A DNA stretch of 43,327 bases from the NCBI GenBank assembly GCA_947487055.1, contig CANKVN010000007.1, positions 1 to 43,327 on the forward strand. Reading direction: 5' to 3'. The DNA is from Flavobacteriales bacterium (lineage in GTDB: Bacteria > Bacteroidota > Bacteroidia > NS11-12g > UBA955). The translations under genes and the position numbers were made by a program. Within the stretch, counting starts at the first letter, position 1; the number at the start of each line of letters is the position of its first letter. Below are positions 1 through 43,327 of this stretch, one piece after another. Under the pieces are notes generated by a model that saw nothing but the letters and a program-made list of their open reading frames with translations, did not search any database and was not told the origin of the DNA.

Positions 1-379
1 TGCCAATTTTGGCTTCACCTTTATAGGCTTCAGAGGCTGCACCCAAAATGCGGTGGGTGGGCAAAATAAGGTGGGCTTTTTTAGAAACCAGCAACCTGTC
101 TGCATAATCCGGGCACTCGTCCTTGATGCGGTCAATTTCAGCCTGCAGGCGAATGGGATCTACCACTACGCCGTTGCCAATGATGTTGAGAATTCCTTTG
201 CGGAAAATACCGGATGGAATGGTGTTTAATACAAATTTCTTGCCCTCAAATTCAAGGCTGTGCCCGGCATTTGGGCCTCCCTGAAAACGGGCAACAATAT
301 CATACTGTGGGGTTAAATAATCGGCAATTTTGCCTTTTCCTTCGTCGCCCCATTGAAGGCCTAATATTACATCAACCAT
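1..379 (-). CDS. purA: Adenylosuccinate synthetase, N-terminal part (runs off window start)
   Basis: Reverse-strand translation begins [41 protein letters not shown], the hallmark PurA N-terminus; open to the window edge. Confidence 0.95.
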
Positions 380-896
380 GTTGGTCCGGATTTTCGTTTT
401 TATTGTTATTGAGGCCACAATGCATGCAATCGCCGTTGTCGGCAATCTGTGGCTGTGCATATAAGTGCAGGGAGTGGTGGGTTACTTCAAACTTTAACAA
501 ACCGCCCATGGTGGCGCTGATTTGCTGTATGCGCGGGTCGCAAAATTCAACCACCTTCTTGCAGGTTATGCAAATAAGATGGTCGTGCTGTTTAAACCCA
601 AATGCCTGTTCAAAATGGGAAGTGTTCTCGCCGAATTGGTGTTTTTTTACCAGGCCGGAATCAACCAGTAAATCCAGGGTGTTGTATACGGTTGCCCTAC
701 TTACATGGTAATTGCGGTTTTTCATTTTCAAATACAAAGTGTCTACATCCAAATGTTCTTTTCGGGTGTAGATTTCATCCAGAATGGCGTACCGTTCTGG
801 GGTTTTGCGTTGCTTGTTTTTTCCCAGATAGGCAGTAAAAATTTCCCGTACCTCTTCCTTGATTTTCTGGGTTTTACTATCTTGTTTTACTGCCAT
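372..896 (-). CDS. Fur family transcriptional regulator
   Basis: Fur fold: winged helix ([17 protein letters not shown]) plus [15 protein letters not shown] and C-x2-C; overlaps purA start by 8 nt. Confidence 0.93.
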
Positions 897-949
897 GGCC
901 GTTTCTACAGGGAGCGCAAATTTATTGAACGCGGTGCATTAATTTTAAC

Positions 950-1396
950 TTATTTCGCCGGCCTGCGGATGATGTCCGAAATTCGGGTTGCAGACGGGAA
1001 TTTCTTGCGAATTTCAACCAGGGCAGCATCAGCGTCATCCGCATTGGTGAATTGTCCCACGTATACCTTAAAGTTGGGCTCGTCATACAAAACATTTACC
1101 CCAAATTTTGCTCCAAATGGATCTTTCGCTTGTTGTTTCAGGTTTTCAGCTTCGGCCCTGCCGGCGAAAAAACCAATCATAATGCGGTAGCCGCGAACCT
1201 TGTCCGAATTGGCTTTCCTGCGTTTGGTCCTGTTTTCCTCCATTTCTTTAACAGAAGGGTCCACATCCACTTGCACCTTTCCTTGTGCTGCAAGTTTTCC
1301 GGGTGCCAGGTATCCCAAAACCAATAATGCGAATAACAGAAAATGTTTCACTGATAATTCCATTGCAAAAAGTGTGCTGATTTTGGGTCGCTTCAT
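950..1396 (-). CDS. SPOR domain-containing protein
   Basis: Signal/TM-like N-terminus and C-terminal SPOR-like repeat (YRIMIGFFAGRAEAENLKQQ...FKVYVGQFTNADDADAAL). Confidence 0.85.
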   Translation of the reverse strand: MKRPKISTLFAMELSVKHFLLFALLVLGYLAPGKLAAQGKVQVDVDPSVKEMEENRTKRRKANSDKVRGYRIMIGFFAGRAEAENLKQQAKDPFGAKFGVNVLYDEPNFKVYVGQFTNADDADAALVEIRKKFPSATRISDIIRRPAK

Positions 1397-1478
1397 CTAC
1401 CCTGCAAACCTACAATTAATGGCCGGCAAATGAAAGAAAATGTTATCCCCCTCCATGCCTATGATGTACCTTTGTACC

Positions 1479-2990
1479 ATGGCCGAAAAAGCAGCACTGA
1501 TTATTTTGGATGGCTGGGGCATAGGTCGCCACAACGGCAGCGATGCTGTGTGGAATGCAAAAACCCCATTCACCGATATGCTGTGGGATACTTTTCCGCA
1601 TGCACAACTTAGAACAGATGGTGAACACGTGGGTTTGCCCAAAGGGCAGATGGGCAACAGCGAAGTCGGACACATGAATATTGGCGCAGGCCGTGTGGTT
1701 TGGCAAATGCTGGTGCGGATCAACAAGGCTTTTGAAGACGGCAGCATCAGCGAAAACGAGGTGCTGAAACATGTTTTCGAACAGCCAGCCACTGGAAACG
1801 GAGACCTGCACCTGATTGGATTGCTTAGCGATGGTGGCGTTCATGCACACATCAATCACCTGATTTCATTGTGCGAACTTGCTGCCAAATCAGGTGTTAA
1901 GCGCACCTTTATCCATGCATTTTTAGATGGTAGGGATACCGATCCCAAAAGCGGTAAAGAATTTGTTTTACGCGCGTCTGAGGCGGTTTCCCCTTTTGGA
2001 GGCGCAATCAGCACTGTTGTGGGGAGATATTTCGCCATGGATCGCGACAAGCGCTGGGAGCGCGTAAAAAAAGCCTATGACCTGATGGTGAATGGCGTTG
2101 GTAAGCCGGTAACGGATATTCCTTCAGCCATTGCACAAGACTATGAGGCTGGAATAACAGATGAATTTATGGAGCCCCTGCGCTGCCTCCCCGGCAATGA
2201 AGGGTTAATAAAGCCTGGCGATACGGTGCTGTGTTTCAATTACAGAACAGACCGCGGCCGACAAATAACACAGGCACTGTCCCAAACAGATTTTCCTGAA
2301 CAAGGCATGAAAGCCCTGGCATTGAATTACTACACCCTCACCGAATACGATGAAACGTTCAGGGTAAACGGGGTGGTGTTTCAAAACCAAAATCTGATTG
2401 ATACGCTGGGTGAGGTGCTTAGCGCCGCAGGTAAAACTCAGTTGCGCGCCGCCGAAACGGAAAAATATCCCCATGTAACCTTCTTTTTCTCCGGAGGTCA
2501 GGAAAATCCCTTCGCCGGAGAAGAGCGCCTCATGGTGAATTCACCCAAGGTTGCTACGTATGATTTACAGCCCGAAATGAGCGCCCCTGAGCTTACCCAA
2601 AGGGCTATTGATATTTTGCAAACAAAGCAACCCGATTTTATGTGCCTCAATTTTGCCAATCCGGATATGGTAGGGCATACCGGTGTTTATCCGGCAATTA
2701 TAAAAGCCTGCGAAACGGTGGATGATTGCCTAAGACAACTGGTGGAAGCCGGTATGAAACTGGGTTACCATTTTCTGGTCATTGCCGACCATGGCAATGC
2801 CGATTTTGCAGTGAATGAAGATGGCACGCCCAATACCGCGCACAGCACCAATCCGGTACCTTGCTGGCTGGTAAGTGCATCGCTTCACCACGAAATAAAA
2901 AATGGTATTTTAGCCGATGTGGCACCAACAATACTAAAAATGATGGGTTTGCCACAGCCGCAAGCCATGACAGGGAGGGCCTTGTTTTGA
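1479..2990 (+). CDS. gpmI: 2,3-bisphosphoglycerate-independent phosphoglycerate mutase
   Basis: MAEKAALIILDGWGIG, GNSEVGHMNIGAGRVVWQ, HAFLDGRDTDP, FLVIADHGNAD; ATG at 1479 fits the family better than the 1440 ORF start. Confidence 0.96.
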   Translation: MAEKAALIILDGWGIGRHNGSDAVWNAKTPFTDMLWDTFPHAQLRTDGEHVGLPKGQMGNSEVGHMNIGAGRVVWQMLVRINKAFEDGSISENEVLKHVFEQPATGNGDLHLIGLLSDGGVHAHINHLISLCELAAKSGVKRTFIHAFLDGRDTDPKSGKEFVLRASEAVSPFGGAISTVVGRYFAMDRDKRWERVKKAYDLMVNGVGKPVTDIPSAIAQDYEAGITDEFMEPLRCLPGNEGLIKPGDTVLCFNYRTDRGRQITQALSQTDFPEQGMKALALNYYTLTEYDETFRVNGVVFQNQNLIDTLGEVLSAAGKTQLRAAETEKYPHVTFFFSGGQENPFAGEERLMVNSPKVATYDLQPEMSAPELTQRAIDILQTKQPDFMCLNFANPDMVGHTGVYPAIIKACETVDDCLRQLVEAGMKLGYHFLVIADHGNADFAVNEDGTPNTAHSTNPVPCWLVSASLHHEIKNGILADVAPTILKMMGLPQPQAMTGRALF

Positions 2991-3541
2991 GGGGGATTAT
3001 TTTTGCAGCAACACTGCTGTTGATGGCCTGTGGCAACAATTCGGAAAAGCAAATAAAAAGGCAGGCCGGAGTTCCGGATATCAAAGCCTACTTTACCGAA
3101 GAGATTAAGCGCATGAATCAAACCCAACCCGGTCTGGTGAAAAACATAGCCGTAGGGGATGAGGTGAACACCATATCCGCCGATACCCTGGACTGGAACA
3201 AGGAACTGATGGCCTTTTTGGCGCTAAATGCGGCCTTGCCAAACGATAATCAGGCGTTTTTTGCGGTGGTGGACAGCAACCAAACCCTAAAAATGGAGCG
3301 ATTTATCGCCAAAGACACCACCGTGGAAATTCAGGAAATCACCAAAACCCTAAAAAGCGGTAAATTGGAGATGCTGGAAATAAAAACCAAAAAACGTAGC
3401 GTTTGGGTAGACCGGGATCAGGTGCTGGCCTACCTCCCGGGAAAGGGATACAACATCCTTATACAGGAGAATTACCTTTGGGCATCACCACAAAAAACCG
3501 AAATCTTTGCTACCATAAAACGTCAGGAGTTAACCAAATGA
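2987..3541 (+). CDS. Putative lipoprotein of unknown function
   Basis: Frame open from the gpmI stop; a TTG start at 2987 gives (M)RGIIFAATLLLMAC, a signal peptide with lipobox; ends overlapping the next ATG (ATGA). Confidence 0.65.
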   Translation: MRGIIFAATLLLMACGNNSEKQIKRQAGVPDIKAYFTEEIKRMNQTQPGLVKNIAVGDEVNTISADTLDWNKELMAFLALNAALPNDNQAFFAVVDSNQTLKMERFIAKDTTVEIQEITKTLKSGKLEMLEIKTKKRSVWVDRDQVLAYLPGKGYNILIQENYLWASPQKTEIFATIKRQELTK

Positions 3542-4980
3542 CCTTAATTACCTTACAGAATTATATAGACGGAAACTATTGTGCACCAACGGGTGGGCAA
3601 TACCTTGAGGGTTTTAACCCCGCTACCGGTGAAGTATTTTCACAGGTACCCGATAGCCGGGAAGCGGATGTGTCGCTTGCGGTGCAGGCTGCAAAAAAAG
3701 CATTGCCTGCATGGAAGGCCATGCCTGCGGATGATCGGTTTCGCATCCTGAATGCCATCGCCGAAGGCATCGAAGCCAATTTAACGGAGTTTGCCGAAGC
3801 CGAAAGCATGGATCAGGGAAAGCCGGTATGGTTGGCCAAAACCGAAATGCAGCGCGCGGCCCAGAATTTTCGTTTTTATGCCACCGCAGCCATTCAATTT
3901 GCATCAGAAAGCCACCAAACAGATACGCGTGCCATCAATTATACCCTGAGGCAACCGGTAGGTATAGTGGGTTGCATAAGCCCTTGGAACTTGCCTTTGT
4001 ATTTGTTTAGCTGGAAAATAGCTCCGGCATTGGCCGCGGGAAATTGCGTTGTTGCAAAACCAAGTGAATTTACACCCTATACAGCCTATTTGCTTTGTCG
4101 CATTTGCAACGAGGCAGGCTTGCCTGCCGGTGTATTAAATGTGGTTCATGGGTTGGGCGCATCCTGTGGGCAAGCCATTGTGGATCACCCCGAAATTAAA
4201 GCCATTTCATTTACCGGCGGCACTGCTACTGGAAAACACATTGCATCTGTTGCCGCTCCGATGTTTAAGAAATTAAGCCTTGAACTGGGTGGTAAAAACC
4301 CGAACATTATTTTTGATGATGCCGATTTAGAGGAGGCCGTTAAAACAACGGTTCGGTCTTCCTTCCTGAACCAGGGAGAAATATGCCTTTGCGGCTCCAG
4401 GGTATTCATACATACCCGTATGTATGAGGCCTTTAAAGCCATGCTGCTGGAACAAGTGGCTAAAATGCAGGTTGGAGACCCTGCTGATGATAAAACGCGC
4501 GTAGGAGCCATCGTTTCGAAGCCGCATTTCGAGAAAGTGTTGTCTTATATCGAACTTGCGAAAGCAGAGGGTGGTCGTGTTTTATGCGGTGGCACAGCTG
4601 TGAAACCTCCCGGTTTTGAAAATGGATGGTTTATTGCGCCAACAATCATTGAAGGCCTTAGCCAATCATGCCGCACCAACATGGAAGAGATTTTTGGTCC
4701 GGTGATAACAATTATGCCGTTTGAAACCGAAGAAGAAGTGCTTGGTATGGCCAACGATACTGCTTATGGACTGGCTTGCACAATCTGGACCACCGATCTT
4801 AAGCGTGCGCACCGCATGGCAGAGGCAATCCAGTCGGGAATTGTGTGGGTGAATTGCTGGTTGCTGCGTGACCTTCGCACTCCGTTTGGAGGTGTAAAAC
4901 AAAGCGGTGTTGGCAGGGAAGGTGGCTGGGAAGCCATGCGTTTCTTTACCGAGCCCAAAAATGTATGTATAGCCTATTAA
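3538..4980 (+). CDS. Aldehyde dehydrogenase (2-hydroxymuconic semialdehyde dehydrogenase-like)
   Basis: FTGGTATGKHI, LELGGKNPNIIFDDADLEEA, FLNQGEICLCGSR, EIFGPVITIMPF ALDH motifs. Confidence 0.92.
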   Translation: MTLITLQNYIDGNYCAPTGGQYLEGFNPATGEVFSQVPDSREADVSLAVQAAKKALPAWKAMPADDRFRILNAIAEGIEANLTEFAEAESMDQGKPVWLAKTEMQRAAQNFRFYATAAIQFASESHQTDTRAINYTLRQPVGIVGCISPWNLPLYLFSWKIAPALAAGNCVVAKPSEFTPYTAYLLCRICNEAGLPAGVLNVVHGLGASCGQAIVDHPEIKAISFTGGTATGKHIASVAAPMFKKLSLELGGKNPNIIFDDADLEEAVKTTVRSSFLNQGEICLCGSRVFIHTRMYEAFKAMLLEQVAKMQVGDPADDKTRVGAIVSKPHFEKVLSYIELAKAEGGRVLCGGTAVKPPGFENGWFIAPTIIEGLSQSCRTNMEEIFGPVITIMPFETEEEVLGMANDTAYGLACTIWTTDLKRAHRMAEAIQSGIVWVNCWLLRDLRTPFGGVKQSGVGREGGWEAMRFFTEPKNVCIAY

Positions 4981-4984
4981 GATT

Positions 4985-6028
4985 ATGTTTGAAAACAAAG
5001 AAAGAACAGAAATAAGCCAGTTGGGGGAGTTTGGACTCATCAACCACCTCGCTGGATTTTTTGAAAATAAACAGCCTTCTACCATTATGGGTATTGGCGA
5101 TGATGCAGCTGTAATTGATAATGGTGGCAACGAATATGGTTTGCTGACGGTGGATGCAATGTTTGAAGGCGTTCACTTTGACCTTACTTTTCACCCGCTG
5201 AAACACCTTGGCTTCAAAGCCGTCGCCACTGCGGTCAGCGACGTTTGCGCCATGAATGGAACACCAACCCAGATCCTGATTTCCCTTGGACTAAGCAACC
5301 GTTTTTCGCTGGAAGCGGTGGAAGAATTGTATGATGGTATACGCGTAGCTTGCGACAAATATCAGGTTGACCTTGTTGGCGGAGATACCACGTCTTCACC
5401 AAGGGGTTTATCCCTAACAGTAACAGTTTATGGAACGGTTGCCAAAGAGAAACTATCCAAAAGATCCGGTGCCAAAGAACACGATTTGCTCGTGGTAACC
5501 GGCGATCTTGGAGCGGCCTACATGGGTCTTCAGATGCTGGAAAGGGAAAAGAAAGTGTTTATGGACCACCCAAACGTGCAGCCTGACCTGGAAGGACACG
5601 AGTATATTTTGGGAAGACAACTTCGCCCGGATGCGCGGTTGGATATCGTGCAGACCCTGGCAAGCCTAAACATCGTTCCCACCAGCATGATTGACATCAG
5701 CGATGGCCTGGCCAGCGAAATACACCACCTTGGAATGCACTCCGCCTGTGGGTTTGATGTTTACGATGAAAAATTACCCATTGATACACAAGTGATGGAC
5801 AGGGCCATGCAGTTTGATCTGAATCCTTCGGTGGTTGCACTGAACGGTGGTGAAGATTATGAATTGCTGTTTACTGTTGGACAGGAACATTACGAAACGC
5901 TCAAAAGCCATCCGGATTTTACCATTATTGGCCATACTACGGCAAACAAAGGCGCATACAGGCTTATAGGCAAGTCGGGCGCGGCGTTTGAAATGAAAGC
6001 ACAAGGCTGGCAGCATTTTAAAGGCTGA
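4985..6028 (+). CDS. thiL: Thiamine-phosphate kinase
   Basis: GIGDDAAVI, VATAVSDVCAMNGTPTQILISLGL, VGGDTTSSPRGLSLTVTVYG, MIDISDGLASEIHHL, GGEDYELLFTV. Confidence 0.95.
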   Translation: MFENKERTEISQLGEFGLINHLAGFFENKQPSTIMGIGDDAAVIDNGGNEYGLLTVDAMFEGVHFDLTFHPLKHLGFKAVATAVSDVCAMNGTPTQILISLGLSNRFSLEAVEELYDGIRVACDKYQVDLVGGDTTSSPRGLSLTVTVYGTVAKEKLSKRSGAKEHDLLVVTGDLGAAYMGLQMLEREKKVFMDHPNVQPDLEGHEYILGRQLRPDARLDIVQTLASLNIVPTSMIDISDGLASEIHHLGMHSACGFDVYDEKLPIDTQVMDRAMQFDLNPSVVALNGGEDYELLFTVGQEHYETLKSHPDFTIIGHTTANKGAYRLIGKSGAAFEMKAQGWQHFKG

Positions 6029-6053
6029 TTTTTTAAGTTTCCTTTTCCATTCA

Positions 6054-6086
6054 TTTGCCGGTTTTTCGCATTAAGGTGTAATTTTG
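6054..6086 (+). promoter_or_regulatory. Predicted Bacteroidota promoter for aspS (-33 TTTG, -7 TAATTTTG)
   Basis: TTTG at 6054-6057, 21-nt spacer, TAATTTTG at 6079-6086; start codon 4 nt downstream. Confidence 0.6.
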
Positions 6087-6090
6087 CGGC

Positions 6091-7839
6091 ATGTACCGAT
6101 CTCATACCTGCGGGGAACTTACCCGCTCCGATATAGGCAAAGATGTTACCCTGGCCGGATGGGCCGCCAAAATCCGAACCATGGGAGGAATGGCCTTTAT
6201 TGATATTCGAGACAGGTATGGGATTACCCAATTGGCCTTTAACGACGGATACAACCCGGAATTGCTGAAAAAAGCGGCTGCAATCGGCCGTGAATTTGTT
6301 ATTCAGGCAGTGGGAAAGGTGGCAGAACGGGAAAGCAAAAACCTGCAAATGCCTACCGGCGAAATTGAGATTATTGTTACGGAATTAACAATCTTAAATT
6401 CTGCCAAAACCCCGCCCTTCCTTATAGAGAACGATACCGACGGCGGCGATGATTTGCGCATGCAATACCGCTACCTGGATCTGCGCAGGGAAACCGTTAG
6501 AAACAATATGTTGCTTAGGCACAACCTGGCCCAGGCGGTTAGACAACACCTAAGCACTGCCGGATTTATTGAGGTGGAAACCCCGGTGCTGATTAAAAGC
6601 ACACCCGAAGGCGCCCGCGATTTTGTGGTGCCAAGCAGGTTAAATCCGGGGCAGTTTTACGCATTGCCGCAAAGCCCGCAAACCTTCAAGCAGCTGCTGA
6701 TGGTGAGTGGTTTTGACCGCTACTTTCAAATAGTAAAATGTTTTCGCGACGAGGATTTACGTGCCGACAGGCAGCCTGAATTTACGCAGATAGACTGCGA
6801 AATGAGCTTCGTTGAAAGGGAGGATATTTTGCAGGTATTCGAAGGCCTGACCAAGCAATTGTTCACCACCGTTCGTGGGGTGGATTTGCCGGAAGTGCCG
6901 AGAATGAGTTACGCTGATGCAATGTGCTATTATGGATCAGATAAACCGGATATCCGTTTTGATATGCGCTTTGTGCCTTTAAACCAGGTAGCCCAGGGTA
7001 AAGGATTTGGCGTGTTCGACAATGCAGAAGCGGTTATTGGCATTTGTGCGCCCGGAGCTGCAGTTTACACCCGTAAACAACTGGATGAACTTACCGATTT
7101 CATGAAACGTCCGCAAATTGGGGCCACCGGTTTGATTTATTGTCGTGTAGAGGCCGATGGAAGTTTGAAATCTTCGGTAGATAAGTTCTTCGACCAGGAA
7201 GCTCTTAAGCTGTGGGCTGAGGCATGCAATGCCAAACCCGGCGATTTGATATTGGTGTTGGCTGGCGATTTGCACAAAGTGCGCAAGCAAATGAATGAAC
7301 TGCGTTTGGAGATGGGCTCCCGTCTGGGATTGCGCGATCCTTTTAACTATAAGCCTTTGTGGGTGGTGGATTTCCCTTTGCTGGAACAAGACGAAGAGAG
7401 CGGTCGCTGGCATGCCATGCACCATCCTTTCACCAGTCCTTTGCCCGAAGATGTGCCGTTGATGAATACCGACCCCGGCGCTGTGCGCGCCAATGCTTAT
7501 GATTTGGTGATAAACGGTGTTGAAGTTGGTGGAGGAAGCATCCGTATTCACGACAGGGCTTTACAAGAACGGATGTTCGAATTGTTAGGATTTACCCCGG
7601 ATCAGGCCCGTGCCCAGTTTGGTTTCCTGATGGATGCCTTCGAATTTGGAGCCCCGCCTCACGGTGGTATCGCCTTTGGTTTTGACCGCTTATGCAGTTT
7701 GTTCGGTGGTAGCGACTCTATCCGCGATTATATTGCATTCCCTAAAAACAATTCCGGCAGGGATGTGATGATTGACGCGCCCTCCGCATTGGACAGCGCA
7801 CAGCTGGATGAACTTTCTGTGTCAGTCAAAAAGGGCTGA
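6091..7839 (+). CDS. aspS: Aspartyl-tRNA synthetase
   Basis: [25 protein letters not shown], class II motifs [32 protein letters not shown]. Confidence 0.97.
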
Positions 7840-8187
7840 TATTCTTACATAAAAAACATAGATACCGGCAAGAGCGCTGCAAATAGATGTCAGTAATACG
7901 GCTGCAGCAGCCACATCTTTTGCCCTTCCAATGGCGTCATCGTGTTCCGGGTGAATTTTATCCAGCAATATTTCCAAAGCTGTGTTCATCAGTTCCAGAC
8001 CCATCACCAGTCCAATACAGGTTAGCACAATGGCCCATTCCATGCGGGTTATCTTCAGGGTGATTCCCAAGATTATCGCAATGAGTGCCAGTATGCCCTG
8101 AATTTTTAGGTTTCGCTGGCTTGTGAGTGCGTATTTCAATCCATTGAAAGCAACGCGAAACGATTGGATAATGGAATTGTTTTTCAT
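7822..8187 (-). CDS. dgkA: Diacylglycerol kinase family protein
   Basis: Small multi-TM protein with [36 protein letters not shown], the DgkA signature. Confidence 0.92.
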
Positions 8188-8191
8188 AAAA

Positions 8192-8213
8192 AAATCCCGC
8201 CGCGGCGGGATTT
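8192..8213 (-). terminator. Intrinsic terminator downstream of dnaA
   Basis: Perfect palindrome AAATCCCGCCGCGGCGGGATTT; on the minus strand followed by a T tract. Confidence 0.85.
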
Positions 8214-8217
8214 AATA

Positions 8218-9675
8218 TTAAAAGGTATTGATTTTGATTCGTTTTTCGATTTCCTCAACATCATGACGGAACTTTTTATCGGTTTCCATCAGGTCATTTA
8301 CGGTCTGGCAGGCATGGATCACGGTACTGTGATCTCGTCCACCGAAGAACATGCCAATATTTTTCAAAGAAGCCTTGGTAAGGTCCTTGGTGAAATACAT
8401 GGCAATCTGGCGTGCCTGAACAATTTCGCGCTTGCGCGTTTTTGATTTCACAGCCTCCACAGGGATGTTGTAGAAATCACAAACCAGTTTTTGGATATAT
8501 TCAATGCTGATTTCGCGGGTGCTGTTCTTTACAAAGTTTTTCACCACCTGCTTGGCCAGGTTCAGGTCTATTTGTTTGCGGGTGAGGGAAGATTGCGCCA
8601 AAAGGGAAATCAAAGCGCCTTCCAGTTCGCGAATGTTGTTGTCTATATTGTGGGCAAGGTACTCAACTATATCGCGGTGCAAACTGATACCGTCCTGGTA
8701 CATTTTGTTTTCCAGAATAGCAACCCTTGTTTCAAAATCAGGGGTAGATAAATCAGCACTCAATCCCCACTTGAAGCGGCTTAGCAAACGCTCATCCATG
8801 TTTTTCAGGTCTTTGGGCGGACGATCGCAGGTAAGCAATATCTGTTTGCCGTTTTGGTGCAGGTGGTTGAAGATTTGGAAGAAAATTTCCTGTGTTCTTT
8901 CTTTCTTGGCAAAGAATTGCACATCATCCACAATCAGTACATCCAGGTATTGGTAGAAATTGATAAACTGGTTGTTGTTTCCCTGCTTGGCTGAATCAAT
9001 AAACTGGTTGATGAATTTCTCCGCACTCACAAATACCACCACTTTTTGTTTGTGGTTTTGCTTAATCAGGTTTCCAATGGCATGGGCGAGGTGGGTTTTT
9101 CCAAGGCCGCAACCACCAAAAATCATCAATGGATTGAAAGCAGTTCCTCCGGGCTTGTTGGCGATTGCCAAACCTGCGTTTCTGGCCAGTTTGTTGCACT
9201 CGCCTTCTACGAAATTGTCGAATGTGTATCTTGGATTCAGCTGGCTATCGATATTCATCCGTTTAAGACCGGGAATGATAAACGGGTTTTTTATCGGAGT
9301 GTCCAGATTTACCGGCATACCCAATTCATTTTGAACAGGTTTTCCGGAACTTCCTGTTGGCAAATTGATGGTATATGGCATTTGGTCATGCCCCGAAGTT
9401 TCAATGATGATGTTGTACTCCAGTTTGGCAGTAGGCCCAATCACCTTCTTCAAGGTTTTGTGCAGCAACTGTACATAATGTTCTTCTAGCCACTCATAGA
9501 AAAATTGACTGGGAACTTGAATCGTCAGAACCTTGTTTTGAAGTTTAAGTGCTTTAATAGGCTCAAACCACGTCTTATAACTCTGTGGGTTAACATTGTC
9601 CTTGATGATTTTTAGGCATTCTTGCCAAGCCAGTTCATGGCTCTTGTTTTCAGTGGTAGATTTTCCCGGGGTCAT
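8218..9675 (-). CDS. dnaA: Chromosomal replication initiator protein DnaA
   Basis: NPRYTFDNFVEGECNKLARNAG, FGGCGLGKTHLAHAIGN, VLIVDDVQFF, C-terminal GGRDHSTVIHACQTV. Confidence 0.98.
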   Translation of the reverse strand: MTPGKSTTENKSHELAWQECLKIIKDNVNPQSYKTWFEPIKALKLQNKVLTIQVPSQFFYEWLEEHYVQLLHKTLKKVIGPTAKLEYNIIIETSGHDQMPYTINLPTGSSGKPVQNELGMPVNLDTPIKNPFIIPGLKRMNIDSQLNPRYTFDNFVEGECNKLARNAGLAIANKPGGTAFNPLMIFGGCGLGKTHLAHAIGNLIKQNHKQKVVVFVSAEKFINQFIDSAKQGNNNQFINFYQYLDVLIVDDVQFFAKKERTQEIFFQIFNHLHQNGKQILLTCDRPPKDLKNMDERLLSRFKWGLSADLSTPDFETRVAILENKMYQDGISLHRDIVEYLAHNIDNNIRELEGALISLLAQSSLTRKQIDLNLAKQVVKNFVKNSTREISIEYIQKLVCDFYNIPVEAVKSKTRKREIVQARQIAMYFTKDLTKASLKNIGMFFGGRDHSTVIHACQTVNDLMETDKKFRHDVEEIEKRIKINTF

Positions 9676-9832
9676 TGCTTCATTGAGGGCTGTTAGGTTA
9701 GTTTAAGTGATTGAATATCATTGCCTGATATGCGTCCGTAATTCTTCTGCTAAGAAATAACAAAAATTCACAATGTGCTAACTTTTTTTGCTTGTCTTTT
9801 AATTTTTTTTTTAGTAACTAAAGGCGCTTTCA

Positions 9833-11392
9833 TTAATTGCCAAATTCTCCAAATTCTTGTCGAAGTATGTCGGCTATTTCGCCAAGCGTAGCATAGCTTT
9901 CCACAGCATTGAGTATAAATGGCATAATATTGTTTCCGTTGCGTGCTGCTTCGCCCAATTCGTGCAAATGTTTTTGCACCGCTTCCTGGTCTCTTTCGGC
10001 ACGCAATTTCTTTAGTGCATCGGTTTGTGTTTGTCGTATAGCATCATCTATACTTAATATGGGTGGTGATACTGCGGGTTGCTTGCTCACAAATTCGTTC
10101 ATCCCAACAATGATTTTGTCTTTGCGGTCAATCGCTTGCTGATAAGCATAACTACTTCTGCCAATTTCTTCCTGCATCCAGCCGCTTTCTACTGCACTCA
10201 CGGATCCACCCATATCATCAATCAAAGCAATGAGGTTTCTGGCCTCATTTTCCATTTGTTCGGTCAATGTTTCGATGAAATAACTGCCGCCCAGCGGATC
10301 CACAGTATCGGTAACACCGCTCTCGTAAGCAACCACCTGCTGTGTCCTCAAGGCAATTCTTGCGGCATCTTCGGTAGGGAGCCCCAATGCTTCGTCAAAA
10401 CCATTGGTGTGTAAACTTTGCGTTCCGCCCAAAACAGCAGATAGCGCCTGTATGGTAACCCGAACGATATTTACATCCGGTTGCTGGGCTGTTAAGGTAG
10501 AGCCTCCAGTTTGGGTATGAAAGCGCAACATCATGGCTTCCGGAGCCGTGGCGCCTAAGTCTTTCATGATAGATGCCCATATTTTCCTTGCAGCACGAAA
10601 TTTGGCTACTTCCTCAAACAGGTTGTTGTGTGCATTGAAAAAGAATGACAGCCGTTTGCCAAATACATTGATATCCAGCCCTTTTTCCATAGCCGCTTTC
10701 ACATAGGCTTTGCCGTTGGAAAGGGTGAAGGCGAGTTCCTGCACTGCAGTGCTGCCTGCTTCCCGAATATGATATCCACTGATGGAAATGGTGTTCCACT
10801 TGGGTAATTCCTGGCTGCACCATTCAAAAATGTCTGTGATAATGCGCATGCTGGGCCTCACCGGATAAATGTAGGTTCCACGGGCTGCGTATTCTTTTAA
10901 CAAATCGTTTTGGATGGTTCCGGATATTTTACTAAGGTCTGCTCCTTGCTTTTTGGCCAGTGCCACATACATGGCCAGCAGTGTTGAGGCTGTGGCATTG
11001 ATGGTCATGCTGGTGGTGATGTCCTGCAGCTGAATTCCCTTGAACAAGATTTCCATGTCTGCCAGAGAATCAATGGCCACGCCAACTTTGCCCACTTCAC
11101 CATCGCTCATGGGATGGTCGCTGTCGTAACCTATTTGTGTAGGAAGGTCAAATGCTACCGAAAGGCCTGTGGTGCCTTGCGATAGCAAATAGTGGTATCG
11201 TTTATTGCTTTCTTCTGCAGTGCTGAAGCCGGCATATTGGCGCATCGTCCAGAGCCTACCCCGGTACATGTCTTTCCTGATGCCTCTTGTATAAGGATAT
11301 TCCCCCGGCAACCCGGTCTGTTCGTTGCTTTGGGTATAAATTGGTTCAATCGGAATCCCTGAATCTGTCTTTTTCATGGTGTTATTGTCCAA
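9833..11392 (-). CDS. Methylmalonyl-CoA mutase family catalytic (large/alpha) subunit lacking the B12-binding domain
   Basis: [86 protein letters not shown]; no C-terminal DxHxxG cobalamin motif in its 519 aa. Confidence 0.93.
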
Positions 11393-11918
11393 ACATTAAT
11401 CCAACTTCTGCCTTCAGGAACTTAATGGCCTTGTCTGTGGGCTGCTCCCCCTCCTTCATCATGAAATCAACAATCATTTTGCTGAGATCTGCACCCGTGG
11501 CTTGTTCAGGCATGCCTGCAGAAGCTTCGTGAATGAGTTTTATCACCTGTTCTTTCACCACTTTTATCAAATTCCATGCTTGCGGACTGATGTATATCTG
11601 CTGGGAGAGGTTGTAGTTGAATTCTTGCTGTATGGTTGTAAGCATACCATATTTTAGCGCCCTTCCGCTGAGGTCTGGCTGGTTTAGCGTTTGAATCAAC
11701 TGGGATGGGCTAATCCTTTCAAGGAAAAGCGCCATGCGCTCGTAGGCCTGCAACTTAATAGGGGTGAGGGTTTGCTGGTTTTGCTTCAACACCTCCAGCT
11801 TCAATCGGGCAAGGTTCATTTCCCCTTGATTTTTTAGTACGAAATAGGCGGTAAAGAAAACGACAACCGCTGGGAGAATGAATTTTATGATGTCAAGAAA
11901 AATTTGTACACTATCCAT
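11382..11918 (-). CDS. Conserved hypothetical membrane-anchored protein
   Basis: N-terminal TM helix ([25 protein letters not shown]), then an Arg/Gln-rich helical body; MDSVQ start at 11918 with TATCTTTG upstream. Confidence 0.75.
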
Positions 11919-12015
11919 GGTTTGCAAGCAGCAAAGATAAAGCAAAGCATACCATAAATGAATGGATTCTTACAGAAACAAAGTTGCTGAAAAATGGTTA
12001 ATTTTGCATATAAGC

Positions 12016-12372
12016 ATGGAAGAAGTAATCACGCAATTGGAAGCTCCACCGGTTAATTTTACCGAATCGGCCATCTCAGAATTGAAAAATTTAAGGGAAA
12101 CGGCAGTAACAGCCGAGGAGTCCTATCTGCGCATTGGTGTTAAAGGTGGAGGCTGCTCCGGTATGAGTTATTTGCTGGCTTTTGATAAAAAGGAACAAAA
12201 CGACCGGGAGTTTGAAATTGAAGGCATTCCCGTGGTGATGAACAAGGCGCATGTAATGTATGTGCTTGGCATGATCATCGATTGGGAAAACGGACTTAAC
12301 AACCGCGGTTTCACTTTCAACAACCCCAATGCAAAGGATACTTGCGGGTGTGGACAAAGTTTTAACGCATAA
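12016..12372 (+). CDS. HesB/IscA family iron-sulfur cluster assembly protein
   Basis: LRIGVKGGGCSGMSYLL and C-terminal DTCGCGQSF give the three conserved cysteines. Confidence 0.95.
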   Translation: MEEVITQLEAPPVNFTESAISELKNLRETAVTAEESYLRIGVKGGGCSGMSYLLAFDKKEQNDREFEIEGIPVVMNKAHVMYVLGMIIDWENGLNNRGFTFNNPNAKDTCGCGQSFNA

Positions 12373-12405
12373 CCATGCGGGCATCCATTTAAGGCTGTCT
12401 TCGCT

Positions 12406-13638
12406 ATGCAAATATCAGAAAACATAAGGCAAGGTTTGGAAGCCATCAGGGCAAACCTGCTGCGAACGGTCATTACCTGCCTGATTATTGCCATTGGTAT
12501 TGCTGCCCTGGTGGGAATCCTCACTTCCATCGATGCGATGAACAGTGCCATTACCAAAACATTTTCGCGGATGGGTTCCCAGAGTTTCAATATCCGGAAT
12601 AATCAGGGGTTTCAGCGCCGTGGTGGCGGTGGGGCTGCTTCTGCTATTTTCGAACCCATCAGTTATAATCAGGCCTCTGGTTTTAAAAAGTCCTTTCAAT
12701 ACCCTTCGGAAGTTTCGATCAGCATCAATGCAGAAATGACGGCCAAGGTGCGCTACAAAAACAAAGAAACAAATCCGAATGTAAGGGTCATCGGGATTGA
12801 CGAAAACTACCTGAAAACGGCCAGTTACGAATTGGAAAAAGGCCGAAACCTAACCACCAACGACGTAGATTTGGCGCTGCCTCTGGCCATTATAGGGAAA
12901 GAAATAGCCGCCAACTTTTTTGGCAAAAACGGATTGGGTGAGGAAATAAAAGTGAATGGCAAAACCTACCGTGTTGCCGGCATTTTAGCTGAAAAGGGCT
13001 CAAGCCTTGGCATGTCCGGTGGCGACAGGGTTGTTTTTATTCCGGTTAGCCGCTCCAGACAAGATTTTTCGGCGAAATCCGAAAATTTTTTCATCAATGT
13101 GGCGGTAGACAACATCGAACAACTCGATCCTGCTATGGATGAAGCCTATTTGTTGATGCGCAGGTTGCGCGGACTCAGAAATGCCAAACCCGATGATTTT
13201 GTGCTTACGAAAAGCGATGCAATAGCCCGGGATGCCATTGATAATCTTAAAACAGTTACCAGCGTAGGAACCATCATTGCCATTATTACCCTTATCGGTG
13301 CTGCCGTAAGTTTAATGAATATCATGCTGGTTTCGGTTACCGAAAGAACCCGCGAAATTGGTGTTCGAAAAGCATTGGGCGCATCTTCAGGAACCATTCG
13401 CAACCAGTTTCTTACGGAGGCCGTGGTGATTTGCCAAATTGGTGGTTTGGGTGGAATAGTCCTTGGGATATTGCTCGGCAATCTGGTTGGTTTGGGCCTT
13501 GGTACAGGTTTCATTATTCCTTGGAAATGGATGATGACTTCCGTGGTGGTCTGTATGGTGGTGGGGCTGGTTGCCGGAATCTATCCCGCAACACGTGCAG
13601 CAAAACTCAATCCCATTGACGCGCTGCGTTTTGAGTGA
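12406..13638 (+). CDS. ABC transporter permease, MacB/FtsX type
   Basis: LRTVITCLIIAIGIAALVGI N-terminal TM, MacB periplasmic core, FtsX C-terminus (SVTERTREIGVRKALGAS...ATRAAKLNPIDALRFE). Confidence 0.95.
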   Translation: MQISENIRQGLEAIRANLLRTVITCLIIAIGIAALVGILTSIDAMNSAITKTFSRMGSQSFNIRNNQGFQRRGGGGAASAIFEPISYNQASGFKKSFQYPSEVSISINAEMTAKVRYKNKETNPNVRVIGIDENYLKTASYELEKGRNLTTNDVDLALPLAIIGKEIAANFFGKNGLGEEIKVNGKTYRVAGILAEKGSSLGMSGGDRVVFIPVSRSRQDFSAKSENFFINVAVDNIEQLDPAMDEAYLLMRRLRGLRNAKPDDFVLTKSDAIARDAIDNLKTVTSVGTIIAIITLIGAAVSLMNIMLVSVTERTREIGVRKALGASSGTIRNQFLTEAVVICQIGGLGGIVLGILLGNLVGLGLGTGFIIPWKWMMTSVVVCMVVGLVAGIYPATRAAKLNPIDALRFE

Positions 13639-13699
13639 TGGATTAGTTAAATGAGTCAATTTGAATTTCTGTAACTTAGAATTTGCTTGAATTTTGTGC

Positions 13700-15157
13700 A
13701 TGAAAAAGAGCCTAAGTACCTTACAAGAGATTGCTGCAAACAGAGGCGGTAAATGTTTGAGTGAAAATTATGTGGATGTTAAAAATAAATATGACTGGGA
13801 GTGTAAAGATGGGCATAAATGGTCATCTAGTGCAGACAGTATAATAAACCAAAATAGTTGGTGCCCCACATGCGCAGGTCAGAGAAAAATCACCCTTGAG
13901 GAATTGCAATCAATTTGTGCGTCACGTGGAGGTGTTTTCCTGAGTCAGAAATATGTCAATGCTCATACTAAATATGAGGTCATATGTGGTGAAGGGCATA
14001 TTTTTTATCCAAACGGACAGTCTTTAACTAGAGGATCCTGGTGTAAAAAGTGCGCATCCAGTGAAGTTTGGGCTAAGAGTAATAAAAAAATAAGCAGAGA
14101 AGATTATATCGAGGCTGGCAAGAATGTTGGTTGTGAATTGTTGTCTGAAAAGATTCCAAATAAAACAATCATAAAGGCCGAGTGGAAGTGCATGGCCAAA
14201 GGGCATGTTTTTTCAATGACATTTAATAACATAAGCAACCATAAGCAAAACTGCCCAAAGTGCCAGGGTAAGGCTAAAATCACTTTTGAAGATTGTGTTA
14301 TTATAGCGGAGTCTAGAATGGGAAAAATAATATCGGACAGATATAATCCATATGAACTCCAATTGTGGGAGTGTAAGCATGGTCATCAATTTTCAGCGAA
14401 ATACTCAACTATTAAATCTCAAAAAACTTGGTGCCCCTATTGTACTCAGAGTGTAGGTGAACGTGCAGTTAGGTATGTTCTAGAGTCAATATTTGGTAAA
14501 GAATTTATAAAAACTCGCCCGAAATGGTTAGTTAATGAATCGGGTAAAAGGTTAGAATTGGATGGTTTTTGTGAAGTACTGGGTTTAGCCTTTGAACATA
14601 ATGGGAAGCAACATTATTCCACTAAATATCATAGAGGAACAGTTAAATTGATTGAGAATGATTCAATAAAGTTGCATCTCTGTCAAATAAATGACGTTAA
14701 TTTAATTGTAGTCCCTGAAGTTCCAAGTTTAATTAGATTTGAGAATCTTCCATCATATCTAATCAGAGAACTAACTTCGAAAGGTGTTCAAATACCAGCA
14801 GATGCATCAATCCCGCAATTAGATAGTAGTTTTAGATGGTCTAAGACAACAGAGGACGCTAGATTGAAGAGGTTGGAGAGAGCAAAAAACTATATTCAAT
14901 CAAAGCAGGCTACATTAAAAAAAACAGATTGGATTAAGAAGGGCAAGCAATATGTTTTTGTTTTTGAAATAATTACAGTAGGTGGTGGGTATAGAAGTTT
15001 AAATGAACATAAACTATTTACAGATGATTTATGGTCAGCTAAGAGAATTGATCCGCTCACCAAAGAAGAATTTTATCCAACGAGCGGTAAACAGCTATTT
15101 GCTAGTAAGTTTAATTCTTGGAAATTTAATAATTTAAAGAAGAAAAATAAGGATTAG
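13700..15157 (+). CDS. Treble-clef zinc-finger repeat protein with Vsr/PD-(D/E)XK-like endonuclease domain
   Basis: Four C-x3/4-H...C-x2-C modules (CPTC, CKKC, CPKC, CPYC) followed by GERAVRYVLESIFG...RLELDGFCEVLGLAFEHNGKQHY...NDSIKLHLC; ATG at 13700 (ORF track starts at TTG 13694). Confidence 0.85.
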   Translation: MKKSLSTLQEIAANRGGKCLSENYVDVKNKYDWECKDGHKWSSSADSIINQNSWCPTCAGQRKITLEELQSICASRGGVFLSQKYVNAHTKYEVICGEGHIFYPNGQSLTRGSWCKKCASSEVWAKSNKKISREDYIEAGKNVGCELLSEKIPNKTIIKAEWKCMAKGHVFSMTFNNISNHKQNCPKCQGKAKITFEDCVIIAESRMGKIISDRYNPYELQLWECKHGHQFSAKYSTIKSQKTWCPYCTQSVGERAVRYVLESIFGKEFIKTRPKWLVNESGKRLELDGFCEVLGLAFEHNGKQHYSTKYHRGTVKLIENDSIKLHLCQINDVNLIVVPEVPSLIRFENLPSYLIRELTSKGVQIPADASIPQLDSSFRWSKTTEDARLKRLERAKNYIQSKQATLKKTDWIKKGKQYVFVFEIITVGGGYRSLNEHKLFTDDLWSAKRIDPLTKEEFYPTSGKQLFASKFNSWKFNNLKKKNKD

Positions 15158-15181
15158 CAATTGTAATTAATCGGCTAACTC

Positions 15182-15385
15182 ATGACCAATGAAATCTACC
15201 AGCTTTGGCAACAATGGTGCAATCAAAAACTAAACTGTGAGGTTTGCTACCTGGACAATCGGTGTGAAGTAAAACAGTTAATTTCTCCGCTGCTTGCCGT
15301 TGATTTAACGGCTCAAACTATTACAATTTCCGGCAAAATCATTCCTTTTCGACTGGTGTTGTCGGTAAAACCACTAAACCTCTAA
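15182..15385 (+). CDS. Small hypothetical protein with clustered cysteines
   Basis: 67-aa ORF with ATG, C-x5-C-x2-C-x5-C in the first 30 residues; fills the gap before convergent gcvT. Confidence 0.55.
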   Translation: MTNEIYQLWQQWCNQKLNCEVCYLDNRCEVKQLISPLLAVDLTAQTITISGKIIPFRLVLSVKPLNL

Positions 15386-15387
15386 AT

Positions 15388-16488
15388 TTACACAAACGGC
15401 AATTTGCAAACTTCGCCTTTCAGCAATTTGCCCCTTATTTCAATATGAATTGTGCTTCCGGCGGCTGATAAGGCTGCAGGAACATAAGCCAATCCTATAG
15501 GTTCATTGAGGGTTGGAGACATGGTGCCGCTGGTTACTTCACCAATCACATTGCCTTGCTCATCACACACAGGATAGTGCTGCCTTGGAATGCCTTTTTC
15601 CACCAGTTTAAATCCAACCAGCTTTTTGGTAGGCTTGTCTTCTTTTATTTTTTGGTGATAAGCCGAGTTCACAAACGGGTGGTTGAATTTGGTAATCCAG
15701 CCAAGACCTGCCTCTATTGGTGATGTGGTGTCATCGATATCATTGCCGTACAGGCAAAATCCTTTTTCCAATCGTAGGGTATCCCTGGCGCCAAGACCAA
15801 TGGGTTTGATGTCTGCGTCGGCACCCGCGGTGAAAATCGCATCCCACATGCTGCGTGCATGCTCATTTTTTACATAAATCTCAAATCCTCCGGCACCGGT
15901 ATATCCGGTGTTGCTGATGATAACATCACTAATTCCGGCCATTTCGCCAATGGTAAAATGGTAATAGGGGATTTCAGCCAGGTTGCTGCCGGTGAGTTTT
16001 TGCAAAGTAGCCGCTGCTTTTGGACCCTGCACGGCAAGCAAACTATATTCATCAGAATGATTACTCAGGATTGCTCCAAACTTTTCATTGTGTTTTGAAA
16101 TCCAGGTGAAATCCTTTTCAATGTTGCCTGCATTTACAACAAGCAGGTATTTTTCTGCATGGATGCGGTAAACCAATAAATCATCTACAATTCCACCGGT
16201 TTCGTTGGGCATGCAGGAATATTGCACACGACCATCCGTTAACGTAGAAACATCATTGGTGGTAACGTATTCTACGAGTTCGTAGGCATTTGGTCCTTCC
16301 ACATAGAATTCGCCCATGTGGCTCACATCAAAAACACCAACACCGTTGCGCACGGTGTGGTGCTCTTGTATGAGGTTGGTATATAAAACAGGCATGTTAA
16401 AGCCCGCGAATGGAACCATTTTAGCACCTAATGAAATATGAAGATCCGTTAGTGCTGTGCCTTTTAAGTTTGCAGTTTCTCCTGACAT
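15388..16488 (-). CDS. gcvT: Aminomethyltransferase (glycine cleavage system T protein)
   Basis: [63 protein letters not shown]. Confidence 0.97.
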
Positions 16489-16494
16489 GGGATG

Positions 16495-16502
16495 CAAATT
16501 TA
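16495..16502 (-). promoter_or_regulatory. Predicted -7 element TAAATTTG for gcvT
   Basis: Exact TAnnTTTG match 6 nt upstream of the gcvT ATG; -33 not clearly matched. Confidence 0.45.
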
Positions 16503-16550
16503 AGGTTTTTCCTGCGTTTATCGCTTCTTTAAAAATGCTTATTTAAGCCA

Positions 16551-17072
16551 TTATTTAATGGAAAAAGGGAAGCTTACATCCACATCGCTTTCTCCCGGAT
16601 CGCAAGTGCCGTTTTTTGACTTTGGCTGGTGTTTTAAATTGATGCGAACCAGACCGCTGCTGATTTTGCCGGCTTGCCATTTGGTTTCCAGGCCAATGGG
16701 ATATTGACCGTCGCTGTCGTTGTAGGCAATGGCAAGGATGTTCGATGTGGGACCTGTGTAACACACCAGATGTTCTGAAGCTTCGTTTTTGATTTCTGTG
16801 GTAATATCGTTGTCGCCGTTGAAAAACTGAATTGCTGCCAGGTATGCTTTGCCACTGTCGCAAACAATGGTATCTGTTTGTGTTGGTGCATTGCCGCCGA
16901 TGCCGTCCGGGTCGCTCCACACAAATGTTTTGGCATTGCCGCTGTCTTTTGGCGTGAGCGTAATTTTAATGGTGGTGATTAGTTCGCCCTCTTCGTGTTT
17001 GTGGCAGGAACCGAGGCTGAATGCAGCCATTAATAGGATTGAAAATCCGATGAATAAATTTGTTTTTCTCAT
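16551..17072 (-). CDS. Lipoprotein, partner of TonB receptor (often annotated type 1 periplasmic-binding-fold protein)
   Basis: Lipobox SLGSC followed by HKHEEGELITTIKITLTPKDSG, a recognisable family start; directly downstream of the TonB receptor gene. Confidence 0.75.
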   Translation of the reverse strand: MRKTNLFIGFSILLMAAFSLGSCHKHEEGELITTIKITLTPKDSGNAKTFVWSDPDGIGGNAPTQTDTIVCDSGKAYLAAIQFFNGDNDITTEIKNEASEHLVCYTGPTSNILAIAYNDSDGQYPIGLETKWQAGKISSGLVRINLKHQPKSKNGTCDPGESDVDVSFPFSIK

Positions 17073-17086
17073 TTTTTTTATTTATT

Positions 17087-19369
17087 TTAGTTGTGTAAAT
17101 GTTTTTTGTTGTGATGGTGAATTTGGTGCATAAAGGTCAGAGCGATGTTACGCCCGGGCATGTCCATGAAATACCGAAAGCGGTCCATGTAACTTCGGTA
17201 TGAAAGGTTAAATACGTTACTTATCCTTAGTTTAAAGTCCCAGTTTTTATTTTTTCTGGATTCAGGCAATGCCATGTTTAAATGCCACAAGGTATAGGCC
17301 GATGGAGGTGCCAGTAAATCGCTTCCGGTATTGTACTGGCGCTGTTGGGTAATGCGTTCTCCCAATACCTGAATGGTGAAAATGGATGTGTGGTAGGTTA
17401 TTTCACCGGTAAGCCGTAATGGCGGTACGAACGATGGATAACGGTTTTCACGGGTGTATTTTCCTTGTACATAACCAACTGTTGTTTTTACCGATAATTG
17501 TTGATTTGGGCGTATTTCCAAAGTTGCATCAATTCCGGTGAAAAGGGCATCAGATTGCAGGTAATAATAACCGGGAAAGGCTCCCCGCACACTTTGAACG
17601 GGAACATTCATGGGTGTAAGGTTGATAAAGCCCGGCAGCCAGTTAATGTAGGGCGATACATACCAAAAAAGCTGTTTTTGACTGTATTGCCATTCTGCTT
17701 CCAGCCTGTAACTGTGTTCTTTTTTCAGTAAGCGGTTGCCTTGTTCATAAGCAGCCGATCCGTGGTGCACACCGGCAGCATAAAGTTCGTTGATCCAGGG
17801 AGCCCGCCATTGCCGGCTGAAATGCCATTGCAGCTGCTGTTTGTTTGTCTGGAATAATCCGGTGTATGCAAAACTGAAGTCGTTGAAAAAACGGCTTTGC
17901 TGGTGCCATTGACCCGCTATCCGTTCCCTGGCCTGAATGATTTTTTCATCTACCCGCAAAGCCCATGTTTGTGTAATTGCTGCGCCATGATGATGCAGCC
18001 ATGCGTATGTACCATTTTGCCAACCCTGGAAATCAGGGAGGAAATAATAACCACCATATCGGTGTATATAGCCTGTTGCCTGGTTGCCTAGCTCCAGCTG
18101 CAAGTTGTTGTTAATATGACGATGGTATCGATAGATTAAAGAAGGTGAGAGTAACACCAAGTCCAATTGGGGAAACTGGTTGGCACTGTTTCGGTGAAAA
18201 TCAAACTCCCGCCGCTGATCATATTGCATCCCGATGGCCCACTCATGTTGGTTGCTCCCCTTGTGTAACGTATTGCCGGCTTGCAGGGAAATGTGGCCCA
18301 CAACCTGTTTGGGTTGGCCTATGGCGTAGCTGAATACATCAGCAGTAAGCGGTTTTTCGCGCTGTATGGCATTTAATAAGTCTTGTACACTGCCTGTTCT
18401 GGTGCCGCTAAATATGCCTCCTTCAAAGCGGTAACCATCAATTTCAATGTGTCGGCTGTGGTTTCCTTTATGGGTGGTGGCGCCTGCAGCCAGCGAAATT
18501 TCTCCCAAGCCAGTGTTGTCCAGCCATTGCCGGGAAGTTCGGTAATTGCCCGATCTTCTGAGTCCTGTATTGATGAAGTATACAGGCGCATTGCTGTCGG
18601 TTCTGTGGACATACTTTGCGCCATATGCGGCCTGATGGCCATTGCTGTGGTAGGATATAGACTGGTTCAGGGTTTGCTCCCCTTCATGGGCTTGTGCCTG
18701 TCTTTTCAGGCGCAGCGCGCCGCCAATGGCATCGTGGGCATAGCGCAGGAGTCCGGCATCTTTGATGAATTCCAGTTCGTCAAAACTTTGTGCATCTGCT
18801 TCGGGATTGTGGTCGTTTCCCCAGCCCTGACCTTCAATTTTAAATTGATTGTTGATGATGGGAAGCCTCAAGCCATACATGCCCCTGGCCATGGGCTTGT
18901 TCTGGGTTTTCCCTCCCTGAAGCAGTTGAATCCCCGGAATCTGCGAGGCGATATTGCTGAAATCTAACCCGGTCGATGTTCGGATTGCATTCCCTTTTAG
19001 CAGCATAGCAGCTGATTTTTCCTTTCCTCCATGGATTATAATGGTGTCTGCTTGCTGGGTAATCGGTTGCAGGAAAATAACAATGTCGGTATCGCAAGAG
19101 GTGCGCAGGTCTATGTGCAAATGCTTAAATCCGGACTTGTCGACCTCTATAATTGTTGGGCCACCGCAAATGCCGGATAACAGGAATCGCCCACTAGTGC
19201 TGCTGTTGGTGTGGTTGTGTCCTTTTTCTATGAATAATTCGGCATAGGCAATAGGAGAACTGTCGGATGCGTTTAGCAACCTTCCGCCAATCTTATAATT
19301 GCACGTTCCCTGGGATTTTAATCCCTGAAATGCAATCAGGATGAGCCATCCCAATGCGAGTTTTTTCAT
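17087..19369 (-). CDS. TonB-dependent outer-membrane receptor
   Basis: Signal peptide, carboxypeptidase-regulatory-like domain, plug-like region, extended beta-barrel with terminal aromatic-rich strand. Confidence 0.92.
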   Translation of the reverse strand: MKKLALGWLILIAFQGLKSQGTCNYKIGGRLLNASDSSPIAYAELFIEKGHNHTNSSTSGRFLLSGICGGPTIIEVDKSGFKHLHIDLRTSCDTDIVIFLQPITQQADTIIIHGGKEKSAAMLLKGNAIRTSTGLDFSNIASQIPGIQLLQGGKTQNKPMARGMYGLRLPIINNQFKIEGQGWGNDHNPEADAQSFDELEFIKDAGLLRYAHDAIGGALRLKRQAQAHEGEQTLNQSISYHSNGHQAAYGAKYVHRTDSNAPVYFINTGLRRSGNYRTSRQWLDNTGLGEISLAAGATTHKGNHSRHIEIDGYRFEGGIFSGTRTGSVQDLLNAIQREKPLTADVFSYAIGQPKQVVGHISLQAGNTLHKGSNQHEWAIGMQYDQRREFDFHRNSANQFPQLDLVLLSPSLIYRYHRHINNNLQLELGNQATGYIHRYGGYYFLPDFQGWQNGTYAWLHHHGAAITQTWALRVDEKIIQARERIAGQWHQQSRFFNDFSFAYTGLFQTNKQQLQWHFSRQWRAPWINELYAAGVHHGSAAYEQGNRLLKKEHSYRLEAEWQYSQKQLFWYVSPYINWLPGFINLTPMNVPVQSVRGAFPGYYYLQSDALFTGIDATLEIRPNQQLSVKTTVGYVQGKYTRENRYPSFVPPLRLTGEITYHTSIFTIQVLGERITQQRQYNTGSDLLAPPSAYTLWHLNMALPESRKNKNWDFKLRISNVFNLSYRSYMDRFRYFMDMPGRNIALTFMHQIHHHNKKHLHN

Positions 19370-19425
19370 TTATTACCTGTTTTGATGCCTTTCAAAGGCA
19401 AAGCATCACGCCCTGTTTGTGAAAA

Positions 19426-19734
19426 TTAACAGGGGAGAACAGGTGGGGCTTTGTTCTGAAAATAGACCGGTGCGGAAATTACATCCCGGCAAAGCCTAAT
19501 GGTTTTAATTTTGGTCGAAAACGGTGTTTTGAAAAGGAAAGTAGTGGCCTCGAAAGGTTCTGCAATCAGGGCTTCATGGTCACATACAGAGCAATGTGCT
19601 TTGTATGTGGCTTCTGTGTGAACAACATTAAATTCTTCGCCGGAATGACAATCGTGCAGCCATGATTTAGGAATTTGTACCAGTGTGGCACAAATCAATA
19701 AGACCAGGGCAATATACCGACGAAGTTTAGGCAT
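19426..19734 (-). CDS. Small secreted/membrane-anchored His/Cys-rich hypothetical protein
   Basis: N-terminal TM/signal, then WLHDCHSGEE...THCSVCDH-like metal-ligand cluster (actual: HTEATYKAHCSVCDH). Confidence 0.7.
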   Translation of the reverse strand: MPKLRRYIALVLLICATLVQIPKSWLHDCHSGEEFNVVHTEATYKAHCSVCDHEALIAEPFEATTFLFKTPFSTKIKTIRLCRDVISAPVYFQNKAPPVLPC

Positions 19735-20060
19735 TAAGCCAGCGCTTGCAACATGTTTGTCATTTCCCGCAGTTCATCGCGGTTGTAGGTGTTTTCAGAC
19801 TTGATGGCCAGAGAAATAAGATACAGGAAATTTTCCTGCGTGCTTTCTTCATCTTCCAGGTAGGCCAACTCAAAGCCTTCGTTGGCTTCAAGGTGCTGCC
19901 AGCACAAGCGCAGGGCCCTTGTCAACAATGGATCCTCTTCTTTGAGGGCAAATTCGCGGGCTTCTTGCAATAAGGGAATTAATTTATCGGTCTTAATCCC
20001 ATCTTTTTCAACCAGCTTCTGGATTTTTTCCAGGACATTATTGGCTTCCGGTGTACGCAT
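19734..20060 (-). CDS. Conserved hypothetical helical protein
   Basis: 108-aa ORF, ATG, acidic helical composition; co-oriented and overlapping the downstream gene by one base. Confidence 0.7.
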   Translation of the reverse strand: MRTPEANNVLEKIQKLVEKDGIKTDKLIPLLQEAREFALKEEDPLLTRALRLCWQHLEANEGFELAYLEDEESTQENFLYLISLAIKSENTYNRDELREMTNMLQALA

Positions 20061-20109
20061 GTTTTCTAAAGTAAATGAACCGCAAATATAACCATTCGGT
20101 CCGAAATAT

Positions 20110-21009
20110 TTACCGCGCTTTGCCGATTAGGCTCATCCTCAATCTGTATTTGCCGCTCACCAGCCAAACACCGATGATAATCATGAGTGCATATATGGCT
20201 TTTTCAACGGTCATGCTGTCCCGGCCCAGCAAAACCGCAATGAACGACGCCAGTAGCGGTTGAAGGTAAATATAAACCCCTACCAGTGAGGCATTTGCGT
20301 TCTTTATGCCATAGGTGTTGAGCAGGTAAACCAAAAAACTTGTAAAAAACAGCACATACCCAATTTTTAGCCAGATATCCGACGGAATGAGGTGCCAGTT
20401 GGTATGTAAAAGCGGAAGGGCTCCCAAAGGGGCAATGTATAAAATGCCCATCCCAAACATGACGCGGTTTACCGTAATGGCGTGGTATTTATTGGCCAGC
20501 CGTTTGGCAAGCACCAGGTAAACAGCATAGAATAACGCGTTCACCGCTACCCATAAATCTCCTTCCAGCGTTTCTGCGTTAAATTGTGCGCCTTTTCCCC
20601 ACATCAGGAGCATAGCCCCTAGCGCCCCAATGCTTATGCCTGCTACCATATTGATTGATGGTTTTTTTCGCTGAACAGCATGTTCGATGATGGCAACAAA
20701 TAAGGGCGTAACCAGCATCAGCACCGCTCCGTTTATGGGTTTGGTCATGCTCAATCCTTTGAAAAACATGAACATATTGGCGGCAGTACCAAAAAAAGCG
20801 CATACCATAAACCTTACCAGATCGGCTTTCCAGTCTATAGGCTTGTCTTTGATGAACAGTGAGCAAAGGTTAAACAACAGGCAGGCTGTTAAAATCCTTA
20901 ACCATACAAAGGCCTCGGGAGTAATATATCCCGGCATGATTTGCCCGGCCCATGAAAACAGGATGGCATACAACAAGGATACAAGAAACAATGCCGCGTG
21001 AACTTTCAA
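20110..21009 (-). CDS. DMT superfamily (EamA) transporter
   Basis: About ten hydrophobic helices with two EamA-like halves; LGAMLLMWGKG and LQPLLASFIAVLLGRD. Confidence 0.9.
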   Translation of the reverse strand: MKVHAALFLVSLLYAILFSWAGQIMPGYITPEAFVWLRILTACLLFNLCSLFIKDKPIDWKADLVRFMVCAFFGTAANMFMFFKGLSMTKPINGAVLMLVTPLFVAIIEHAVQRKKPSINMVAGISIGALGAMLLMWGKGAQFNAETLEGDLWVAVNALFYAVYLVLAKRLANKYHAITVNRVMFGMGILYIAPLGALPLLHTNWHLIPSDIWLKIGYVLFFTSFLVYLLNTYGIKNANASLVGVYIYLQPLLASFIAVLLGRDSMTVEKAIYALMIIIGVWLVSGKYRLRMSLIGKAR

Positions 21010-21749
21010 CTCCAGCCTTTCTTGCGTTTGATGCTTTCGTAGGCCTTCTGAACAGCCAAAAACTTTTCTTCGGCAGCTTTCTTTTCCTTTTCACTTAAGC
21101 CCAGTAACCGGTCAGGATGAAATCGCATGGCCATTTTTCGGTGCGCTTTTTTCACATCTTCTTCACCCGCATCCGGGCTCACATCCAATATTTTATATTC
21201 AGAGTCCGGTGTGGTGACAAACATTGCCCGCAAAGCGAGGAAATCCGGCGTTGTGATGGCCATTTGCGTTGCGATAAATTGGAGCATCTGCAGTTCCGAT
21301 GGGTTTATTTCGGAGTCGGCCCTGGAAATCCTGAACAATACATGCAGCAATTCCAGCCGTTGGCTATAAGCCATGGCGCCGCGGATATGCCTGCATACAT
21401 AGGAAACGTCCTGCTTCTCTTTTAGCATTTCCCGCAAAACCAGGAGCAAATCACTTGCACGCTGCTCGCCGTAGGTTCTCACCAGCATGCGTTTCACCAG
21501 TTCCAGCTCGCTGCGCATGGCAGAGCCATCTGCATTCATGATGGCGGCAATCAGCACCAGCAAGTGGTGCGAAAAATCTGTGTTTGTTTGCCTATGGTAG
21601 CCTTCCGTGTTGTCTGCATCCGAACTTTTGGGCTGATCGCTACCCATGTATTCGATGTACATTCCAATTAAAAAACCAATCAATGCGCCAAAAGGACCGG
21701 CAGTAATCAGTCCAATAACAGCTCCAATAATGGCTATGGTAATTTTCAA
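21006..21749 (-). CDS. TerB-like / J-domain protein (DjlA-like)
   Basis: Gly-rich N-terminal TM, TerB-like helices, C-terminal J domain YKILDVSPDAGEEDVKKAHRKMAMRFHPDR with HPD. Confidence 0.9.
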   Translation of the reverse strand: MKITIAIIGAVIGLITAGPFGALIGFLIGMYIEYMGSDQPKSSDADNTEGYHRQTNTDFSHHLLVLIAAIMNADGSAMRSELELVKRMLVRTYGEQRASDLLLVLREMLKEKQDVSYVCRHIRGAMAYSQRLELLHVLFRISRADSEINPSELQMLQFIATQMAITTPDFLALRAMFVTTPDSEYKILDVSPDAGEEDVKKAHRKMAMRFHPDRLLGLSEKEKKAAEEKFLAVQKAYESIKRKKGWS

Positions 21750-21761
21750 AGGAAAAAGGAA

Positions 21762-22811
21762 TTATTTAGCGGGGTCCGCTGTTTTAACAAAATCCCCAAG
21801 GGTTTTCATCCTGCTCTTCATAACGGCCCCCTGCACAATCCAAAGTTCAGGCTTTCCGGATATCTGCAACCAGTAGGTTTCTGTTTCAAAATCAGGAATA
21901 CTGCCATCCCGCAGCTGTTGGGCATAGCTTTCGCCGCTGATTTGCATGCGGTAAAGTTTTATTTCCTTTTTGATACCCTTGCTGTCGGTAATGGAAAGGA
22001 TGAAAAATGGACCTTGTTTCAAAACACTGTCACGCAGTGCAGGTTTTTTGTTGATGCCTGCAGTTTCGCCATATTCGCGGGCCACATTCTGAAAGCGCTC
22101 CAAAAAAGAAAGCAGGCGTGTCTGATTCACTTCGGGCAATTTTTTGCCGGTATGGTTGGTCAGGTAAACCCCGTCAGCATTCTGCTCTATCATAAAACCC
22201 TCCTGCGGTGCAGCCGGCCAGGTTGCTTTCAGTGTTTTAATTTGTTCGGCAGTGAAATCCAGAACCACAGGGGAGCGCCATGCATCAAAATCCAGGGTGA
22301 AATAAGGTGTTAAATAGCCCTTGAATCCGGCAATTTCAATGATTGCAGGCCTTTCCATTTCGGGGTTGTACATATACGTAGCCTCCTGGTTTGGGGTGGG
22401 GTTGCCAACATAAATGGTATTGATTTCTTTATTGCCTTCATAGAAAACAGCTTTTATGCCATTCAAAGCAATCTCGCGGGTCACGGGCTCTTTCTCTGCC
22501 TCAGACACAGGGGTTTTAATGGTTGATTTTTTCATCACCCAAAAAAGCAGCTCGCGAATGCTGTGGGTGTCGGCAGGTTCATTCAGCCTGTCGTTTTTAA
22601 CAAACCACTGCCCTGATTTTTCCCTATATATAATAAGGTATGGTAATTTAGGATTGTTGGGGGCAAGCAATATTTTATCAATGGCCTGCGGGTTTTCCAG
22701 GCGGAACAGTTCATGACTTTCGGTGCCTGTTTTGTTCAGGTTTTTCCGTAACAAGAAAAATACAGCAACAAGTACCAACAAACTGACGGTGGCAATAAGG
22801 ATTCTTTTCAT
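21762..22811 (-). CDS. DUF4340 domain-containing protein
   Basis: MKRILIATVSLLVLVAVFFLLRK TM, then a FFVKNDRLNEPADTHSIRELL-like DUF4340 pattern; ATG at 22811 preceded by TACCTTTG. Confidence 0.8.
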   Translation of the reverse strand: MKRILIATVSLLVLVAVFFLLRKNLNKTGTESHELFRLENPQAIDKILLAPNNPKLPYLIIYREKSGQWFVKNDRLNEPADTHSIRELLFWVMKKSTIKTPVSEAEKEPVTREIALNGIKAVFYEGNKEINTIYVGNPTPNQEATYMYNPEMERPAIIEIAGFKGYLTPYFTLDFDAWRSPVVLDFTAEQIKTLKATWPAAPQEGFMIEQNADGVYLTNHTGKKLPEVNQTRLLSFLERFQNVAREYGETAGINKKPALRDSVLKQGPFFILSITDSKGIKKEIKLYRMQISGESYAQQLRDGSIPDFETETYWLQISGKPELWIVQGAVMKSRMKTLGDFVKTADPAK

Positions 22812-22914
22812 GAAGAATGCAAAGGTAAATACCAAAAGGATAGGGAAGGACAATTGTGAAAAAAGTTGACGAAGCGATGTTCATTTGAACCATTAAAAAA
22901 AATGCAGGGAATGT

Positions 22915-22945
22915 TTTGTTAAATCAAACAAAAGGGCTATTTTTG
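22915..22945 (+). promoter_or_regulatory. Predicted Bacteroidota promoter for tRNA-tuf operon
   Basis: TTTG (22915-22918), 19-nt spacer, TATTTTTG (22938-22945), matching TTTG-N19-TAnnTTTG. Confidence 0.8.
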
Positions 22946-22991
22946 CAGTCCTTTTTACGGCCCATGCCCATGGAGCCGCGTTCTTTAACAT

Positions 22992-23064
<73 letters not shown>

Positions 23065-23089
23065 CCGTGCATTTGAAATGCGAAAACAA

Positions 23090-23175
23090 GGGGAAATACC
23101 AGAGCGGCCAAATGGGGCAGACTGTAAATCTGCTGTCTTACGACTTCGGAGGTTCGAATCCTTCTTTCCCCACCA
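23090..23175 (+). tRNA. tRNA-Tyr (GTA), class II, CCA encoded
   Basis: GGGGAAA/TTTCCCC acceptor, CTGTAAA loop, long variable arm, CCA at 23173-23175. Confidence 0.97.
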
Positions 23176-23191
23176 CTTTTTCAAATGCAAT

Positions 23192-23264
23192 GCGGGAGTA
23201 GCTCAGTTGGTAGAGCGACAGCCTTCCAAGCTGTAGGTCGCGAGTTCGAGCCTCGTCTCCCGCT
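23192..23264 (+). tRNA. tRNA-Gly (TCC)
   Basis: GCGGGAG/CTCCCGC acceptor; ACAGC-CTTCCAA-GCTGT anticodon arm. Confidence 0.97.
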
Positions 23265-23347
23265 CAATTAGGAGCGACACGGTTAGCCGTGAAGTTCCAA
23301 AATCGGGGTTTCTCCGGAAATTCCAGGTACTGCAAAGTGCCAAACAA

Positions 23348-23422
<75 letters not shown>

Positions 23423-23458
23423 TAAACAGGACAGACAAACTTTAAATATAAAAAAAAC

Positions 23459-24643
23459 ATGGCAAAAGAAACATTTGACCGCTCCAAACCTCACGTAAAC
23501 ATTGGTACAATCGGTCACGTAGATCACGGTAAAACAACCCTTACCGCTGCGATCACCACAGTACTGGCTGATGCCGGTCTTTCAGAGAAAAGGTCTTTCG
23601 ATTCGATCGACTCTGCTCCTGAAGAAAAAGAACGCGGTATTACCATTAACACCGCACACGTAGAATACCAGACTGGCAACCGCCACTATGCGCACGTTGA
23701 CTGTCCAGGTCACGCTGACTATGTTAAAAACATGGTAACAGGTGCTGCACAGATGGACGGCGCTATCTTGGTAGTAGCTTCTACAGACGGCCCTATGCCA
23801 CAGACCCGCGAGCACATCCTGCTTGCCCGTCAGGTTGGTGTTCCCCGTTTGGTGGTATTCATGAACAAAGTTGACATGGTTGACGACGAAGAACTGCTTG
23901 ACCTGGTTGAGCTTGAAATTCGCGACCTGTTGAAATTCTATGAATTCGACGCAGACAATACCCCAATCATCCGTGGCTCAGCTTTGGGTGGTTTGAATGG
24001 CGATGCCAAATGGGTAGCTACCATCCGCGAACTGATGGATGCAGTTGACACTTGGATTCCTGTTCCTCCACGTTTGGTTGACCAGCCTTTCCTTATGCCT
24101 GTAGAAGACGTATTCTCGATCACTGGTCGTGGTACTGTTGCTACCGGTCGTATTGAGCGTGGTGTAATCAACGTTGGTCAGTCTGTAGATATCATCGGTT
24201 TCGGTGCCCACATGACCTCTACCTGCACAGGTGTGGAAATGTTCCGCAAACTGTTGGATCGCGGTGAAGCTGGTGACAACGCCGGTATCCTGCTGCGTGG
24301 TATCGAGAAAACCGATATCCGCCGTGGTATGGTTATCTGTGCTCCTAAGTCAGTTTCTCCCCACAGGAAGTTCAAAGCTGAGATTTATGTACTGAGCAAA
24401 GAAGAAGGTGGTCGTCATACCCCATTCTTCAACAAGTACCGTCCTCAGTTCTACTTCCGTACAACGGACGTAACTGGTGAAATTATGTTGGCTGAAGGAA
24501 CTGAAATGGTTATGCCTGGTGATAACATTTCTATCAACGTTGAGCTGATTCAGCCAATCGCGATGGAAAAAGGTCTTCGCTTCGCTATCCGTGAAGGTGG
24601 CCGTACCGTAGGTGCTGGTCAGGTTACTGAAATCATCGAATAA
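23459..24643 (+). CDS. tuf: Elongation factor Tu
   Basis: [32 protein letters not shown], full-length EF-Tu. Confidence 0.99.
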
Positions 24644-24656
24644 TTTTTGACCATAA

Positions 24657-24678
24657 GGAAGGCGGCTTGCCGCCTTCC
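24657..24678 (+). terminator. Hairpin downstream of tuf (processing site or weak terminator)
   Basis: GGAAGGCGG-CTTG-CCGCCTTCC, 9-bp stem, no strong T tract. Confidence 0.5.
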
Positions 24679-24683
24679 GTTAT

Positions 24684-24754
24684 ACGGGCATAGTTCAATG
24701 GTAGAATAGAGGTCTCCAAAACCTTTGATCTGGGTTCGAATCCTAGTGCCCGTG
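24684..24754 (+). tRNA. tRNA-Trp (CCA)
   Basis: ACGGGCA/TGCCCGT acceptor; AGGT-CTCCAAA-ACCT anticodon arm; GGTTCGAATCC T arm. Confidence 0.96.
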
Positions 24755-24769
24755 CTAAATAGAAGCGCA

Positions 24770-24964
24770 ATGTTTGAAAGAATAGGAAATTACTTCCGCG
24801 AAACCCGCGATGAACTCCTGAATAAGGTTTCATGGCCCTCGTGGAACGAACTTACGGAAAGCACCAGTATTGTACTGGTGGCCTCTGTCCTTTTTGCCCT
24901 GATCATCTGGTTGATGGATCAGGGATTGGGATATTCATTGGCTACGTTTTATAAATTATTTTAA
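24770..24964 (+). CDS. secE: Preprotein translocase subunit SecE
   Basis: MFERIGNYFRETRDELLNKVSWPSWNELTESTSIV with a single TM; genomic context. Confidence 0.95.
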   Translation: MFERIGNYFRETRDELLNKVSWPSWNELTESTSIVLVASVLFALIIWLMDQGLGYSLATFYKLF

Positions 24965-24970
24965 CCCGCA

Positions 24971-25522
24971 ATGACTGCTGTTGAAGAGAAGCACAAATGG
25001 TATGTTGTACGCGCCATCACCGGACAAGAAAAGAAGGTGAAGCACAACATCGAGGTGGAGCTGGAAAGAGCCCGCAAGCAGTCCTATGTGCCCGAAATTT
25101 TAATCCCTACAGAAAAGGTTTACCAAATTAAAAATGGTAAAAAAATAGCCAAAGAACGCAACGCTTTCCCAGGCTATATCCTTGTAAACGCCGATTTCTC
25201 TGATCCGGAAGTTATTCCGTTGATTAAAACAGTTTCCGGTGTTGTAGGTTTTCTGGGTAGTAAAGATACCCCGGTTGCTCTTCGACCAAGTGAATTGAGC
25301 CGCATTCTGGGAACCGCAGACGAATTAAGCGAATCTGCAGCAACATCAGAAGAACACTATATGGTGGGTGAAGCAGTTAAGGTAATCGATGGACCATTCA
25401 ATGACTTTGATGGTGTTATCGAGGAGATTAACGACGAGAAGAAAAAGCTTAAGGTGATGGTGAAGATCTTTGGTCGACGCACCCCACTAGAGCTAAACTA
25501 TAATCAAGTACAGAAATTGTAA
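24971..25522 (+). CDS. nusG: Transcription termination/antitermination protein NusG
   Basis: [50 protein letters not shown] domain. Confidence 0.97.
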
Positions 25523-25527
25523 CAGTA

Positions 25528-25965
25528 ATGGCAAAACAAATATCAGGCTTTGTAAAACTCCAAGTTAAAGGCGGTCAGGCCAATCCTGCCCCTCCCATTG
25601 GTCCGGCTCTCGGTTCCAAAGGGGTAAACATTATGGATTTTTGCAAGCAATTCAACGCGCGCACTCAAGAAAAAATGGGGAAGATTCTCCCTGTGGTTAT
25701 CACCGTTTATGCAGACAAATCTTTTGATTTTATTATCAAAACCCCTCCAGTTGCAGTTCAGTTGTTAGAAGCAACAAAACTTCAGCATGGATCTGCAGAA
25801 CCTAACCGTAAGAAAGTTGGTTCAGTAAACTGGGATCAAGTGAAAACCATTGCATCAGAAAAAATGCCCGACCTAAACTGCTTCACTGTAGAGTCAGCCA
25901 TGAAACTGGTTGCTGGTACTGCACGCAGCATGGGTATCACCATTTCCGGCGATGCGCCCTTCTAA
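25528..25965 (+). CDS. rplK: 50S ribosomal protein L11
   Basis: [29 protein letters not shown]. Confidence 0.99.
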
Positions 25966-25987
25966 TCCTCATTAAAGAAGAAAAAAA

Positions 25988-26683
25988 ATGAAAGTTGGTA
26001 AAAAAAGAAAAGAAGCGTTAAGCATGTTTGACAACACCAAGTCATACAACCTCAAAGAGGCGTGCGAGATTTTGAAGAAAATTTCAAACACCAAATTTGA
26101 TTCCTCAGTAGATATTGATGTGCGCCTGGGAGTAGATCCAAGGCAGGCCAATCAAATGGTGCGTGGTGTTGCCTCTTTGCCTCATGGCTTGGGTAAAACC
26201 GTTCGCGTTTTGGTGTTGTGCACTCCTGATAAAGAGCAAGAAGCTAAAGATGCAGGTGCTGACCACGTAGGTTTGGACGATTATATCGAAAAAATCTCAG
26301 GCGGATGGACCGATATCGATATCATTATCGCTGTTCCAAGCGTTATGGCTAAATTGGGTCGTTTGGGTAAAGTATTGGGTCCTAGAAACCTGATGCCTAA
26401 TCCTAAGAGCGGTACCGTAACCATGGAAGTTGGAAAAGCAGTAACTGAAGTTAAAGCAGGTAAAATCGACTTTAAAGTTGATAAAACCGGAATCATCCAC
26501 ACTTCTGTAGGTAAGGTGTCTTTCGAAGCTGATAAGCTGAGCGAAAACGCACTGGAACTGGTGCAGGTTTTAAACAAACTGAAACCTTCTGCAGCAAAAG
26601 GAACGTACTTCAAGAGTATTTATATGAGCAGCACCATGAGCCCCGGAGTTGCCATTGATGTTAAATCTATTCCAGGACTCTGA
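25988..26683 (+). CDS. rplA: 50S ribosomal protein L1
   Basis: [49 protein letters not shown]. Confidence 0.99.
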
Positions 26684-26685
26684 TC

Positions 26686-27210
26686 ATGAACAAACAAGAA
26701 AAACATGAAGTAGTTGCCGAATTAACGGAAACCTTCAAAAACAATAATGTGGTTTATTTGGCTGATACCACCGGGTTGAGCGCCAATGCAACCAATGCTT
26801 TCCGCAGGATGTTATTCAACAGCGGTGTTAGCATGAGGATGGCCAAAAATACCTTGATCAACATCGCTATGGAAAATAGTGGTAAAGATTTCGGTGATTT
26901 GAAAAATGTGCTTTCAGGTACCACCTGTGTGATGGTTTCTGAAAACCTTAAGGCACCTGCAAAAGCCATCAAAACTTTCCGCGACAAAGCACAATTGCCT
27001 GTATTGAAAGGTGCTTGGTTGGACAACAACGTATTTGTTGGCGACGCCACCCTTGAAGATATCATCAACCTGAAATCTAAGGAAGAACTTATTGGTGATG
27101 TAATAGCAATGTTGCAAACACCTGCACGCAATGTTATCAGCGCACTGCAAAGCAATGCCGGCCACAAAATTGCTGGTTTGGTAAAAGCTGTATCTGAATC
27201 TAAATCGTAA
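26686..27210 (+). CDS. rplJ: 50S ribosomal protein L10
   Basis: L10 family sequence and operon position between L1 and L7/L12. Confidence 0.97.
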   Translation: MNKQEKHEVVAELTETFKNNNVVYLADTTGLSANATNAFRRMLFNSGVSMRMAKNTLINIAMENSGKDFGDLKNVLSGTTCVMVSENLKAPAKAIKTFRDKAQLPVLKGAWLDNNVFVGDATLEDIINLKSKEELIGDVIAMLQTPARNVISALQSNAGHKIAGLVKAVSESKS

Positions 27211-27242
27211 TTAATTAAAAAAACTCAAAAAACAATAAAACA

Positions 27243-27620
27243 ATGGTAGATCTGAAAGAATTCGCGAATCAGTTGGTAAATCTCACTGTAAAAGAGGTAA
27301 ATGAGCTTGCTCAAATCCTAAAAGAAGAGCACGGTATTGAGCCTGCAGCTGCTGCAGTAGCTATTGCTGCTCCTGCTGGAGGTGGCGCTGCTGCTGCTGC
27401 CGAGGAAAAGACCGAGTTTGACGTTATCCTCGCCAATGCAGGTCCTAATAAGTTGAATGTGGTTAAAATCGTTAAAGATTTGACCGGACTCGGCTTGAAA
27501 GAAGCAAAAGATCTAGTAGACGCCGCTCCTAAAGCTGTAAAAGAAAAGGTTTCTAAAGCAGAAGCCGAAGATCTTGCAGCTAAACTCAAAGAAGCAGGCG
27601 CTGAAGTTGAGGTCAAGTAA
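27243..27620 (+). CDS. rplL: 50S ribosomal protein L7/L12
   Basis: Ala/Gly hinge and [33 protein letters not shown]-terminal domain. Confidence 0.99.
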
Positions 27621-27644
27621 TTTCCAACAAACCCAACCCCAAAC

Positions 27645-27665
27645 GGCCCCGGATTTCCGCGGGCC
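27645..27665 (+). terminator. GC-rich hairpin in rplL-rpoB spacer (candidate attenuator)
   Basis: GGCCC-CGG-ATTT-CCG-c-GGGCC followed by TTTT, then non-T sequence. Confidence 0.55.
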
Positions 27666-27719
27666 TTTTGGGCGTTTATTGAGTTAACCGTCCTTTGTCC
27701 TATCTAAAAAAACAAAAAA

Positions 27720-30700
27720 TTGAGCACTACACAAAATAATAGGGTCTCATTTGGCAAAGTAAAACATGCCATCGACTACCCCGATTTTCTCGATGTGCAG
27801 CTAGCGTCGTTCCAGGAATTTTTCCAGCTCGACACGCCTGCCGACAAACGCGAAGGTGAAGGCCTTTTCATGGTTTTCCGTGAAAACTTCCCCATCACAG
27901 ATACCAGAAACATATTTGTACTGGAGTTCCTCGACTATTTCGTGGATCCACCCCGTTATACCCTTCATGAGTGCATTGAGCGTGGTTTAACCTATGCTGT
28001 GCCTCTCAAAGCAAAATTGAAATTGAGTTGTAATGATCCCGAACATGAAGATTTTAAAACCATTGTTCAGGATGTTTACTTAGGAACAATTCCTTACATG
28101 ACCCCCAATGGCACTTTCATTATTAATGGTGCTGAACGTGTTATTGTAAGCCAGTTGCACCGTTCTCCCGGTGTTTTCTTTGGTCAAAGCATTCACTCCA
28201 ACGGAACCAAATTGTATTCTGCAAGGGTTATCCCTTTTAAAGGTTCCTGGATTGAGTTTGCAACCGATGTGAATGCAGTAATGTATGCCTACATCGATCG
28301 CAAAAAGAAATTCCCTGTTACCACCCTGCTTCGTGCCATTGGATTCGAGAGTGATAAAGACATTCTTGATATCTTTGGTTTGAGCGAAGAAGTAAAAGTT
28401 AGCAAAACCGGCCTCAAAAAAGTGATTGGCCGCAAACTGGCAGCAAGGGTGTTACGCACCTGGATTGAAGATTTCGTGGATGAAGATACCGGTGAGGTAG
28501 TTTCCATCGAGCGAAATGAAGTTATCCTTGAACGTGATACCGTTCTTGCAGATGAACATATTGACGTAATTGTTGAAGCCGGTGTTAAAACCATTATCCT
28601 CAACAGTGAAAATACTGGTGACATCGATTTTGATATCATCTACAATACCCTGCAAAAAGATACTTCGAACAACGGAAAAGAAGCGTTGGAAGTTATCTAC
28701 CGCCAGCTGCGGAATGCAGATCCACCCGATGAAGAAACAGCAAGGGGAATCATAGAGCGTTTGTTCTTCTCAGACAAGCGTTATGATTTGGGTGATGTAG
28801 GTCGTTACCGTATTAATCAGAAATTGGGTCTGAACACCGCCATGGATGTGAAGGTGTTGACCAAAGAAGACATTATCAGCATCATCAAATTCCTGATCCA
28901 TTTGTACAATGGACAAGAAGCATTGGATGATATTGACCACTTGAGCAACCGCCGTGTTAGAACCGTAGGTGAACAGCTCTATGCCCAGTTTGGCGTAGGT
29001 TTGGCACGTATGGCACGTACCATTCGTGAGAAGATGAATATTCGCGACAACGAAGTATTCACCCCTCAGGATTTGGTTAATGCCCGTACCTTGAGCAGCG
29101 TAATCAACTCTTTCTTCGGAACCAACCAGCTTTCTCAGTTCCTGGATCAAATAAATCCTTTGGCTGAGATTACCCACAAACGCCGTCTTTCGGCACTGGG
29201 ACCTGGTGGTTTGAGCAGAGAGCGTGCCGGTTTTGAGGTTCGTGACGTACACTATACCCACTATGGCCGTTTGTGTACCATCGAAACTCCTGAAGGACCA
29301 AATATTGGTTTGATTTCTTCCCTTTGTGTACATGCTAAAATTAACAGCATGGGCTTTATCGAAACCCCATATAGAAGGGTTTTGGAAGGTAAAATCGAAG
29401 AAGGAATTACTTACCTGAGTGCGGAAGAAGAAGATGGAAAAACCATTGCACAGGCGAATGCCGAAGTAGATGCCAAAGGCAACTTCAAAACTGCATTGGT
29501 GAAAAGCCGCAAGGAAGGTGACTTCCCGCTGGTAGATCCATCTAAACTTGATTATATGGATGTAGCGCCTAACCAGATTGTATCGATTGCTGCCTCACTT
29601 ATTCCATTCTTGGAACACGATGATGCCAACCGTGCACTGATGGGTTCAAACATGCAACGTCAGGCTGTTCCGTTGATTAAACCGGAAGCACCTATCGTTG
29701 GTACCGGTCTTGAAGAAAAAGTAGCCCGTGATAGCCGCTCTTTGGTTAATTCCGAAGGAAATGGTGTTGTGGAATATGTGGATGCACGTGAAATCAGAAT
29801 TCGCTATGAGCACAACTCTGATGATGATTTGGTAAGCTTTACCGGTAACACAAAAACCTACCATTTAACCAAATTCCGCCGTACCAACCAAAACTCTTGT
29901 ATCAACCTTCACCCAATTGTTAAAAAAGGTGAAAAGGTTACCAAAGGTCAGGTGCTTTGCGAAGGTTACGCTACACAAGGCGGTGAACTTGCATTGGGCC
30001 GAAACTTGAAAGTGGCTTTCATGCCATGGCAGGGTTACAACTTTGAGGATGCAATTGTAATTTCTGAGAAAGTTGTTAAAGACGACTGGTACACCACCGT
30101 ATACATCACCGAGTTTGAATTGGAAGTTCGCGACACCAAACGTGGTGAAGAAGAATTAACCAATGATATCCCTAACGTGAGCGATGAAATGACCCGTAAT
30201 CTTGATGAAAACGGACTGATTCGCATCGGTGCTGAGGTGAAAGAAGGCGATATCCTTATTGGTAAAATTACCCCAAAAGGAGAAACCGAACCTTCACCAG
30301 AAGAAAAGCTGCTTAGGGCAATATTTGGAGACAAGGCAGGCGATGTTAAAGATGCTTCATTGAAAGCGCCTCCCGGTACCGATGGTGTTGTTATCGAGAA
30401 AAAATTGTTCAGCAAGAGCAAAAAGGATAAATCCATCCGCGCCAGCGACAAAGGCCGTCTTCAGAAATTGGAAGATGACCACAAGCGCGAAATGACTGAC
30501 CTGAAAGATGAGCTGGTTAAAAAATTGTTCCAGATTGTGAACGGAAAAACCAGCCAAGGTGTTTTCAACATGTACAGCGAAGAGCTTATCGGTAAGGGTA
30601 CTAAGTTTACCCAAAAGAACCTGATGGGCATCGATTACAATAACGTAAACTACCACAGCTGGACAGCAGACGCAGAAAGAAACGAACTGATTGTAAGGTC

Positions 30701-31523
30701 TTTGACCAATTATATCAACGTTTACAACGAAAGGGTAACCAACTTCAAACGCGAGCATTATGCTATCAGCGTTGGAGATGAATTGCCTACCGGTATTCTT
30801 CAAATGGCGAAGGTTTATGTTGCCACGAAGCGTAAGCTTAAGGTTGGTGATAAAATGGCAGGTCGTCACGGAAACAAGGGTATTGTAGCCCGTATCGTTC
30901 GTGAAGAGGATATGCCGTTCCTGGACGATGGAACCCCTGTAGACATCGTGTTGAATCCTTTGGGTGTACCTTCACGTATGAACCTGGGTCAGATTTACGA
31001 GACCGTTTTGGGCTGGGCCGGTAAACAACTGGGCGTGAAGTTTGCTACACCTATCTTTGATGGTGCCAGCAATGCTGAAATCTCTGAATGGACCGACAAA
31101 GCAGGTATTCCGAACAATGGATTGGTTTATTTGAACGATGGCTTATCCGGCCACAAGTTCGATCAGCCGACAACTGTAGGGATCATATACATGCTTAAAC
31201 TGGGTCACATGGTGGATGATAAGATGCACGCACGTTCAATCGGACCATACAGCTTGATTACCCAACAGCCGTTGGGTGGTAAGGCACAGTTTGGTGGTCA
31301 GCGTTTTGGTGAGATGGAAGTTTGGGCACTTGAAGCATTCGGTGCAGCGAACATTCTTCGTGAAATCCTGACTGTGAAGTCGGATGACATTACCGGACGT
31401 GCCAAGGCTTACGAAGCCATCGTGAAAGGTGAAAACCTGAGTAGTATCGGAACACCGGAATCCTTTAACGTGTTGGTTCACGAATTGAGGGGTCTGGGTC
31501 TGGAAGTTTCATTTATAGAATAA
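27720..31523 (+). CDS. rpoB: DNA-directed RNA polymerase subunit beta (TTG start)
   Basis: Full-length RpoB; in-frame TAA at 27705-27707 and no ATG before the conserved N-terminus, so TTG at 27720 is the likely start. Confidence 0.98.
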
Positions 31524-31544
31524 TTCTGAGCGCAAGTCAGTAAC

Positions 31545-34500
31545 ATGCAAACACAAAAGAAAATTCAAAAAATCGGAAGCAATTTCAGCAAGATTCGTAT
31601 CTCGCTTGCTTCCCCCGAAAACATATTGCGCCGTAGTTTTGGTGAGGTTACCAAACCTGAAACCATCAACTACCGCAGCTACAAGCCTGAAATGGGCGGT
31701 CTGTTCTGCGAACGTATTTTTGGTCCTATCAAGGATTACGAATGTCATTGCGGCAAATACAAGCGTATTCGTTACAAAGGCATTGTATGTGATCGTTGCG
31801 GTGTAGAAGTAACCGAAAAGAAAGTACGTCGTGAGCGCATGGGACACATCAACCTGGTGGTTCCTGTTGCCCACATCTGGTATTTCCGCTCATTGCCCAA
31901 TAAAATTGGCTACCTGTTGGGATTGCCTACCAAAAAGCTTGACATGGTTATTTACTACGAGCGTTATGTAGTAATTCAGCCAGGTTCTGCTTCCAATGCC
32001 AATTACCTGGATCTTTTGACAGAAGAAGAATACCTGGATATTCAGGACTCTCTGCCAAAAGAAAACCAAATGCTGGATGACAATGATCCAAACAAGTTCA
32101 TTGCCCGCATGGGAGCTGAGGCATTAAATGACCTTCTGAGCCGCATCAATCTGGACAAACTGAGTTACGATTTGCGTAACCAGGCTGCTACAGAAACCAG
32201 CCAACAGCGTAAGCAAGAGGCTTTGAAGCGCCTGAAAGTTATTGAAGGATTCCGCAGTGCACAGCGTACCGGCGAAAATCGTCCTGAATGGATGATCATG
32301 AAAATGTTGCCTGTTATTCCACCGGAATTGCGTCCTTTGGTGCCATTGGAAGGTGGTCGTTTTGCGACTTCGGATCTTAACGACTTATACCGTAGGGTTA
32401 TCATCAGGAACAACCGTCTTAAGCGTTTGATCGAAATCAAAGCGCCTGAAGTGATTTTGCGTAACGAAAAGCGCATGCTTCAGGAAGCGGTAGATTCTTT
32501 GCTGGATAACACCCGTAGGGCAAGTGCTGTGAAAAGCGAAGGTAACCGTCCTCTGAAATCTTTGAGCGACATGCTTAAAGGTAAACAAGGTCGTTTCCGT
32601 CAAAACTTGCTCGGTAAGCGTGTGGATTACTCCGGCCGTTCTGTAATTGTGGTTGGACCAACCCTTAAACTGAACGAGTGCGGATTGCAAGAACATGGCT
32701 GCCGAGTTGTTCAAACCGTTTATCATCCGCAAGCTTATTGTGAGCGCGGTATCGTTAAAACAGTTAAAACAGCCAAAAAAATAGTAGAGAAAAAAGATCC
32801 GGTAATCTGGGATATTCTTGAAAATATTTTGAAAGGACATCCTGTTTTGCTTAACCGTGCTCCTACGCTTCACAGGTTGGGTATTCAGGCATTTCAGCCA
32901 AAATTGGTAGAAGGTAAAGCCATTCAGTTGCATCCTTTGGTATGTACCGGTTTCAACGCTGACTTTGACGGTGACCAAATGGCTGTGCACGTTCCTTTAG
33001 GAAATGCCGCAGTTGCTGAAGCTCAAATGCTGATGCTTGCATCACACAACATTCTTAACCCTGCCAATGGCTCTCCGGTAACAGTACCATCTCAGGATAT
33101 GATCTTGGGTCTTTACTACATCACCAAAGAGCGTATTGGTACCAAAGAACATCCTGTAAAAGGGGAAGGGCTTGTTTTTTATGGAGCTGAAGAGGCTATC
33201 ATTGCTTACAATGAAGGCCGTGTTGAGCTGCATGCTAAAATTAAGTGCCGCTTAAGGGTTAAGGAAAACGATGAATTCATGTGGAAAGTGATTGAAACTA
33301 CCATGGGTAGGGTTCTATTCAATCAGGTAGTTCCTAAGGAATACGGCTACATCAATGAATTGCTGAAAAAGAAAAACCTGAGGGATATTATCTCTGGTAT
33401 GATTAGGGTTGCCGGTGTTGCGAAAGCTGCCAACTTCCTGGATGCAATCAAAGGACTTGGTTTCCACTTTGCATTCCGCGGTGGACTGAGCTTTAACATG
33501 AGTTATGTGAAAATTCCCGACGATAAAGATGAGTTGGTTAAAAAAGCATACGAAGAAGTACTGGAAATTCAATCCAATGCGGATATGGGTTTCATTACCA
33601 ACAATGAACGTTATAACCAGGTAATTGACTTGTGGACCCGTGTGAACAACCAGTTGTCTCGCGTGTTGATCAAGGAACTCAGCTCTGATGACCAAGGTTT
33701 CAATCCTATCTTTATGATGCTGGATTCAGGAGCACGTGGTTCTAACGAACAGATTCGTCAGTTGGGCGGTATGCGTGGTCTGATGGCTAAACCCCAGAAG
33801 AGCAGTGGTGGCGGAACCGGTGATACCATCGAAAACCCCATTATTTCAAACTTTAAAGAAGGTTTGAACGTCCTTGAATACTTTATCTCTACGCACGGTG
33901 CTCGTAAAGGTTTGGCGGATACAGCTTTGAAAACAGCTGATGCCGGTTACCTGACACGTCGTTTGCATGATGTAGCCCAGGATGTAGTAATCTCAATACA
34001 AGATTGCGGTACCCTTCGTGGTATTGCTATGTCTGCAATCGTCAATAACGATGAAGTAGCAGAAAGCTTAAATGAACGTATCCTTGGACGTTGCCTGGTA
34101 GATGATATTTACCACCCAACAACCGGAGAACTTATGGGTGTTGCAGGTCAGGAAGTGAACGAAAAACTTGCTGCCGCCATCGATGAAGCCGGAATTGAGG
34201 AAGTGGAAATTCGCAGCGTACTTACCTGCGAAACACGCAACAGCGTTTGTGCAAAATGTTATGGCCGCAACCTGGCCACAGGTCGTATGGTGCAAGCCGG
34301 CGAAGCTGTTGGTGTAATTGCAGCCCAATCTATCGGTGAACCCGGAACCCAGCTTACCCTGCGTACATTCCACACCGGTGGTGCTGCGATGAACATTGCT
34401 GCTGAAAATACCTTGGAGACCAAGTATGATGGTGTTATCAACTTCGATAGCATGCGTACAATCAACAAAGAGGTTATGGATGACGAATCCAACAGCAAAA

Positions 34501-35846
34501 AGAAGGTTGAGATTGTGTTGGGCAGAAGTGGTGAAATCCGCATTTTGGATCCAAGAAGCAATAACGTTATCACCAGCTATAACGTGCCTTACGGTGCTCA
34601 GTTGATGGTGAAAGAAGGCGCTACTGTTAAAAAAGGTGAAAAGCTTTGTACTTGGGATCCATTTAACACCCTGATTATTGCTGATATTGATGGTACCGTA
34701 GATTACGAAAACATCATTGAAGGCGTAAACATGCGTGAAGAAGGTGATGAACAAACCGGATTGAGTGAACTGGTGATTGTAGAAAGCAAAGACAAAACCA
34801 AGGTTCCTGTAATCATCGTTCAGGGCAAAGGTGATGTAACCAAGCATTTCAACATGCCTACCGGGTCTATTCTGGTAGCCAAAGAGAAATCTAAGGTTAA
34901 AGCCGGTGATATTTTGGCTAAAATTCCTCGCAGTGCTACAAGAACCCGCGACATTACCGGTGGTTTGCCACGTGTAACAGAATTATTTGAAGCACGTAAC
35001 CCTTCTAACCCAGCGGTGGTAAGTGAAATTGACGGTGTTGTCACCTATGGTATCAGCAAACGTGGTAATCAGGAGATTATTGTTACCAGCAAAGACGGTG
35101 AACAAAAGCACTATCAGGTAGCATTAAGTAAACACATCCTTGTTCACGACGGCGATTTCGTTCGTGCTGGTCAGCCATTGAGCGACGGTGCCATCACACC
35201 ACAGGATATTCTTCGCATCGAAGGCCCTGGTGCTGTTCAACGCTATGTGTTGAATGGTATTCAGGAAGTATACCGTTTACAAGGTGTTAAAATCAACGAT
35301 AAACACATTGAAACCATTGTTAGGCAGATGATGCAGAAAATGGAAGTAAATGATCCAGGTGATACCCGCTTCCTAGAGGGAGAACTGGTAGATCGTTGGG
35401 ATCTTCAGCTGGAAAACGACTGGATTTGGGACAAAAAGGTGGTAACCGATGCTGGTGAAAGCACCAACATGCACCCAGGACAGATTGTTAGCCTGAAAGA
35501 TTTGCGTCAGGAAAACAGCGCTCTTCGTCGTCAAGACAAAAAAGTGGTTGATTTCCGCGATGCGGTATCGGCAACCGCTCAGCCAATGCTGATGGGTATC
35601 ACCAAAGCATCTTTGGGAACCCAGAGCTTCATGAGTGCTGCGTCGTTCCAGGAAACCACCAAGGTTCTGAACGAAGCTGCTATTGCCGGTAAGGTAGATG
35701 AACTGAAAGGCTTGAAGGAAAATGTAATTGTAGGTCACCTGATACCTGCCGGAACGGGCATGCGTAGCTGGGACAATGTTATTACAGGATCTAAAGAAGA
35801 GTACGATCGTCTCCTTGCATCTAAAATGGAAGCCGAAGAGGCATAA
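31545..35846 (+). CDS. rpoC: DNA-directed RNA polymerase subunit beta'
   Basis: [23 protein letters not shown] zinc site, [12 protein letters not shown] catalytic motif. Confidence 0.99.
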
Positions 35847-35864
35847 ACAACAAGATTCTATGAG

Positions 35865-35893
35865 AAAGCCGGTGGAAACACCGGCTTTTTTTT
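35865..35893 (+). terminator. Intrinsic terminator of rpoBC operon
   Basis: AAAGCCGGTG-GAAA-CACCGGCTTTTTTTT. Confidence 0.93.
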
Positions 35894-37646
35894 ATTGAAT
35901 AGAATGTGAAAGATGCTGAGTAGAATATAAATGAGCGTAGGCACCATTTAAGGCAACCAAAGACTCGTGGGTGCCTTCTTCTATTTTGTTGCCGGATTCC
36001 ATATAGATAATATGGTCCGCATGCTTAATGGTGCTTAATCGGTGAGCAATAACCAAGGAGGTGCGGCCGGAAAGCAGCTGTTTAATCGCACCTTGAATCA
36101 ATAATTCGGTTTTGCTGTCAATGTTGCTGGTGGCTTCGTCAAGGATAATTACCTTAGGATTGAAAGCCAGAGCCCTGATGAAGCTAACAAGTTGGCGTTG
36201 CCCTAAGCTTAACGACATGCCTCGTTCCATGACATTGAAGTTGAACTTGCCGGGAAGGTGCTGAATGAAATCATAGGCGCCAATGGTTTTGGCGGCATCG
36301 GTGATGGCTAAATCGGATATGTTATCGTTTTTTAAGCGGATATTGTCCGAAATACTGCCACTAAAAAGAAATACATCCTGCAAAACAGATACAATGTTGT
36401 TTCTCAAACTGGCAAGGTTATAATCGTCAATAGCAACATTATCAATGTAAATAGCTCCTTTTTGCTGGGTGTAAAAACGGCACAATAAGCTTACAATGGT
36501 TGTTTTGCCGGATCCTGTGTGTCCAACAATGGCGAGGGTATCACCAGGTTTAACCGTAAATGATAAGTCTTTAATGACCCAGTTTTCCCCTTCATAAGCA
36601 AACCAAACATTTTCAAAGCGTATTTCACCAACAATATTATCGGCAGTGATTTTACCCGATGTTTCTAGATTTTCTTTGTCATCCAACAATTGAAATATGC
36701 GTTCTGCAGCAACCATGCCCATCTGTATGTTGTTGAAACGGTCTGCGATGGCCCGTACCGGCCGGAAAAACAGGTTCACAAACATGATAAACGCGGTGAG
36801 TTCCCCGGGTTTTACGGTTAAATGCAGCATGCCGTTGGTGCCATACAAAACAATAATGGCGAGGGTGAGGGCAACCAGAAATTCCACCACAGGAAAAAAT
36901 ACGGCGTAATAGAAAATACCGCGAATATTGGCATCGCGATGTTGCTGATTGATTGTTTTGAATTTTTGCAATTCAGGACCCTGGCGGTTGAAAAGCTGCA
37001 CAATTTGCATGCCTGTTATGTGTTCCTGAAGGAACGCATTGAGCCTTGAAACTTCATTTCGTACCTGTTGGAAACTGTCGCGAACACCTTTTCGGAAGAT
37101 ATTGGCAGCCCACAACAAGATGGGAAGAACCAAGAGGCTTAAAAGTGTCAATTTCCAGCTCATCCACAGCATACATACCAGTATGATTATTATCTGAAAA
37201 GCATCTCCGGCAATGGTTATTAGCCCGGCTGAGAATAATTCCGTAACGGTTTCAATGTCACTAATGGTTCTTGTTACGGCGGTGCCTACAGGTGTCTTGT
37301 CAAAGAAATTTTGCCTTAGATGGATAAGGTGTTCATAGACATAATTCCGCATTCTTAGAATAACGTCTTGCCCTATTTTTTCGGCCAGGTAACTGTTGGT
37401 AAAACCCAAAATGGTTTGGGTTAATAACACCATCAAAATGAGCAATGACCACCAGCCCAAACCTGAAGTGTTGCCATTCATAATAAAAGTATCGATGGCA
37501 TGGCTGTAGAAATTGGGTTGAATAGCGGCCAGACAACTTTGTAAAATAGTCAGACAAATTGCCACATAAAACGCCCTGCGCTTTGGCAAAGCCAGCTGCA
37601 TAATGCGCTTTAATAATCGAAAGTTGAAGGATCCCGGTTTAACCAC
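35892..37646 (-). CDS. ABC transporter ATP-binding/permease (MsbA-like exporter), GTG start
   Basis: Six-TM N-half, Walker A GHTGSGKTT, signature LSLGQRQLVSFIRAL, Walker B VIILDEATSNID. Confidence 0.95.
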   Translation of the reverse strand: MVKPGSFNFRLLKRIMQLALPKRRAFYVAICLTILQSCLAAIQPNFYSHAIDTFIMNGNTSGLGWWSLLILMVLLTQTILGFTNSYLAEKIGQDVILRMRNYVYEHLIHLRQNFFDKTPVGTAVTRTISDIETVTELFSAGLITIAGDAFQIIIILVCMLWMSWKLTLLSLLVLPILLWAANIFRKGVRDSFQQVRNEVSRLNAFLQEHITGMQIVQLFNRQGPELQKFKTINQQHRDANIRGIFYYAVFFPVVEFLVALTLAIIVLYGTNGMLHLTVKPGELTAFIMFVNLFFRPVRAIADRFNNIQMGMVAAERIFQLLDDKENLETSGKITADNIVGEIRFENVWFAYEGENWVIKDLSFTVKPGDTLAIVGHTGSGKTTIVSLLCRFYTQQKGAIYIDNVAIDDYNLASLRNNIVSVLQDVFLFSGSISDNIRLKNDNISDLAITDAAKTIGAYDFIQHLPGKFNFNVMERGMSLSLGQRQLVSFIRALAFNPKVIILDEATSNIDSKTELLIQGAIKQLLSGRTSLVIAHRLSTIKHADHIIYMESGNKIEEGTHESLVALNGAYAHLYSTQHLSHSIQ

Positions 37647-37752
37647 TTAGATGAAATTGACGCAAAGTTAGGTTATACATTTACGGCACTGTGTAAAACT
37701 TTATTTCGCAATAAACTTGCGAACCCTTTTTACCCCTTTGTAATATTGCACT

Positions 37753-38370
37753 ATGGCCAACCACATCGCAATAGCAGGAAATATCGGGGCGGGAAAAACT
37801 ACGCTTACCAATCTGCTGGCGCGTCATTACGATTGGGAAATGCAACTGGAGGATATGGATGACAATCCTTATATCTCTGATTTCTACGAAGACATGCAGC
37901 GTTGGAGTTTTAACCTGCAGGTTTATTTTTTAAACACCCGCTGGAAACATATCCAGGAAATCCGAAAGGGTAAAAAAACGGTTATTCAGGATAGGACTAT
38001 CTATGAAGATGCCTACATCTTTGCGCCAAACCTGCATGCAATGGGTTTGATGAGTACCCGCGATTTTGAAAATTATAATGCCCTGTTTGAAAACATCAAC
38101 AAACAAATTACACCTCCTGATTTGTTGATTTACCTGAGGGCGGGAATTCCCAAGCTGGTTCACCAGATTCAAATGCGCGGCCGTGATTATGAAGATGCAA
38201 TCAGGCTTGATTACCTGAAGCGTTTGAATGAGCGTTACGAGGCATGGATTGGCGACTACAAAGGGAAGTTACTCATCTTTAATGTTGATGATATTGATTT
38301 CTCTGAAAATCCGGATCATGCCTCGCAAATTGTGCAACAGGTAGAAAGCACCCTGAACGGTCTCTTCTGA
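37753..38370 (+). CDS. Deoxynucleoside kinase (deoxyadenosine/deoxyguanosine kinase family)
   Basis: GNIGAGKTTLTNLLARH, QDRTIYEDAYIF, RGRDYEDAIRLDYLKRLNERYEAWI. Confidence 0.94.
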   Translation: MANHIAIAGNIGAGKTTLTNLLARHYDWEMQLEDMDDNPYISDFYEDMQRWSFNLQVYFLNTRWKHIQEIRKGKKTVIQDRTIYEDAYIFAPNLHAMGLMSTRDFENYNALFENINKQITPPDLLIYLRAGIPKLVHQIQMRGRDYEDAIRLDYLKRLNERYEAWIGDYKGKLLIFNVDDIDFSENPDHASQIVQQVESTLNGLF

Positions 38371-38804
38371 TGCCAATTAACACCCAGGTTTACATTACAC
38401 CGCTTACCGTTCGACCAGACGATATAGATATGTTTGGGCACGTACACAGCAGCCGCTATATGGATTATGTGCTTGCAGCTCGATTTGAACAAATGCATCG
38501 TTGTTATAAAATGCCCATGCAGGAGTTTCTGGATTGCCATTTGGGATGGTACCTTTCCAAAACAGAAATCCAATTTTTGCGCCCACTTAAACTGGGTGAC
38601 AGCATGAATGTGCATACCAATATTGTTGAGATGGCAGGGGCTGCGGTTAGGGTGGATTTCTCCATAAAACTGGCGAGTAATGGCAAAGTCAGTGCTGCCG
38701 GTTGGGCAAATTATGTGTTGGTTGACATTCATACAGGAAAGCCAAAAGCAATTCCTGACTGGGTAATTCAGCGATATTCATTGCCTAAAGATTCTAATCC
38801 TTAA
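38370..38804 (+). CDS. Acyl-CoA thioesterase (hotdog fold, 4-hydroxybenzoyl-CoA thioesterase-like)
   Basis: VRPDDIDMFGHVHSSRYMDYVLAARFE hotdog motif; starts in the upstream stop (TGATG). Confidence 0.88.
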   Translation: MPINTQVYITPLTVRPDDIDMFGHVHSSRYMDYVLAARFEQMHRCYKMPMQEFLDCHLGWYLSKTEIQFLRPLKLGDSMNVHTNIVEMAGAAVRVDFSIKLASNGKVSAAGWANYVLVDIHTGKPKAIPDWVIQRYSLPKDSNP

Positions 38805-38809
38805 CTTTG
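38802..38809 (+). promoter_or_regulatory. Predicted -7 element TAACTTTG before the BatA-like gene
   Basis: Exact TAnnTTTG, 4 nt upstream of the ATG; -33 only approximately matched. Confidence 0.4.
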
Positions 38810-38813
38810 TAAC

Positions 38814-40850
38814 ATGTCATTTCTATATCCGGTTTTTCTATCAGCACTGGCCGTATTGCTGATTCCGGTTATAGTCCATCTTTTTAGGTTTCGCAAATAC
38901 AAGACTGTACTGTTCACCAGGGTGCGGTTTCTAAGGGAAGTAGACATTGTTACCCAGCACAAAAGCCAGATTAAGCACCTCTTGACCCTTGCTATCCGCC
39001 TGATGGCTCTGGCAAGTCTGGTGCTGGCCTTTGCCATCCCAACCTGCAATGAAGCGCCGGTAATGGGGACGGGGAAAAAAGCAGTAAGTATTTTTATTGA
39101 TAATTCGTTCAGCATGGATAATGGGCGTGATGGAGAATTGTTGTTTGAAACGGCCAAAGAAAAAGCGAGGGCTATCATAAAATCTTACGGAGAAAACGGA
39201 ATTTTTCAAATAAGGTCTGTCCAAACTCCGGGCTCTCATTTGCGTTTTGTTCCTGCTACGGATGCCTTGGCCCATCTGGATGCGCTTAAAATATCCTCAG
39301 GTACACTGAAACTGGATCGTTTGCTCAACAATATCGCCGAAGATCTGGCGCAGCAGCCCGAAAAAACAGCAGCCTATGTTATTTCTGATTTTCAGGTGGG
39401 TTTTGTGGGTGATCCGGCTGTTGTGGAAGGGCTGAAAAAAACGTCGGTTACTTTTGTGAAGATAGCTGCTGAAAACCGCGAAAATATCAGCATTGATTCG
39501 GCTTGGCTGGAACAAACATTCATGATGCCGGGTGAGAAAAATACCCTTCGTTTTAAGGTAAGCAACCACACCAGAGAAGCCATTGAAGATTTGCCGGTGA
39601 AGCTAAACACAGAAAACAGCCTTATGGCAACCGCGCGGATAAATGTGGAAGCAGGAAAGTCTGCCGTTTCATCCATGCAGTTTACCCCGGAAAATAAAAT
39701 GCAATTGCCTGCTATACTTTCCATTGAAGAACCGGGAGCCTCGTTTGACAATGAATTGTATCTGAACCTAAGTCCGAACGGGATTAGGCAAATTATGGTA
39801 AAGGGCAGCAATCCATATGTTAATGCGGTTATAGAATCCCAATCGTTTTTGCGGAAAATAAATGCCGGTTCCGAGATTGTTCCTTCTGGTAATTCGGCCC
39901 AGGTATTGTTGTTGGTGGATGTTGAGGATGTTTCGGCATCGCAGGTTGCAAGTATAAAAAGCTGGATGATGGAAACTGGCGGTACCGTGATTGTTATCCC
40001 AACCATGCAGCTCAATGCCGGTGTGCTGCAGGAAGGGTTCGGATTGCCCCAGTTTTCTAAAAGCACAGAACCAATGAGGGTTGCAACATCAGGGTTTAGT
40101 CATCCGTTTTTCAATAAGATATTTTATAAAGTGCCTTCGCAAATCCAGGTTCCGGAAATAAAGGAATACCTAAGTTCCAAAGGAAGTGCGGGGGGCGGGG
40201 AGCCTGTTTTAGCGCTGGAGAATGGAGATCCTTTGTTGTTGAAATTCAACCAAGGCCGCGGTGTGCTTTATTTCTTTACTACACCATTCAACACCGGCAG
40301 CGGTAATCTGGTTAAGAGTACCTTGTTTCTTCCCATGCTCACCAATGCAATGCTGTCGGTAGAAAATCAAACCCAGCTGTATGGCGTTTTGGGGTCTAAA
40401 CAAGTAATGCCAATGCGCAATTATCGAGGTAACCAGGAGAAACCACCAATCTTGAAGTTAAAAGAACTAAGCATTATACCGGAGTTGAGTAAACTCCCTG
40501 ATGGCGATGGAATTTACCTGGGTACACAGCCCGAAATTGCCGGAAATTATCAGTTGTTTTCAAATAATGGTTCTGCGCCCGGTGAAATTATTTCCTTGAA
40601 TTATAATCGCTTAGAAAGCAATCCCAATATAGCAGTACCTGATATTATGCAAGCCTGGACCACCTCAAACAACATCAAATGGCTTGATGGTGATAAGGCT
40701 AATATTGCATTTGAAGCAAAACAGGCAGATAATACACAGTGGCGCTTGTTTATTTGGCTTGCTGCTGTTTTTTTCGCATTGGAAGTTGTAATCCTTGTGT
40801 TTTGGGATAAGATTGCACAAAACCGCATAAAACCAACCATGAATCCATGA
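38814..40850 (+). CDS. BatA/vWA-like membrane protein
   Basis: MSFLYPVFLSALAVLLIPVIVHLFRFRKYKTVLFTRVRFLRE (BatA N-terminal domain), vWA-like VSIFIDNSFSM, C-terminal TM. Confidence 0.9.
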   Translation: MSFLYPVFLSALAVLLIPVIVHLFRFRKYKTVLFTRVRFLREVDIVTQHKSQIKHLLTLAIRLMALASLVLAFAIPTCNEAPVMGTGKKAVSIFIDNSFSMDNGRDGELLFETAKEKARAIIKSYGENGIFQIRSVQTPGSHLRFVPATDALAHLDALKISSGTLKLDRLLNNIAEDLAQQPEKTAAYVISDFQVGFVGDPAVVEGLKKTSVTFVKIAAENRENISIDSAWLEQTFMMPGEKNTLRFKVSNHTREAIEDLPVKLNTENSLMATARINVEAGKSAVSSMQFTPENKMQLPAILSIEEPGASFDNELYLNLSPNGIRQIMVKGSNPYVNAVIESQSFLRKINAGSEIVPSGNSAQVLLLVDVEDVSASQVASIKSWMMETGGTVIVIPTMQLNAGVLQEGFGLPQFSKSTEPMRVATSGFSHPFFNKIFYKVPSQIQVPEIKEYLSSKGSAGGGEPVLALENGDPLLLKFNQGRGVLYFFTTPFNTGSGNLVKSTLFLPMLTNAMLSVENQTQLYGVLGSKQVMPMRNYRGNQEKPPILKLKELSIIPELSKLPDGDGIYLGTQPEIAGNYQLFSNNGSAPGEIISLNYNRLESNPNIAVPDIMQAWTTSNNIKWLDGDKANIAFEAKQADNTQWRLFIWLAAVFFALEVVILVFWDKIAQNRIKPTMNP

Positions 40851-42130
40851 GCAGTAACATTCTTAGAAATATTCAAATCGTAGACCCAAAATCTGAGTTT
40901 CACGGCAAACAAACCGACATATTCATCCAGGATGGCGTAATTGTGAGCATGCAGCCCGGGTTGCAAACTTCGGCAGATACAGAGGTAAACCTAAGCGGTG
41001 CTGTGGCAACAACCGGCTGGGTAGATGTTCTGGCACATTGTGGAGAACCCGGTGAGGAATGGAAAGAGGATTTTAAAAGTTTGTCGGCAGCCGCACACGC
41101 AGGTGGATTTACCCACGTTGCGGTGCTCGCCGGAGGGCATCCAAAACCGGACCACGCGGCTACGATTGCTGCAATAAGTGCTGCAACAGCAGGCTTGCCC
41201 ATCCATGTTTTACCGTTGGGACATGCAACAGCAGGCGCCAACGGATCCGATCTTGCAGAATTGTTTGATATGCAAAAGTCCGGCGCCATCGCCTTCACCG
41301 ACGGTGATGACCCAATTACCGATACTGGCGTTATTGCAAGATTAATGGAATATGGATCGGGATTGCGCGCTCCGATTCTATATTTTCCTTACGATAAAAA
41401 ACTGGCAAGTGGTGGTCGAATGCATGAAGGGGTCATCAGCACATCTTTGGGTTTGAAGGGGATCCCAGCTATCAGCGAAAGCGCTGCACTGGAGCAGATT
41501 TTGCAAATAGCAGGTTGGTTAAAAGTGCCGGTCAGCATCATTCGCGTAAGTTCAACGGAGTCTGTGGAAATTATCCGGCGTGCAAAATCAATGGGTGTGG
41601 AAGTGCGGGCTGCAGTGCCTGTATACAATTTGTTGTTTACCGATGAGGATTTAACAACGTTTGATGAAAACCACAAAGTATTGCCACCATACCGCACAGA
41701 AAAGGATAAATTAACCCTTTGGCAAGGGATTTCAGATGGTGCTATAGACGCAGTGATGAGTAACCATCATCCGGAGGATATTGAAAGCAAAGCCGTTGAA
41801 TTTGAATATGCAGCCTGGGGAGCTTCTTCCATACAAACGGTGCTGTCCGCCATGCTTAGTGGAGGCAAACCCGATTTAACCACCATTGCTTCCAGTCTTT
41901 CGGAAGGTCCCAGAAAGCTTCTTGGATTGCCAAAAGTATCCCTCAATCCCGGGCAGCCTGCAGATATTACGGTTTTTAGCCCAACAGCAGAATGGGTGTT
42001 TGAACCACAGCTGAATTTCAGCAAAGGGGTTAACCATCCGCTTCAAGGCAAAACATTAAAAGGAATGGTATTGGGTACCGTAAAATCTGGAACCTGGTTG
42101 GCCAATCCTGCTGCGAAAAAGCATGCATGA
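40847..42130 (+). CDS. Dihydroorotase-like amidohydrolase, probably catalytically inactive
   Basis: Overall dihydroorotase backbone (EPGEEWKEDFKSLSAAAHAGGFTHVAV, MHEGVISTSLGLKGIPAISE, VLPPYRTEKD) but metal motifs altered (see findings). Confidence 0.85.
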   Translation: MSSNILRNIQIVDPKSEFHGKQTDIFIQDGVIVSMQPGLQTSADTEVNLSGAVATTGWVDVLAHCGEPGEEWKEDFKSLSAAAHAGGFTHVAVLAGGHPKPDHAATIAAISAATAGLPIHVLPLGHATAGANGSDLAELFDMQKSGAIAFTDGDDPITDTGVIARLMEYGSGLRAPILYFPYDKKLASGGRMHEGVISTSLGLKGIPAISESAALEQILQIAGWLKVPVSIIRVSSTESVEIIRRAKSMGVEVRAAVPVYNLLFTDEDLTTFDENHKVLPPYRTEKDKLTLWQGISDGAIDAVMSNHHPEDIESKAVEFEYAAWGASSIQTVLSAMLSGGKPDLTTIASSLSEGPRKLLGLPKVSLNPGQPADITVFSPTAEWVFEPQLNFSKGVNHPLQGKTLKGMVLGTVKSGTWLANPAAKKHA

Positions 42131-42146
42131 TGCACAAAAAGGGGGT

Positions 42147-42965
42147 ATGAAACAAATAAGCAGTCTGCAGAATCCCCTAATCAAGGAAACCCTGCAGTTA
42201 TTGGACAAGAGCCGAAACAGAAAGGCCCGCAATCAATTTGTAGCAGAAGGCCTTAACGAGTTGAAACTGTGTTTAAAGGCAGGCTATCATTTTCAACACT
42301 TGTTCTTTAATCAGGATAGTATTGGTGAACATGAACTCATTTCATGGTTTCAGCCCTTTGATGTTGCAGACCTGCTGATATCAGTGAGTCCGGAAGTGAT
42401 GGATAAGCTTGCCTACCGTTCCGGGGTGAAAAATGCCGTTGCAGTTGTAGCATCAAGATCCTTGCAGATAGCCGATTTGGAAAAGACAAATAACCCACTT
42501 TTTTTGGTGGCGGAATCGGTTGAGAAGCCCGGAAACCTTGGTGCTTTGTTAAGAAGTGCTGATGCAGCAGCTGCCACGGCGGTTATAATTTGCGATCCAG
42601 CGGCAGATATTTATAATCCAAATGTGATAAGAAGCAGTGTGGGTTGTGTATTCACCGTGCCTGTTTTTGCCATGACACTTGCAGAAACCATTGATTATTT
42701 GAAAAAAGAAAAAATCAGCATTTACACAACCTTCATGCAGGATGCGGAAAACGCCTGGGATACTTCTTTGGAAGGCCCGGTTGCACTGGTTGTTGGAACA
42801 GAAAGTTCAGGCCTCAGCGATCAGTGGATTGGTACAGGTAAAAACATCAATATTCCTATGTTTGGAAAGGTTGATAGCCTCAATGTAGCCGCTGCCGCAA
42901 CCTTGTTGTTGTTTGAAGCTGCAAGGCAGCGAAGGGAAACTTCGCGAAAGGAAGGAACGCAATAA
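42147..42965 (+). CDS. TrmH/SpoU family RNA 2'-O-methyltransferase
   Basis: EKPGNLGALLRSADAA, VALVVGTESSGLSDQW, SLNVAAAATLLLFEAARQR. Confidence 0.94.
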   Translation: MKQISSLQNPLIKETLQLLDKSRNRKARNQFVAEGLNELKLCLKAGYHFQHLFFNQDSIGEHELISWFQPFDVADLLISVSPEVMDKLAYRSGVKNAVAVVASRSLQIADLEKTNNPLFLVAESVEKPGNLGALLRSADAAAATAVIICDPAADIYNPNVIRSSVGCVFTVPVFAMTLAETIDYLKKEKISIYTTFMQDAENAWDTSLEGPVALVVGTESSGLSDQWIGTGKNINIPMFGKVDSLNVAAAATLLLFEAARQRRETSRKEGTQ

Positions 42966-43327
42966 TGGGGGGGATAATGGTCCTTGGGGCGGGAAGGAGT
43001 TCCCGGTTTTTACTGGAATATTTATCGGCATTTTGTGAAAGCACCGGCCGGAATCTCACCATTTGTGATGCCAGTGAACCCGGGATACATCAGCATACCA
43101 AAGGTTTGCTTGCACAAACACGCGTAGCGAACCTCGCCGATGAAAATACTCTGAATAGCTTGATTCCAGGCAATGAAATTGTGGTATCTCTGTTGCCACC
43201 ACCCATGCATCCTGTGGTTGCAACATTGTGTCTGAAATGGAATGTGCATTTCGCCTCTGCGTCCTATGTGAGCGACAGTATGCGCAGTTTACACAGCGAG
43301 GCCCGTGCAAAAGGATTAACCTTCTTG
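42965..43327 (+). CDS. Saccharopine dehydrogenase-like protein, N-terminal part (runs off window end)
   Basis: ATG in TAATG overlap; MGGIMVLGAGRSSRFLLEYLSAFCESTGRNLTICDAS...NEIVVSLLPPPMHPVVATLCLKWNVHFASASYVSDSM. Confidence 0.88.
   Translation, partial: MGGIMVLGAGRSSRFLLEYLSAFCESTGRNLTICDASEPGIHQHTKGLLAQTRVANLADENTLNSLIPGNEIVVSLLPPPMHPVVATLCLKWNVHFASASYVSDSMRSLHSEARAKGLTFL

Follow-up and report, generated by a model that had tools for sequence, protein, structure and literature searches.

How did a gene for a string of putative zinc-binding modules and a nuclease-like domain come to lie by itself among housekeeping genes of a freshwater Flavobacteriales chromosome, and what might its product do there? 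The stretch analysed here (the window) spans 43,327 nucleotides, and the wider surroundings of the gene comprise aspS, dnaA, an iron-sulphur assembly gene, gcvT, rpoB and rpoC. An initial annotation made from the sequence alone had proposed a horizontally acquired, self-contained DNA-targeting nuclease and had left three options for it, namely a free-standing homing endonuclease, a solo defence effector or a domesticated element. We examined the locus in congeners, the architecture and predicted structure of the protein, and the distribution and gene-neighborhoods of its relatives.

A single-gene insert at a conserved junction

Alignment of the window with the corresponding junction in four congeners (G002, G003, G005 and G006) reveals an empty site in each of them and thereby delimits an insert with a single gene. 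The features of this locus are:

12406..13638, + strand: upstream neighbour, MacB/FtsX-type ABC permease, intact and family-conserved
13644..15181, + strand: insert of about 1,538 bp with the nuclease gene as its sole gene (alignment with the empty sites of four congeners)
13700..15157, + strand: zinc-array/EDxHD-like nuclease gene (P0001), ATG start, 485 aa
15182..15385, + strand: downstream neighbour, conserved small ORF of 67 aa, frame intact despite the insertion (read from sequence)

On the left, the match to the empty site ends after TGATGGAT (position 13643), and on the right it resumes at the ATG at 15182, with boundaries that are accurate to a few bases; about 56 bases of the insert precede the nuclease gene and 24 follow it. 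The insert thus sits exactly at the junction of the permease gene and the small ORF, with both neighbours unbroken. The permease is present in all 58 relatives searched, and in the four congeners it ends in a stop codon that overlaps the start codon of the small ORF or directly adjoins it, with gcvT next on the opposite strand. The 67-aa ORF is itself conserved between the permease gene and gcvT in the genus. Inspection of the syntenic locus in close relatives, a check proposed in the initial annotation, hence found the gene absent there in the congeners, and the view that it was horizontally acquired and is self-contained at its locus is borne out by the clean single-gene insert and the four empty sites.

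No terminal repeats, direct repeats or target-site duplication were found at the ends of the insert, and no att-like site or integrase remnant within it. A scan for group I and group II introns returned no Rfam intron family at positions 13000-16000, even at E-values up to 1. A 12-base match (ATGACCAATGAA) downstream of both the window copy and that of G038 might have marked a common target, but it is probably due to chance, because in the window ATGACCAATGAA belongs to the start of the native small ORF.

The ORF recognised in the initial annotation is genuine. Its likelier start is the ATG at 13700, an in-frame TTG at 13694 being also possible, and its stop is at 15157; residues are numbered here from the ATG, which gives values two lower than those first assigned. 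The impression that the gene is more AT-rich than its neighbours likewise holds: its GC content is 35.5%, and its GC3 of 0.298 is the lowest among the 24 large ORFs of the window, the others ranging from 0.41 to 0.58. When codon choice is scored conditional on the amino acids the gene is no outlier, and the anomaly is confined to GC3. The GC content of the gene (35%) is close to that of the loci of its relatives (33-37%), a likeness that suggests a lower-GC member of the Flavobacteriales or a mobile element as the source.

Architecture of the encoded protein

The protein consists of an array of zinc modules, a nuclease domain and a C-terminal region:

13715..13873, + strand: treble-clef module 1 (C35/H39, C55/C58)
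13892..14053, + strand: treble-clef module 2 (C96/H100, C115/C118)
14096..14263, + strand: treble-clef module 3 (C164/H169, C185/C188), divergent, with CX4H
14282..14443, + strand: treble-clef module 4 (C225/H229, C245/C248)
14444..14779, + strand: EDxHD/Vsr-like PD-(D/E)XK nuclease domain, residues about 249-360 (alignment, AlphaFold2 and Foldseek)
14792..15154, + strand: C-terminal region, residues about 365-485, about 120 aa

CX2C pairs begin at residues 55, 115, 185 and 245, with C-H pairs ahead of them at 35/39, 96/100, 164/169 and 225/229. A regular expression for the module (CX3-4H-X13-20-CX2C) finds four occurrences, a number reached in 0 of 20,000 residue shuffles (shuffle maximum, two), and the Pfam model DUF4379 ('Probable Treble clef zinc finger') matches the array in three stretches (E = 6e-12). 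The expression, the shuffles and DUF4379 therefore agree on the four tandem treble-clef-like zinc modules of the initial annotation. A match of the window protein to DUF723 falls below the cut-off, and homologues also match CapR.

At the DNA level modules 1 and 4 resemble each other unusually closely (window 13796-13867 versus 14366-14437), with 80% identity over 30 nt and 89% over 18 nt, both at a spacing of 570, a likeness that suggests duplication or conversion within the array. Growth by module duplication would fit both this near-identity and the occurrence of arrays of 3 to 7 modules before, after or flanking the nuclease. The nuclease domain lies in mid-array in L076 8260-9951 (2+5 modules), L077 943-2685 (4+3) and L061 3992-5719 (4+3). 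A TALE-like code was sought in an alignment of 73 modules, which yielded no sharp pair of hypervariable positions, the most variable ones being 45, 47-50 and 61. A rather improbable idea is that each module of about 60 aa reads DNA and that the target is fixed by how many modules there are and in what order they stand, which would make these proteins naturally modular, retargetable nucleases; module-by-module reading of DNA, if it occurs, would give the family interest as a new type of modular nuclease.

In the nuclease domain we marked E254, D288, E299, Q304, H305, D321 and K324. A multiple sequence alignment of 18 sequences, drawn from the window, the genomes and viral contigs, showed that D288, E299, G302, H305 and D321 are invariant (18/18), and that E254 and K324 are kept in at least 90%. 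As mapped through these relatives, with I-Bth0305I outside the alignment, E254, D288, H305 and D321 appear to fit the EDxHD signature. In the full-length structural model the modules are predicted with confidence and their relative placement is uncertain (pTM 0.44); given that this flexible array made Foldseek uninformative, the nuclease domain was folded alone. AlphaFold2 predicts for the isolated domain an α-β-β-β-α-β-α arrangement with a PD-(D/E)XK core (pLDDT 84, pTM 0.77). Foldseek against a viral library places giant-virus proteins of the restriction-endonuclease and zinc-ribbon types at the top (E = 1e-10, TM about 0.8), with annotated phage homing endonucleases further down the list. 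Matches in the PDB are weak (E = 0.12 or worse), many of them of the restriction fold, and include R2 retrotransposon proteins/R2 endonuclease, PvuRts1I, I-Bth0305I (3r3p) and TnsA. Sequence searches of the PDB, with the single sequence and with a profile, returned nothing, so that no solved homing endonuclease was matched; no Vsr profile matched in Pfam or NCBIfam, and no methylase that might be a Dcm partner was seen around the gene among the window ORFs scanned. Together the invariant residues, the predicted restriction-like fold and the viral-library matches, with E-values down to 1e-10, uphold the earlier assignment of a Vsr-like PD-(D/E)XK core, and the structure prediction that had been suggested as a check of it did give a restriction-like fold.

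The earlier reading of the domains overlooked the C-terminal region (about 365-485), which has a predicted fold of its own, composed of a helix, a three-stranded sheet and further helices. It has no Pfam match and no phage relative by tblastn, and full-length counterparts of it occur only in the two closest homologues. It is possibly a further DNA-binding domain.

Distribution of relatives and association with tyrosine integrases

A search with the full protein found a match in 7 of 97 relatives and 2 of 396 phylum-wide genomes, counts that include the window genome itself among those listed, and none in other genomes of the genus. The two closest full-length homologues share 59 and 60% identity with the window protein and come from two relatives, in which they occupy unrelated loci, one of them directly behind a tyrosine integrase gene. 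The profile of the nuclease domain alone recovers more distant copies that differ in architecture, among them one in the congener G006. Copies with other N-terminal regions include those at L115 5060-6241 (G006:C14), L116 4835-5575 (G043) and L118 744-3422 (G027), and no recognisable integrase was found near any of these three. This distribution bears on the third of the original options, a domesticated host gene such as a DNA-repair or regulatory factor that uses the zinc array. The intact ORF and the retained catalytic residues would accord with such a role, since they indicate a gene that is either under selection or recent; however, the gene is absent at the locus in 4 of the 4 congeners aligned and no other full-length copy turned up in the genus, and we consider domestication very improbable.

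Beyond the order, PHROG 559 ('HNH endonuclease') matches residues 7-342 (E = 6e-42) and PHROG 681 ('endonuclease') matches the array and the nuclease (E = 2e-27). Relatives were detected by tblastn in 187 phage records, many of them annotated as homing endonuclease or Hef-like, and one scan of viral contigs gave 21 loci with relatives. Plasmid relatives come from Bacillaceae and Burkholderiales. One of these, on a Cytobacillus solani plasmid (L060 4001-5092), is matched in three pieces and annotated as a gene only in part, and may be a broken copy. The homologue search and tabulation of neighbours suggested in the initial annotation thus qualify its description of the gene as a singleton: this stands within its own genome, but phages, plasmids and other Bacteroidota also carry relatives, several of which adjoin tyrosine recombinases.

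In G022 the zinc-array nuclease gene starts directly behind a tyrosine integrase gene, and in G041 a more distant member of the nuclease family directly follows an integrase that shares 68% identity with the one in G022. Comparison of L048 274-3082 (G022) with L075 5793-8830 (G041) shows nucleases that are only about 32% identical behind these integrases, as if, judging from the sequences, the nuclease had been exchanged or independently acquired behind the same integrase. The region L075 3740-8830 (G041:C4), with the integrase, the zinc-array nuclease, an excisionase-like HTH gene, a replication-initiator G2P-like gene (a weak Phage_CRI match) and DUF5681, is a possible small integrative element. 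At the C-terminus of the G041 nuclease (L075 5793-7523, residues 532-551) there are very weak matches to NUMOD1 and the I-TevI DNA-binding domain below the cut-off (E = 0.1-0.2), which would accord with a homing endonuclease. The nuclease genes of G038 and G089 each have a tyrosine integrase gene and a small HTH gene no more than a few kb away; in an integrase-bearing region of G038 (L047 8557-9288, G038:C2) a gene for a caspase-like peptidase (Peptidase_C14, just above the cut-off) is found beside the nuclease. Eight other homologues of the integrase that were examined have no nuclease behind them, and the link between integrase and nuclease is thus recurrent, not general.

These neighborhoods raise the main rival to a homing gene, that the gene is cargo of a tyrosine-recombinase integrative element of the Flavobacteriales, where it would normally cut competitors or aid recombination of the element, and that the window copy, itself immobile, was stranded here or taken up at a break. 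Both the nucleases directly behind orthologous integrases in G022 and G041, the latter with excisionase-like and replication-initiator-like genes next, and the integrase and HTH genes near the copies of G038 and G089 would be expected of such cargo. However, the window insert is the nuclease gene alone, with no integrase remnant, direct repeats or att-like site, and most other homologues of that integrase lack a nuclease; we hold this origin to be unlikely, if the best of the alternatives.

A defence role appears less likely still. In this case the protein would act alone as a nuclease against phages or plasmids, with the zinc array serving to recognise the invading DNA, and a horizontally acquired nuclease equipped with modular DNA-binding units could plausibly be such an effector. 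The proximity of the G038 copy to the caspase-like peptidase gene and a weak PADLOC candidate match of the G022 copy through its zinc modules (PDC-M38B) point in this direction. The window protein itself, however, has no PADLOC match, its gene lies among housekeeping genes, outside any defence island and with neither a modification nor an immunity partner, and the family is abundant in phages themselves.

A probable free-standing homing endonuclease

In light of these observations, we propose that the window gene is probably a free-standing, selfish homing endonuclease gene. Several lines of evidence favour this: the matches to PHROG 559 and 681 together with the phage relatives annotated as homing endonuclease or Hef-like, the restriction-fold matches together with the conserved E254, D288, H305 and D321, the empty site in four congeners together with the sporadic distribution, and a phage outgroup of homing endonucleases with the same architecture (PMC12350094). 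The locus has the layout expected of an intronless homing gene, one gene flanked by conserved ones and relatives that carry the empty allele. Its site, behind the conserved sequence coding for the permease C-terminus and ahead of a small ORF that stays intact, is of the harmless kind that such genes typically occupy. Of the options first listed, a homing endonuclease is clearly favoured over a solo defence effector, given the recognised outgroup, the Hef-like phage annotations and the lack of a matching PADLOC model.

By this mechanism, the four zinc modules, perhaps together with the C-terminal region, would be arrayed along a long stretch of target DNA and hold the single EDxHD/Vsr-like PD-(D/E)XK domain in place for a metal-dependent cut. 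When copy-bearing DNA meets an empty allele, the cut would fall near the junction, and recombination repair from the copy-bearing DNA would bring in the 1.5-kb single-gene insert. We infer DNA binding by the modules, cleavage, a target sequence and mobility by homing. Counting against homing are the lack of a sequence match to any solved homing endonuclease, with PDB fold matches at E = 0.12 or worse, and the location of several bacterial homologues in elements with an integrase, through which they could spread without any homing. No second genome occupied at the same junction was found, and repeated homing to one site is without an example since the two closest homologues sit at unrelated loci.

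As a homing gene, the locus would offer a clean natural case of a zinc-array EDxHD-type gene that made a single-gene move into a housekeeping region; given that the empty allele is known, target and cleavage are directly testable. It also ties a recently recognised family, described so far mainly from phages, where it was first recognised, to tyrosine-integrase elements of the Bacteroidota.

Comparison with known systems

Among restriction-like proteins with zinc modules, those of Klosneuvirus, Pithovirus and Marseillevirus (zinc-ribbon/treble-clef proteins) have nuclease domains 31-45% identical to that of the window protein over about 120 columns, with TM about 0.8; several such giant-virus restriction-endonuclease proteins are annotated as zinc-ribbon or treble-clef and, unlike the window gene, they belong to viruses of eukaryotic hosts. 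I-Bth0305I (3r3p) shares the restriction-like catalytic fold, with a weak Foldseek match to the window domain (probability 0.77, TM about 0.5), but it shows no detectable sequence match and its solved domain lacks a treble-clef array. PF14311-array proteins of Bacillaceae plasmids, exemplified by the 'zinc-ribbon domain-containing protein' of Priestia (WP_322552811.1), are 33% identical over 75% of the protein and likewise have four modules followed by the nuclease, but they have three more modules where the window protein has its C-terminal region.

Hef is described as a homing endonuclease of phage U5 that acts on nrdB (PMC2988022). Hef-type phage enzymes resemble the window protein in having tandem zinc modules ahead of a Vsr-like core and in being encoded by free-standing genes between conserved ones; the Hef-like gene of Campylobacter phage PC5 sits between two topoisomerase genes. 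The PC5 protein is 28% identical to the window protein by BLAST over about 300 residues and shares PHROG 559 with it (E = 4e-214 for PC5). Its C-terminal domain is Mom-like and the spacing in its core is G-x3-H, whereas the window clade has G-x-Q-H-Y and another C-terminus.

The closest precedent in architecture is a large outgroup of EDxHD/Vsr homing endonucleases in phages (NAR 2025, PMC12350094), in which 3-5 modules of about 60 aa, related to DUF4379, CapR and DUF723, precede a nuclease of about 100 aa distantly related to EDxHD/Vsr; the members described lie inside group II or group I introns of phages. Like these, the window protein has four DUF4379 modules followed by a restriction-like nuclease domain; unlike them, its gene is free-standing in a bacterial chromosome without an intron, and its nuclease domain is not C-terminal, being followed by the region of about 120 aa. 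Because this architecture has been described in phages, the window gene is a member of a known family, and what is new here is the clean chromosomal single-gene insertion and, more modestly, the link with integrases in mobile elements of the Flavobacteriales.
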